Positions 1 to 43,069 of a stretch of DNA of 43,069 nt are shown in pieces (the first letter of the stretch is position 1; each line of letters starts with the position of its first letter). The DNA is from Rhodobacterales bacterium (GTDB lineage: Bacteria; Pseudomonadota; Alphaproteobacteria; Rhodobacterales; Rhodobacteraceae). The translations under genes were made by a program, and so were the position numbers. The DNA is taken from assembly GCA_025362795.1 (NCBI GenBank), contig JANYFE010000027.1:1-43069 (forward strand), read 5' to 3'. Under the pieces are notes generated by a model, which saw nothing but the letters and a program-made list of their open reading frames with translations, was not told the origin of the DNA and did no database searches.

Positions 1-18
1 AGCGCGGAAGGTTGCGCC

Positions 19-978
19 ATGAGCCACAAGGCCACCGTCTGGGCGCTCGACCAGCGCAGCATCAAGGGCACGACCAAGATCGTGCTCTGGCATCTTTGCG
101 ACCGTTACAACCCCGAACACGGCTGCTTTCCGTCGCAAGAACTGCTGGCATATGACTGTCAGGTAAGCCGCTCGGGCTTGAACAATCATCTCCTCCATCT
201 GGAAAAATGCGGCCTCGTGCGGCGCGAACGGCGCATTGATCCGATCACCAAACGGCAGATGTCGACACGCTATATCCTCGGCTTTGAGGACGGTTTTACG
301 CTCGCGCTGTCCGCACAGATCTCAGGAGATGGCGCGCCATCCGCCGAAGAGCCGTGTCCAGAATTTGCACACGGAGCCGTGTCCAGAATTCAGGGCGACC
401 CGTGTCCAGAAAACAGCCCAAGCCGTGTCCAGAATTTGGACACTAACCTTGTAAGAGAACCCTTAAGAGAACCTGTAAAGGAGGAGGAGGAGGACGCAGC
501 TGCGCGCGACGCCGATTTTGATCGGTTTTTTGTCGATCTGCTCTCGGCGCTCGGCTTTGCCGCAAATGCACCCCTTCCCGCCTGGTGGCAGGGCTGGCCT
601 GCCCGTCTGCATGTTCGTCGCTGGCTGGATGATCTCGGTTTGACCGAGGACCGGATCATCAAGACCGCCAAGGAAAGCCGCAGCGATCATCCCAACCCGC
701 CTGACGGCCCCAAAGCCCTCGACCGCTTCATGGAACGTGCCGCCCAGCGCGATGCGCAAGGGGCGGCCAACGCCAAGACCGCTGGGAAAGCAAAGCACCG
801 CCGCAAATCTGAAACCAAACCACCGCCGAGCGATGATGAGGTGGCGGCCTATTACGCGGCTATCGTGAATTCGGACGAATACCTGCCGCGCGATCTGTTC
901 AGCAGCCGAACCTGCGGTTTGATGCTGGATCGTGGCCTTGTCACGCCCGAGCGTCTTCGTCTGCGGATGGGGTCGTGA
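19..978 (+). CDS. Phage replication protein with N-terminal helix-turn-helix
   Basis: The first ~90 residues read as a winged helix-turn-helix of the kind found in phage replication initiators (FPSQELLAYDCQVSRS followed by a recognition-helix-like stretch and a basic wing). The middle (about residues 105-165) is low complexity and acidic; it is encoded by four tandem DNA repeats (see 351-440) and a run of Glu codons. The C-terminal ~150 residues are charged with no motif I can name. GGAAGG lies 7 bases before the ATG. The stop overlaps the next start (GTGA). The position, next to a methyltransferase and ahead of the late genes, fits an early or replication role. The combination of an N-terminal DNA-binding domain and repeats inside the gene is analogous to lambda O. 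The DNA-binding call is fairly secure; the replication role is inferred. Confidence 0.7.
   Translation: MSHKATVWALDQRSIKGTTKIVLWHLCDRYNPEHGCFPSQELLAYDCQVSRSGLNNHLLHLEKCGLVRRERRIDPITKRQMSTRYILGFEDGFTLALSAQISGDGAPSAEEPCPEFAHGAVSRIQGDPCPENSPSRVQNLDTNLVREPLREPVKEEEEDAAARDADFDRFFVDLLSALGFAANAPLPAWWQGWPARLHVRRWLDDLGLTEDRIIKTAKESRSDHPNPPDGPKALDRFMERAAQRDAQGAANAKTAGKAKHRRKSETKPPPSDDEVAAYYAAIVNSDEYLPRDLFSSRTCGLMLDRGLVTPERLRLRMGS
351..440 (+). repeat. Four tandem iteron-like repeats inside the replication gene
   Basis: The core CCGTGTCCAGAA occurs four times, with repeat units starting at about 351, 376, 399 and 422 (spacing 25, 23, 23). The last copy is also an inverted repeat, GTGTCC-7-GGACAC, and the first is an imperfect one. 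The copies fall in different reading phases (25 is not a multiple of 3), so the repetition belongs to the DNA and not the protein. A less GC-rich, purine-rich stretch follows (about 440-495). This arrangement resembles lambda ori, where four iterons lie within gene O. Function is inferred. Confidence 0.65.
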
Positions 979-2225
979 ATGGCATGGTGTTTCGTCCCCG
1001 GCACGGATTGTCCCTCTGCGCAGGCGGCGGAGGCTTGGATCTGGGCGTCATGCTCGCCGAACCAGGTTTCCACACCCGCGCTTTTGTCGAGTGGGAGGAG
1101 TGGCCCCGCGCCGTCCTCATCGCCGCCCAGCGCGCAGGCTACTTCGCCGCTGCCCCGATCTGGGATGATTTGCGCAGCTTCGATGCCAGAGTTTTCCGCA
1201 GTGCCTTCGACATCGTCCTCGCCGGATATCCCTGCCAGCCCTTCAGCGCGGCCGGTAAGCGCGGCGGCGCCGATGACCCTCGGCACCTCTGGCCCGATGT
1301 TGCCCGCGTCATCCGGGAGTGTGGCCCCGAATGGGTCTTTCTCGAAAACGTCGCCGGGCATGTCACCCTTGGCCTCGAGACCGTCCTGCGAGAGCTTTGG
1401 GGATTGGGCTACACGCCTGCGGCGGGTCTGTTCTCTGCGGCAGAAGTCGGCGCGCCGCACCAGCGGTTGCGCATCTTCATCCTGGCCCACACCGATGAGC
1501 CTGCATCCCGGCACGGACCGCTACAACCCGGCGGGCAACAGCGACTTCACGCGGAAAGCCGAGGCGCTGGCGCTGGGCATCACCAACTGGTCGACGCCCA
1601 AGGCGACGGGCGGCGCGAAGGCTGGGCCGGGCCAGAGCTATGGCTCTGGCGGGATGCCGCCGCTGCCAGCGCAGGCGGCGCAATGGCAAACACCGGTGGC
1701 AGACGATCAGATGGACCGGCTGCGGGGCAAGATCAACAGTCGGGGCGAACCCAAGCTATCGGCGCAGGCGCTACAATGGCCCACCCCGGCGGCGCAGAAC
1801 TGGAAGGGCAGTTCCGAAGCCAGCATCACCCGAGCAGACGGCAAATCACGGATGGATATCCTGCATTACCGGGCGGAACAGGGCTTCACCCGCCCGGCCC
1901 CGGTGATCACGACGCATGGTCTTCCATTCTCATCGCACGCCCCGATCTCGCGCCCGCTGTGGGCTTCGATGATTGCCTCGCATGGGCGCGTCGTCTGTCG
2001 GCGGATCCTGAAAAGTCGATCGCGGCGGCGGTTGAACCCGCTCTTCGTCGGATGGCTGATGGGCTGGCCCATCGGGCACGCGTTCTGCGCCTGCTCGGCA
2101 ACGGAGTTCACCCTCTGGCAGCAGCACATGCGTGGCGCTCTCTCGCAGCTGCCCACGGCCTTGGGCCCCTGGATCTGGCGACCATCGAAACAACCCCCGC
2201 GCCCGAAGCAAATGACCCTGTTTGA
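975..2225 (+). CDS. DNA (cytosine-5)-methyltransferase
   Basis: This protein of 416 residues transfers a methyl group from AdoMet to C5 of cytosine. Family motifs are in order: motif I LCAGGGGLDLG near the N-terminus, motif IV GYPCQPFS with the catalytic Cys at about residue 82, motif VI as FLENVAGH, motif VIII as GAPHQRLRIF, and motif X LLGNGVHPLAAA near residue 375. The region between VIII and X, expected to hold target recognition, is low complexity and does not look like a folded domain. The GTG start overlaps the previous stop (GTGA); an in-frame ATG lies at 984. From about 1495 onward a second frame is also protein-like, and there GC at third codon positions is lower in this frame (about 60 percent over four sampled 60-base blocks) than at 1201-1260 (85 percent). 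It probably protects phage DNA from restriction. Confidence 0.8.
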   Translation: MNGMVFRPRHGLSLCAGGGGLDLGVMLAEPGFHTRAFVEWEEWPRAVLIAAQRAGYFAAAPIWDDLRSFDARVFRSAFDIVLAGYPCQPFSAAGKRGGADDPRHLWPDVARVIRECGPEWVFLENVAGHVTLGLETVLRELWGLGYTPAAGLFSAAEVGAPHQRLRIFILAHTDEPASRHGPLQPGGQQRLHAESRGAGAGHHQLVDAQGDGRREGWAGPELWLWRDAAAASAGGAMANTGGRRSDGPAAGQDQQSGRTQAIGAGATMAHPGGAELEGQFRSQHHPSRRQITDGYPALPGGTGLHPPGPGDHDAWSSILIARPDLAPAVGFDDCLAWARRLSADPEKSIAAAVEPALRRMADGLAHRARVLRLLGNGVHPLAAAHAWRSLAAAHGLGPLDLATIETTPAPEANDPV

Positions 2226-2241
2226 AGGAATGCTGCGATGA
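1495..2241 (+). CDS. Overlapping +1-frame protein with WPTP repeats, inside the C5 methyltransferase gene
   Basis: This frame lies +1 relative to the methyltransferase and is open from 979, where an ATG sits 6 bases after GGATGGGG. Its convincing part begins near 1483-1495. It contains repeated WPTP/WSTP/WQTP blocks and the stretch LNPLFVGWLMGWPIGH followed by CACSATE. I know these from phage proteins encoded with or fused to C5 methyltransferases. The stop overlaps the next gene's start as ATGA, which is typical of a translated operon member. In four 60-base blocks (1741, 1801, 1921, 1981) third-position GC is 59/80 here against 48/80 in the methyltransferase frame. It may be an independent gene, or the alternative C-terminus of the methyltransferase reached by a +1 shift. 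The exact start is unknown. Confidence 0.45.
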   Translation: MSLHPGTDRYNPAGNSDFTRKAEALALGITNWSTPKATGGAKAGPGQSYGSGGMPPLPAQAAQWQTPVADDQMDRLRGKINSRGEPKLSAQALQWPTPAAQNWKGSSEASITRADGKSRMDILHYRAEQGFTRPAPVITTHGLPFSSHAPISRPLWASMIASHGRVVCRRILKSRSRRRLNPLFVGWLMGWPIGHAFCACSATEFTLWQQHMRGALSQLPTALGPWIWRPSKQPPRPKQMTLFEGMLR

Positions 2242-2912
2242 GCGTGCAGGGACGGATCAGGCACCTTGGCGGTACGAAGGTGAAACGCGCGCTGGCCGTC
2301 CAGGCGGCGTTGGAATGGGCGTTTCGGGTGGAAAGGGCGCAATTGGAGTTGCCTTTGCCGAAAGACATGTCGGAGGAAGGCTTCGGCTTTGGCATGGAGT
2401 ACGTGCTGATCCAGCGGGCGCGATTGGGGTGCAAGGTGGACAGTGGTGGCCATAAATCGCAGTCCTATATCCATGAAGATGCGGAGGTCGTGGCCGCGAC
2501 ACTGGCCGGAATGCCCGACAGCTTGGGTGGCAAGCGCATGGCGATCTATGTCGCAGAACTCGCCCGAGCGGGAATAACGCCAGACTGGATGCCGGGCGTT
2601 GTCCCGCGTTGTGTGCCGCTGCAAACCAAGAACAACCAGCATGGCGACCGCGCGACAACCATCGTCGTCGGCACCGAGCGGGTGAAGACGCGCGGCAAAT
2701 GGCGCACGGTCGAGTTATTGGCATGCCCGATAACCTGGCGGCCGCATCCAGAACAGATCGCATCCGCCCGGCGCGGATATGACGATTGGTGGCAGGCGCT
2801 GGATTGGGTCCGGGATGGGTTAATTGGGGGCGGGATGCTTCGCGAGGTCGAGGTGACGACCGCGATGCCAAGGGTTCGGCCGTGGGTGACTGCCAAGCCT
2901 ACAAAGTCTTGA
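2238..2912 (+). CDS. Phage protein of unknown function
   Basis: I do not recognise this protein of 224 residues. It is basic, with a Lys/Arg-rich N-terminus (about residues 1-30), no signal peptide and no membrane segment. Its start overlaps the stop of the preceding +1-frame protein (ATGA), so it is probably translated with the methyltransferase region. It ends 13 bases from the converging end of hsdR. In the gap and just beyond it lie short inverted repeats (CTTGAA/TTCAAG and GCCGC/GCGGC, about 2908-2936), which could stop transcription from either side, but there is no clear T-tract. It is likely a conserved early gene in this phage group, judged from position only. Confidence 0.6.
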   Translation: MSVQGRIRHLGGTKVKRALAVQAALEWAFRVERAQLELPLPKDMSEEGFGFGMEYVLIQRARLGCKVDSGGHKSQSYIHEDAEVVAATLAGMPDSLGGKRMAIYVAELARAGITPDWMPGVVPRCVPLQTKNNQHGDRATTIVVGTERVKTRGKWRTVELLACPITWRPHPEQIASARRGYDDWWQALDWVRDGLIGGGMLREVEVTTAMPRVRPWVTAKPTKS

Positions 2913-2925
2913 AGCCGCATCAAGT

Positions 2926-5919
2926 TCAAGCGGCGCGGGCGGCCCGCATCACGCGCCGGAACATCAACCCCATAAGCATATCACGCGCTTCCTTGTCCTG
3001 CATGAAGGCGTTTCGCATCTGGTTATCCCGCTGGAAAACATGGATCGCGCGGCGCATGAACTCTGCGTTGAAGCGATCCTTCACCACTTCGGGAGCGTTG
3101 TTGCGCAAAATCTCGACCCAAGCCTCGTCATCCAGAATGGCTTCGTTGACCGCCTCGAATCGGATGTAGTCCTCTTCGGTGAAGTTCGTACCGTGGCGGG
3201 CATTGAAAGCGTCGATGATTTCAGAAAGCGCCCTCTGCTCTTCCTCAGTGTATGCATTGGCACCGAACCGGTCGATTGGTGACAGGCTAGCGGTATCGTC
3301 ACGTTGGAGGCGCCCATCCGATACTCCCTGATCCTGCAACCGATACGCAGTCAGTTGCAGCATGTCATCGGTGATGTCTTCACCTTCGGGTGCCGCGCGC
3401 GACGGCAGCAGCCGCTTCAACCAAGAGCCATAAAGATGCAGCTTTTCAAGCCCCGTATCTTGGAGACTGACCACCTGCGCGATGAAAGAGTAGAAACGCA
3501 GGAACGAGGCCAGCAGCTGGCGAAACTCCTCCTGCTCATCCTCGGCCAACTGGGCTTCAAAACGACCGACCGCTTGACGCACAATCCCCTCAAGAACTGG
3601 CCGCTCATCTGCCGCCTGACGGTTTCCGAGGAAACGGGCGACAAAACGGTCGATTTCATCCTGCTGCAGGATCCCGAAGGCGTTCATGCGCGCTTGCAGG
3701 TTGTAGATCTGGTTCGGGTCTGAACGGTCCTCCATGCCGGTCGCATTATAATACGGCTTGAATGCCTCTTTGATGTCGTCGACCGCGTTGCGGAAGTCCA
3801 AAATGAAGGTCCGAGTTTTGGTTGGAAAGGTCCGGTTCAAACGCGACAACGTTTGAACAGCCTGCAACCCGTCAAGCTTGCGATCGATGTACATCGCCAC
3901 CAGCTTTGGCTGGTCGAATCCAGTCTGATATTTTTCAGCAACCACAAGTACGTTGAACTCAGCGCTGTCGAACCGACGGGGCAGTTCTGTTTCCGGAAAG
4001 CCGTTCATTCCAGGTTCAGAGTATGCCTGACCGTCCACCAATATCTCGCCCGAAAATGCAACGAGGGAGTGCACGTTGTCGTAACCCTGCGCGACGATGT
4101 ATCGGCTGATCGCCTGATGGGTACGGATGGCATGTTCGCGACTGGACGTGACAACCATTGCCTTCGCATGGCCAGCCAACTCTGGCAGGGCATGGCGGCG
4201 GAAATGCTCGACGATCACTTCGGCCTTTTGATCCATCGCAGTTTCATGAAAATCAACGTAGCGCGCAACTTTGCGGCGTGACTTTCGCTCCAGAAGCTCG
4301 GGATCCTCGTCGATGGCCTTCTCCAAGGCAAAATATGCCTGATACGTCTGATAGTTCTGAAGGACGTCGAGAATGAACCCCTCCTCGATTGCCTGCCGCA
4401 TCGAATAAAGGTGAAAGGGAATAGGCAAGCCTTCCGGTCCGATGTTGCCGAACCGTTCCATCGTCACGTTTCGGGGGGTCGCGGTGAATGCGAGATACGA
4501 AAGATTGGTCTGTGGCCCTCGCAGGCGCTGCAGTTCCAGCAGAGCCCGCTCAACCTCATCGTGCTCATCTTCTTCCGAGATCCCGCCATCTGCCAACACC
4601 CGCGCCATACTGTCGGCATGTTTGCCCGATTGCGAACTATGCGCTTCATCGATCAGGATCGCGAACCTGCGCTGGGCCTCGTTCTTCAAGACGCTCATCT
4701 GGTCCGTTGAAAACTTGTGGATCGTCGAGATGATGATCTTGGCGCCTTGCTCGATGGCGGCCCGCAGCTGCCGCGAGGTTCCATCAATGGCCTTCACGTA
4801 GTTTGCGGTCTGGGCGAAGGACTTCACCGTATTCTGAAGCTGCCGGTCCAGCACGACCCGATCCGTGACGATGATCACGCTGTCAAAGACGGGGTGATCT
4901 TGATCATCGTGCAGGGTGGCAAGTTGATGGGCGACCCATGCGATGGTGTTCGATTTGCCCGAGCCCGCCGAATGCTGAAACAAGTAGTTCTGCCCAGCGC
5001 CCTTTTGCTTGGCATCGGCGCACAGGCGGCGCACCGCATCAAGCTGATGAAAACGCGGCCAGATGGTCGTACGCTTGACCTTGCCGCCTGACTCTTCGAC
5101 TTCGCTCACCAGAACGAACTTGTGGATGATATCTAGCAACACCTCGCGCGACCAAACCGCCTTACTGCCCGGTACATCGCAGTAGAGGTAGGCGATACGA
5201 AACTCACCCTCGACATCTGGATTGCCCGCACCGCCGTCGCGCCCTCGGTTGAAGGGCAGGAACCGCGTCCGCCCGTTTTCCAAATGCGTCGTCATTGAGA
5301 CATTGTCCTGGTCCAAAGCGAAGTGGACCAGCGCCCCGCGTTTGAACGTCAACAGTGGCTCACCATTTGGCGAACGGTCGCGGCGATACTGGGTCTCTGC
5401 CGTCTGGTAGGTCGAACCCGTCAGCGTGTTCTTGATCTCCAGCGTGATCACCGGGATGCCGTTCACGAACAGGACGACATCAATGGCGTTCTCGGACGAA
5501 CGACTGTAGCGAACCTGCCGCATGGCGGTCAGAATGTTGCCCGCGTAGGCGCGCACAAGATCCGGGTTCATCGCCGAAGCTGGACGAAACCCGCACAAGC
5601 TGATGCGGATGCCTGGGACGATGGTGATCCCCTGCCGCAGCACCTCCAGCGTGCCGACAGCACCAAGGCGGCTGGCAATCTGCCGGGCAAGCTCGGCCTC
5701 GGCACGGCCGGGATATTGGTCGTTCAACCGGGTCCATGCATCTGGTTGGGTCGCACGGACAAACTCGGCCGCCATTTCTGGATCGATGGCATTTGCTCGA
5801 TCAAACGCGGTGAAAGGGCGTTCCAACCAGCCCTGCCGAGTGACCAGTTGATCAACCAGATGAATTTCAACCGCCTCTTCGGTGTGCAGCTTTTCGCGGC
5901 GGATATTGGGGCTGGTCAA
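2926..5919 (-). CDS. hsdR: Type I restriction enzyme, R (motor and nuclease) subunit HsdR
   Basis: This subunit of 997 residues translocates DNA and cleaves it when the HsdM/HsdS complex meets an unmodified site. The N-terminal nuclease has the PD-(D/E)xK pattern: D147, then E161-I-K163 in VITLEIKN. The SF2 helicase motor has Walker A SAGSGKS at 317-323, the DEAH box at 424-427 (IDEAHSS), motif III FTATPR near 478-483, motif V YQTGFDQPKL, and motif VI QTLSRLNRTFP. Length is normal for the family and all key residues are present. The start is TTG, with AGGAGG 6 bases upstream, and it overlaps the stop of the upstream gene (TTGA). It is the last gene of the minus-strand operon. Confidence 0.95.
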   Translation of the reverse strand: MTSPNIRREKLHTEEAVEIHLVDQLVTRQGWLERPFTAFDRANAIDPEMAAEFVRATQPDAWTRLNDQYPGRAEAELARQIASRLGAVGTLEVLRQGITIVPGIRISLCGFRPASAMNPDLVRAYAGNILTAMRQVRYSRSSENAIDVVLFVNGIPVITLEIKNTLTGSTYQTAETQYRRDRSPNGEPLLTFKRGALVHFALDQDNVSMTTHLENGRTRFLPFNRGRDGGAGNPDVEGEFRIAYLYCDVPGSKAVWSREVLLDIIHKFVLVSEVEESGGKVKRTTIWPRFHQLDAVRRLCADAKQKGAGQNYLFQHSAGSGKSNTIAWVAHQLATLHDDQDHPVFDSVIIVTDRVVLDRQLQNTVKSFAQTANYVKAIDGTSRQLRAAIEQGAKIIISTIHKFSTDQMSVLKNEAQRRFAILIDEAHSSQSGKHADSMARVLADGGISEEDEHDEVERALLELQRLRGPQTNLSYLAFTATPRNVTMERFGNIGPEGLPIPFHLYSMRQAIEEGFILDVLQNYQTYQAYFALEKAIDEDPELLERKSRRKVARYVDFHETAMDQKAEVIVEHFRRHALPELAGHAKAMVVTSSREHAIRTHQAISRYIVAQGYDNVHSLVAFSGEILVDGQAYSEPGMNGFPETELPRRFDSAEFNVLVVAEKYQTGFDQPKLVAMYIDRKLDGLQAVQTLSRLNRTFPTKTRTFILDFRNAVDDIKEAFKPYYNATGMEDRSDPNQIYNLQARMNAFGILQQDEIDRFVARFLGNRQAADERPVLEGIVRQAVGRFEAQLAEDEQEEFRQLLASFLRFYSFIAQVVSLQDTGLEKLHLYGSWLKRLLPSRAAPEGEDITDDMLQLTAYRLQDQGVSDGRLQRDDTASLSPIDRFGANAYTEEEQRALSEIIDAFNARHGTNFTEEDYIRFEAVNEAILDDEAWVEILRNNAPEVVKDRFNAEFMRRAIHVFQRDNQMRNAFMQDKEARDMLMGLMFRRVMRAARAA

Positions 5920-6488
5920 GACATTCCTCCTCGCGCGACGCTGGCCGGAGCATTCAGACGCATGCGTTCAATCAAATCTACAAAGTGATCCCGGAGCGCA
6001 CGCATGGCGTCACGAAGAAAGTTCATCTCGGCCCAACCTTCAGGGCCAGGAAACTGGCCTGTTTCGTCACCATACCGCAGGTGGGTCGAGCGCGGATCAA
6101 CCGCGTGCAGTTCAAGAATTCGGTTCCGCAACCAATCGGGCAGGACTGGGGCCATTGCCAGAAGTTTTGCCAGATCATGTTCCCTGCCCGGCTTTCCGCC
6201 CGTCGCCTCGATCAGGGACTTGAGGTAGAGCTCAAACGAATGGCGATAGAGATAAAGGATTGGGCTGGATACGGTGTAATCGGCCACCTGATTATCATTT
6301 ACCAGTTGGACCACAGCTTCGGCTGCATCGAAGTATTGATCTGCCAATCCCCGCTTGTTTTCATCCAAGGCAACCATCCCGTCCCGCAAAATACCCTTCG
6401 GATATGACCATTCATCGAACCGCGCTGCACTGTCATCCATTTCGGTGAACAATGGCCCATGCAGCAGGTTGTCTGCGTCATCACTCAT
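5916..6488 (-). CDS. Small helical protein (HEPN-like?) between hsdS and hsdR
   Basis: This protein of 190 residues looks all-helical. It has a central segment around LYRHSFELYLKSLIE, then GREHDLAKLL, and a C-terminal helix. The arrangement resembles HEPN-type helical proteins that accompany restriction and toxin loci, but I do not see the canonical R-x4-6-H active site, so the assignment is weak. The ATG at 6488 has GGAG 6 bases upstream and is preferred over a TTG at 6500. It lies 30 bases after the hsdS stop, and its own stop overlaps the hsdR start (TTGA), so it is firmly part of the restriction operon. It could be a regulator, an effector or an assembly factor. Confidence 0.65.
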   Translation of the reverse strand: MSDDADNLLHGPLFTEMDDSAARFDEWSYPKGILRDGMVALDENKRGLADQYFDAAEAVVQLVNDNQVADYTVSSPILYLYRHSFELYLKSLIEATGGKPGREHDLAKLLAMAPVLPDWLRNRILELHAVDPRSTHLRYGDETGQFPGPEGWAEMNFLRDAMRALRDHFVDLIERMRLNAPASVARGGMS

Positions 6489-6518
6489 GCACCGCTCCAA
6501 TGATGACTGGCCATATCG

Positions 6519-8483
6519 TCATTCACCTTCAAAAAGGCTGGGCGTGCTGGTCGAAATGGTGCGGGGCCCTCTGCCTTTCGGGATGATCTCATGTCGGCGC
6601 ATCCAGCCGAGCCAGGTTTGCAAGTCGGCTTGCTTGAACTTGCCCTTTTCCGGATGCCAGTCCTGCAGGAAACCACGGATGATGGCGGCATCGTCAGGTT
6701 GCTTGCCGTCTATCAGCGCGTCGTTCCACACCGCGTAAAGCGTCGCGATGGCCTCGGTTGCTTCGGTATCCTTGCCCTTGAACAGGTCGACAAGATGCCG
6801 CAGGCATTCGGTCTGGCCGCCCAATGCCGCTGCAATGGCGTCGCCATGGCCCCCGGCGCGCGACATCTGCTGGAAAGCCACCTTCTCGCGATCTGCGCCC
6901 GCAGCTTCCCTCGTGTCGTAGTAGCCATCCTGCCGCAGGCCCAGTTCGATTTCCTGCACCATGGCGTCGTCGTAGGGGCCATATCGGTACCTCCGATAGC
7001 GGCCACCGATGTCGTTGATGTTGGCGTGCGCCTCGGCGAGGAACATCAGCTTTTGCAGCTTTGTGCGCCCCAGGTAGGGATCGGCGCCCAAGCGATGAAC
7101 CACCTCGGCTGCGACCAGCACGCGGATAGTCCGTCGATCCGGCAGGGACGTGGGCTTTGGGCTGGATTGCAGCGGCACGGCATCAGCGCCAGCGAGCCGC
7201 GGCACAGTTTTCACCGGTCGTGCATGTGCGGCGACGTCGATCTGGCCCGTGACAGCGGCGGTGATCAGCGCGGCGCGGTACTCACGCAAACGGTTGATGG
7301 ATGTCGTGACCTTCTCTGTGATTGCAGTGAAACGATCCAGACGGGCATTCAATTGGTCCAGCACCGCACGCATTTCCTCGGGCGGCGGCACTGCAATCGG
7401 CAGCTTTTCGACATTGGTCTTGGAAATCGACGCAAGGTTCGTGCTCTGGTTCGAATGAAGATAGAAGAAATCCCGGGCGTAGCGCGCGTTCGTGGCCATC
7501 GAAATCCAGTCGGAATAGCGCAGGTCGCCGGGCCTGACGCAGAACACATGGTTCTGGTTCAGGCAGGGTTCAAAGGGCGCGAGCCAGACGGCACCGCGAC
7601 CGAGCTTGTCGTTGTCGCCCCCCTCGTTCATCAGAACATCGCCACGCCGCAGGCTGAACCGGTTGATCTCGGTTTCGGTCACGTCGATCTCGGCCACGTC
7701 GGAAAGATCAACCCAACCGGCCTGCACGTTGGCGACTCGCAAGTAAGGTGTGGTGATGACGCTGGTTCCCTCCGGGAGGGTCCGACCCAAAGTCATCCCG
7801 CCACGAACCCGGGCAAGATGCTTCAGCCTCCAGATCCGCCAGCCTGCAGGGATCTTTGGCAAATAGGGCGAGTCGGTTTCAATCAGCGGCGCATTGTCAT
7901 CCAGCCCGACTGAGAGGGCGCGAGAGATGGTAGAGAAGCGCGCGTCTGCAACCGACACCAAGACCTGTTGCTTCTTCTCTATCAGCGCATCAATCCGAGC
8001 GGTTTCGGTGTCAAGGAAATCGGCGATCCGTTTCTGCGAAGCAATGTCGGGCAGATAAAGCCGGATATTCTTCATGTCCGAGTATCGCGTCGTCCAAAGG
8101 TCCGCCACGATGCCATGTCCCCAGCGGTAGAACTCCTCTTGGAACGCAGGCGACCGCAACAAATGATGCGCGAATGGAGGGTGGATACGAAGCGGTTCCA
8201 GAACGATGCTGATCAGCGAAACAGACCCATCAAGGGGTGAAACGCCACCCGATCCCTTGCGGTCGGATCGGCTGTTTATGACATAGTCGCCCGCCCGAAC
8301 CAGTTTGCGATTGTCACCGTCATCAGACTTCGCGGCACTATCCAATTGCAGGACGATGCCGTTCATCGTGACTGAAAGTGGTTGGAAATCCTTGTCGCTA
8401 ACTTTCTCGCGGCGTTCAGCGAACAACTGACCAAGCCGGTAAAGTGCCCATCCTGAAGGCACGTGTCGGGTCATGATTTCCAT
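6519..8483 (-). CDS. hsdS: Type I restriction specificity subunit HsdS with extra C-terminal Panacea/DUF4065-like domain
   Basis: The first ~415 residues are a normal HsdS: target recognition domain 1 (about 1-150), a conserved coiled coil (QKRIADFLDTETARIDALIEKK), target recognition domain 2 (about 205-365), and a second coiled coil ending RAALITAAVTGQIDV, where typical HsdS proteins stop. After a Pro-rich linker, ~200 more residues follow from about 450. They begin RTIRVLVAAEVVHRLG, then RTKLQKLMFLAEAH, then YRYGPYDDAMVQEIE. This pattern recalls the Panacea/DUF4065 antitoxin-type fold. The start at 8483 is chosen because it overlaps the upstream stop (TGATG) and has GGAGGG 7 bases before it. 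HsdS recognises the bipartite target and scaffolds HsdM and HsdR. The fused domain's role is unknown. Confidence 0.85.
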   Translation of the reverse strand: MEIMTRHVPSGWALYRLGQLFAERREKVSDKDFQPLSVTMNGIVLQLDSAAKSDDGDNRKLVRAGDYVINSRSDRKGSGGVSPLDGSVSLISIVLEPLRIHPPFAHHLLRSPAFQEEFYRWGHGIVADLWTTRYSDMKNIRLYLPDIASQKRIADFLDTETARIDALIEKKQQVLVSVADARFSTISRALSVGLDDNAPLIETDSPYLPKIPAGWRIWRLKHLARVRGGMTLGRTLPEGTSVITTPYLRVANVQAGWVDLSDVAEIDVTETEINRFSLRRGDVLMNEGGDNDKLGRGAVWLAPFEPCLNQNHVFCVRPGDLRYSDWISMATNARYARDFFYLHSNQSTNLASISKTNVEKLPIAVPPPEEMRAVLDQLNARLDRFTAITEKVTTSINRLREYRAALITAAVTGQIDVAAHARPVKTVPRLAGADAVPLQSSPKPTSLPDRRTIRVLVAAEVVHRLGADPYLGRTKLQKLMFLAEAHANINDIGGRYRRYRYGPYDDAMVQEIELGLRQDGYYDTREAAGADREKVAFQQMSRAGGHGDAIAAALGGQTECLRHLVDLFKGKDTEATEAIATLYAVWNDALIDGKQPDDAAIIRGFLQDWHPEKGKFKQADLQTWLGWMRRHEIIPKGRGPRTISTSTPSLFEGE

Positions 8484-9385
8484 CACACCACCCTCCATGC
8501 CGCGCGGCCCCGCCAATCGGCCGGAAAACCCATCGCCGCTGGATCGGCCTGTGGGCATCCGTCGATCAGCGCCACCAGACGTCCGCGCCAGCCGCTGTCG
8601 GGCGCCACGACGCCCAGCAGGTGATCCAGCATCACAAGGGTGTTGTGCAGCATCCGGTCATGGGCGCCGCGCATCGCCACCGGCAGCGTTGCCGGGAATT
8701 TCGGCACCGCCATGGTCACCGTGAACCGCTTGTTCCACAGCCGCCCATGGTGGGCGCAGATGTTGCGCACATAGCTCATGTGATGCGCGAACGAGATCAG
8801 CGCCTTTTCATCCAGCCCCAGGGGCCTGGCGATGGCCTGGCGGTCCGCCCGCAGCTTGAGGTTGCCCAGCCACTTCGACAGCTGGCCGAACGAAATCACC
8901 TCTGCCGCCATCCAGACCGGGGGCAGAACGGGATCGGTATACTTGGTGCGATAGTGGTCGGCGAACGTGTCCTTGGACCATCGGAATTCATCGGACAGGG
9001 TTGTGACGGCCCGCGCGTGGCGGTCGCGGCTGTCATATAACCATTGGTCAAGGTAGCCGTGCGAACCATGGGTCATCGCCATGTGGTGCGCCCATCCGGC
9101 CCGCAGCGCGACCTCGACCCGCTCAATCGCGTCCATCACCAACAGGCGTAGTTGCCGGTCGAAGACATAAAGGGCAACTACATCCTCGAACCGCGTGCCC
9201 GGCCGGAAAGCATGATCGCCCGCCGCAGCCGGGGCCTCATACGTCAGCCAGTAGGCGCGCAACCGGTAGTAGGAAATGTGCTGCAGATAATGACGTGCAG
9301 ATGCTTCATCATCGATCACCATGCCACGACGGCGCAGCAGTGCGAGCTGATCAGTGATGGACGTTGCTGGCTTGGTGAACTTCAT
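8483..9385 (-). CDS. Abi_2 (AbiD/AbiF) abortive-infection family protein, HEPN RNase candidate
   Basis: This protein of 300 residues matches the Abi_2 family: an N-terminal [14 protein letters not shown] stretch, [20 protein letters not shown] in the middle, and the HEPN-type R-x4-H motif R207-NICA-H212 within [14 protein letters not shown]. Families with this motif are metal-independent RNases, and several block phage growth by killing or arresting the infected cell. The gene sits between hsdM and hsdS; its stop overlaps the hsdS start (TGATG), so all three are probably co-translated. That placement suggests it acts as a backup if restriction fails, which is inference. Confidence 0.85.
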
Positions 9386-9429
9386 CGGTCCACCATGCTG
9401 CCGGTTTCAGCACAAAAGCAGGCCCCAAA

Positions 9430-9496
9430 AACAAGTAACCCGCCAGGGTGCGCAGTACAAAGCCGAAGCTCTGCCCGAGGCGTGGCGGGTCTTGTT
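9430..9496. repeat. Imperfect inverted repeat between hsdM and the abi gene
   Basis: AACAAGTAACCCGCCA (9430-9445) pairs with TGGCGGGTCTTGTT (9483-9496), leaving a 2-base bulge and a 37-base loop. It lies in the 175-base gap between the hsdM stop and the abi start, the only sizeable gap in the operon. On the minus strand no T-run follows directly, so it is not a standard intrinsic terminator. It could lower expression of the downstream genes or bind a regulator. Confidence 0.35.
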
Positions 9497-9560
9497 ACGC
9501 GTAGAGTTAGTCGAGGGTTATCACCAAAGCAATAACGAACCGCACTGGGACACGAAAAAT

Positions 9561-11582
9561 TCACACCACCACCTCGGACAACAGCGCCGCGATTTCGGAC
9601 TCCAGCGTCTTCAGTTCAGTGTCGATCTCGGCCAGCGGGCGCGGCGGGATGTAGCGGTAGAAGTATCGGTTGAAGTTGATCTCGTACCCGACGCGGCCCA
9701 CCTGGCCGTCGCGATCATCGGTGTAGGCCGTGTCCACCCAAGCATCGGGAACGAACGGCCGCACCTCGCGGTCGAAATACGACTGCCAGTCTTCCAGAAG
9801 TGGGACCAGTTCGTGATCCCGCAGACTGGTGTCGGGTTCGGGATTGCCGTCCTTGTCCCGGCAGATTGCGGCATCTTCATCGGGCGTGCCGAACTGAGCC
9901 AAGATGGCCTTGCGCACCGGCACACCGACTTTCAGTCGAGCATCGCGCAGAACCCGGGTCAGGGCGCTGTCAAAATCGACCCGGTCAAAGAAAACTTCGC
10001 CGCCAAGGTCAGTCTTCAAGGCCACCAAAAGATCTTGCCGTTCTGTGGCTGTCAGCTTTTCCATGGCCTTGTCTTGGGCCAGCGCGATCAGCGCGTCGTC
10101 TGTGACCTCGAACCGAAGGCGCAGCGGGCGTTCCACCCGGATCTCGCGATAACCGAAATCTGTTGTGGGGAAGATCTTGGACACGTCGCCGTAGCCCGCA
10201 TTGCCGTTCAGATACTCGCCGTAGATGCGCACGATCTCGGCCCGGGCGTTATCTGTGATTTCCCGGCGCTTCGATCCAAGCGATTTGCGCATGGAGCTCC
10301 AGAACCGTTCGCCTGACCCGTCGATCAACTGCACCCGGCCGCGCCGGTCGACCGGCTTACGGTTGGTCAGGATCCACACATAGGTCTGGATGCCGGTGTT
10401 GTAGAAAATGTCGGTCGGCAGAGCGATTATAGCCTCGACCCAGTCGTTTTCCAGCATCCACCGCCGGATTTCGGACTCACCGGCTGCCGCGCCGCCGGTG
10501 AACAGCGGCGATCCGTTCATGACGATGCCGATGCGCGAGCCATTTTCGTCGTCGCGCATCTTCGAAATCATGTGCTGCAAGAACAGCAGCTGACCATCTG
10601 AAATGCGCGGAAGGCCAGCACCGAAACGGCCCCTCATGCCGCGATCAGCAGCCTCTTCCTTGATCGGATCAGCATATTTCTTCCAGTCGACCCCATAAGG
10701 TGGGTTCGACAGCATGTAATGGAAGGTCTGACCCTTGTGGGCATCCTGGATCAGCGTGTTGCCGAAGGCGATGCGCGACGCATCATGGCCTTTCACCAGC
10801 ATGTCCGATTTGCATATGGCGAAGGATTCCGCGTTCAGTTCCTGACCGAACAGATCGACGTGCAGGGTGGGGTTCATCTCCACCATGCGTTCCTCGGCGA
10901 TGGACAACATGCCTCCCGTCCCACATGCCGGATCGTATATGCGCCGTACGATGTGCCGACCGGACAAGGCCCCCTGATCATTGGCGATCAGCAGATCGAC
11001 CATCAAGCGCACGACTTCACGCGGGGTGAAATGTTCCCCCGCCGTCTCGTTCGACATTTCCGAGAAACGGCGGATCAACTCCTCGAACAGGTATCCCATT
11101 TCGAGGTTGGACACCGCTTCCGGGTGAAGGTCGATCTGGCTGACCCGATCAAAAACCGCCCACAGGATACCAGCATTGTCCAGCTTCTTCAGCGCTTCGG
11201 TGAACTCGAATTTTTCGATGAAGATGTCGCGAACGTTTGGACTGAACTTGGCGATGTAGTCGATCAGGTTGGCCCGCAGCTGGCGTGGATCTTGTCCCCG
11301 CAACGATGCGAATGTGAACTGGCTCTCGTTGTAAATCTGCCCACCCGGCGAAGCGATGGCTGTCAGGATCATCGCCCGCGCTTCGTCGTCGGTTTCTTCC
11401 GGCAGCGTAGAAGCCGTTTCCAGCACGGCCGATTTGGTCGGTTCCAACAAGCAGTCGAGGCGCCGCAGAACAGTGAAGGGCAGGACAATCTTGCCGTATT
11501 CAGACTGCTTGAAATCCCCACGCAGGATTTCCGCGATGGACCAGATGTAAGCAGCGTTGGTCTTGATCGTGTCCTGACTCAA
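9561..11582 (-). CDS. hsdM: Type I DNA methyltransferase subunit HsdM (N6-adenine)
   Basis: This protein of 673 residues methylates adenine within the HsdS-defined site. It has the N-terminal HsdM helical domain (YIWSIAEILRGDF, then VLPFTVLRRLDCLLE), AdoMet motif I DPACGTGG at about 217-224, catalytic motif NPPY at about 293-296 (LSNPPYGVDW), and a long C-terminal region ending in coiled coil. The start taken is TTG at 11582, with GGAAGG 7 bases upstream and a TTGA overlap with a short upstream frame. TTG at 11597 is possible but has no ribosome site of its own. It is first in the operon. A methyltransferase made ahead of the nuclease genes suits safe establishment. Confidence 0.95.
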   Translation of the reverse strand: MSQDTIKTNAAYIWSIAEILRGDFKQSEYGKIVLPFTVLRRLDCLLEPTKSAVLETASTLPEETDDEARAMILTAIASPGGQIYNESQFTFASLRGQDPRQLRANLIDYIAKFSPNVRDIFIEKFEFTEALKKLDNAGILWAVFDRVSQIDLHPEAVSNLEMGYLFEELIRRFSEMSNETAGEHFTPREVVRLMVDLLIANDQGALSGRHIVRRIYDPACGTGGMLSIAEERMVEMNPTLHVDLFGQELNAESFAICKSDMLVKGHDASRIAFGNTLIQDAHKGQTFHYMLSNPPYGVDWKKYADPIKEEAADRGMRGRFGAGLPRISDGQLLFLQHMISKMRDDENGSRIGIVMNGSPLFTGGAAAGESEIRRWMLENDWVEAIIALPTDIFYNTGIQTYVWILTNRKPVDRRGRVQLIDGSGERFWSSMRKSLGSKRREITDNARAEIVRIYGEYLNGNAGYGDVSKIFPTTDFGYREIRVERPLRLRFEVTDDALIALAQDKAMEKLTATERQDLLVALKTDLGGEVFFDRVDFDSALTRVLRDARLKVGVPVRKAILAQFGTPDEDAAICRDKDGNPEPDTSLRDHELVPLLEDWQSYFDREVRPFVPDAWVDTAYTDDRDGQVGRVGYEINFNRYFYRYIPPRPLAEIDTELKTLESEIAALLSEVVV

Positions 11583-11674
11583 AATTTCACCTTCCAAAGT
11601 CCTCGGAAGGGCTTGTTTGCCTTCAACTTCCGCCGTTTTTCTTGAATGACGATACGCGCGACGTCGGCATCCAT
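11579..11674 (-). CDS. Possible short leader reading frame before hsdM, or remnant of a larger gene
   Basis: A frame of 31 codons starts at ATG 11674 and stops at TGA 11581-11579, overlapping the hsdM TTG start as TTGA. The frame is open further upstream to a stop at 11782-11780, and that extension also looks protein-like (HKPCIVWLNHDGLMDADVAR) but has no start codon. It may be a translation-coupling leader or the decayed 3' end of a former upstream gene. No ribosome binding site is evident for the ATG. Confidence 0.3.
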   Translation of the reverse strand: MDADVARIVIQEKRRKLKANKPFRGLWKVKF

Positions 11675-11802
11675 CAACCCGTCATGATTGAGCCAGACAA
11701 TGCATGGCTTGTGCCTCCCCCCTGGTATGGTTCCTCCCCGGCTCCGTTTGTATGCGGGGGGGCGCAGCGCGGCGGTTCGCTAGCGACAGGCATTTTCACC
11801 GG

Positions 11803-11976
11803 GGAAGCCAAGCGGAAGCCACTTGGCGGAAGCCAGACGAGGAAACGTCGGGATTTCAGCAGCTTAGGAAATCACGATCTGGCTTTGCTGGATTCTTTTG
11901 CGGAATCCACCTGAGCCAGTTTGCGGAAGCCACTTGATGGAAGCCACCCACCTCGGAAGCCACCTCGGGAATCCAG
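11803..11976. repeat. Array of degenerate GGAAGCCAC direct repeats
   Basis: Copies start at 11803, 11814, 11828, 11902 (GGAATCCAC), 11925, 11939, 11955 and 11968 (GGAATCCAG), with a weaker one at 11867. All have the same orientation, with spacing between starts of 11 to about 39. The array lies between the hsdM side and the WYL gene, both read on the minus strand. I see no convincing gene from 11675 to 12020. It could be a multi-site regulator target, an iteron-type element or a decayed repeat sequence. Confidence 0.6.
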
Positions 11977-12020
11977 ATTGCCGCGTGCGTTTGGGCCGCG
12001 CCCATTGGGCACGGCATCGG

Positions 12021-12641
12021 TCAGGCGCGGCCTGAATACTTGGCCAAGAGGCCTTCCAGCAGGGCAATCCGGTTCTCGCTGAAATCACCCGTTTGCGCGG
12101 TCGGGGCTTCCATCGAACGCACGAAGAACTGCCGAAAGTCCTGGCGCTCGGCGCACCAGGCCAGCAGCTTCACACCTTGCGGCGGATGCACCAGCGCCAG
12201 CGGCAGCACGGTGCGCGTAGTCTGGTTCCCGTCGAGGTCGGTGTAGCCGAAGGCGACCGGCTGGTTGGCACGGATCGCGGCATGCAGGATTGCAAGTTCG
12301 GCCGTTCCGGCTGCGGGCACGTTGTCGGGCCAATAGGCGGCGGGACGCACGTCAAGCATCTGGTAGATGCGTCCGAGCAGCCCCCCCTCGGGATCGGTTT
12401 CCGCCAGCCGCGCCAGTGCGGCATTGGCCGCTGCGGCCGTGACCGGGTCGCCGCGATAACCCGCCAGCGCCAGGCCGCGAAGCGCTGCGTCCCGCAGGTC
12501 GGGATCCATCACCGGCACCGGGCTGGCCGCCACGCTCGTCACCGCGCCAGTTCCAAAACCGAACGCAGCCGCGGCCCCGGCAATCCGGGTGCCCAGCGCG
12601 CGGCGGGTGATGGTCATTGGCGAAGTGCGACCGAGTCGCAT
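12021..12641 (-). CDS. WYL-domain protein with Tat-like N-terminus
   Basis: This protein of 206 residues has a C-terminal WYL-type domain: AILHAAIRANQPVAFGYTD, then a strand with TRTVLPLALVHPPQGVKLLAWC, then DFRQFFVRSMEAP. WYL domains usually bind ligands or nucleic acid in regulators, often of defence or restriction loci. The wHTH normally placed before it is absent. Instead the N-terminus is basic, with TRRALG followed by an Ala/Gly-rich hydrophobic stretch (about residues 12-40), like a twin-arginine signal. GGAGGT lies 6 bases before the ATG at 12641. It lies upstream of and in line with hsdM, so a control or sensing role for the restriction operon is possible but unproven. Confidence 0.7.
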   Translation of the reverse strand: MRLGRTSPMTITRRALGTRIAGAAAAFGFGTGAVTSVAASPVPVMDPDLRDAALRGLALAGYRGDPVTAAAANAALARLAETDPEGGLLGRIYQMLDVRPAAYWPDNVPAAGTAELAILHAAIRANQPVAFGYTDLDGNQTTRTVLPLALVHPPQGVKLLAWCAERQDFRQFFVRSMEAPTAQTGDFSENRIALLEGLLAKYSGRA

Positions 12642-12797
12642 GGCGAAACCTCCGAGGCTGCAAAAGACGCCCGCAATGGCATGTCTGTTGCGATTCGGTC
12701 CAGTGTTTTCAAAGAATGGGGATTTGGCACAAAAAGCAGTTGGCGCGAGATTTGGCCCCGCAGATCGAATCCCATTGATTCCGCTTCATTTTTTCAT

Positions 12798-12844
12798 TTG
12801 ACAAAGCTGCCCCTCTTGACCTACCCCTTGATCATCGAAGAATT
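12798..12844 (+). promoter_or_regulatory. Weak promoter-like sequence
   Basis: TTGACA (12798-12803) and TTGACC (12816-12821) are good -35 matches. The best partner is AAGAAT (12838-12843), 16 bases after TTGACC. The spot is the most AT-rich part of the 324-base gap between the WYL gene and the first ParB-methyltransferase. It is followed directly by a strong hairpin, suggesting attenuation of the methyltransferase genes. Evidence is by eye only. Confidence 0.3.
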
Positions 12845-12881
12845 GCGCCCGGAGGATAACCCTCGCGGGCGCTTTCGTTTT
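12845..12881 (+). terminator. Intrinsic terminator or attenuator upstream of the tandem methyltransferases
   Basis: Arms GCGCCCG (12845-12851) and CGGGCGC (12866-12872) extend inward with GAGG/CCTC around an ATAAC loop and a one-base bulge. TTTCGTTTT follows. The hairpin is strong and ends 84 bases before the ATG at 12966. Since the WYL gene to the left is on the other strand, the hairpin would act on transcripts from a local promoter or on read-through. Confidence 0.55.
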
Positions 12882-12965
12882 ACCCCACATCGCGGATCCT
12901 GCTCCTGTCGCTGCCACTTTTGGCCGCGCGCATCGGCTTGCCCGCCTGCCCGAGAGAGCCACCCC

Positions 12966-14225
12966 ATGGACCTCGTCTTCGCGCCCAGCCAGATCGAGAC
13001 CTGGCCGCTCGACCGGCTGCGCCCCTATGCCCGCAATGCCAAGGTCCATGGCACTGATCAGGTCGCCAAGATCGCAGCCAGCATGGCCAAGTTTGGCTGG
13101 ACCGTGCCCTGCATGGTGGCCGACGATGGCGAGTTGATTGCTGGTCACGGCCGGGTGTTGGCCGCCGCCATGCTGGGGCTGAAGGACGTGCCGGTGATCC
13201 GGCTCAGCCACCTCGACGAGGCTGAACGTCGGGCTTACCGGATCGCCGACAACAAACTGACCGAGTTGGGCGAGTGGGACGAGGCGATGCTGCGCGATGA
13301 AATCGCGGGGCTCTTGGCGGAAGATTTCGACCTGTCGCTACTGGGGATCACAGACGAGGATTTGGACGCCCTGCTGCGGGATCCGGGTCAAACAGAAGGC
13401 GGTGTGGTCGAGGGCGAGGACGACATCCCAGAACCGCCGGTCACGCCGGTGTCCGTGGCAGGCGACCTCTGGCAGCTTGGGTCACACCGTCTGATCTGCG
13501 GCGACAGCACGTCCGCCGATGTCGTCAGTCGACTTCTTGGCGATGTGAAGCCCCTGCTGATGGTGACAGACCCGCCCTATGGCGTGGAATATGATCCGTC
13601 CTGGCGCAACCAGGCGGGTGCGGCCAAGACCAAACGGACCGGCAAGGTGATGAACGACGACCGTGCCGATTGGCGGGAAGCGTGGGCGTTGTTCCCCGGC
13701 GACGTGGCCTATGTCTGGCACGGCGCCCTGCATGCCACCACTGTCGCTGCGAGCCTGGTGGCGGCAGGTTTCGCCGTCAGGTCGCAGATTATCTGGGCCA
13801 AGGACCGGCTGGTGCTCAGCCGGGGCGATTACCACTGGCAGCATGAACCCTGCTGGTATGCGGTCAAGAAGACCGGCAAGGGCCATTGGGCGGGGGATCG
13901 GAAGCAGACCACGCTCTGGCACATCTCCGGCAAGGATCAGGACGCCGCCACCGTGCACGGCACCCAGAAGCCGGTCGAATGCATGCGCCGCCCGATCCTG
14001 AACAACTCCAGCCCGGGTCAGGCGGTGTTTGAACCCTTCATGGGATCCGGCACCACGCTGATCGCTGCGGAAACCACCGGGCGGGTCTGCTTCGGGATCG
14101 AATTAAACCCCGCCTATGTCGATGTGGCCATAGAGCGCTGGCAGCAGTTCACCGGCGCCAATGCCGTGCTGGCCGACACCGGCGAGACCTTCGCCGACCT
14201 GAAAGCCAAAAGGCTCGCGGCATGA
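12966..14225 (+). CDS. ParB-domain DNA methyltransferase, N6-adenine type
   Basis: This protein of 419 residues has a ParB/Srx-like N-terminal domain (about 10-95, with DGELIAGHGR at 54-63) and a C-terminal amino-methyltransferase with catalytic motif DPPY at 202-205 and AdoMet motif FMGSGTT at 358-364. This order (IV before I) is the beta class. Such fusions are common in proteobacterial phages, where they modify phage DNA. The start is the ATG at 12966, preceded by GAGAGAG; the frame is open to 12093 but the extension crosses the terminator hairpin and has no family similarity. The stop overlaps the next start (ATGA). DPPY favours N6-adenine as the target base. Confidence 0.88.
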   Translation: MDLVFAPSQIETWPLDRLRPYARNAKVHGTDQVAKIAASMAKFGWTVPCMVADDGELIAGHGRVLAAAMLGLKDVPVIRLSHLDEAERRAYRIADNKLTELGEWDEAMLRDEIAGLLAEDFDLSLLGITDEDLDALLRDPGQTEGGVVEGEDDIPEPPVTPVSVAGDLWQLGSHRLICGDSTSADVVSRLLGDVKPLLMVTDPPYGVEYDPSWRNQAGAAKTKRTGKVMNDDRADWREAWALFPGDVAYVWHGALHATTVAASLVAAGFAVRSQIIWAKDRLVLSRGDYHWQHEPCWYAVKKTGKGHWAGDRKQTTLWHISGKDQDAATVHGTQKPVECMRRPILNNSSPGQAVFEPFMGSGTTLIAAETTGRVCFGIELNPAYVDVAIERWQQFTGANAVLADTGETFADLKAKRLAA

Positions 14226-15589
14226 ACGCACCCCTTCTGCCAGGCAGGATCGAACACTGGCCCCTCGCCCGGTTGAAACCTTACGCCCGGAACGCCAAGA
14301 CTCATGATGCCGACCAGGTCGCCAAGATTGCCGCCAGCATGGCCGAGTTCGGCTGGACCGTGCCGGTGCTAGTGGCGGCCGACGGCGAGCTGATCGCTGG
14401 CCACGGTCGCATCCTGGCCGCCGCACACCTCGGGCTTTCCGAAGCCCCGGTGATCGTGCTTGGCCATCTGACCGATGCCCAACGCCGGGCCTACCGCATC
14501 GCCGACAACAAGCTGACCGAGTTGGGCGGCTGGAACGAGGCCCTGCTGCTGCAAGAACTGCAGGCGCTGCTAGCCGAGGATTTCGACCTCGGGCTGATCG
14601 GGATTCCGGAGGATGAACTGGACGCACTGCTGCACGCGGGCGACGACGACAGAACGGTGATCGACGACGATGCGGCCGATGCCATCCCCGCCCCACCCGC
14701 CGAACCCATCACAAAGCCGGGCGACATCTGGGCGCTGGGCAAGCACCGGCTATGCTGCGGCGATGCCACCGATCCGGCCGTCGTCGCCAGGCTGATGCAG
14801 GGCGAGCAGGCCACGCTGATGTTCACCTCACCGCCCTACGCCCAGCAGCGCGACTACGGCGCAGCGAAAGAGAAGGTCGGCGATTGGGACGCGTTGATGC
14901 AGGGCGTGTTCGCTGCGGCGCCGGTCACTCCGGATGCGCAGGTCCTCGTCAACCTCGGCTTGGTGCACCGCGACAGCGAATGGCAGCCCTATTGGGAAGG
15001 ATGGGTCGAATGGATGCGCGCCTCTGGCTGGCGGCGGTTTGGCTGGTACATCTGGGATCAGGGGCCCGGCCTGCCGGGCGACTGGAACGGCCGCCTCGCT
15101 CCGTCGCACGAGTTCATTTTCCATTTCAACCGCAGCCCTCGCAAACCGCACAAGACCGTCCCGTCCAAGCACGCGGGCGAAACCCTCGGCGGCGGTGGGC
15201 TGCGCGGGGCCGACGGCACCGTTCACGCCAAGACCGGAAGCGGCAACGCGATCCAAAGCCACCGCATCCCCGACAGTGTGTTCCGCATCATGCGGCATAA
15301 GGGTGGATTGGGCGCCGCCGGTTCGCACCCGGCAGTGTTCCCGGTGGCGCTGGTCGAGGCGGTTCTGACGGCGTTCTCAGACCCTCGCGACTTGATCTAC
15401 GAGCCGTTCTGCGGCTCCGGCACCCAGATCGTCGCGGCCGAACGCGCTGTGCGACGGTGCTTTGCGATGGAACTGGACCCGGTCTATTGCGACGTGGCCG
15501 TGCGGCGGTGGGAGATTGCGACCGGAAAGTTGGCGCGTTTGGACGACAGCAACGAGAATGCTCATGACATGGAGAGGCTGCAGCAATGA
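14222..15589 (+). CDS. Second ParB-domain DNA methyltransferase, SPPY type
   Basis: This protein of 455 residues is a paralogue of the preceding gene. The first ~137 residues align almost throughout, including DQVAKIAASMA, DGELIAGHGR, and YRIADNKLTELG. The catalytic halves differ: here the motif is TSPPY (203-206), usual for N4-cytosine or some N6-adenine enzymes, with the AdoMet motif FCGSGTQ near the C-terminus. An insert between them holds a Gly-rich HAGETLGGGGLRGADGT stretch. It overlaps the upstream gene by ATGA and the downstream gene by ATGA. It probably modifies a different site from its neighbour. Confidence 0.88.
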   Translation: MNAPLLPGRIEHWPLARLKPYARNAKTHDADQVAKIAASMAEFGWTVPVLVAADGELIAGHGRILAAAHLGLSEAPVIVLGHLTDAQRRAYRIADNKLTELGGWNEALLLQELQALLAEDFDLGLIGIPEDELDALLHAGDDDRTVIDDDAADAIPAPPAEPITKPGDIWALGKHRLCCGDATDPAVVARLMQGEQATLMFTSPPYAQQRDYGAAKEKVGDWDALMQGVFAAAPVTPDAQVLVNLGLVHRDSEWQPYWEGWVEWMRASGWRRFGWYIWDQGPGLPGDWNGRLAPSHEFIFHFNRSPRKPHKTVPSKHAGETLGGGGLRGADGTVHAKTGSGNAIQSHRIPDSVFRIMRHKGGLGAAGSHPAVFPVALVEAVLTAFSDPRDLIYEPFCGSGTQIVAAERAVRRCFAMELDPVYCDVAVRRWEIATGKLARLDDSNENAHDMERLQQ

Positions 15590-16125
15590 TAAATGGCGAC
15601 TATCTCTGGCGAAATGGTGATCTGGTCCGGGCTGTTCCGATCCAGCGCGCCGATCTGAACCAAGCCATATCGCGGGTTGGCTTTCGGCCGGAACATACAC
15701 CGGAGCGGGGAAAGGGCCGCTGGTACACTTGGCGGGACGTGGTTGCTATTGCTGTGGCGCAGGATTTGCGCCGGATCGGCCTTGGTCCATTAATGGCATT
15801 TGGGCTTGTGCAGGAACATCTGTCGCAGTTTCTGCGCGCCTGCACCGATCAGCCGGGCGACTGTGCCGATGTCGTCTGGGTGATCTATCAGAGTGACGAC
15901 CACCTCGAGATCAAGACGCCTTGTGAGTTTATGCGCCATGCCGAAGACGTAAAACATTTGACGGCATCAAGTGAAGGCGCGCACCTTGTCGTCAATGTGG
16001 GTCAGATCGCAAGCCGCGTCTTCCATGACCTGCAAGCGGTTAGAGAGGGACAAGCGCGCGCTCTTTCTGAAGAATTGAATTTGGCAGAAGCTGAGGCGAT
16101 GAATCAGGCGGTTTCCAGCTTGTAA
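15586..16125 (+). CDS. MerR-like putative DNA-binding protein
   Basis: This protein of 179 residues overlaps the methyltransferase stop by ATGA. Residues about 25-65 (ISRVGFRPEHTPERGKGRWYTWRDVVAIAVAQDLRRIGL) resemble the MerR-type helix-turn-helix with its wing: a short linker, an aromatic W-Y-T-W segment, then a helix. The C-terminal half is helical and not recognisable. The gene could regulate the methyltransferase pair or a late function. It ends 22 bases inside the converging gene on the minus strand. Confidence 0.55.
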   Translation: MINGDYLWRNGDLVRAVPIQRADLNQAISRVGFRPEHTPERGKGRWYTWRDVVAIAVAQDLRRIGLGPLMAFGLVQEHLSQFLRACTDQPGDCADVVWVIYQSDDHLEIKTPCEFMRHAEDVKHLTASSEGAHLVVNVGQIASRVFHDLQAVREGQARALSEELNLAEAEAMNQAVSSL

Positions 16126-16658
16126 ACGGTCCCCCGTCCTTCGATCTTTTCTGCTGTGACGGGGAGAGCGAGCTTCTTTTTCAATACCCCTGAGATTGCG
16201 CCGCGCGCGGAGTGACCCATCCAGCCGGTAGCCTCTACAATCTCCGCGATGGACGCGCCTTCGGGCCGCCGCAGCATCTCGATCAACATCCCCTGTTTCG
16301 TCCCGACGCGCTGCTTCGGCTGGGCGGCTGTGGCCTCTATTGGCGCGGGGGTCTTTGCGGCGTGTTTGCGGATGGCGATCACCGTTTTCACCACCACCGG
16401 GTCGATCCCGATAGCCAACAAGCCAGCATCCGTCACCACCAGCGTCGTGCCATGCCCATCGCCAGTTTCGCGCCAAAGAGGTTCGCCCCGGCACAGATTG
16501 GCGTCGACCTCCTGCAGCCAGCCGTGTTCGATCATCTTCGACACAGCCATCTTGGCCGCCGCTCCGGCCAGACCCTTGGGCAGCGGCAGGGCGATGTTTT
16601 CCGGGCGCTGGGCTCCGGCGCTGAGGATGATGATCTGGGTTTCGGTAAGTTTCGTCAT
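16104..16658 (-). CDS. DUF3489 domain protein
   Basis: This protein of 184 residues has a C-terminal DUF3489 domain, typical of alphaproteobacteria and their phages. The pattern KQGMLIEMLRRPEGASIAEI, TGWMGHSARGAISGVLKKK and GRGTVYKL reads as a winged helix. The N-terminal half (TETQIIILSAGAQRPEN) is also a conserved segment in this family. GAGGA lies 7 bases before the ATG. It probably binds DNA, but no target is known. The 3' end overlaps the converging MerR-like gene by 22 bases. Confidence 0.75.
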   Translation of the reverse strand: MTKLTETQIIILSAGAQRPENIALPLPKGLAGAAAKMAVSKMIEHGWLQEVDANLCRGEPLWRETGDGHGTTLVVTDAGLLAIGIDPVVVKTVIAIRKHAAKTPAPIEATAAQPKQRVGTKQGMLIEMLRRPEGASIAEIVEATGWMGHSARGAISGVLKKKLALPVTAEKIEGRGTVYKLETA

Positions 16659-16669
16659 TGCGTGGTCCT

Positions 16670-16894
16670 CTACAGGTCGTGCGTTGCTAGGAAGGCGGTG
16701 ATGCGCGACATCAGGTCGTTGTGGCCGTCGGCATTCGTGCCGATGATCACGTCGCCATCGTCGTCACGCTCCAGATCGGCAATCTCGCGCAGCAGGGCGA
16801 TGGCGTCATCGCAGGCGGCGATGCGTTCGGCCTCCCATGCAGCGGTGATGGCGTCCTGTTCGATCTGGTGGCGCTGGGCCGGATCAAGCGGCAT
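16670..16894 (-). CDS. Small phage protein, unknown
   Basis: This acidic helical protein has 74 residues (AAWEAERIAACDDAIALLREIADLE). GGGAGG lies 6 bases before the ATG, and the start overlaps the end of the upstream gene by 11 bases. It ends 11 bases before the DUF3489 gene. Operon position and ribosome site support it as real; no function can be assigned. Confidence 0.55.
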   Translation of the reverse strand: MPLDPAQRHQIEQDAITAAWEAERIAACDDAIALLREIADLERDDDGDVIIGTNADGHNDLMSRITAFLATHDL

Positions 16895-17120
16895 GGCTGG
16901 CCTCCCATTTGGCGAAGTCGTCGGACATGCCCATGCTTTCGGCGATCTTGCGCAGGATGCCCGGCGACTGAGCCTCCAGATCGGCGGCCAGCTTGGCCTC
17001 GTCCGCGAAGGTTTCGCGCGGCAGATGGTTCAGCGTGCCGTAGTGCAGGCGCATCGACGCCTCGACCCCGGCGGGGTTCAGGTCGGGCGCAAGTTCGTGC
17101 AGCAGGGTTTGGTAGGACAT
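16884..17120 (-). CDS. Small phage protein, unknown
   Basis: This protein of 78 residues starts MSYQTLLHELAPDLNPAG. The ATG at 17120 has GGAG about 6 bases upstream and is preferred over upstream ATG 17132 and 17168. It is helical and soluble with no motif I can name. It is in line with the other small minus-strand genes. Confidence 0.55.
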   Translation of the reverse strand: MSYQTLLHELAPDLNPAGVEASMRLHYGTLNHLPRETFADEAKLAADLEAQSPGILRKIAESMGMSDDFAKWEASHAA

Positions 17121-17210
17121 CAGTATCTCCATGGTTGGGCGCGCGGGTTTACGGCCCCTCCTACGCAAGCAAGCCCCGCCATCGCGAGGCTTGGTCAGGG
17201 CGGGTCTGCA

Positions 17211-17450
17211 TTACTTGGCGAATTCGCCCTCGCTGAATGCGCTGTCGGTGATCTGGCGCAGCAGGCTGGAATAATGGTTCAGCGTGCCAACATCGCCCCA
17301 ATGGATCGCGTCCGGGTCGGTGTTGAAATGGTCAGCGCTGAGGGTCTGGATGCGGGCCAGCATGTCGTCAATCCGGCGTTTGGTGGCGAGGAAGGACTCG
17401 AGGGCTTTGTCGTTCGGGGCAGTGGCGCGATTGGCGGAGCGGGTGGTCAT
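17211..17450 (-). CDS. Small phage protein, unknown
   Basis: This helical protein has 79 residues, with ESFLATKRRIDDMLARIQTL and a C-terminal LLRQITDSAFSEGE. It is preceded, 21 bases upstream of its ATG, by the 33-bp element also found before the gene starting at 18296. This makes it the probable first gene of a short transcription unit leading into the genes at 17120-16104. Confidence 0.55.
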   Translation of the reverse strand: MTTRSANRATAPNDKALESFLATKRRIDDMLARIQTLSADHFNTDPDAIHWGDVGTLNHYSSLLRQITDSAFSEGEFAK

Positions 17451-17471
17451 GGCTTGGTCATCCTAGCTTGG

Positions 17472-17504
17472 GTTGCATCGTTTTGGTGTAATCACCATCG
17501 CTCT
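17472..17504 (-). promoter_or_regulatory. Upstream regulatory element, copy A
   Basis: This 33-bp segment matches copy B (18317-18349) at 27 of 33 positions. Both begin GTTGCATCGTTTT and end TCGCTCT in plus-strand orientation, and both are followed by AGTGTA a few bases on. Each lies 20-21 bases upstream of a minus-strand start codon. The equal distance to two different genes suggests a shared promoter or operator read on the minus strand. Confidence 0.5.
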
Positions 17505-17553
17505 GACGGAGCGGCTAGTGTAGGTAAATCCAAGCAATATCAGTGCTTTCTGA

Positions 17554-17850
17554 TTACACTCGGGCGACATCGACCTGCGGTTCGACCACCACCCACTGGC
17601 ATCCGATCCACATGTAGAGATGGGCAAACTCCCGGGTGGGGCGCGGCAGGATGCGGGGATCGCGGGGCGGGCTGAAGCAGTCCAGCGCCGCGGGCGTGAC
17701 CTGCCGGATCTCAATAGCGGTGAGGATGTCCTTGGGTTTCCAGCGCGCCAGCGCAGGCAGCATGTGGGCGAGATAGCCGTCGAAATGGACGTAGACATGC
17801 GCCCATTCCTCGGGGCCGAGCTGGATTGCGATCTGCGCGCGGGTGCTCAT
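17554..17850 (-). CDS. Small phage protein, unknown
   Basis: This protein of 98 residues is rich in aromatic residues (EEWAHVYVHFDGYLAHMLPALARW; FAHLYMWIGCQWVVVEP) and looks like a compact alpha/beta domain. GAGG lies 7 bases before the ATG. I do not recognise the family, although short proteins beginning MSTRAQIAI are frequent in phages and plasmids. Confidence 0.6.
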   Translation of the reverse strand: MSTRAQIAIQLGPEEWAHVYVHFDGYLAHMLPALARWKPKDILTAIEIRQVTPAALDCFSPPRDPRILPRPTREFAHLYMWIGCQWVVVEPQVDVARV

Positions 17851-17859
17851 GGTGCCGCC

Positions 17860-18081
17860 TCAGATCAGCTGCAGATCGACCATCACGGCGCTGGCGGCGG
17901 CCAGTTGCGCGGTCGGAAGGTCGATCTTGATGTGCGAAAAGAGATCGGAGCAGTCGGCTTTGATCCCGCCCTCGCGCAGCGCGGCTTCAATGACCTCCGC
18001 CACCACGCTGGGGCGGCTGCGGTCGAGGTGTTCCGGCAGCGTGCCGATGTCGATGCGGATGGTGGTGGTGGCCATGGTCAT
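17860..18081 (-). CDS. Small phage protein, unknown
   Basis: This protein of 73 residues may start at ATG 18081 or 18075; GGAG is 9 bases before the first. Its sequence (TIRIDIGTLPEHLDRSRPSV, then EVIEAALREGG) suggests a strand followed by a helix. It sits in a tight series with neighbours on both sides. Function unknown. Confidence 0.5.
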   Translation of the reverse strand: MTMATTTIRIDIGTLPEHLDRSRPSVVAEVIEAALREGGIKADCSDLFSHIKIDLPTAQLAAASAVMVDLQLI

Positions 18082-18095
18082 GTCCCTGGTCTCCT

Positions 18096-18296
18096 TCAGC
18101 GTTTCGCAGCGGCGGCGAGGCCCGCAGCGTAGGCCGCTTCCAGTGCGGCGCGGATCGCCCAGACCGCCACTTCGTGGAAGTCGAGCCGGTCGCTGTTCTG
18201 GGTTTCCAGCGTCTCGATCCTGTGAAAATGCTTCGTCGCGATCTCCAGCAGCAGGGCGTCGCTTGGCACTTTGGCGGGGGTGGTCTTGGCGGTCAT
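18096..18296 (-). CDS. Small phage protein, unknown
   Basis: This protein of 66 residues starts at ATG 18296, with GGAG 8 bases upstream. It has an Ala-rich helical C-terminus. It is the first gene of the small minus-strand series, 20 bases downstream of regulatory copy B and divergent from the terminase genes. Function unknown. Confidence 0.5.
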   Translation of the reverse strand: MTAKTTPAKVPSDALLLEIATKHFHRIETLETQNSDRLDFHEVAVWAIRAALEAAYAAGLAAAAKR

Positions 18297-18316
18297 GGCG
18301 TCATCTCCGGGACTGA

Positions 18317-18349
18317 GTTGCATCGTTTTCCTGCAATCAGATTCGCTCT
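18317..18349 (-). promoter_or_regulatory. Upstream regulatory element, copy B
   Basis: This is the partner of copy A (17472-17504), with 27 of 33 positions identical. It lies 20 bases upstream of the ATG at 18296 and inside the divergent gap shared with the terminase operon, so a factor bound here could influence both directions. Confidence 0.5.
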
Positions 18350-18360
18350 ATGCGGGAGTG

Positions 18361-18374
18361 TAATCAACTGATTA
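18361..18374. promoter_or_regulatory. Palindromic operator candidate between divergent operons
   Basis: TAATCA-AC-TGATTA is a perfect 6-bp dyad with a 2-base centre. It sits 52 bases before the terminase small subunit ATG and 64 bases before the divergent ATG at 18296, in an AT-rich patch. It is well placed as a repressor or activator site controlling late gene entry. Inference from symmetry and position only. Confidence 0.4.
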
Positions 18375-18425
18375 AGACAGATATTTCCGTTTACTTTCAA
18401 TGTTTTGACCTGAATTGAGGGTGTC

Positions 18426-18962
18426 ATGGAAGGTATGTCCGAACGTGAGTATTCCGCCCATTCCGGCCTCTCGCGCGGCGCGATCCAGAAGGCGCGCAAG
18501 GCAAGTCGGCTGGTCGTTTACAGCGACGGGTCGATCAACGCCGCCGCCTCCGATGTGCGGCGGGGTGAGATGACGGATCCCGACCAGCAGCGCCGCAGCA
18601 CCGGCGGCGACAGCGGCTTTTCTGGGCCTGCGGACAGCTCGTCCTATCTCAAAGCCCGCACTGCACTGACCGTCTACCAGGCGCAAGACAAGCAGCTGGC
18701 AATTCAGAAGCGCAAAGGCACGCTGGTTGACCGGGCCCGGGCGGAGGCGCTGGTGTTTCGGCTGGCGCGGCAAGAACGCGATGTCTGGGTGACCTGGCCG
18801 TCCCGGGTGGCGGCGCTGATGGCGGCCGAAGTGGCAGCGGAGGTGGAGAAGCAGACGAACAAACCGGTGATGATCGAGGCCGCGATCCTGCAAAGGGTGC
18901 TGGAAACCCATGTCAGAGAACAGCTCGCAGCCCTCGCCGACCTCCGAGTCTCCCTGGGGTGA
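18426..18962 (+). CDS. Terminase small subunit (Nu1-like)
   Basis: This protein of 178 residues has an N-terminal helix-turn-helix (EREYSAHSGLSRGAIQKARKASRL) for binding the packaging site. The central segment YLKARTALTVYQAQDKQLAIQKRKGTLVDRARAE, followed by RLARQERDVWVTWPSRVAALMAAE, is typical of the gpNu1-type packaging proteins that partner GpA-type large subunits. GAGGG lies about 4 bases before the ATG at 18426. It overlaps the large subunit gene by 53 bases. It opens the late operon. Confidence 0.85.
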   Translation: MEGMSEREYSAHSGLSRGAIQKARKASRLVVYSDGSINAAASDVRRGEMTDPDQQRRSTGGDSGFSGPADSSSYLKARTALTVYQAQDKQLAIQKRKGTLVDRARAEALVFRLARQERDVWVTWPSRVAALMAAEVAAEVEKQTNKPVMIEAAILQRVLETHVREQLAALADLRVSLG

Positions 18963-20937
18963 TGATGACGACCTGACCGCTGATCTCGACCTCGGGTTCG
19001 ACGGGGCGGAAGATCTCCTGCGCACCTGGCGCCGGGGCATGCGGCCTGACCCGGACCTGACGGTATCGGAATGGGCGGACCAGAATCGCTGGCTTTCGTC
19101 GCGGGCGTCTGCAGAACCCGGGCGGTACCGGACGGCGCGCACGCCCTATCTGCGCGAAATCATGGATGCGCTGTCGCCGCGGCACCCGGCCCAGCGCATC
19201 TCGTTCATGAAGGCCGCGCAAGTCGGGGCGACAGAGGCTGGCAACAACTGGATCGGCTTTGTGATCCACCATGCGCCGGGGCCGATGCTGGCCGTGTTGC
19301 CAACCGTGGAAATGGCCAAACGGACCTCGCGCGGGCGGCTTGATCCGCTGATCGCGGACAGCCCGGCCTTGCGCGAACGGGTCAATCCGGCGCGGTCGCG
19401 GGATGCGGGCAACTCGATGCTGTCGAAGGAGTTTCCCGGCGGCATCCTGGTACTGACCGGTGCGAACTCTGCCACCGGCCTGCGGTCGATGCCCGCGCGC
19501 TACATCTTTCTCGACGAGGTCGATGCCTATCCGGCCTCAGCCGACGAGGAGGGCGACCCGGTCACCTTGGCCGAGGCCCGCACCACCACTTTTTCGCATC
19601 GGCGCAAAGTGTTCATAGTTTCGACCCCGACGATCCGTGGGCTGAGCCGGATTGAGCGCGAGTTCGAGGCCAGCGACCAGCGCCGCTACTACGTGCCCTG
19701 CCCGCATTGCGGGGCGACGCAATGGCTGCAGTTTGAGCGGCTGCGCTGGGCAAAGGGCCAGCCTGAGACGGCCGCTTACGCTTGCGAGGGGTGCGAGAAG
19801 CCCATCGCCGAGCACCACAAGACCCAGATGCTGGAACAGGGCGAATGGCGGCCGACGGCTGTCTCTGTCGATCCGCATTCCATCGGCTTCCATATCTCCG
19901 CGCTTTACTCGCCCATGGGCTGGAAAAGCTGGGCCCAGATCGCGCGAGACTGGTTGGCCGCCCAAGGCTCCGACGAGATGCTGCGCGCCGCCCGCAACAC
20001 GTTGTTGGGCGAGACATGGGTGGAATCTGGCGATGCGCCGGAGTGGCAGCGGCTGGCGGATCGGCGAGAAATGTTTGCCGCCACCGTGCCGCACCTCGGG
20101 TTGTTCCTGACCGCAGGCGCGGATGTGCAAAAGGATCGGATCGAGGTCGACGTCTGGGCCTGGGGCCGGGGACTGGAAAGCTGGCTGGTGGAACACATCG
20201 TCGTTCCGGGCGGGCCAGAGGATCCTGCAGCCTGGGACAAGTTGACAGCTCTGCTGGGGCGGACTTGGGCGCATGAAAGCGGCGCTGTCATGCAGTTGTC
20301 GAAACTTGCCATCGACACCGGCTACGAGGCCCCGGCAGTTTACGCGTGGTCGCGCGCCGCCGGTTACGCACAGGTGACCCCGATCAAGGGGGTGGAAACT
20401 TTCAATCGCTCGACGCCGGTGTCGGGGCCGACCTTCGTAGACGCCACCATCGGCGGCAAGCGGCTGCGCCGGGGTGCCCGGCTCTGGACCATAGCGGTCT
20501 CCACCTTCAAGGCGGAAACCTATCGCTTCCTCCGGTTGGAACGTCCCTCGGACGAGGACCGCGCTTTGGGCGTTTGCGATCCAGCTGGAACGATGCACCT
20601 GCCCAATTGGGCAGACACCGAATGGCTAAAGCAGCTGGTGGCGGAACAGATGGTCACGGTGCGCAACAAGCGCGGCTTCGGCCATCAGGAATGGCAGAAG
20701 ATGCGGGAACGCAACGAGGCGCTGGACTGCCGGGGCTATGCCCGGGCGGCAGCGTGGATCCTCGGGGCGGATCGCTGGGACGAAGCGACTTGGCGGTCGC
20801 TGGAAGGCCAGGCTGGCGTGGAAACCAAAGAACAGGTTGTGGCGGTGGTGATCGAACAGACCGCGCCCACTGCCGGAACCGTACTGACACCTCGCCGCCG
20901 ACGTTCCGGCGCGGTGACCCCGAAATACATGAGGTAG
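18910..20937 (+). CDS. Terminase large subunit, GpA family
   Basis: This ATPase/nuclease of 675 residues packages DNA into the prohead and cuts it at cos-type ends. The ATPase domain holds the variant Walker A KAAQVGATEA and Walker B YIFLDEVDAYP. A zinc-ribbon-like CPHCG...CEGCE lies near residues 260-295. The nuclease part includes LTAGADVQKDRIEVDVWAWG and LAIDTGYEAPAVYAW, with conserved acidic residues. The C-terminus is basic (RRRRSG), as expected for prohead docking. Length is normal for the family. The first codons overlap the small subunit gene, so the pair is translationally linked. Confidence 0.95.
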   Translation: MSENSSQPSPTSESPWGDDDDLTADLDLGFDGAEDLLRTWRRGMRPDPDLTVSEWADQNRWLSSRASAEPGRYRTARTPYLREIMDALSPRHPAQRISFMKAAQVGATEAGNNWIGFVIHHAPGPMLAVLPTVEMAKRTSRGRLDPLIADSPALRERVNPARSRDAGNSMLSKEFPGGILVLTGANSATGLRSMPARYIFLDEVDAYPASADEEGDPVTLAEARTTTFSHRRKVFIVSTPTIRGLSRIEREFEASDQRRYYVPCPHCGATQWLQFERLRWAKGQPETAAYACEGCEKPIAEHHKTQMLEQGEWRPTAVSVDPHSIGFHISALYSPMGWKSWAQIARDWLAAQGSDEMLRAARNTLLGETWVESGDAPEWQRLADRREMFAATVPHLGLFLTAGADVQKDRIEVDVWAWGRGLESWLVEHIVVPGGPEDPAAWDKLTALLGRTWAHESGAVMQLSKLAIDTGYEAPAVYAWSRAAGYAQVTPIKGVETFNRSTPVSGPTFVDATIGGKRLRRGARLWTIAVSTFKAETYRFLRLERPSDEDRALGVCDPAGTMHLPNWADTEWLKQLVAEQMVTVRNKRGFGHQEWQKMRERNEALDCRGYARAAAWILGADRWDEATWRSLEGQAGVETKEQVVAVVIEQTAPTAGTVLTPRRRRSGAVTPKYMR

Positions 20938-20942
20938 CGACG

Positions 20943-21158
20943 ATGACTTTGGCAGAAATGCAGGCGCTGCTCAGCGCCCTCCTTGGCATGCGCTTCGGTG
21001 GCGTGCGGTCCATCACGTATGACGGCCGCCAGATCAGCTATGGCTCGGACGCCGAACTTGCGACCGCGATATCCGATCTCGAACGGCGGATTGCGGCTAC
21101 CGACACCACCGTCACGCGGTCGCGGGTGTCCCGGCCCTTCGCATCGAAGGACTTGTGA
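20943..21158 (+). CDS. Head-tail joining protein, gpW-like
   Basis: This protein of 71 residues sits between the terminase and portal genes, the position of lambda gpW. The sequence (MTLAEMQALLSALLG, then ISYGSDAELATAISDLERRI) shows the helix-strand-helix pattern of gpW-like connectors, which close the portal vertex after packaging. The ATG at 20943 follows the terminase stop by 5 bases, and the 3' end overlaps the portal region. Confidence 0.85.
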   Translation: MTLAEMQALLSALLGMRFGGVRSITYDGRQISYGSDAELATAISDLERRIAATDTTVTRSRVSRPFASKDL

Positions 21159-21160
21159 CC

Positions 21161-22678
21161 ATGGCGATGACAAGTTGGCGTGCGCGGGTCGGCGCGTGGG
21201 TCGGCGGCTTTGGGATCCCTGGTGGCTTTGATGCCACCTCCGGCCAGCGCCGGTTGAAGGGCTTTGTCACATCGCGTGCCCATGTCAACGCGCTGATCGC
21301 GGCCTCCGGGCCGGAGATGAACGCCCGCGCCCGCTGGTTGGTGCGCAACAACGGCTATGCCGCCAACGCTATTGAGTCGTGGGCCGCCAACACGGTCGGC
21401 GATGGTATCAGCCCGAACTCGTCAATTGAACAGGCATCCCGCAAAGAAGCGGTGCAGCGGCTGTGGCTGGCCTGGACCGATGATGCCGATGCGGAGGGAC
21501 TGACCGATTTTTACGGGCTGCAGCGCCGCGCCGCCCGCGAGGTGTTCATGACCGGCGAGGTCTTCCTGCGGTTCCGGTCGCGCCGCCCGGAGGATGGACT
21601 AACCGTCCCCCTGCAGATCCAGATGCTGCCGTCCGAAATGTTGCCTCTCAACCACAACGTCGTGGACGGCAATGGCAATGTCATCCGTCAGGGCATCGAG
21701 TTCGACCGGGTCGGACGGCGGGTGGCGTTCCACTTCCTGCGCCGCCATCCCGGCGACAGCACCGATCCGGGCCTATCTGGCGAAACCGTCAGGGTTCCGT
21801 CATCGGAGGTTTTGCACATCATTGACCCGGTCGAGGCCGGGCAGTTGCGCGGCGTCTCGCGGTTTGCCCCCGCCATCGTGAAGCTTTTTCTGCTTGATCA
21901 GTATGACGACGCGGAACTCGACCGCAAAAAGGTGGCGGCGATGTATGCGATGTTCGTGACCTCGCCCGCACCGGACAATCCGCTTGCCCCACCCGATGAG
22001 GAATATGAGGTGGCACCCGGCCAAGTGGTTCGCCTCGATCCCGGCGAGGATGTGACCGTCAGCGCCCCAGCCGATTCCGGGTCCACCTATGAGCCCTTCC
22101 AGTATCGGACCCTGCTGCAGATCTCGGCCGCGCTCGGCATTCCCTATGGGTATCTCAGCAACGACGGGGCCAAGGGCAACTTCTCGAATTCGCGGCTGTC
22201 GCTGATCGAGTTCCGGCGCCGCGTCTCGGCTTGGCAGCATTCGGTGATGGTGTTCCAGATGTGCCGACCGGTCTGGGCTCGGTTCATGGATACCGCCGTG
22301 CTGGCCGGTGCATTGAAGCTGCCGGGCTATGACCGTCGCCGCACGGAATATCTCGCCTGCAACTGGTTGCCGACGAAATGGGATTGGGTTGATCCCTTGA
22401 AGGACGCCAATGCCGAAATCGCCCAGATCGAAGCGGGCTTGAAATCCCGCACCCAGGCCATCGCAGAGCGTGGTTATGACGCCGAACAGGTCGACACGGA
22501 AATCGCCCGCGAGCGGGAGAGGGAGAAACGCCTCGGTCTGGACTTCCGGCGCCCGGGATCCCCGGCGCAAGGGCCGGGCGGCGGGGATCCGAACGCGGAT
22601 CCGAATGCCACTGACCAAAATGCGTCCGATCCAAACGAGGACCTGCTGCCAGACCCTGCACCGCAGGAGGGGAATTGA
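21161..22678 (+). CDS. Portal protein, lambda gpB family
   Basis: This protein of 505 residues forms the dodecameric gate through which DNA enters and leaves the head. The family pattern is clear: ARWLVRNNGYAANAIESWAANTVGDGI at the N-terminus, MTGEVFLRFRSR, a VLHIIDPVEAGQLRGVSRFAPAI core, and RTLLQISAALGIPYGYLSNDG. The C-terminal tail is Pro/Asp/Asn-rich. ATG 21161 has GAAGGA 9 bases upstream; a GTG at 21155 is the alternative. The stop overlaps the protease start (TGATG). Confidence 0.95.
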   Translation: MAMTSWRARVGAWVGGFGIPGGFDATSGQRRLKGFVTSRAHVNALIAASGPEMNARARWLVRNNGYAANAIESWAANTVGDGISPNSSIEQASRKEAVQRLWLAWTDDADAEGLTDFYGLQRRAAREVFMTGEVFLRFRSRRPEDGLTVPLQIQMLPSEMLPLNHNVVDGNGNVIRQGIEFDRVGRRVAFHFLRRHPGDSTDPGLSGETVRVPSSEVLHIIDPVEAGQLRGVSRFAPAIVKLFLLDQYDDAELDRKKVAAMYAMFVTSPAPDNPLAPPDEEYEVAPGQVVRLDPGEDVTVSAPADSGSTYEPFQYRTLLQISAALGIPYGYLSNDGAKGNFSNSRLSLIEFRRRVSAWQHSVMVFQMCRPVWARFMDTAVLAGALKLPGYDRRRTEYLACNWLPTKWDWVDPLKDANAEIAQIEAGLKSRTQAIAERGYDAEQVDTEIAREREREKRLGLDFRRPGSPAQGPGGGDPNADPNATDQNASDPNEDLLPDPAPQEGN

Positions 22679-24048
22679 TGTTCCATGCGCAAATCGCCCA
22701 GCGGGCATTCAACACGCCCCTGTTGGTTGAGCCATCCAAGGCCATGGCGTTCCTGTCCGGGCTGGGGCCGCGCATCACCGGACGGCAGTTGCGGCTGGCC
22801 GGGATTGAAGTGCCGCCGGAAGATATGGCCCATGTGGCGCTGCCTGCTCGCGCCGGTATCCTGAGCAATAGCTTGGCCGAGCAATATCAGCGCGATGGCC
22901 AGACACCCTTTGCGATGGTCGACGGCATTGCGGTGATCGAAGTCTCCGGTGTGCTGGTGCATCGCGGGGCATGGATCGGGCAATCGTCCGGGCAGACGTC
23001 CTATGAGGGGATCGCGGCGCAGCTTGCGGCGGCGGCCTCAGACCCCGCCGTGCGAGGAATCGCGCTCGAGATCGACAGCTTCGGCGGCGAGGTCGCGGGC
23101 GTGTTCGACTTGGCGGATGCCATTCGGTCGGTGCGCGCCGCAAAACCGGTCTGGGCCTTTGTTGCGGAACACGCCTTCTCGGCAGGCTATGCGCTGGCGT
23201 CCCAAGCCGACCGGATCATCCTGCCCCGGACGGGTGCTGTCGGTAGCATCGGCGTCGTGGTGATGCATGCCGATCTGAGCGGCCAGCTTTCCGATGCGGG
23301 CGTGACGGTCACGCTGATCCATTCTGGCGCACACAAGGTCGATGGCAATCCATACGCGCCGCTGCCCGATCCGGTGCGGGCACGCATCCAGTCAGAAATC
23401 GACAGCATCCGCACCCTCTTCGCCGAAACCGTCGCCGTCGGTCGCGGCCGCCGCCTGAGTGCCGATGCAGCGATGGCCACTGAGGCCGAATGCTATCGCG
23501 GTGCTGAGGCCGTCGCGGCGGGGCTGGCCGATGGAGTGTCCGATCCAGCCTCTGCCTTTGCCGCCTTTGCCGACCACGTGAACCGGCGCAGTCCTTCCCG
23601 AAGCGCTGGGCCAGGCCGCGCCCCACAATCCCAACTTTCCAAGGAGAAGATGATGAAACCGAATGCCACCACCGCAACCGAAACGCCGGATCCCGAGACC
23701 CCCGAGGAACAGACGTCTCCCGCCGCTCCGGCACCCAACTCGCCCACTCCGGCCCCGGCCAGCAACGGTGATGCCGCCGCGTTCGCCCTGTCCCTGGCCC
23801 GGGCCGAGGCCGCCGAGCTGGCCACCATCGGTGCGCAGGCGGCCCGTTTGGGCGTGCACATCGACGTTGCCGAAGCCGTGCAAAAGGGCATTCGCCCGGA
23901 CGCGCTGCGCGCCTCCGTTCTGAACCAGCTGGCCGCGCGCAGCGATGCCGCTGCAATCGCCGTGGTGCCGCCGCCGAAGTCGGCCGCCCCAGAAAGCCCG
24001 CTGCTGGCCGCTGTGAAGCGTGCCGCCAGCGCTGCCAAACCCACTTGA
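22678..24048 (+). CDS. S49-family head maturation protease with C-terminal scaffold region
   Basis: Like lambda gpC, this protein of 456 residues combines a serine protease (about 75-310) with a scaffold-like tail. The protease shows IALEIDSFGGEVAG (oxyanion-strand region), EHAFSAGYALASQADRI with the likely nucleophile Ser in SAGY, GAVGSIGVV, and HKVDGNPYAP with a candidate catalytic Lys. After about residue 325 the sequence becomes Pro/Ala-rich and then helical. GGAGGGG lies about 6 bases before the ATG. An internal in-frame start at 23653 would produce the scaffold alone. Confidence 0.92.
   Translation: MFHAQIAQRAFNTPLLVEPSKAMAFLSGLGPRITGRQLRLAGIEVPPEDMAHVALPARAGILSNSLAEQYQRDGQTPFAMVDGIAVIEVSGVLVHRGAWIGQSSGQTSYEGIAAQLAAAASDPAVRGIALEIDSFGGEVAGVFDLADAIRSVRAAKPVWAFVAEHAFSAGYALASQADRIILPRTGAVGSIGVVVMHADLSGQLSDAGVTVTLIHSGAHKVDGNPYAPLPDPVRARIQSEIDSIRTLFAETVAVGRGRRLSADAAMATEAECYRGAEAVAAGLADGVSDPASAFAAFADHVNRRSPSRSAGPGRAPQSQLSKEKMMKPNATTATETPDPETPEEQTSPAAPAPNSPTPAPASNGDAAAFALSLARAEAAELATIGAQAARLGVHIDVAEAVQKGIRPDALRASVLNQLAARSDAAAIAVVPPPKSAAPESPLLAAVKRAASAAKPT
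23653..24048 (+). CDS. Nested scaffold protein (internal start in the protease gene)
   Basis: In frame within the protease gene, AAGGAG (23641-23646) is followed by two ATGs, at 23650 and 23653; the second has a 6-base gap. The product of about 131 residues would hold a Pro/Thr-rich start and a C-terminal helical domain (ALSLARAEAAELATIGAQAARLG). Lambda makes its scaffold Nu3 from an internal start in gene C in just this way. The internal ribosome site is one of the strongest in the operon, which argues for real use. Confidence 0.65.
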   Translation: MKPNATTATETPDPETPEEQTSPAAPAPNSPTPAPASNGDAAAFALSLARAEAAELATIGAQAARLGVHIDVAEAVQKGIRPDALRASVLNQLAARSDAAAIAVVPPPKSAAPESPLLAAVKRAASAAKPT

Positions 24049-24055
24049 AATCTGA

Positions 24056-24076
24056 CCGTCGCGATGCGCGCGACGG
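24056..24076 (+). terminator. Perfect hairpin between scaffold and decoration genes
   Basis: CCGTCGCG (24056-24063) and CGCGACGG (24069-24076) form an 8-bp stem with an ATGCG loop, 8 bases after the protease stop and 32 bases before the decoration-protein ATG. No long T-run follows, so it may act as a partial terminator, an mRNA-stabilising end, or a processing site that sets separate levels for the abundant capsid proteins. Confidence 0.35.
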
Positions 24077-24108
24077 CACTTTCCGTGAACCCGCAAAGGA
24101 TATGAACC

Positions 24109-24489
24109 ATGCCCACGCTGACCCAAGGCCCCTCGCAGGCCGATGTCGTCAAGATCCAGTTCGACCCGAACTACACCAACGAGGCGATCACGCTTCTGCT
24201 GGGCACAAACTACAAGGCGGGGTCCGTGCTGGGCAAGATCACCGCCAGCGGCAAATACAAGCTGGCAACGGCCGCCGGGGCCGATGGCGCGCAGATTGCG
24301 GCGGCCGTTCTGTTGAACCCGGTCGATGCCACACTTGCCGATGCCACCGGCATCATCCTGGCACGCGGCCCGGCTATCGTGTCCAAGGCCGCGCTGGTCT
24401 TCGACGCCTCGGTCAACACCGCGCCGCTGACCGCCACCAAATGGGCCGAGCTGACCACCGTCGGCATTGTGCCGCGCACCAGCGCTTGA
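24109..24489 (+). CDS. Head decoration protein, gpD-like
   Basis: This protein of 126 residues lies between the protease/scaffold and major capsid genes, the position of lambda gpD. It matches the HDPD pattern: NYTNEAITLLLGTNYKAGSVLGKITASGKY, then a small beta-rich core with AAAVLLNPVDAT, and a C-terminus with TKWAELTTVGIV. Such trimers stabilise the expanded capsid. AAAGGA lies 8 bases before the ATG. Confidence 0.92.
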   Translation: MPTLTQGPSQADVVKIQFDPNYTNEAITLLLGTNYKAGSVLGKITASGKYKLATAAGADGAQIAAAVLLNPVDATLADATGIILARGPAIVSKAALVFDASVNTAPLTATKWAELTTVGIVPRTSA

Positions 24490-24520
24490 TCACCACCCCC
24501 TCAAAACCCCGGAGACAACC

Positions 24521-25543
24521 ATGAACGCCATCATCCGCAACCCGTTTGACGCGGGCGGCTATTCGCTTGCTGAAATGACCCAAGCCATCAACATCCTGCC
24601 CAACCTTTACACCCGGCTGGGCGAGATCGGCCTCTTCGCCTTCGAAGGCATCACCCAGCGATCCGTCATCATCGAACAACTCGACGGTGCGCTGAACGTC
24701 CTGCCCTCAGTGCCTTTGGGTGCGCCGTCGACCTTGGCCACCCGGCAAGGCCGCTCGATGCGCAGCTTTGGCCTGCCGTGGATCCCGCATGACGATGTGA
24801 TCCTCGCCACCGACATTCAGGGTGTGCCCGCTTTTGGCGGGGCCGAGAACGAACAACTGGCCACCGTGATGCTGCGCAAGCTGACCCTGATGCGGAGGAA
24901 GCATGCCCAGACCCGCGAATACATGGAGATGAACGCGCTGCGCGGCATCGTGAAGGACGGCGCGGGCACGACGCTCTACAACTACTTCACCGAATTTGGC
25001 CTTGCGCAAATCTCGGTGGACTTCGTCTTGGGCACCGCCACGACCAACGTTCAGGGCAAGGTCCGCGACACGATCCGGGCGGTGGAGGACAACCTTTTGG
25101 GCGAGTCGATGATCAGCGTTTACGCGCTGGTCAGCCCGGAATTCTTCGACAAGCTGATTGGCCACGCCCTGACGCAGGACGCCTACAAGTTCTACTCCGC
25201 CACCGGTGCCCAGCCCCTGCGCCAGGACGTGCGTCGCGCTTTCCCCTTCGCGGGCATTCTCTTCGAAGAATACCGGGGTGCCGTGACCCTCTCGACCGGC
25301 ACGGCCGAACGCCTGATCCCGGCAGGTGAGGGCATCGCCTTCCCGATCGGCACCATCGACACCTTCACGACCTATGGCGGCCCGGCCAACCAGATCAGCC
25401 TCGCCAACACCGTCGGCCTGCCGCTTTATGCCCGGCAACTGATGGACGACAAGGACCGCTGGATCAACATCCTGACCGAGGCATCGATCCTGCCAGTCAA
25501 CAAGCGGCCCCGCACCGCGATCCGCCTCTTCAGTTCCAACTAA
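24521..25543 (+). CDS. Major capsid protein, lambda gpE family
   Basis: This protein of 340 residues has the gpE pattern: NPFDAGGYSLAEMTQAINILPNLYTRLGE at the N-terminus, RSVIIEQLDGALNVLPS, a long helix region QTREYMEMNALRGIVKDG, and C-terminal AFPIGTIDTFTTYGGPAN and YARQLMDDKDRWINILTE. It assembles the icosahedral shell. The ATG has GGAG 6 bases upstream. Length is usual for the family. Confidence 0.95.
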   Translation: MNAIIRNPFDAGGYSLAEMTQAINILPNLYTRLGEIGLFAFEGITQRSVIIEQLDGALNVLPSVPLGAPSTLATRQGRSMRSFGLPWIPHDDVILATDIQGVPAFGGAENEQLATVMLRKLTLMRRKHAQTREYMEMNALRGIVKDGAGTTLYNYFTEFGLAQISVDFVLGTATTNVQGKVRDTIRAVEDNLLGESMISVYALVSPEFFDKLIGHALTQDAYKFYSATGAQPLRQDVRRAFPFAGILFEEYRGAVTLSTGTAERLIPAGEGIAFPIGTIDTFTTYGGPANQISLANTVGLPLYARQLMDDKDRWINILTEASILPVNKRPRTAIRLFSSN

Positions 25544-25557
25544 CAGGGGGTTGCAGC

Positions 25558-25872
25558 ATGAACGCCTTCGCCACCGCCATGAACCTCATCTTCGCCGATG
25601 CCAACATGGCGGTGGATGCCATCTGGTTCGCCGGAGGAACTGGCCCGGGCGTTGCCGTCCGGGTCATCCGCAAGTCCCCCGACGAGATCACCCCATTTGG
25701 CGCCGGGCGCATCCTGTCAGAGACCACCCTCTTGGACGCGCGCGTGGCGGACATGCCGACGCCCGCACCGGGTGATATCATCCAGATCGGGGCCGAGGAC
25801 TTCCTGGTGCAGGGTGAGCCCAAGGCCGACCGTGAGCGCCTGATCTGGACGCTGAACACGAGGAAGCCATGA
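25558..25872 (+). CDS. Head-tail connector, gpFII-like
   Basis: This protein of 104 residues sits directly after the capsid gene with GGGGG ahead of its ATG. The beta-rich sequence (FGAGRILSETTLLDARVADM, then PGDIIQIGAEDFLVQGEPKAD) fits the gpFII/attachment family that links the head to the tail tube. The stop overlaps the next start as ATGA. Confidence 0.75.
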   Translation: MNAFATAMNLIFADANMAVDAIWFAGGTGPGVAVRVIRKSPDEITPFGAGRILSETTLLDARVADMPTPAPGDIIQIGAEDFLVQGEPKADRERLIWTLNTRKP

Positions 25873-26498
25873 AACTAGACATCAGCTTCACCCCCGACCT
25901 CGTCGCAATGATGCGCGCCGAGGTGGCGGCGGGACAAAAGGCCGTTTCGGTCACCATGGCCGAAGCAGGAACCAGCCTGAAATCCGCCTGGCGAGCGCAG
26001 ATCACCGGCGCGGGCCTCGGACAGCGGCTGGCAAACACCATCCGGTCGCAGACCTATCCCAAGGGTCGCAACAGTCTCGACGCCGCTGCACTGGTCTGGT
26101 CCAACGCCCCGGTGATCATCGGTGCGCATGACTCCGGCCCCTTGATCCGTTCCGGCAACGGCTTCTGGCTGGCCATCCCACTGCCCGCCGCTGGCAAAGC
26201 ACAGGGCGGCAAGCGCATCACGCCCGGCATGTGGGAGCAAAAGACCGGCCTCCGCCTGCGCTTTGTCTATCGCAGCCGGGGCCCAAGCTTACTGGTGGCA
26301 GACGCGGTTCGGTTGAACACCCGGGGCCGGGCGGCGGTGTCGAAGTCAAAAACCGGGCGTGGACAGGTCACCGCTCCGATATTCCTGCTGGTGCGGCAGG
26401 TGAAACTGCCCAACCGTCTCGATCTGGCGCGTGATGCCGAACGTGCACAGGCGGCCATTCCTGGCAGCATCGTGCGCAATTGGGTGGAGGTGAACTGA
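25869..26498 (+). CDS. DUF6441-like neck or minor tail protein
   Basis: This protein of 209 residues has an N-terminal helical part (VAMMRAEVAAGQKAVSVTMAEAGTSLKSAWRAQI), then a beta-rich section with SGNGFWLAIPLPAAGKA and a FVYRSRGPSLLVAD strand, and a C-terminal helix ending IVRNWVEVN. This matches the DUF6441 family of phage neck or tail-completion proteins. It overlaps its neighbour by ATGA. The late operon is broken after it by an inserted gene. Confidence 0.75.
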   Translation: MKLDISFTPDLVAMMRAEVAAGQKAVSVTMAEAGTSLKSAWRAQITGAGLGQRLANTIRSQTYPKGRNSLDAAALVWSNAPVIIGAHDSGPLIRSGNGFWLAIPLPAAGKAQGGKRITPGMWEQKTGLRLRFVYRSRGPSLLVADAVRLNTRGRAAVSKSKTGRGQVTAPIFLLVRQVKLPNRLDLARDAERAQAAIPGSIVRNWVEVN

Positions 26499-26575
26499 CT
26501 GACAGTTTGGGGCAGGACATTGATCCCAAACGCCCATGTCCGCTTGAAGATTGGACCTTGCAGCGCTAGCGTGAA

Positions 26576-26592
26576 CTCAACGGAGCGTTGAG
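26576..26592. promoter_or_regulatory. Palindrome before the inserted secreted-protein gene
   Basis: CTCAACG-GAG-CGTTGAG is a perfect 7-bp inverted repeat with a 3-base loop, 14 bases before the ATG at 26607 and followed by AGATTTT. It could be an operator, or a weak terminator that insulates the inserted gene from late transcription. Confidence 0.4.
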
Positions 26593-26606
26593 AGATTTTC
26601 GAAGAA

Positions 26607-27713
26607 ATGCGCAAGTTCCTTTTTTCTCTACCTTGGATTGCTTTGCTCGGGTTACCGGCAGGTGCTGATCCGTCGCAGCAAGTGATCGACACGGCACGCT
26701 CGGACTGCCGAGATGCATTTCTCGCTCGTGATGCAGAAGCGTACATGAATGTCGCCGCATCAATGATCGCGTGGGGCCCGCTGGAGAGCGCTAATTGGAC
26801 GAAGGAGGTCGAACTATGCCTTGCATTTGCTGACGCGATCGACGGCGCAAGCCTACAGGTGGCGCGCGCGCGTGCGGCGGCCATAACCAACGGCGGCGGT
26901 TCGACGGATAAGCCCCTTTCCAATGCAACTGAACCACAAGGAGAAGCACCTGACGGCAACACCAAGTTGTCGGATTATCTAGAACGCCTTAACGCGGGAG
27001 GGCCGGACATCGATGCGGTTGTTGCTGAAATCGCGGCGGACACAAGTCTGGCTTCGCAGGTAGGGCCCGAGCGTGACGAGCTTGAAGCTGCGCTTAAAGC
27101 ACATGTTCGACCAATTCCAGCCACGCAAGCGGAGCGTAACCTTGTCGCGTACAAAGCGTTGGCTCGGGTAAACCCGGAAAACCAGGACTATAAGGAAAAA
27201 ATTAGTCAATATGAGAGTGCCGTTGAAGTTGAAAGCGATAGGCTTAAAAAGATCGCGCGGCAGCTCGAGGGGCGTTTAGTGCGAACGGAAGCCGCCTTCG
27301 ATGGATCTTCTTGGTCAAGGCACCCATCGTCGCCGCGTTATCAAGATATCCGCAATTACGTTACGCTCTACTTAATAGAGTCGAGCACCGGCCAGAAAAG
27401 TATCGAGCTGTTCTTCAACTACACCTCTCGCAATGGGTGGCTCTTCGTCGAGAGTGCATCAATTAATATTGACGGAGAGACATCTTCCGTGCCCACAAGC
27501 CAATGGCTCCGAGACAATGACAGTGAAATCTGGGAGTTCGCGAGCATGCGAGGGGAGGCAGCGGTAACTTTGGCTCGTAAGATCGCCAAAGCGAACCGCG
27601 TGGTCGTCCGCTTCAACGGCCAGCAGTTCTACGATGACTATGTCGTATCTCAGAGCGACAAGCGGGTTATCCAAGAAATGCTGGCGATGTGGGATGTCAT
27701 CTCTGCAAAATAG
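26607..27713 (+). CDS. Secreted protein of unknown function, probable moron
   Basis: This protein of 368 residues starts with a clear Sec signal peptide (MRKFLFSLPWIALLGLPAGA, cleavage likely after AGA or AGADP). The mature part is helical up to about residue 235, with charged coiled-coil-like DYKEKISQYESAVEVESDRLKKIARQ, then a beta-rich domain. I do not recognise a family. It is AT-richer than its neighbours (22 of 60 G+C at 27181-27240), has its own 100-140-base flanks with palindromes, and interrupts the otherwise tightly overlapping late operon. This is typical of a moron expressed from the prophage; an envelope role such as superinfection exclusion is possible but speculative. Confidence 0.75.
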   Translation: MRKFLFSLPWIALLGLPAGADPSQQVIDTARSDCRDAFLARDAEAYMNVAASMIAWGPLESANWTKEVELCLAFADAIDGASLQVARARAAAITNGGGSTDKPLSNATEPQGEAPDGNTKLSDYLERLNAGGPDIDAVVAEIAADTSLASQVGPERDELEAALKAHVRPIPATQAERNLVAYKALARVNPENQDYKEKISQYESAVEVESDRLKKIARQLEGRLVRTEAAFDGSSWSRHPSSPRYQDIRNYVTLYLIESSTGQKSIELFFNYTSRNGWLFVESASINIDGETSSVPTSQWLRDNDSEIWEFASMRGEAAVTLARKIAKANRVVVRFNGQQFYDDYVVSQSDKRVIQEMLAMWDVISAK

Positions 27714-27759
27714 TTGAACGGAACTCGGCACAAGTTCCCCCATGGTTAAACCCAGCATT

Positions 27760-27810
27760 GGAATATTCCCTTCTGGAAAATTCAGTTATTGATCATACGA
27801 TTCTGATCAA
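27760..27810. promoter_or_regulatory. Two palindromes after the inserted secreted-protein gene
   Basis: GGAATATTCC (27760-27769) is a perfect 10-bp palindrome. TTGATCA (27789-27795) pairs with TGATCAA (27804-27810) across 8 bases. Both lie in an AT-rich stretch between the inserted gene and the tail terminator gene. They may be binding sites or marks of the insertion boundary; no T-tract terminator is present. Confidence 0.35.
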
Positions 27811-27855
27811 GACATTCTTCTCGAAATAAATGCGAATTCTGCGGGACCCTCAGCC

Positions 27856-28278
27856 ATGCCCACTCTCCGCGAAACCATTCTCGCAACCCTGCATGCACGG
27901 CTACAAAACCTTACTGCCCACGTGTTGCGCGGCGAGGTGCTGCCCGAGTGCATTCCCGCAACGGGTCTGATCATCCTGCGAGATGGCAAGCCGGGTGACC
28001 CGGAGGTGCTGCTGTCGCCACTGACCTATATCTATGAGCATCGGGCCGAGCTGGAGGTGGTGATCCAGGCCGGGACCGGGCGCGATGTCCTGTTTGATGC
28101 GCTAATAGCAGAAATCGGCGCGGTTCTGGCGGCCGACCGCACGCTGGGCGGGTTATGCGACTGGGTCGAGGCAGAAGCGCCCGAGTCGGTCGATCTTCCC
28201 ATCGAAGGTGCGGCTTCCCTGAAGGCTGCGGTGATCACCGTGGTGCTGCACTACACCACCTCTGACCCACTGATCTGA
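27856..28278 (+). CDS. Tail terminator / tail completion protein
   Basis: This protein of 140 residues lies between the head-tail genes and the tail tube gene. It begins with a helix (LRETILATLHARLQNLTAHVLRGEVLP), then GLIILRDGKPGDPEVLLSPLTYIYEHRAELEVVIQ, and ends with a strand VITVVLHYTTSDPLI. The length and strand order match tail terminator proteins of siphoviruses (gpU-like), which stop tube growth and bind the head. Rhodobacteraceae homologues are sometimes misnamed acyl-CoA transferase. Confidence 0.7.
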   Translation: MPTLRETILATLHARLQNLTAHVLRGEVLPECIPATGLIILRDGKPGDPEVLLSPLTYIYEHRAELEVVIQAGTGRDVLFDALIAEIGAVLAADRTLGGLCDWVEAEAPESVDLPIEGAASLKAAVITVVLHYTTSDPLI

Positions 28279-28302
28279 TTTCCCTCACGAAAGGACACTG
28301 AC

Positions 28303-29571
28303 ATGGCACGCGCACAAGGAGCGCGGGCGCAGATGGCGCTTGCGTTCGAAACGGTCTACGGCACCCCACCGGGGTCCGGTTTTACCCAGATGCCCTTCAT
28401 CACCTCCTCGCTGGCGGCGGAACAACCGCTGCTGGCCTCCGAGCTACTCGGCTATGGCCGCGATCCCCGCGCGCCCTTGCTCGATGCGATCACCACCGAT
28501 GGCGATGTCGAGGTGCCCATCGATGCCGTGGGCTTCGGCTTCTGGCTGAAGGCGGCGTTCGGAGCACCCACGACGGCAGGCACCGTCGCGGCAACTGGCG
28601 CGATCACCTTCTCGGCGCAGCCTGCGGTCAACGCAACCCTGACGATCAACGGCACGGCCTTCACTTTCGTCGCCTCCGGTGCCACCGGAAACCAGGTGAA
28701 CATCGGCGCCAACTTGGCGGCGACGATGACTGCGCTGGCCGTAGCGCTGAACGCCAGCGTGGTGCCGGGCGTGGCGCTGGCGACCTATTCCAGCACCGCC
28801 ACCGCGCTGACGATGGTCTATGATGTCCTCGGCAGCACGGGGAACACGTTCACGCTGGCGGCGTCGATCTCGCCCGCGTCCAACGGCACAATATCGGCGG
28901 CGACCCTCACCGGCGGCCTGAATGCCCACACCTTCATGTCGGGCAGTTGGACCCTGCCCAGCATGTCCATCGAAGTCGCCATGCCCGAGGTCCCGCGGTT
29001 CGCGATGTATTCCGGTTGCGTTCTGGACGCGCTGTCCTGGTCGATGGATCGCTCGGGCCTCTTGAGTTCCAAGGTCATGCTGGTGGCGCAGGGTGAGACC
29101 ATCGCTGGTACAACCGCTGCGGGGACGCCTGCTGCCATTGCCCTCAAACGGTTCGGCCACTTCAACGGGGCAATCAAGCGTGATGGTGTCGCGCTGGGCA
29201 ACATCGTTTCCGCGGATGTGACCTATGCCAACAACCTTGACCGGATCGAAACCATTCGGTCAGATGCAAAGATCGACGGTGCCGACCCGACCATCGCGGC
29301 CCTCACTGGCAAGATCGAGGTACGGTTCGCTGACACGACCCTTCTGACCCAAGCCATCAATGGCACGGCAGCGGCGCTAGAGTTCAGCTACCTGCTGGGC
29401 AGCGGCGAAAGCCTGACGCTGACCGCGCATGCGGTGTATCTCCCCCGACCGCGCATCGAGATCAAAGGCCCAAAAGGCGTGCAGGCCAGTTTCGATTGGC
29501 AAGCAGCCCTCGCCATCAGCCCCGCCCGCATGTGCACCGTCGTTCTCGTCAACAGCATCGGAGGTTACTGA
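28303..29571 (+). CDS. Tail tube (major tail) protein with inserted beta domain
   Basis: This protein of 422 residues begins MARAQGARAQMALAFETVYGTPPGSGFTQMPF, typical of tail tube proteins of this phage group. A domain at about 95-210 (AVNATLTINGTAFTFVASGATGNQVNIGANLAATM) is a module seen inserted in several phage structural proteins and is absent from shorter tube proteins. The core resumes with FMSGSWTLPSMSIEVAMPEVPRF. AAAGGA lies 7-8 bases before the ATG. The stop is next to the chaperone start. Confidence 0.85.
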   Translation: MARAQGARAQMALAFETVYGTPPGSGFTQMPFITSSLAAEQPLLASELLGYGRDPRAPLLDAITTDGDVEVPIDAVGFGFWLKAAFGAPTTAGTVAATGAITFSAQPAVNATLTINGTAFTFVASGATGNQVNIGANLAATMTALAVALNASVVPGVALATYSSTATALTMVYDVLGSTGNTFTLAASISPASNGTISAATLTGGLNAHTFMSGSWTLPSMSIEVAMPEVPRFAMYSGCVLDALSWSMDRSGLLSSKVMLVAQGETIAGTTAAGTPAAIALKRFGHFNGAIKRDGVALGNIVSADVTYANNLDRIETIRSDAKIDGADPTIAALTGKIEVRFADTTLLTQAINGTAAALEFSYLLGSGESLTLTAHAVYLPRPRIEIKGPKGVQASFDWQAALAISPARMCTVVLVNSIGGY

Positions 29572-30008
29572 TGATCCGGATCAATCTTTCGCCCGAACCG
29601 CAATGGCTCGATCTTGGCCATGGCGTGCGACTGAAACTCCTGCCGCTGACCACCGCGCTGATGGTGGCGACCCGCTCCGACCCTGCCGTGCAGGATTTGG
29701 ACGTCGGTGCCAGCAACGACGAACGGGCAGCGGTCTTTGCTGGGGCGCTGGCCCGCCGCGCCGTGGTGGATTGGGAGGGCGTCGGTGACGAAGACGGAAT
29801 CGCGCGGACTGTCACACCCGAAGGCATCGACGCCCTTCTGTCCCTTTGGCCGATCTTTGAAGCGTTCAACCTGCACTACGTCAGCCGTGGCATGCTGCTG
29901 GATGCCGAAAAAAACGGCTCTGCGCCCTCGCCGACTGGCACTTCAGTGGGGGCGACAGCTACTGCCAGGCCTGCCAAACGCAGTGCCCGGACTGCCCCGC
30001 CCGATTGA
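29571..30008 (+). CDS. Tail assembly chaperone, short form (gpG-like)
   Basis: This protein of 145 residues lies between the tube and tape-measure genes, the fixed place for siphovirus tail chaperones. The first ~115 residues (PEPQWLDLGHGVRLKLLPLTTALMVATRSDP, then LLSLWPIFEAFNLHYVSRGMLLDAE) look folded. After the A-run at 29908-29914 the zero frame becomes Ala/Thr/Arg/Pro-rich and unconvincing, whereas the -1 frame continues as good protein. The short form is the product without frameshift; see 29915-30235. Confidence 0.8.
   Translation: MIRINLSPEPQWLDLGHGVRLKLLPLTTALMVATRSDPAVQDLDVGASNDERAAVFAGALARRAVVDWEGVGDEDGIARTVTPEGIDALLSLWPIFEAFNLHYVSRGMLLDAEKNGSAPSPTGTSVGATATARPAKRSARTAPPD
29909..29915 (+). 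promoter_or_regulatory. Canonical -1 slippery heptamer A AAA AAC
   Basis: In the reading frame of the chaperone gene the codons are GAA AAA AAC, giving the heptamer A-AAA-AAC in the correct phase. The -1 frame is open from here to 30235. The run of seven A is exceptional in this GC-rich region. Tail chaperone genes of long-tailed phages commonly use such a site to make a G-GT fusion. Confidence 0.75.
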
Positions 30009-30235
30009 ACAAACCGCTCACCCTCGACGGCTGGCAGGTCTGGGATTTGGTGGGCCGTCTTGGTGGCCAAATGCGGGTGGCGGGCAAAGCGGTTCTGGGC
30101 TGGGACATGGGTGCAGCCATGGCGCTGGCCCAAGCCCTCGGGCTGAACCCGATGGTGGTGGCGGAACTGCTTCCGGAGCTGGAGGCGGTCATGGTCCGCC
30201 GCATCAATGAGAAGATCGGAGAGACTGATGGCTGA
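29915..30235 (+). CDS. Tail assembly chaperone extension (gpT-like), made by -1 frameshift
   Basis: The -1 frame from 29915 gives about 106 residues: RLCALADWHFSGGDSY, a Cys-rich CQACQTQCPDCP, then LNKPLTLDGWQVWDLVGRLGG, and a helical C-terminus. A TTG at 30005 could start a 76-residue protein, but the frame is open and protein-like all the way back to the slippery site, and no ribosome site precedes the TTG. Fusion with the first ~115 residues of the short form gives about 221 residues, as in lambda gpGT. The Cys cluster may bind zinc. It overlaps the tape-measure start by 8 bases. Confidence 0.75.
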   Translation, partial: RLCALADWHFSGGDSYCQACQTQCPDCPARLNKPLTLDGWQVWDLVGRLGGQMRVAGKAVLGWDMGAAMALAQALGLNPMVVAELLPELEAVMVRRINEKIGETDG

Positions 30236-32663
30236 AAAACGCGTTTCCGTCCGCCTCGCGGCGGTCGGCGGCAAACAAGTGCGCGCCGAGTTGGAAGGTG
30301 TGGGCGGCGCCGGGGTCAAGGGCTTTGGCCGCATGTCCAAGGAAGCAGAGATTGCCAATTCAAGGCTGGCGGCATTTTCCACCCGGGTGAAAATCGCAGC
30401 GGCGGTGGCCGTCGCGGCAGCAGCCGCCGCAGGCATCGCGATGATCAAGTCTGGCCTCCAGACCATCGATGCCCAAGCAAACCTGGCGCAATCGCTCGGC
30501 ACGACGATCCGAAGCATCCAGGTCCTGACCTTTGCGGGCGATCTGGCGGGTGTTTCGATGGATGAGATCACCGCCGCCACAAAGAAACTGACCCTGAAAC
30601 TGTCTGATGCGGCGGGCGGAACCGGCACGGCGGTCGATGCTTTGCAACGGCTGCATCTGACGGCCACGGATTTGCAGGCCCTGCCGCTCGATGAACGCAT
30701 CGTAGCCATTCAGGATGCTCTGACGCAGTTCGTGCCGCCAGCCGAGCGGGCGGCTGTGGCCTCGGCCCTCTTTGGCGACAAGGCCGCGTTGGCCTTCAGC
30801 CGGATCGACAGTGCCACGCTGCGCCAAGCCTCCCAGGACATCACCGACTTCGGCGTGGCAGTCTCGGATCAGGACGCTGACCAGATCCGCACCGCAGGCG
30901 ATGCCATTGATCGGCTGGGCCTGGTCTGGCTGGGGCTGACCAACCAGTTGACGGTCGCGGTCGCCCCGGCGCTGGAAACGGTGGCCAATGCGCTGGCCGA
31001 TGCCACGCGGGCGGGCGGCTTCTTTCAAACCAGCATCAGCTTTCTCGGCGACCACATTGGCGAGATCGCCAGCATCGCTGGGGCCTTCGCCACCTTCTTC
31101 GCGGGACGATTTGTTGTGGCGCTGGGCGCCGCAGCACTGGGTGTCAGCGGGCTCTCCTTCTCCTTCACCGTGCTGAAAGGTGCCCTGATCCGCACCGGCA
31201 TCGGCGCGCTGATCGTCGGAGCGGGGGAGTTGGTCTATCAGTTTTCCAAGCTGGTCGAGGGCGCTGGTGGCTTTGGTGCGGCCCTTGGCCTCCTGTCCGA
31301 TCTCGCCAGCGAGGTTTGGGACCGGATCGGACTGGGCGTCGATGCTGTGGTCGCCAGTCTGCAAGCCAGTTGGTCGGGCATCACCGCTACCGTGGCCGAC
31401 GCCATGCAAGGCGCGCTGGTGGCGGTCGTGGGTTTCGGCAATTCCGCAACCGGGGTGTTTCAAGGGGCTTTCGATGCTGTGAAAGCCATCTGGGCCGCTC
31501 TCCCCGCTGCCATCGGCGACTTCGCGTTTCAGGCGGCGAACGGACTGATCAGCGGCGTGGAGGCGATGCTGAACGGCGTGGTGACCCGGATTAACAATTT
31601 CATCTCTGGCCTGAATGCCGCGCTCGACATGCTGCCAGACTGGGCGGTGGGCGAAGGCGGGGTCCAGATTGGCACCCTTGATCCGGTCACCTTGGGCCGT
31701 GTCGACAATCCTTTCGCTGGGGCGGCAACCGCTGCCGGGGCTGCAGCGGCGGATGCGTTCAAGGCCGCGATGGGCAAAACCTACCTTGAGTCGCCCGACC
31801 TTGGCCTCGGAACCATGGCCAACGATGCTCGCGACCGCGCGGCGGTCTATGATGAAGCCGCAGGCATGCTGACTGATGCCGCGACCCGGCCGCTCGCCAG
31901 CTGGCAGGCGCTGCAGGACGCGATGACGCAAGCCGGGACGGACGGAGCGGCGGCGCTGGATACAGCCACAACTGCCGCCGACGATACGACTGATGCCCTG
32001 AACGGAGCGGGTGCGGCTGGCACAGCGGCGGGTGGGGCGACCGCAGCGGGTGCGCAAGCTGCCGCGACCGGATGGGCGGCAGTGACGGCGGCCTTGGCAG
32101 ATTACGCCAGCAAGGCGCGCGATATTGGCGCGGATGTTGGCCAGACGCTGGTCGGTGCCTTTCAATCCGCCGAGGATGCGGTGGCCAATTTCGTCAAGAC
32201 CGGCAAGCTCAGCTTCGGCGACCTTGTCACTTCGATCCTGGCCGATCTGGCGAAACTCGCGGCGCGCAAGTTCATCCTTGGCCCCATCGCCTCTGCACTG
32301 GATGGCGTGCTGGGGAATCTCGGTGGAGGTGGGTTGTTTGGCACCGTTGTGAATGCTGCGGTCCATCATGCCGGTGGCCTTGTCGGCGGCACTGCCCCGT
32401 TGCGGGCATTGCCGATGATGGCTTTCGCGGGCGCACCCCGCATGCATTCCGGTGGCTTCGCTGGTTTGCGGCCCGACGAAGTGCCTGCAATTTTGCAAAA
32501 GGGCGAGCGCGTTCTCTCGCGGCGGGAGACGGCGGGTTACGGGTCAGGCGGCAATGTCACGGTGAACATCCAGACCCGCGATGCGGAAAGTTTCCGCCAA
32601 TCCCGCACGCAGGTCGCGTCCGACATCGCCCGCGCCGTGTCGCTGGGCCGGAGGGGTATGTAG
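30228..32663 (+). CDS. Tail tape measure protein
   Basis: This protein of 811 residues sets tail length. It has an N-terminal coiled and helical part, hydrophobic helices around residues 60-75 and 290-345, Ala/Thr-rich helices at about 600-650, and a C-terminus typical of lambda-type tape measures: GGLFGTVVNAAVHHAGGLVGG, FAGAPRMHSGGFAGLRPDEV, PAILQKGERVLSRRE. The ATG at 30228 has GGAGAG 4 bases upstream and is preferred over an upstream frame extension. Its stop overlaps the next GTG (TAGTG). Confidence 0.92.
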   Translation: MAEKRVSVRLAAVGGKQVRAELEGVGGAGVKGFGRMSKEAEIANSRLAAFSTRVKIAAAVAVAAAAAAGIAMIKSGLQTIDAQANLAQSLGTTIRSIQVLTFAGDLAGVSMDEITAATKKLTLKLSDAAGGTGTAVDALQRLHLTATDLQALPLDERIVAIQDALTQFVPPAERAAVASALFGDKAALAFSRIDSATLRQASQDITDFGVAVSDQDADQIRTAGDAIDRLGLVWLGLTNQLTVAVAPALETVANALADATRAGGFFQTSISFLGDHIGEIASIAGAFATFFAGRFVVALGAAALGVSGLSFSFTVLKGALIRTGIGALIVGAGELVYQFSKLVEGAGGFGAALGLLSDLASEVWDRIGLGVDAVVASLQASWSGITATVADAMQGALVAVVGFGNSATGVFQGAFDAVKAIWAALPAAIGDFAFQAANGLISGVEAMLNGVVTRINNFISGLNAALDMLPDWAVGEGGVQIGTLDPVTLGRVDNPFAGAATAAGAAAADAFKAAMGKTYLESPDLGLGTMANDARDRAAVYDEAAGMLTDAATRPLASWQALQDAMTQAGTDGAAALDTATTAADDTTDALNGAGAAGTAAGGATAAGAQAAATGWAAVTAALADYASKARDIGADVGQTLVGAFQSAEDAVANFVKTGKLSFGDLVTSILADLAKLAARKFILGPIASALDGVLGNLGGGGLFGTVVNAAVHHAGGLVGGTAPLRALPMMAFAGAPRMHSGGFAGLRPDEVPAILQKGERVLSRRETAGYGSGGNVTVNIQTRDAESFRQSRTQVASDIARAVSLGRRGM

Positions 32664-33289
32664 TGGCGTTTCACGAGATCAGGTTTCCCGACAACATCAG
32701 CCGGGGTGCGCGTGGCGGGCCGGAACGGCGCACGCAAGTGGTGGAACTGGCAAGCGGCGACGAAGAGCGCAACGGCAGCTGGGCCAACAGCCGCCGCCGA
32801 TACGATGTAGCCTACGGCATCCGCCGCGCCGACGATCTGGCGGCAGTGGTGGCCTTCTTCGAAGCGCGCAATGGGCGGCTCTATGGCTTTCGCTTCAAGG
32901 ATTGGGCGGATTACAAGTCGTGCCTGCCGTCGCAGCCGATCACCCCGACCGACCAACAGATCGGCACCGGCACGGGTGCGCTGAAGACCTTCCAGCTGGC
33001 CAAACGCTACACCTCCGGGGCGCAGACATGGGTCCGGACCATCGCAAAGCCGGTGGCGGGCACAACACGCGTGGCGCTGGGCATGGTCGAGCAAATGTCG
33101 GGCTGGACGCTGGATGCCACCACCGGCATCGTCACCTTCACCACCGCCCCTAGCAGCGGGGTCATCATCCGGGCCGGGTTCGAATTCGATGTGCCGGTCC
33201 GGTTTGACAGCGACAGCCTCGACGTCACGCTGGATGTCGAACGGTTAGGTTCGATCACCTCCATTCCTCTCGTGGAAATCCGTAAATGA
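32663..33289 (+). CDS. DUF2460 tail-tip protein (GTA orfg12-like)
   Basis: This protein of 208 residues starts at GTG 32663, overlapping the tape-measure stop by one base with GGAGGGG about 6 bases upstream. The sequence FHEIRFPDNISRGARGGPERRTQVVELASGDEERN, then RRYDVAYGIRRADDLAAVVAFFEARNGRLYGFRFKDW, is diagnostic of DUF2460, the distal-tail-like protein of Rhodobacter-type gene transfer agents and related phages. It builds the tail end near the baseplate. ATGA overlaps the next gene. Confidence 0.93.
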   Translation: MAFHEIRFPDNISRGARGGPERRTQVVELASGDEERNGSWANSRRRYDVAYGIRRADDLAAVVAFFEARNGRLYGFRFKDWADYKSCLPSQPITPTDQQIGTGTGALKTFQLAKRYTSGAQTWVRTIAKPVAGTTRVALGMVEQMSGWTLDATTGIVTFTTAPSSGVIIRAGFEFDVPVRFDSDSLDVTLDVERLGSITSIPLVEIRK

Positions 33290-34170
33290 AAACCCTCTCG
33301 CCCGCGCTGCAGGCCCATCTCGATGATGGCACTACGACCTTGTCCTGGTGTTGGCGGATCACCCGCGCCGACGGTGTGACCCTTGGCTTCACCGACCACG
33401 ACCTGGTTTTGACCTTCGACGGCACGGATTTCGAACCAGAAAGCGGGTTTGCGGCTTCAGAAGTCCGGTCAGGATCTGACTTGTCCGTCGATGCACAAGA
33501 CGCGGAGGGCGTGCTGACCTCCGACCGGGTCACGGAAACGGACATCGTTGACGGGCGCTGGGACAATGCCCAAGTCGGGCTTTGGCGGGTGAACTGGGCT
33601 GACCCCAGCCAGCGTGTGATGATGCGGCTGGGCGCTGTCGGGCAAATTCGGCGCGGGCGGATGGCTTTTGTCGCGGAGGTGCGCAGCCTCGCGCATGTGC
33701 TGGGCCAGACGGTCGGCAGGGCCTATCAGGCCAGTTGCGATGCGGCGCTGGGCGATGGTCGTTGCCAGGTCAACCTGGAGGCCGCCGCCTTTAAGGGCAC
33801 TGGTGCAGTCCTGAGCCTGATCCGTGACCGGGGATTTGTGGCCTCTGGCCTTGGCGCCTTCGCGACTGGCTGGTTTGCTGCGGGTACGGTGGAATGGACC
33901 AGCGGCGCAAATTCCGGGCGGCGGGCGGAGGTGATGATGCATGAGGTCGCGGACACCGGTGTGGCCGTGACCCCTCTGGAGGTCCCTGTGCGGGCGATAG
34001 GCGTCGGCGACGGATTTGTCATCCGCGCCGGTTGCGACAAGCAACTGGCCACCTGCCGCGACCGCTTTGCCAATGCGCTAAACTTTCGCGGGTTTCCTAA
34101 CATTCCGGGGCAGGACGCCGTGCTGCGCTATGCCGCCTCGGGGGATGCAAACCAAGGGGTGGTGCTGTGA
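33286..34170 (+). CDS. DUF2163 tail-tip protein (GTA orfg13-like)
   Basis: This protein of 294 residues has the DUF2163 pattern: LSWCWRITRADGVTLGFTDHDLVLTFDG, an LSVDAQDAEGVLTSDRVTETDIVDGRWDNAQVGLWRVNW stretch, and a C-terminal Cys-containing segment GCDKQLATCRDRFANALNFRGFPNIPGQDAVL. In gene transfer agents this is a baseplate hub component. It starts in an ATGA overlap and ends in a GTGA overlap. Confidence 0.93.
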   Translation: MKTLSPALQAHLDDGTTTLSWCWRITRADGVTLGFTDHDLVLTFDGTDFEPESGFAASEVRSGSDLSVDAQDAEGVLTSDRVTETDIVDGRWDNAQVGLWRVNWADPSQRVMMRLGAVGQIRRGRMAFVAEVRSLAHVLGQTVGRAYQASCDAALGDGRCQVNLEAAAFKGTGAVLSLIRDRGFVASGLGAFATGWFAAGTVEWTSGANSGRRAEVMMHEVADTGVAVTPLEVPVRAIGVGDGFVIRAGCDKQLATCRDRFANALNFRGFPNIPGQDAVLRYAASGDANQGVVL

Positions 34171-34622
34171 GGGTCGCCGATCCAGAGGCTGTCATTGCCG
34201 CAGCACGGCTTTGGCTCGGCACGCCCTACCACGATCAAGCCAGCCTGCGCGGGGTTGGCTGCGATTGCCTTGGCCTCGCGCGCGGCGTCTGGCGCGATCT
34301 GATCGGAGCCGAGCCGCAAGCGATCCCGCCCTATAGCCGGGATTGGGGCGAGACAGGTCTCCGTGAGGTTCTGGCCGAGGGCGCGCGGGCCATGATGATC
34401 GAGGTACCACTCACCCAGATCGGCCCCGGCACTCTCGTCCTCTTCCGCATGGCCCCGCGCGCCATCGCCAAGCACGTCGGTATCCTGACGGCCCCCGACC
34501 GCTTCATCCACGCCTACGACCGGCTGGGCGTGATCGAAGAGGCGCTGACCACAACCTGGACGCGGCGCATCGCCTTCGCCTTCCATTTTCCAAGCCCCGA
34601 CCTTCTTTCAGAAAAGACCTGA
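34167..34622 (+). CDS. NlpC/P60 cell-wall peptidase of the tail tip (GTA orfg14-like)
   Basis: This protein of 151 residues is a cysteine peptidase that cleaves peptidoglycan stem peptides during DNA entry. The catalytic Cys is in GCDCLGLARGVW (about residue 33) and the His in AKHVGIL (about residue 105). The N-terminus VIAAARLWLGTPYHDQAS is typical. The GTG start overlaps the DUF2163 stop (GTGA). Membership of the tail-tip series separates it from the true endolysin at 41209. Confidence 0.93.
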   Translation: MRVADPEAVIAAARLWLGTPYHDQASLRGVGCDCLGLARGVWRDLIGAEPQAIPPYSRDWGETGLREVLAEGARAMMIEVPLTQIGPGTLVLFRMAPRAIAKHVGILTAPDRFIHAYDRLGVIEEALTTTWTRRIAFAFHFPSPDLLSEKT

Positions 34623-34625
34623 CCC

Positions 34626-37600
34626 ATGGCATCCCTCGTTCTGGGTGCTGTCGGCTCGGCCCTTGGGGCCGGGTTCGGCGGCACCATCCTTGGCCTGTCC
34701 GGTGCTGCCATCGGCGGCATGATCGGCTCCTCCATCGGCTCGGTGATCGATTCCGCGCTGGTGGCCTCGCTGTCGCCTGGCCAGCGGATCGAGGGCGCGC
34801 GGCTGGACAGTTTGCGGATCACATCCGCCACCGAAGGCACGGTGATCCCGCGTCTATTCGGCCGGATGCGGCTTGGCGGCAATATCATCTGGGCCACGGA
34901 TTTCTCCGAAGAGGTCAACACCACGAGTTCGGGCGGCAAGGGTGGCGGGCCGAAAGTCACCACCACCGAATACATCTATTCTGCCTCTTTCGCGGTCGGA
35001 CTGACCGAAGGACCGATCACCGGCGTTGGGCGCATCTGGGCCGATGGCAAGCCGATGGACATGACTGGCGTCACATGGCGCTGGTATCCCGGCAACGAAG
35101 TTCAGACGGCCGATCCCTTCATCGCCGCCAAGATGGGCGCAACCAGCACCCCAGCCTATCGCGGCCTGGCCTATGTGGTTTTCGAGACCCTCGTGCTGAC
35201 CGCTTTCGGCAACCGGATCCCGCAACTGTCCTTCGAGATTTTCGCGCCGCTGGCCGATGCCGACACCGCCGAGGGGCTGGTACGGGCGGTCACCATGATC
35301 CCGGCCTCAGGCGAGTTCGCCTATGCGACCGAGGTGGTCAAAAAGACTGGTGCCGGGACCAGTTCCGCCGAAAACGTCAACGCCGTGACCGACACACCGG
35401 ATCTTGACGTGTCTCTGGACCGGCTAGAGGCATTGGCACCGGCGGTGTCCAGCGTCAGCCTGGTGGTGGCCTGGTTCGGCAATGATCTGCGCGTGGGCAG
35501 TTGCACGGTGCGGCCGAAGGTGGAGGTCGCCACCAAAACCACGGTGCCGGTCTGGTCGGTCAACGGTGTGACCCGGGCAGCGGCACCGGTGATCAGCCAG
35601 ATCGACGGCAAACCGGTCTATGGCGGAACCCCTGCGGATTTCTCAGTGGTGCAGGCCATTCAGGCAATCAAGGCGCGTGGGCTGCGCGTCACCTTCTACC
35701 CTTTCCTGATGATGGACGTGCCGCCGGGGAATACCCTGCCGAACCCCTATTCGGACAATGCCGCCGGCGTCGGACAGGCCACGCTGCCGTGGCGGGGGCG
35801 GATCACCTGTTCCCCAGCGGCAGGTTTCGTGGGGTCCGTGGACAAGAGTGGCGCTGCATCCACGCAGGTTGCGGCCTTCTTTGGCACAGCCACATCCGGC
35901 AACTTCGCCCTCTCGGGCACAAGTGTCACCTGGACTGGCGGCACCGATTGGGGTTTGCGCCGGATGATCCTGCATTACGCGCACCTCTGTGCGGCAGCAG
36001 GTGGGGTGGATGCCTTCCTGATCGGGTCCGAGATGGTCGGCCTGACGACGATCCGCAGCGCGGCCGCCACCTATCCGGCGGTGACGGCCCTGAAGACGCT
36101 GGCGGCGGATGTGCGCAGCATTCTCGGCGCAGGCACCAAGATCGGCTATGCGGGAGACTGGTCGGAGTATTTCGGCCACCACCCGGGCGATGGCACCGGC
36201 GATGTCTATTTCCACCTCGACCCGCTCTGGTCCGACAGCAACATCGATTTCGTCGGTATCGACAATTACATGCCCATCTCCGATTGGCGCGACGGTTTCG
36301 ATCACCTTGATGCAGCAAACGCCCCTGCGATCTATGACCGGGCCTATCTGCAATCCAACATCGCGGGCGGCGAAGGCTTTGACTGGTTTTACTCCAGCCA
36401 GACCGACCGCGACAGCCAGACCCGCACGCCGATCACCGATGGCGCTTATGGCAAACCATGGGTCTACCGCTTCAAGGATCTCCGCGCTTGGTGGTCGAAC
36501 CCGCACTACAATCGCGCGGCCGGTGTGGAAAGTGGTGCGCCCACCGCTTGGGTGCCGCAGTCCAAACCCTTCTGGTTCACTGAACTGGGTTGCCCTGCGG
36601 TGGACCGCGGCACCAACCAGCCGAACGTCTTCTACGACCCGAAGTCGTCGGAAAGCCAGGTGCCGTACTTTTCGCGTGGCTGGCGCGATGATGCGATCCA
36701 GCGCGCCTATCTGGAGGCCACCTTCGGCTTTTGGGGCCGAGCCGCCAATAATCCGATCTCCGGCCTTTACGGCGCATCCATGGTCAGCGTCGCCAATTGT
36801 GCCGTCTGGACCTGGGATGCGCGGCCCTATCCCTTCTTCCCGCAAGCGACCGACGTCTGGTCAGACGGCCCGAACTGGCGGCTTGGCCACTGGCTGACCG
36901 GGCGGCTCGGCGCGGTGTCACTGGCCGCCCTCGTGCGCCACCTCTGCCTGTGTGCCGGGTTGACCGAGACGCTGATCGACGTTTCCGGCCTCTGGGGCGC
37001 CGTCGAGGGCTATGTGATCACGGCGCTGGAAAGCCCACGGGCCTCGATCAGCATGCTGGCCCAGCATTTCGGCTTTGATGCTGTCGAAAGCGAGGGCCGT
37101 ATCCGTTTTGTCATGCGTGGTCAGGGCGTAGCGGCGACGATCACCCCAGACGCCATGGTCGCGGCCGCGGGACAGGGCGATGTCATGGAACTGACCCGGG
37201 CGCAGGAGACGGAACTGCCCCAGGCGCTGAAGTGGCAGCTGGCCCGCGCCGATGCCGACTATGACGCGGTGATCGTCGAGGCGCTGCGCATCACCGTTTC
37301 TGCCACCCGCGTGGCCTCGGAGTCTTTTGCGGTTGCGGTGCCGCCAGAGGAAGCCGAACGCCGCTGCCGCCGCGCCCTGATGGAAACATGGGTCGGGCGC
37401 GAAAGTGCCGTGTTCAAACTGCCGCCTTCGCGGCTGGCGCTGGATCCCTGCGACGTGGTCGCTCTCGACCATGACGGGCGGCTGACCGAGCTCCGACTGA
37501 TCTCTGTCGGCGACAACGGGGCGCGCAGCGTGGAGGCCCGCCGCCAGGACCGCGCCGTTTACGATCTGCCACCGGGAACCGTCCGCGCGGCCACCCTGGC

Positions 37601-38576
37601 CCGGCCAGTCAGCTTCGGCGTGCCGGAGGTGCTGTTCCTCGATCTGCCGCAGCTGACCGATACCACTCCAGCCCACCAGCCGCTGATTGCCGCCGATGCG
37701 CAACCGTGGCCTGGCGAGATGGCCGTGTTCCGCAGCCCGGCGCTGGATGGGTTCACCCTGCTGACCACCTTCGGCCAGCGGGCGAAGATCGGGGTGCTGG
37801 CGGCGGATTTCTATGCCGGGCCGACCAGCCGCTTCGATCTGGGCAACGCGCTGCTGGTCGATATGGCCAGTGGCGTGCTTCAAAGCGTGACGGACATCGC
37901 CCTTTTCGCGGGGGCCAATGTGCTGGCTGTTGAGGCCGCGCCGGGCGTGTGGGAGATCGTCCAAGCGGGGGCGGCCGAGTTAGTGGCCCCCGGCCGCTAT
38001 CGGCTGACCCGCCTCTTGCGTGGCCAGCGCGGCACCGAACTTGTCATGGGCAATCCAGCGTTGCCTGGGGCGCGCGTGGTCATCCTCGACGCATCGGTTG
38101 CCGTCCTGCCGGTGGCGCAGTCTGACATCGGCCTGCCATGGAACTGGCGCATCGGCCCTGCATCGCGTCCGGTCAGCGATGCGAGCTATGCGGCGACAAC
38201 TTTCGCGCCGAGCGGGATCGGGCTTCGGCCCTTTTCGGTAGCCCATGTTGAACAGCCATGGCGGACAGCGCGCGCACCCGGTGATCTGACGATCAGATGG
38301 ATCCGCCGTTCGCGCGCCTTGGCGGCCGACAGTTGGGAGGCGGCAGAAGTGCCGTTAGCGGAGGATAGCGAAGCTTACCTTGTGGAAATCCTCGATGGCG
38401 CAACCGTCAAGCGGACCTTTTCGACCGCCACCGCCAATGCCCTCTACACCGCCGCCCAGCAATCAGCCGACTGGGGCGCGCCATTAGGGCCCGGCGCGTC
38501 GCTGGCCATCCGCGTCGTCCAGATGTCGCAAATCTACGGTCGCGGCGCTGCTCAGACCACCACCCTTTTCTTCTGA
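34626..38576 (+). CDS. Host-specificity tail-tip protein with GTA TIM-barrel domain (megatron, orfg15-like)
   Basis: This protein of 1316 residues is the central fibre or hub. It begins with a Gly/Ala-rich hydrophobic segment (about 1-45), as in other tail-tip J-like proteins. The TIM-barrel glycosidase-like domain lies at about 440-760 (YAGDWSEYFGHHPGDGTGDVYFHLDPLWSD, then IDFVGIDNYMPISDWRDG, then PFWFTELGCPAVDRGTNQP). It is followed by a phage tail (Phage-tail_3-type) domain and C-terminal beta repeats. In GTAs this protein contacts the cell surface. It is the largest gene in the window, and its length is as expected. Confidence 0.93.
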   Translation: MASLVLGAVGSALGAGFGGTILGLSGAAIGGMIGSSIGSVIDSALVASLSPGQRIEGARLDSLRITSATEGTVIPRLFGRMRLGGNIIWATDFSEEVNTTSSGGKGGGPKVTTTEYIYSASFAVGLTEGPITGVGRIWADGKPMDMTGVTWRWYPGNEVQTADPFIAAKMGATSTPAYRGLAYVVFETLVLTAFGNRIPQLSFEIFAPLADADTAEGLVRAVTMIPASGEFAYATEVVKKTGAGTSSAENVNAVTDTPDLDVSLDRLEALAPAVSSVSLVVAWFGNDLRVGSCTVRPKVEVATKTTVPVWSVNGVTRAAAPVISQIDGKPVYGGTPADFSVVQAIQAIKARGLRVTFYPFLMMDVPPGNTLPNPYSDNAAGVGQATLPWRGRITCSPAAGFVGSVDKSGAASTQVAAFFGTATSGNFALSGTSVTWTGGTDWGLRRMILHYAHLCAAAGGVDAFLIGSEMVGLTTIRSAAATYPAVTALKTLAADVRSILGAGTKIGYAGDWSEYFGHHPGDGTGDVYFHLDPLWSDSNIDFVGIDNYMPISDWRDGFDHLDAANAPAIYDRAYLQSNIAGGEGFDWFYSSQTDRDSQTRTPITDGAYGKPWVYRFKDLRAWWSNPHYNRAAGVESGAPTAWVPQSKPFWFTELGCPAVDRGTNQPNVFYDPKSSESQVPYFSRGWRDDAIQRAYLEATFGFWGRAANNPISGLYGASMVSVANCAVWTWDARPYPFFPQATDVWSDGPNWRLGHWLTGRLGAVSLAALVRHLCLCAGLTETLIDVSGLWGAVEGYVITALESPRASISMLAQHFGFDAVESEGRIRFVMRGQGVAATITPDAMVAAAGQGDVMELTRAQETELPQALKWQLARADADYDAVIVEALRITVSATRVASESFAVAVPPEEAERRCRRALMETWVGRESAVFKLPPSRLALDPCDVVALDHDGRLTELRLISVGDNGARSVEARRQDRAVYDLPPGTVRAATLARPVSFGVPEVLFLDLPQLTDTTPAHQPLIAADAQPWPGEMAVFRSPALDGFTLLTTFGQRAKIGVLAADFYAGPTSRFDLGNALLVDMASGVLQSVTDIALFAGANVLAVEAAPGVWEIVQAGAAELVAPGRYRLTRLLRGQRGTELVMGNPALPGARVVILDASVAVLPVAQSDIGLPWNWRIGPASRPVSDASYAATTFAPSGIGLRPFSVAHVEQPWRTARAPGDLTIRWIRRSRALAADSWEAAEVPLAEDSEAYLVEILDGATVKRTFSTATANALYTAAQQSADWGAPLGPGASLAIRVVQMSQIYGRGAAQTTTLFF

Positions 38577-38586
38577 AAGCAGGACC

Positions 38587-40038
38587 ATGTCCGATATCTC
38601 CCCGCATCTGCTGCTGCCCTATATCCAGGCGGCGCAGGCCCAGAAGCATGTCACGCAGAACGAGGCGATGCGCCTTCTCGACGCCGTGGTTCAGCTTTCA
38701 GTCCTCGACCGCGATCTGACGGCACCTCCTGCTTCGCCTGTCGATGGTGATCGCTACATCGTCGCATCCGGCGCGACGGGTCTTTGGGCCGGGTGGGATT
38801 TGAACGTCACAACTTGGGTCGATGGCGTCTGGATGCGCCTTGTGCCACGCCCCGGCTGGCTGGCGTGGATCGCCGATGAAACCGTCGCGGCTATCTGGAC
38901 TGGCACGATCTGGAAGCTGATCGGCGTGCCGCAAGACGTATCGGACGCCGTTTTCAGCCTGGTCAACGATGCCGACCCGACCAAGCGGGCGGTATTTTCG
39001 CTGTCAGGGATTAGCACGGCAACGACGCGGACCTTCACGCTGCCGAACACCTCCAGCGAATTGGCGATCCTCGCCGGGACCCAAACCTTCACCGGCAACA
39101 AGACTTTCTCGGGCACGCTGACAGCTTCGGGGACGACGGCAACCATCGGAACATCTACCGCAACGGCCACTTATGGAGTGGGCACAGGGGCCACGACCAC
39201 CGGTTTGACCAAGACGGTGAACCTCGGTACCGGCGGCGCATCCGGATCAACTACGGTGGTGAACATCGGTTCGGCCACGGCGGGCGCAGGCGGCACGACT
39301 GTGGTGAACACGCCGACGGTGACGTTTGCCAATGCCGTCACACAGGTTGGCATGCCGCAGGCCAATTTAACCGCGCAGCTGCTTGGTCTAGGCGGCGCGA
39401 CAGCGGATACGACCAACCGGCTGTCGGTGAACACGCCTGCGGTGCTGCTGAACAACGCCGGGGCCGGGATCGAAGCGACGGTGAACAAATCCGCCGCGGC
39501 GAATGATGCGTCCTTCGCCTTTAAGACCGGGTTCTCGGCCCGCGCGCTGATTGGTTTGCTCGGGTCAGATGACTTCAGCTTCAAGGTCAGTCCGGACGGC
39601 TCCTACTGGAACACCGCCTTGTCCATCGATCGGAGCTCGGGCCGCCCGACCCTGCCGCAGGGCATGGTCTTGGGCGGCCTCGCTGGCGATCCCGCTGGTC
39701 GCGCCGATGGCTGGATCTGGCTGAACACCACGGCGCAGCGCATCCGGGCTCGGGCCGATGGGGTGGATTTCAACCTAGGGCCGCTGATGGGAGTGGGGGT
39801 GCTGGCCGTTGCCGACAACTCGCTGGAAGCCGCGACCGTAATTTCCGCACCCGGCACTGCCCCGACCTCCATCATCACCGTCTCACTCGCCCCGTCGCTC
39901 GATGCCGACGAGAACAGCCCCGAACTGCTCGACCTGGTCACTCTCTGGGCCGAGGCCGGAACCGACCAGATCACCCTTTACGCCACCTTTTCCGACCCGA
40001 CTTCGGGTGCGGTCAAAATCAACTGGAGTGCAAACTGA
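38587..40038 (+). CDS. DUF2793 tail fibre protein
   Basis: This protein of 483 residues has an N-terminal DUF2793 domain (SPHLLLPYIQAAQAQKHVTQNEAMRLLDAVVQL, then YIVASGATGLWAGWD) that anchors fibres to GTA-like tails. Next comes a Thr/Gly/Ala-rich beta-repeat shaft at about 170-270, with recurring TTVVN and TATATYG-like units, and a C-terminal domain (GTAPTSIITVSLAP to SGAVKINWSAN). It is probably a receptor-binding or decorating fibre. The stop overlaps the next ATG by one base. Confidence 0.85.
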   Translation: MSDISPHLLLPYIQAAQAQKHVTQNEAMRLLDAVVQLSVLDRDLTAPPASPVDGDRYIVASGATGLWAGWDLNVTTWVDGVWMRLVPRPGWLAWIADETVAAIWTGTIWKLIGVPQDVSDAVFSLVNDADPTKRAVFSLSGISTATTRTFTLPNTSSELAILAGTQTFTGNKTFSGTLTASGTTATIGTSTATATYGVGTGATTTGLTKTVNLGTGGASGSTTVVNIGSATAGAGGTTVVNTPTVTFANAVTQVGMPQANLTAQLLGLGGATADTTNRLSVNTPAVLLNNAGAGIEATVNKSAAANDASFAFKTGFSARALIGLLGSDDFSFKVSPDGSYWNTALSIDRSSGRPTLPQGMVLGGLAGDPAGRADGWIWLNTTAQRIRARADGVDFNLGPLMGVGVLAVADNSLEAATVISAPGTAPTSIITVSLAPSLDADENSPELLDLVTLWAEAGTDQITLYATFSDPTSGAVKINWSAN

Positions 40039-40784
40039 TGGCCAAACTGTCCCGTGACCTTTCCTCTGGCACCCTGCATCCGCGTGAGAACATCGCAGGG
40101 TCCGGAGCGCTGGGCGCTCTGAACGCCGAAATCGTCATCAATGCCGATGGCGCATCGACCGTGGCCCTCGACCTGCGCGGCACCTTCAACATGACGGTTG
40201 AAGTGGCGGGGTCCGTCGATGGCACCAACTGGACCCTGCTGGCGGTCCGCCCGATTGCAGGCGGGTCCTATCTCGCGGCTGTCGCCGGTACCGCGGCAGG
40301 CGCATGGGTCGCCGCCTGTGCGGGCTTCGCCAAGATCCGCGCCCGGGTCACAGCCTATACGTCAGGGGCAGCCACGGCCACTCTGCTGGCGGCGACGGGC
40401 CTTCTCGACGACCGTCTTCTGGGCGAGGTGTCGTCAAACGCCGCCACGGCCACCGCTGCCGTCAGCACTGCGGCAACTCTGACACTGACTGCCCCCGGCG
40501 CGGGTCTGCGTCATTATCTCACCGGCTTGCGGATCGAACGGCATGCGGCGGCGGTCCTCACGGCGGGCACGACGCCGGTGGTGATTACGACCACCAACCT
40601 GCCAGGCGCACTGGCGTTTTCCATCCCGGTCGAAGCGGCGGCGCAGGGCAGCGTCTATGAAAAAGTGCTCGATCCGGTGCGCGCCATCATGGCCGCCGCG
40701 CAGAACACTGCCACCACCATCGTCGCCCCGCTGACCACCAACGTGATCTGGCGGATCAGCGCCACCTTCTATGTCGCGCCGTAA
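40038..40784 (+). CDS. Putative tail-associated protein, unknown
   Basis: This protein of 248 residues starts in a TGATG overlap with the fibre gene. It is beta-rich and low in charge (NADGASTVALDLRGTFNMTVEVAGSVDGTNWTLLAVRPI), resembling a carbohydrate-binding or jelly-roll-like module, with a second beta region LRHYLTGLRIERHAA. Position and composition suggest a fibre tip or accessory virion protein. I cannot name a family. Confidence 0.65.
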   Translation: MAKLSRDLSSGTLHPRENIAGSGALGALNAEIVINADGASTVALDLRGTFNMTVEVAGSVDGTNWTLLAVRPIAGGSYLAAVAGTAAGAWVAACAGFAKIRARVTAYTSGAATATLLAATGLLDDRLLGEVSSNAATATAAVSTAATLTLTAPGAGLRHYLTGLRIERHAAAVLTAGTTPVVITTTNLPGALAFSIPVEAAAQGSVYEKVLDPVRAIMAAAQNTATTIVAPLTTNVIWRISATFYVAP

Positions 40785-40817
40785 GCCAGTCCCTCCCTCT
40801 CAATGAAAGCCCCAACC

Positions 40818-41126
40818 ATGACCGAAACACCAACCCTTCTCGACACTGTATCCCAGGCCTTCCGCGACCACGGCCTGACCGCAGCCATCACCGCACTCAT
40901 GGGTGGCAGCCTCGCCGTCGCCGCCACTGTGACGCGCAAAGCATTTACCAACGAGGCCATGCTGGAGCGCCTCGAACACGAGCTGGCCGCCGAGCGCGAA
41001 CGCTATGACAACCAGCGCGCCGAGGATCGCAGGGCCGACGCCGCCCGGCTGGAACGCATCGAAACCGACGTCCGCGCGATGCGGGATCTGATGTTCGAAG
41101 CCTTCCAACGCAGTCGCGCCGACTGA
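40818..41126 (+). CDS. Small protein with one hydrophobic segment and coiled coil, putative lysis accessory
   Basis: This protein of 102 residues is taken to start at ATG 40818 (an upstream in-frame ATG lies at 40803). A moderately hydrophobic segment (LTAAITALMGGSLAVAATV) is followed by a long charged helix, ERLEHELAAERERYDNQRAEDRRADAARLERIE. One membrane helix plus coiled coil, just before the endolysin, fits a holin-like or spanin-like accessory protein. An intrinsic terminator follows. Confidence 0.55.
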   Translation: MTETPTLLDTVSQAFRDHGLTAAITALMGGSLAVAATVTRKAFTNEAMLERLEHELAAERERYDNQRAEDRRADAARLERIETDVRAMRDLMFEAFQRSRAD

Positions 41127-41155
41127 ACTTCTGCCAACCTTTCCGATCCACCCCG

Positions 41156-41182
41156 ACCCGCCCCCTTTTGGCGGGTTTTTTT
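41156..41182 (+). terminator. Intrinsic terminator
   Basis: ACCCGCC (41156-41162) pairs with GGCGGGT (41170-41176) around a 7-base loop, followed by an unbroken T-run to 41182. This is the clearest Rho-independent terminator in the window. It separates the structural operon from the endolysin gene, so lysis genes would need read-through or their own promoter. Confidence 0.85.
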
Positions 41183-41208
41183 GTTGCCTGAAGGCCAAAG
41201 GAGCCCCC

Positions 41209-41862
41209 GTGACCACAGATCAAACCGACGCCATCCGCCTGATCCAGAGCGGCCTCGACAAGCTGGGCCACTCTCCCGGTGTCGTCGATGGCCAATGGGG
41301 CGTCCGAACTGCCCGCGCGCTGCGGCAGTTGATCGCCGCCAACGGCCGTCCTGCATCGCTTTCACCGCAGGGTCCCTTGCCGTGGATCACCGAAGCAAAG
41401 TCTGCGCTCGGCCGCAATGAGGCCCGCGACCGCACTTGGCTGATGGATTGGCTGAAGCGGGATGGCCGCAGCCTTGGCGATCCCGGCAAGAACCCCTGGT
41501 GCGGCGATTTCGTGGAAACCTGCATCCGCTTGGCGCTGCCAGACGAACCCCTGATCGGCGCGCTGGGCACCAATCCCTATTGGGCCCGCAACTGGCTGCT
41601 CTTCGGTCAAGCGGTGCAGCCGGTCACCGGTGCGGTCCTGATCTTCGAACGCGGATCAGGCGGCCATGTCGGCTTCGCCGTCGGACAGGATGACACGCAT
41701 TTCTACGTCCTTGGCGGCAACCAGTCCGATGCCGTCACCATCGCCCGCATCGCCAAGTCCCGCCTCCTCGGCGCGCGCTGGCCAGCAACCTTTCCAACCC
41801 GCCTGCAACGCCTGCCGACCATGAAGCCGGGCGAATTCCTCACAACCACCAATGAAATCTGA
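41209..41862 (+). CDS. Endolysin, TIGR02594-type cysteine peptidase
   Basis: This protein of 217 residues has an N-terminal peptidoglycan-binding-like segment (IRLIQSGLDKLGHSPGVVDGQWGVRTARALRQL) and a CHAP-like catalytic part with Cys in NPWCGDFVETC (about residue 98) and His in GSGGHVGFAVG (about residue 145). TIGR02594 proteins are common in alphaproteobacteria and their prophages. The GTG start has AAGGAG about 5 bases upstream. There is no signal peptide, so export through a holin is expected; one follows. Confidence 0.85.
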   Translation: MTTDQTDAIRLIQSGLDKLGHSPGVVDGQWGVRTARALRQLIAANGRPASLSPQGPLPWITEAKSALGRNEARDRTWLMDWLKRDGRSLGDPGKNPWCGDFVETCIRLALPDEPLIGALGTNPYWARNWLLFGQAVQPVTGAVLIFERGSGGHVGFAVGQDDTHFYVLGGNQSDAVTIARIAKSRLLGARWPATFPTRLQRLPTMKPGEFLTTTNEI

Positions 41863-41875
41863 ACAGGAGACCACC

Positions 41876-42043
41876 ATGCTGAAACCTGCAATCCTCGCCC
41901 TTATCCGCCAGATCCTGACCGTCGCGGGCACCGCGCTGGTCGCCAAGGGGATCGTGCAAGCCTCTGATCTGGAACCGGTGATCGGCGCGCTGCTGACTAT
42001 CGGGTCCGCGGTCTGGTCGGTCGCCGACAAACGAGGGAGGTGA
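41876..42043 (+). CDS. Small holin
   Basis: This protein of 55 residues has two hydrophobic stretches (LALIRQILTVAGTALVAKG and VIGALLTIGSAVWSVA) and a basic C-terminus (DKRGR), typical of small phage holins next to an endolysin. ATG 41876 has AGGAGA about 5 bases upstream, 13 bases after the endolysin stop. It would form membrane lesions at the end of infection. The 299 bases that follow (42044-42342) contain no convincing gene. Confidence 0.75.
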   Translation: MLKPAILALIRQILTVAGTALVAKGIVQASDLEPVIGALLTIGSAVWSVADKRGR

Positions 42044-42342
42044 TCTGGCTGCGTGCCACGAAAAAGCGGTTGGGTGGGGCACCTCGTCGCGCGGTCCTCA
42101 ATGCTAGTAAGTGGGGGGGTGCCGACCTATGCATATAACACAGCGCAGACGAGTGAGCAGGCTGGCGCGGCAATTCGTTCAAGCACCAGAATCTGGCCCG
42201 TCATCCACACGGAGGGACGCGAGACATCGCAAGCGTCGACCACCGAACCAATAGCACCTTTGCGACCAGGGTGGTTCTCGTTCGGAAGGCCCAACCTTCT
42301 AAAACTGGATCCAGCAGAGATCGACATCAAAAGCAGCAGGCG

Positions 42343-42963
42343 CTAGATCGACCTAGTGGCGGAGGGTGTCGAAATCCGTTCAAGATAATAGATGTAACCC
42401 TCATCCTGCCGGAAACCTAAGTCGAATGCTTCATCGCGCTTCAATTTATCAAAAAATACTTCCTCATCGTTGAATGTAAGTTTGACGAAACAGTCGTCGG
42501 TATTTGGGACGCTGGCAGAAAAGCAGATGGCACGTTCAGGAAGTTGTAGTGTCCCGTCGTCGCGCGCTTCCCCGTTTCCCGAATATGCCCGAAACGGCTG
42601 TCCATGTGTATGCGCGGCCGTCTCTGTGTAGAACTCGACGATGTACGGAACTTTTCGCCCCGCCCCAGTGGCAAGGTGGCGCGGCAACATCCGATATGCA
42701 TAGCGACCACCGCCACTGCCTTGGCGACCCTCTATTGACGTAAAGCCCATTGCCGCCCAGAACGGCAATGCCGACAACGGCGCGACTTCGATCTCAATAA
42801 CAGAACGCCCCTCTTCTTCGGCTCGGCTTATCATGAACTCAGCCAGAAGAGCGCCATAGCCCAGCCCCCGTTCATCAGGGCGTATCTCGAGGATGTCATA
42901 GCCTTCGAGAAACCCGATAGCCCGGTCACGGTGTTTGTCAAACAAGTTGTCCGCTGATTTCAT
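42343..42963 (-). CDS. GNAT-like acetyltransferase, N-terminally short, with extra C-terminal domain
   Basis: This protein of 206 residues has the acetyl-CoA-binding motif ERGLGYGALLAEF (R/Q-x-x-G-x-G/A) at about 30-42, followed by IEIEVAPLSALPFWAAMGF. The usual ~50 N-terminal residues of a GNAT fold are missing. A further ~95 residues (VPYIVEFYTETAAHTHGQPF to EGYIYYLERIS) form a beta-rich domain I do not recognise. ATG 42963 is chosen because it overlaps the stop of an upstream gene as ATGA. It is opposite to the late genes and may be bacterial DNA beyond the phage or right-arm cargo. Confidence 0.6.
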   Translation of the reverse strand: MKSADNLFDKHRDRAIGFLEGYDILEIRPDERGLGYGALLAEFMISRAEEEGRSVIEIEVAPLSALPFWAAMGFTSIEGRQGSGGGRYAYRMLPRHLATGAGRKVPYIVEFYTETAAHTHGQPFRAYSGNGEARDDGTLQLPERAICFSASVPNTDDCFVKLTFNDEEVFFDKLKRDEAFDLGFRQDEGYIYYLERISTPSATRSI

Positions 42964-43069
42964 GCGGCGTCTCTGATTTCGGAGGCGCGGGTGTCGCGTT
43001 CCGGGTTCAGCCAGACGGGTCCGGCGGGCAGCCAGTTGCGCGTTTTTCCTGACCACCGTTCCGGGGTTT
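42960..43069 (-). CDS. 3' end of an unidentified gene
   Basis: A minus-strand frame is open from the window edge to a TGA at 42962-42960 and ends ...WLPAGPVWLNPERDTRASE. It overlaps the ATG at 42963 as ATGA, so the two were probably one transcription unit. Only ~35 residues are visible, and no family can be named. Confidence 0.4.
   Translation of the reverse strand, partial: TPERWSGKTRNWLPAGPVWLNPERDTRASEIRDAA

Follow-up and report, generated by a model that had tools for sequence, protein, structure and literature searches.

Long overlaps between genes on the same strand seldom have good support, and in many cases a single one of the two frames is annotated. Among C5 cytosine methyltransferases, the multispecific phage enzymes of the SPbeta/phi3T type carry, in the same frame as the core, modules that sit between motifs VIII and IX, and M.EaeI is a split enzyme like M.EcoHK31I, for which Lee in 1995 reportedly placed the small-subunit frame inside the gene for the large subunit, in another reading frame. 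Overprinting of a methyltransferase also occurs in the tymoviruses, RNA viruses in which that enzyme caps RNA and the overprinted protein is unrelated to it. According to PMC3404938, M.EcoHK31I consists of two polypeptides, the larger containing motifs I-VIII and X and the smaller motif IX, and M.AquI is described there as broken in the variable region past motif VIII, with the C-terminal part forming a second polypeptide. In these viruses the long p69 frame overprints, on the same strand, the methyltransferase domain of the replicase (tymoviruses; PMC8227390).

The window analysed here is the whole 43,069-nucleotide stretch of contig JANYFE010000027.1 from a Rhodobacterales bacterium, and it contains two forward-strand reading frames that are coextensive over approximately 1.25 kb of prophage-like DNA. 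The first (f0, alpha; 975-2225) is a C5 cytosine methyltransferase frame of 416 amino acids with motifs I-VIII and X, starting at GTG975 (or ATG984); the second (+1, beta; 979-2241) encodes 420 amino acids from ATG979 and passes from a weakly constrained N-terminal leader through WPTP cassettes to motif IX. A preliminary description of this DNA placed the overlap from 1483 onward; the overlap is real, but begins at 975/979 and is larger than described. We propose that the locus probably encodes a split C5 methyltransferase, with alpha responsible for catalysis and beta for target recognition, specified by the same bases in coextensive frames.

The nearest precedent is M.EcoHK31I, whose large subunit likewise has motifs I-VIII and X and whose small subunit has motif IX (assigned to beta through a chain of profiles, below); its small subunit, too, is reportedly read in a different frame within the gene for the large one, as 979-2241 lies over 975-2225. 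It differs in that its predicted target domain is in the large subunit (PMC3404938), whereas the cassettes here are in the small one. The locus may thus work like M.EcoHK31I as a variant rather than as a plain member, because the middle of alpha is near neutral (0.80) and is modelled as disordered. Unlike M.EcoHK31I, the frames here are coextensive, share a start junction, carry modular cassettes and are found in phages and prophages, and the two are likened by layout, not by sequence. M.AquI shares the break after motif VIII, and its layout is that of mycobacteriophage Kampy (also of Krili and ArV1), but its small subunit has both IX and X, whereas here motif X belongs to alpha and the overlap of the two genes is complete. 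The SPbeta/phi3T enzymes resemble the locus in having several short modules between VIII and IX, which here are in the other frame and are putative recognition elements. In contrast to tymovirus p69, both frames here seem to serve one enzyme. Both overlapping frames are annotated in the deposited records of E. coli phage K1G (ORF31/ORF30, a C-specific methylase and a nested 'Mte8-like protein') and Paenibacillus phage Pagassa (59/60), neither of which gives a relation between the two; the Mte8-like protein is named without more in the available part of the one paper found (PMC5582158).

Alpha matches Pfam DNA_methylase (PF00145; 9.3e-32, residues 12-186) and phrog_363 (1e-54), and has motifs I, IV (PCQ), VI (EN), VIII and X in C5 order in one protein. 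The segment LSLCAGGGGLDLG at 1008-1046, which we take to be motif I from the sequence and alignments A2 and A5, is followed by the catalytic PCQ of motif IV at 1230-1238 and motif VIII (QRLRIFILAHT) at 1461-1493, and motif X (LLGNGVHPLAAA) lies at 2091-2126, with a model helix at residues 380-393. Residues P86, C87, E124, R164, R166, G375 and N376 are invariant in 55 alpha sequences, and Q88 nearly so. Motif IX was not found in f0, where the Pfam match stops at residue 186, and when a profile of the 55 alphas is compared with one of 22 ordinary C5 enzymes, only motifs I-VIII align. An AF2 model contains a good catalytic domain (blocks of residues 11-178 with mean pLDDT 76-96), a disordered middle (below 50 for 183-306) and the motif X helix (mean 92 for 381-390), and its best Foldseek match is M.HhaI (2z6q, E 2.9e-13). 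The ...RIFILAHT and LLGNGVHPLAAA motifs are as first described, as is their relation to the other frame: the bases of ILAHT read SWPTP in +1 (motif VIII as a whole ...SSWPTP), and those of RMADGLAHR read WLMGWPIG.

Beta matches phrog_27243 (6.2e-144, residues 173-419) and phrog_1008, a 'DNA methyltransferase' family (1.9e-18); a Pfam search gave no meaningful match, PDB sequence searches with beta profiles gave no solved relative (two chance-level matches, then none), and the AF2 model is poor (pLDDT 64, pTM 0.30). Cassette 1 (WPTPMSLHPG..., 35 codons, 1483-1587) is absent from L079, cassette 2 (WSTPKATGG..., 32 codons, 1588-1683) from L147, L077 and L079, and cassette 3 (WQTPVADDQ..., 31 codons, 1684-1776) is missing from L114 and L115 as a block of exactly 31 codons; its position is occupied by a different piece in L122, and related cassettes occur elsewhere. 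Cassettes are absent at exact boundaries, with four in the window and natural variants of three (L114), two (L147) and one (L079). The last cassette (WPTPAAQNWKGSSEASITRADGKSR...) and a linker to motif IX span 1777-2031, and KGSSPATLTRKDGKSR from this region is found too in Acinetobacter phage ABMM1. The motif IX-like LNPLFVGWLMGWPIGH occupies 2032-2079, bases that alpha reads as ALRRMADGLAHR..., and its L214, N215, W221, L222, G224 and P226 are invariant in 70 sequences.

Segments were discarded if they held a +1 stop, lay on the minus strand or were shorter than 110 residues; 279 +1 proteins passed, of which thinning left 116, a set that is open by selection. These contain 339 cassettes, which are exchanged and absent as units: of 390 cassette pairs at least 70% identical, 41 link enzymes whose cores are less than 45% identical, a recount with better-placed cores and 32 pairs set aside (first estimate 52/422). 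A few loci (L221 and L230) are conspicuous among the lowest of the distant-core pairs.

Profile comparison links window-type betas to actinophage-type betas (P 7e-16, probability 98.6%), which in turn match ordinary C5 enzymes over motifs IX and X (P 5.7e-5, probability 66%). Compared directly with ordinary C5 enzymes, window-type beta gives no significant match (P 0.25), though motif IX is picked, so that the connection depends on actinophage-type betas. Beta is in this way related to the C-terminal half of the C5 methyltransferases, and the two frames thus seem to specify parts of a single enzyme. The preliminary idea of two conserved families overprinted on each other therefore holds as to overprinting, which is under selection in both frames, but not as to separate, unrelated families.

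The alpha and beta starts lie 4 nt apart at a GTGAATG junction (975-981, forward strand) composed of GTG975 of f0, TGA976-978, which ends the upstream gene (19-978), and ATG979 of +1. An NTGAATG sequence in f0 phase is nearly invariant in close relatives (126/132), as against 1/30 ordinary C5 methyltransferases, and occurs in 35/62, 53/76 and 59/77 members (56-77%) of other, partly overlapping sets; ATG979 is kept in 126/129 unique sequences. Only 46/129 have a core Shine-Dalgarno tetramer ahead of ATG979 and 45/129 ahead of GTG975, which counts against the split model. The in-frame +1 codon ATG1495 is conserved in 123/129 and preceded by such a tetramer in 1/129. Internal initiation there, at the gene start given in the Roseicitreum table, was rejected on that count and on the maintenance of +1 upstream; a second, shorter beta from ATG1495 may be made besides the full one. 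At the other end the beta stop TGA (2239-2241) shares bases with the ATG (2238) of the following gene as ATGA, again as first noted.

Both frames are kept open. A first set of 160 relatives, including the window's own locus and L163 and taken from the best 80 of longer lists, contains 147 full-length loci, and the check for free stops set beforehand found none in f0 (0/147) and one in +1 (1/147, in L045). When f0 was shuffled synonymously in the 129 unique sequences, +1 stops seen against expected were 0/167 at 984-1394, 0/164 at 1485-1874 and 1/27 at 1875-2174, with no power at 1395-1484 (0/3); with +1 codons fixed, f0 stops at 1486-1875 were 0/171. Eleven representatives less than 85% identical have 0 stops against 15.2 expected, as low as none of 2000 shuffles. 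The ABMM1-type set (n=74) has 1 against 218 over codons 12-165, and the effect is present also in genes of 46-50% GC. Ordinary C5 methyltransferases (n=30) have +1 stops at 472/475 and +2 stops at 775/868, with 0/30 open in +1, and neighbouring genes do not avoid +1 stops (675/621, 762/695 and 2841/2674). The +2 control fits the shuffles in the 5' part (337/333), gives 203/337 in the middle with f0 as reference and 203/186 with +1 as reference, and 538/347 at the 3' end. The shuffle null is only approximate, because +2 stops in the neighbouring genes are about 20% below it (615/780, 341/432 and 2700/3436). Broken or aberrant copies are L045 (the +1 stop) and L020 (partial, with a stop in f0), and frame changes occur in L003, L028 and L072.

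Along the locus, constraint lies first on f0 (5'), then on +1 (middle) and finally on both (3'), as counted from substitutions in 63 independent pairs. At 984-1394 dNN/dSN for f0 is 0.06 and dNN/dNS for +1 is 0.49; at 1485-1874 the +1 value is 0.06 and f0 is near neutral (0.80, 0.51-1.29); and at 1995-2174 both are constrained (+1 0.07, f0 0.11). Over the tail, 2175-2222, constraint is mild on +1 (0.28) and absent from f0 (0.96). Double constraint is confined to roughly 100 codons at the 3' end. The switch from f0 to +1 falls within about 30 nt at 1476-1505, where every base is more than 90% invariant (129 sequences). For third-position GC in 120-nt blocks, +1 leads in the blocks starting 1455-2055 (0.82, 0.82, 0.80, 0.68, 0.80 and 0.93, against 0.68, 0.72, 0.53, 0.55, 0.60 and 0.57 for f0), f0 leads in block 1095 (0.80 vs 0.65), and the two are even in blocks 975 and 1215 and nearly even in 1335 and 2175. 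The split-enzyme model gives no reason for the weakly constrained beta leader of about 170 residues.

The arrangement occurs in many different phages. A search with beta (best 80 of each of two lists; 160 loci, 150 distinct cores) found a methyltransferase in the -1 frame at 160/160 and no standalone beta; L076, L148 and L074, considered as standalone betas, are pieces adjoining foreign sequence. With the ABMM1 alpha N-terminus alone as query, 77 of the best 80 of the matches listed have the +1 profile, and of the other three (L410, L414 and L421) L414 and L421 are cut. These counts used alignments A1 and A2; 7 cores of the beta-found loci are also in the first set of relatives, and 26 of the 78 distinct ABMM1-query cores are also among the beta-found loci. 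Of 354 loci, one has no methyltransferase match, and the other 353 comprise 346 in the +1 relation, five with no +1 match, one +2 and one both 0 and +1; of the phrog_1008 loci, 29/30 have a methyltransferase (exception L195). Other layouts exist: in Kampy, Krili and ArV1 alpha ends within a dozen codons past motif VIII and a separate +1 gene bears cassettes, IX and X, while DLane and Fancypants have I-VIII, LPTP cassettes, IX and X all in one frame. L485 has I-VIII, cassettes and IX in one frame, but its contig, from a metagenome, changes frame further on and may contain an error, and L491 has IX and X in f0. The single-frame actinophage enzymes have LPTP cassettes in their +1 frame too, for which the split model has no account.

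The abrupt switch, with its invariant block, was at first read as a programmed +1 (or -2) frameshift near motif VIII, which would join alpha motifs I-VIII to the C-terminal part of +1, alongside full-length f0. The order of parts in single-frame relatives and the near absence of a Shine-Dalgarno before ATG1495 (1/129) also fit such a shift. Its downstream frame is, however, kept open upstream of the shift site: some 140 +1 codons would be open needlessly (0 vs 167 stops; 1 vs 218 in the ABMM1 type) and the +1 ATG 4 nt past the alpha start is conserved, no clear slippery codon pair is seen by eye, and the fusion would be without motif X. We consider this reading unlikely and rejected it as the main model, although a minor frameshift product may be made. 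Nor is the +1 shift to alternative C-termini that was initially suggested needed, since +1 is open upstream of the switch and ATG979 is retained.

Beta as an independent protein, such as a regulator or a factor in counter-defence whose gene simply overlaps that of the methyltransferase, appears very unlikely to us. Its own strong amino-acid constraint in the middle (dNN/dNS 0.06) and the fact that the alpha catalytic domain models well alone would suit it, but among the best 80 matches of each list beta never occurs apart from a C5 methyltransferase, it ends in the motif IX that alpha lacks, and relatives have it in one frame with I-VIII or together with motif X. An even poorer explanation, with hardly any probability in our estimation, is that +1 is a by-product, open and similar merely through the methyltransferase and its high GC. 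High GC does make +1 frames less stop-prone, family libraries may include spurious frames, and the null shows +2 departures. Shuffles preserving the f0 protein nevertheless predict many stops, also at 46-50% GC, ordinary C5 enzymes and neighbouring genes show no +1 stop bias, and at 1485-1874 it is +1 that is constrained. A spurious-frame artefact was rejected on these shuffles and controls.

In the split enzyme, as we picture it from sequence, alpha would supply the catalytic domain (I-VIII) and motif X around a free, disordered middle, and beta the DNA-recognition part, a row of cassettes starting WxTP (the first three 31-35 codons) followed by motif IX. The upstream replication-type gene ends at GTG-A-ATG, where both frames start, so that terminating or initiating ribosomes could enter either and translate both proteins. 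Each frame's conserved part would face a tolerant leader or linker in the other, and cassette blocks could be lost or exchanged without harm to alpha because they fall in its free middle, presumably changing target specificity. There is perhaps an even chance that one DNA stretch stores both subunits with starts 4 nt apart and evolves specificity by block exchange, each cassette being a recognition module in one frame and a harmless linker in the other. The assembled enzyme would probably protect phage or prophage DNA from restriction by methylating it.

If this is correct, the overlap would be one of the longest known on a single strand, with good support, in double-stranded DNA phages, and would represent a wide phage gene class. 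Many phage methyltransferases would be annotated as half an enzyme, a single cloned frame would yield an inactive product, and specificity would be looked for in the wrong frame. A natural case of both halves of one complex overprinted would make dual-coding evolution and co-expression from one junction testable by a standard methylation assay. Existing annotation is divided: the PLSDB table for a Roseicitreum plasmid, which is incomplete, lists the +1 part alone, as 'DNA methyltransferase', Acidovorax phage Alfacinha1 has +1 annotated as a cytosine methyltransferase, and Acinetobacter phage ABMM1 has f0 annotated. Matches to the K1G gene are present in 68/5426 E. coli genomes.

Two open reading frames in the window, alpha (975-2225) and beta (979-2241, in the +1 frame relative to alpha), share the same bases nearly end to end. 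The window is contig C83 of a 3.84-Mb genome, and its best relatives place the host probably within the Rhodobacteraceae. Alpha matches the Pfam DNA_methylase family (9.3e-32), and beta has no match in Pfam or NCBIfam and corresponds to phrog_27243 (6.2e-144) and also to phrog_1008 (1.9e-18), which is named 'DNA methyltransferase' and is present in 27 of 398 genomes of the phylum. The residues that the preliminary description had picked out in both frames are present in the sequence, as is an ATGA overlap between beta and the next gene, a phrog_9306 member starting at 2238. Upstream, 19-978 codes for a protein similar to phage replication initiators (phrog_345, 3.1e-20). Adjoining the pair on the opposite strand (2926-5919, minus strand) is a type I restriction R subunit (HSDR_N, SWI2_SNF2). 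The same genome contains two further copies (C72:33547-34840, minus strand, and C107:982-2239, plus strand; loci L002-L005), each matching in two pieces, and the C107 copy has a frame change in both frames at about 1868-1908.

Related loci were retrieved with the +1 protein from viral contigs (77 distinct, from the best 80 of 81) and genome contigs (the best 80 of 129), and 160 loci were analysed, among them that of the window and one on a Roseicitreum plasmid; 147 are full length. The proposal that the two frames are overprinted held when these relatives were searched for free stops: none of the 147 has an internal stop in alpha and only one (L045) has one in beta. The beta stop lies 16 nt 3' of the alpha stop in 141 of the 147. 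For the Roseicitreum plasmid (L163:4517-5266) the PLSDB table, which is incomplete, lists only the C-terminal part of the +1 frame, as 'DNA methyltransferase', and has no gene entry for the catalytic frame. Several relatives also carry a second, distant C5 methyltransferase-like stretch about 0.8-1 kb downstream, with 29-32% identity (L006:3551-3958, L013:5119-5595, L034:5014-5490, L087:5049-5549).

Stops were compared with those expected when the codons of the reference frame are shuffled synonymously. With alpha codons shuffled, 984-1394 has no +1 stops against 167 expected, and with beta codons shuffled, 1486-1875 has no alpha-frame stops against 171 expected. The +2 control frame has 337 stops against 333 expected at 984-1394, 203 in the middle (337 expected with alpha as the reference, 186 with beta) and 538 against 347 at the 3' end, and the shuffling null therefore fits well in the 5' part and only roughly in the rest. 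Neighbouring genes do not avoid +1 stops (675/621, 762/695 and 2841/2674 seen/expected), with +2 stops about 20% below shuffled, and 30 ordinary C5 methyltransferases of the phylum have 472 +1 stops against 475 expected, none being open in that frame. When 984-1394 was reduced to 11, 5 and 3 representatives (<85%, <80% and <75% identical), as few +1 stops were reached in 0, 3 and 30 of 2000 shuffles, respectively. These counts argue for translation of both frames from end to end, with beta starting near the alpha start, and dual coding is very likely maintained at this locus.

The starts are joined in the sequence GTGAATG, which comprises the alpha GTG at 975, the TGA stop of the upstream gene and the beta ATG at 979. 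Among 132 close relatives, 126 have NTGAATG in the correct phase, against one of 30 ordinary enzymes, and ATG979 is retained in 126 of 129 sequences; in other, partly overlapping sets the junction is found in 35/62, 53/76 and 59/77. Its TGA ends an open frame of at least 60 codons in all 126 of these close relatives and in 20/35, 28/53 and 24/59 of the others, and coupling to an upstream gene is thus general in the close relatives only.

The two frames are constrained in different places. Among 129 unique codon-aligned sequences, variation falls mostly at the alpha wobble position up to about 1484, moves to the beta wobble position at 1485-1874, and is low at all three positions at about 2025-2175. 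Constraint ratios were calculated from single-base differences in 63 independent pairs, each scored as silent or non-silent per frame, with our own script modelled on the OLGenie idea (transition weight 2). The alpha and beta ratios are 0.06 and 0.49 (0.30-0.81) at 984-1394, 0.12 and 0.40 at 1395-1484, 0.80 (0.51-1.29) and 0.06 at 1485-1874, 0.12 and 0.16 at 1875-1994, 0.11 and 0.07 at 1995-2174, and 0.96 and 0.28 at 2175-2222. The middle of alpha is therefore nearly free and the N-terminus of beta only weakly constrained, the +1 frame at 984-1394 staying open despite this; a 3'-terminal stretch of about 100 codons does duty for both frames.

In the AF2 model of alpha (overall pLDDT 63.8, pTM 0.60) the catalytic domain at residues 11-178 is good, the middle is disordered, with pLDDT <50 at 183-306, and motif X forms a helix at 380-393 (mean pLDDT 92 over 381-390); the best Foldseek match is M.HhaI (2.9e-13, 179 columns). 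Alpha has the catalysis motifs and motif X of C5 methyltransferases and lacks motif IX and a conserved recognition region. Beta would supply these missing parts. The simplest interpretation is a heterodimeric (or larger) split methyltransferase, and alpha and beta are most likely two subunits of one enzyme. Modelled by itself (window 1393-2238, 70 sequences), beta gives a poor prediction, which would fit a subunit that depends on its partner. The small subunit of M.EcoHK31I is reportedly encoded in a second frame of the large-subunit gene. In M.EcoHK31I the motifs are divided in the same way, I-VIII plus X against IX (PMC3404938), and C5 enzymes cut after motif VIII, ahead of the recognition domain, are described as able to reassemble (PMC3404938, PMC5944983). 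Searches of the open PMC literature yielded no description of these overlapping phage methyltransferase frames; both are annotated, with no explanation, in the database entries for phages K1G, Pagassa and ArV1.

Beta consists of a row of WxTP-headed cassettes followed by LNPxxVEWLMGWPxGW. Using our own pattern we cut 339 cassettes from 116 proteins, 0 to 8 per protein and with a median length of 35 residues, which form 44 clusters and 69 singletons. Entire cassettes are missing or swapped at exact boundaries between close relatives, and 41 of the 390 pairs of cassettes with 70% identity or more link enzymes with cores <45% identical. The alpha frame of mycobacteriophages Kampy and Krili and of Arthrobacter phage ArV1 ends at most 12 codons past motif VIII, and the +1 gene has the cassettes, a motif IX (RLNAAFSEWMMGW in Kampy) and a motif X (IIGNGVVVQQA); in DLane gp65 and Fancypants gp73, motifs I-VIII, LPTP cassettes, IX and X are all in one frame. 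Profile comparison connects window-type beta with actinophage-type beta (P 7e-16) and the latter with motifs IX and X of ordinary C5 enzymes (P 5.7e-5); compared directly with ordinary enzymes, window-type beta picks the same motif without significance (P 0.25). Single-frame actinophage enzymes, DLane gp65 and Fancypants gp73 included (loci L493, L494 and L495), carry further LPTP cassettes in +1, directly after motif VIII and ahead of the in-frame cassettes, and one of them, the Propionibacterium phage B22 methyltransferase (L495:1-900), has an intein-like insert directly before the CQD of the catalytic motif.

The arrangement is widespread. Two beta-only retrievals, one with +1 profiles from six distant sources (the window, a Synechococcus phage, a Sphingomonas plasmid, Acidovorax, Acinetobacter and E. 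coli phages) and one with the Acinetobacter +1 protein alone, found a C5 methyltransferase in the -1 frame at all 160 loci (the best 80 of each list; 150 distinct cores). Conversely, with only the N-terminal methyltransferase part of Acinetobacter phage ABMM1 as the query, the +1 profile was found in 77 of the best 80 of 577 loci. In this set +1 stops number 67 against 68 expected at codons 0-12 and one against 218 at codons 12-165 (74 unique genes), and none against 125 from motif VIII to X (72 unique complete genes, GC 0.46-0.63). Its 3' end again shows dual constraint (+1 0.16, alpha 0.15; 28 pairs). Homing-endonuclease-like open frames lie inside overlapping methyltransferase genes at two loci, and by eye the one in L491 (upstream of 2501) is LAGLIDADG-like and the one in L243 (1832-2400) HNH-like. 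At L491:2501-2952 motifs IX and X are in the alpha frame and the cassettes in +1, a layout suggesting that frame use may hop between relatives.
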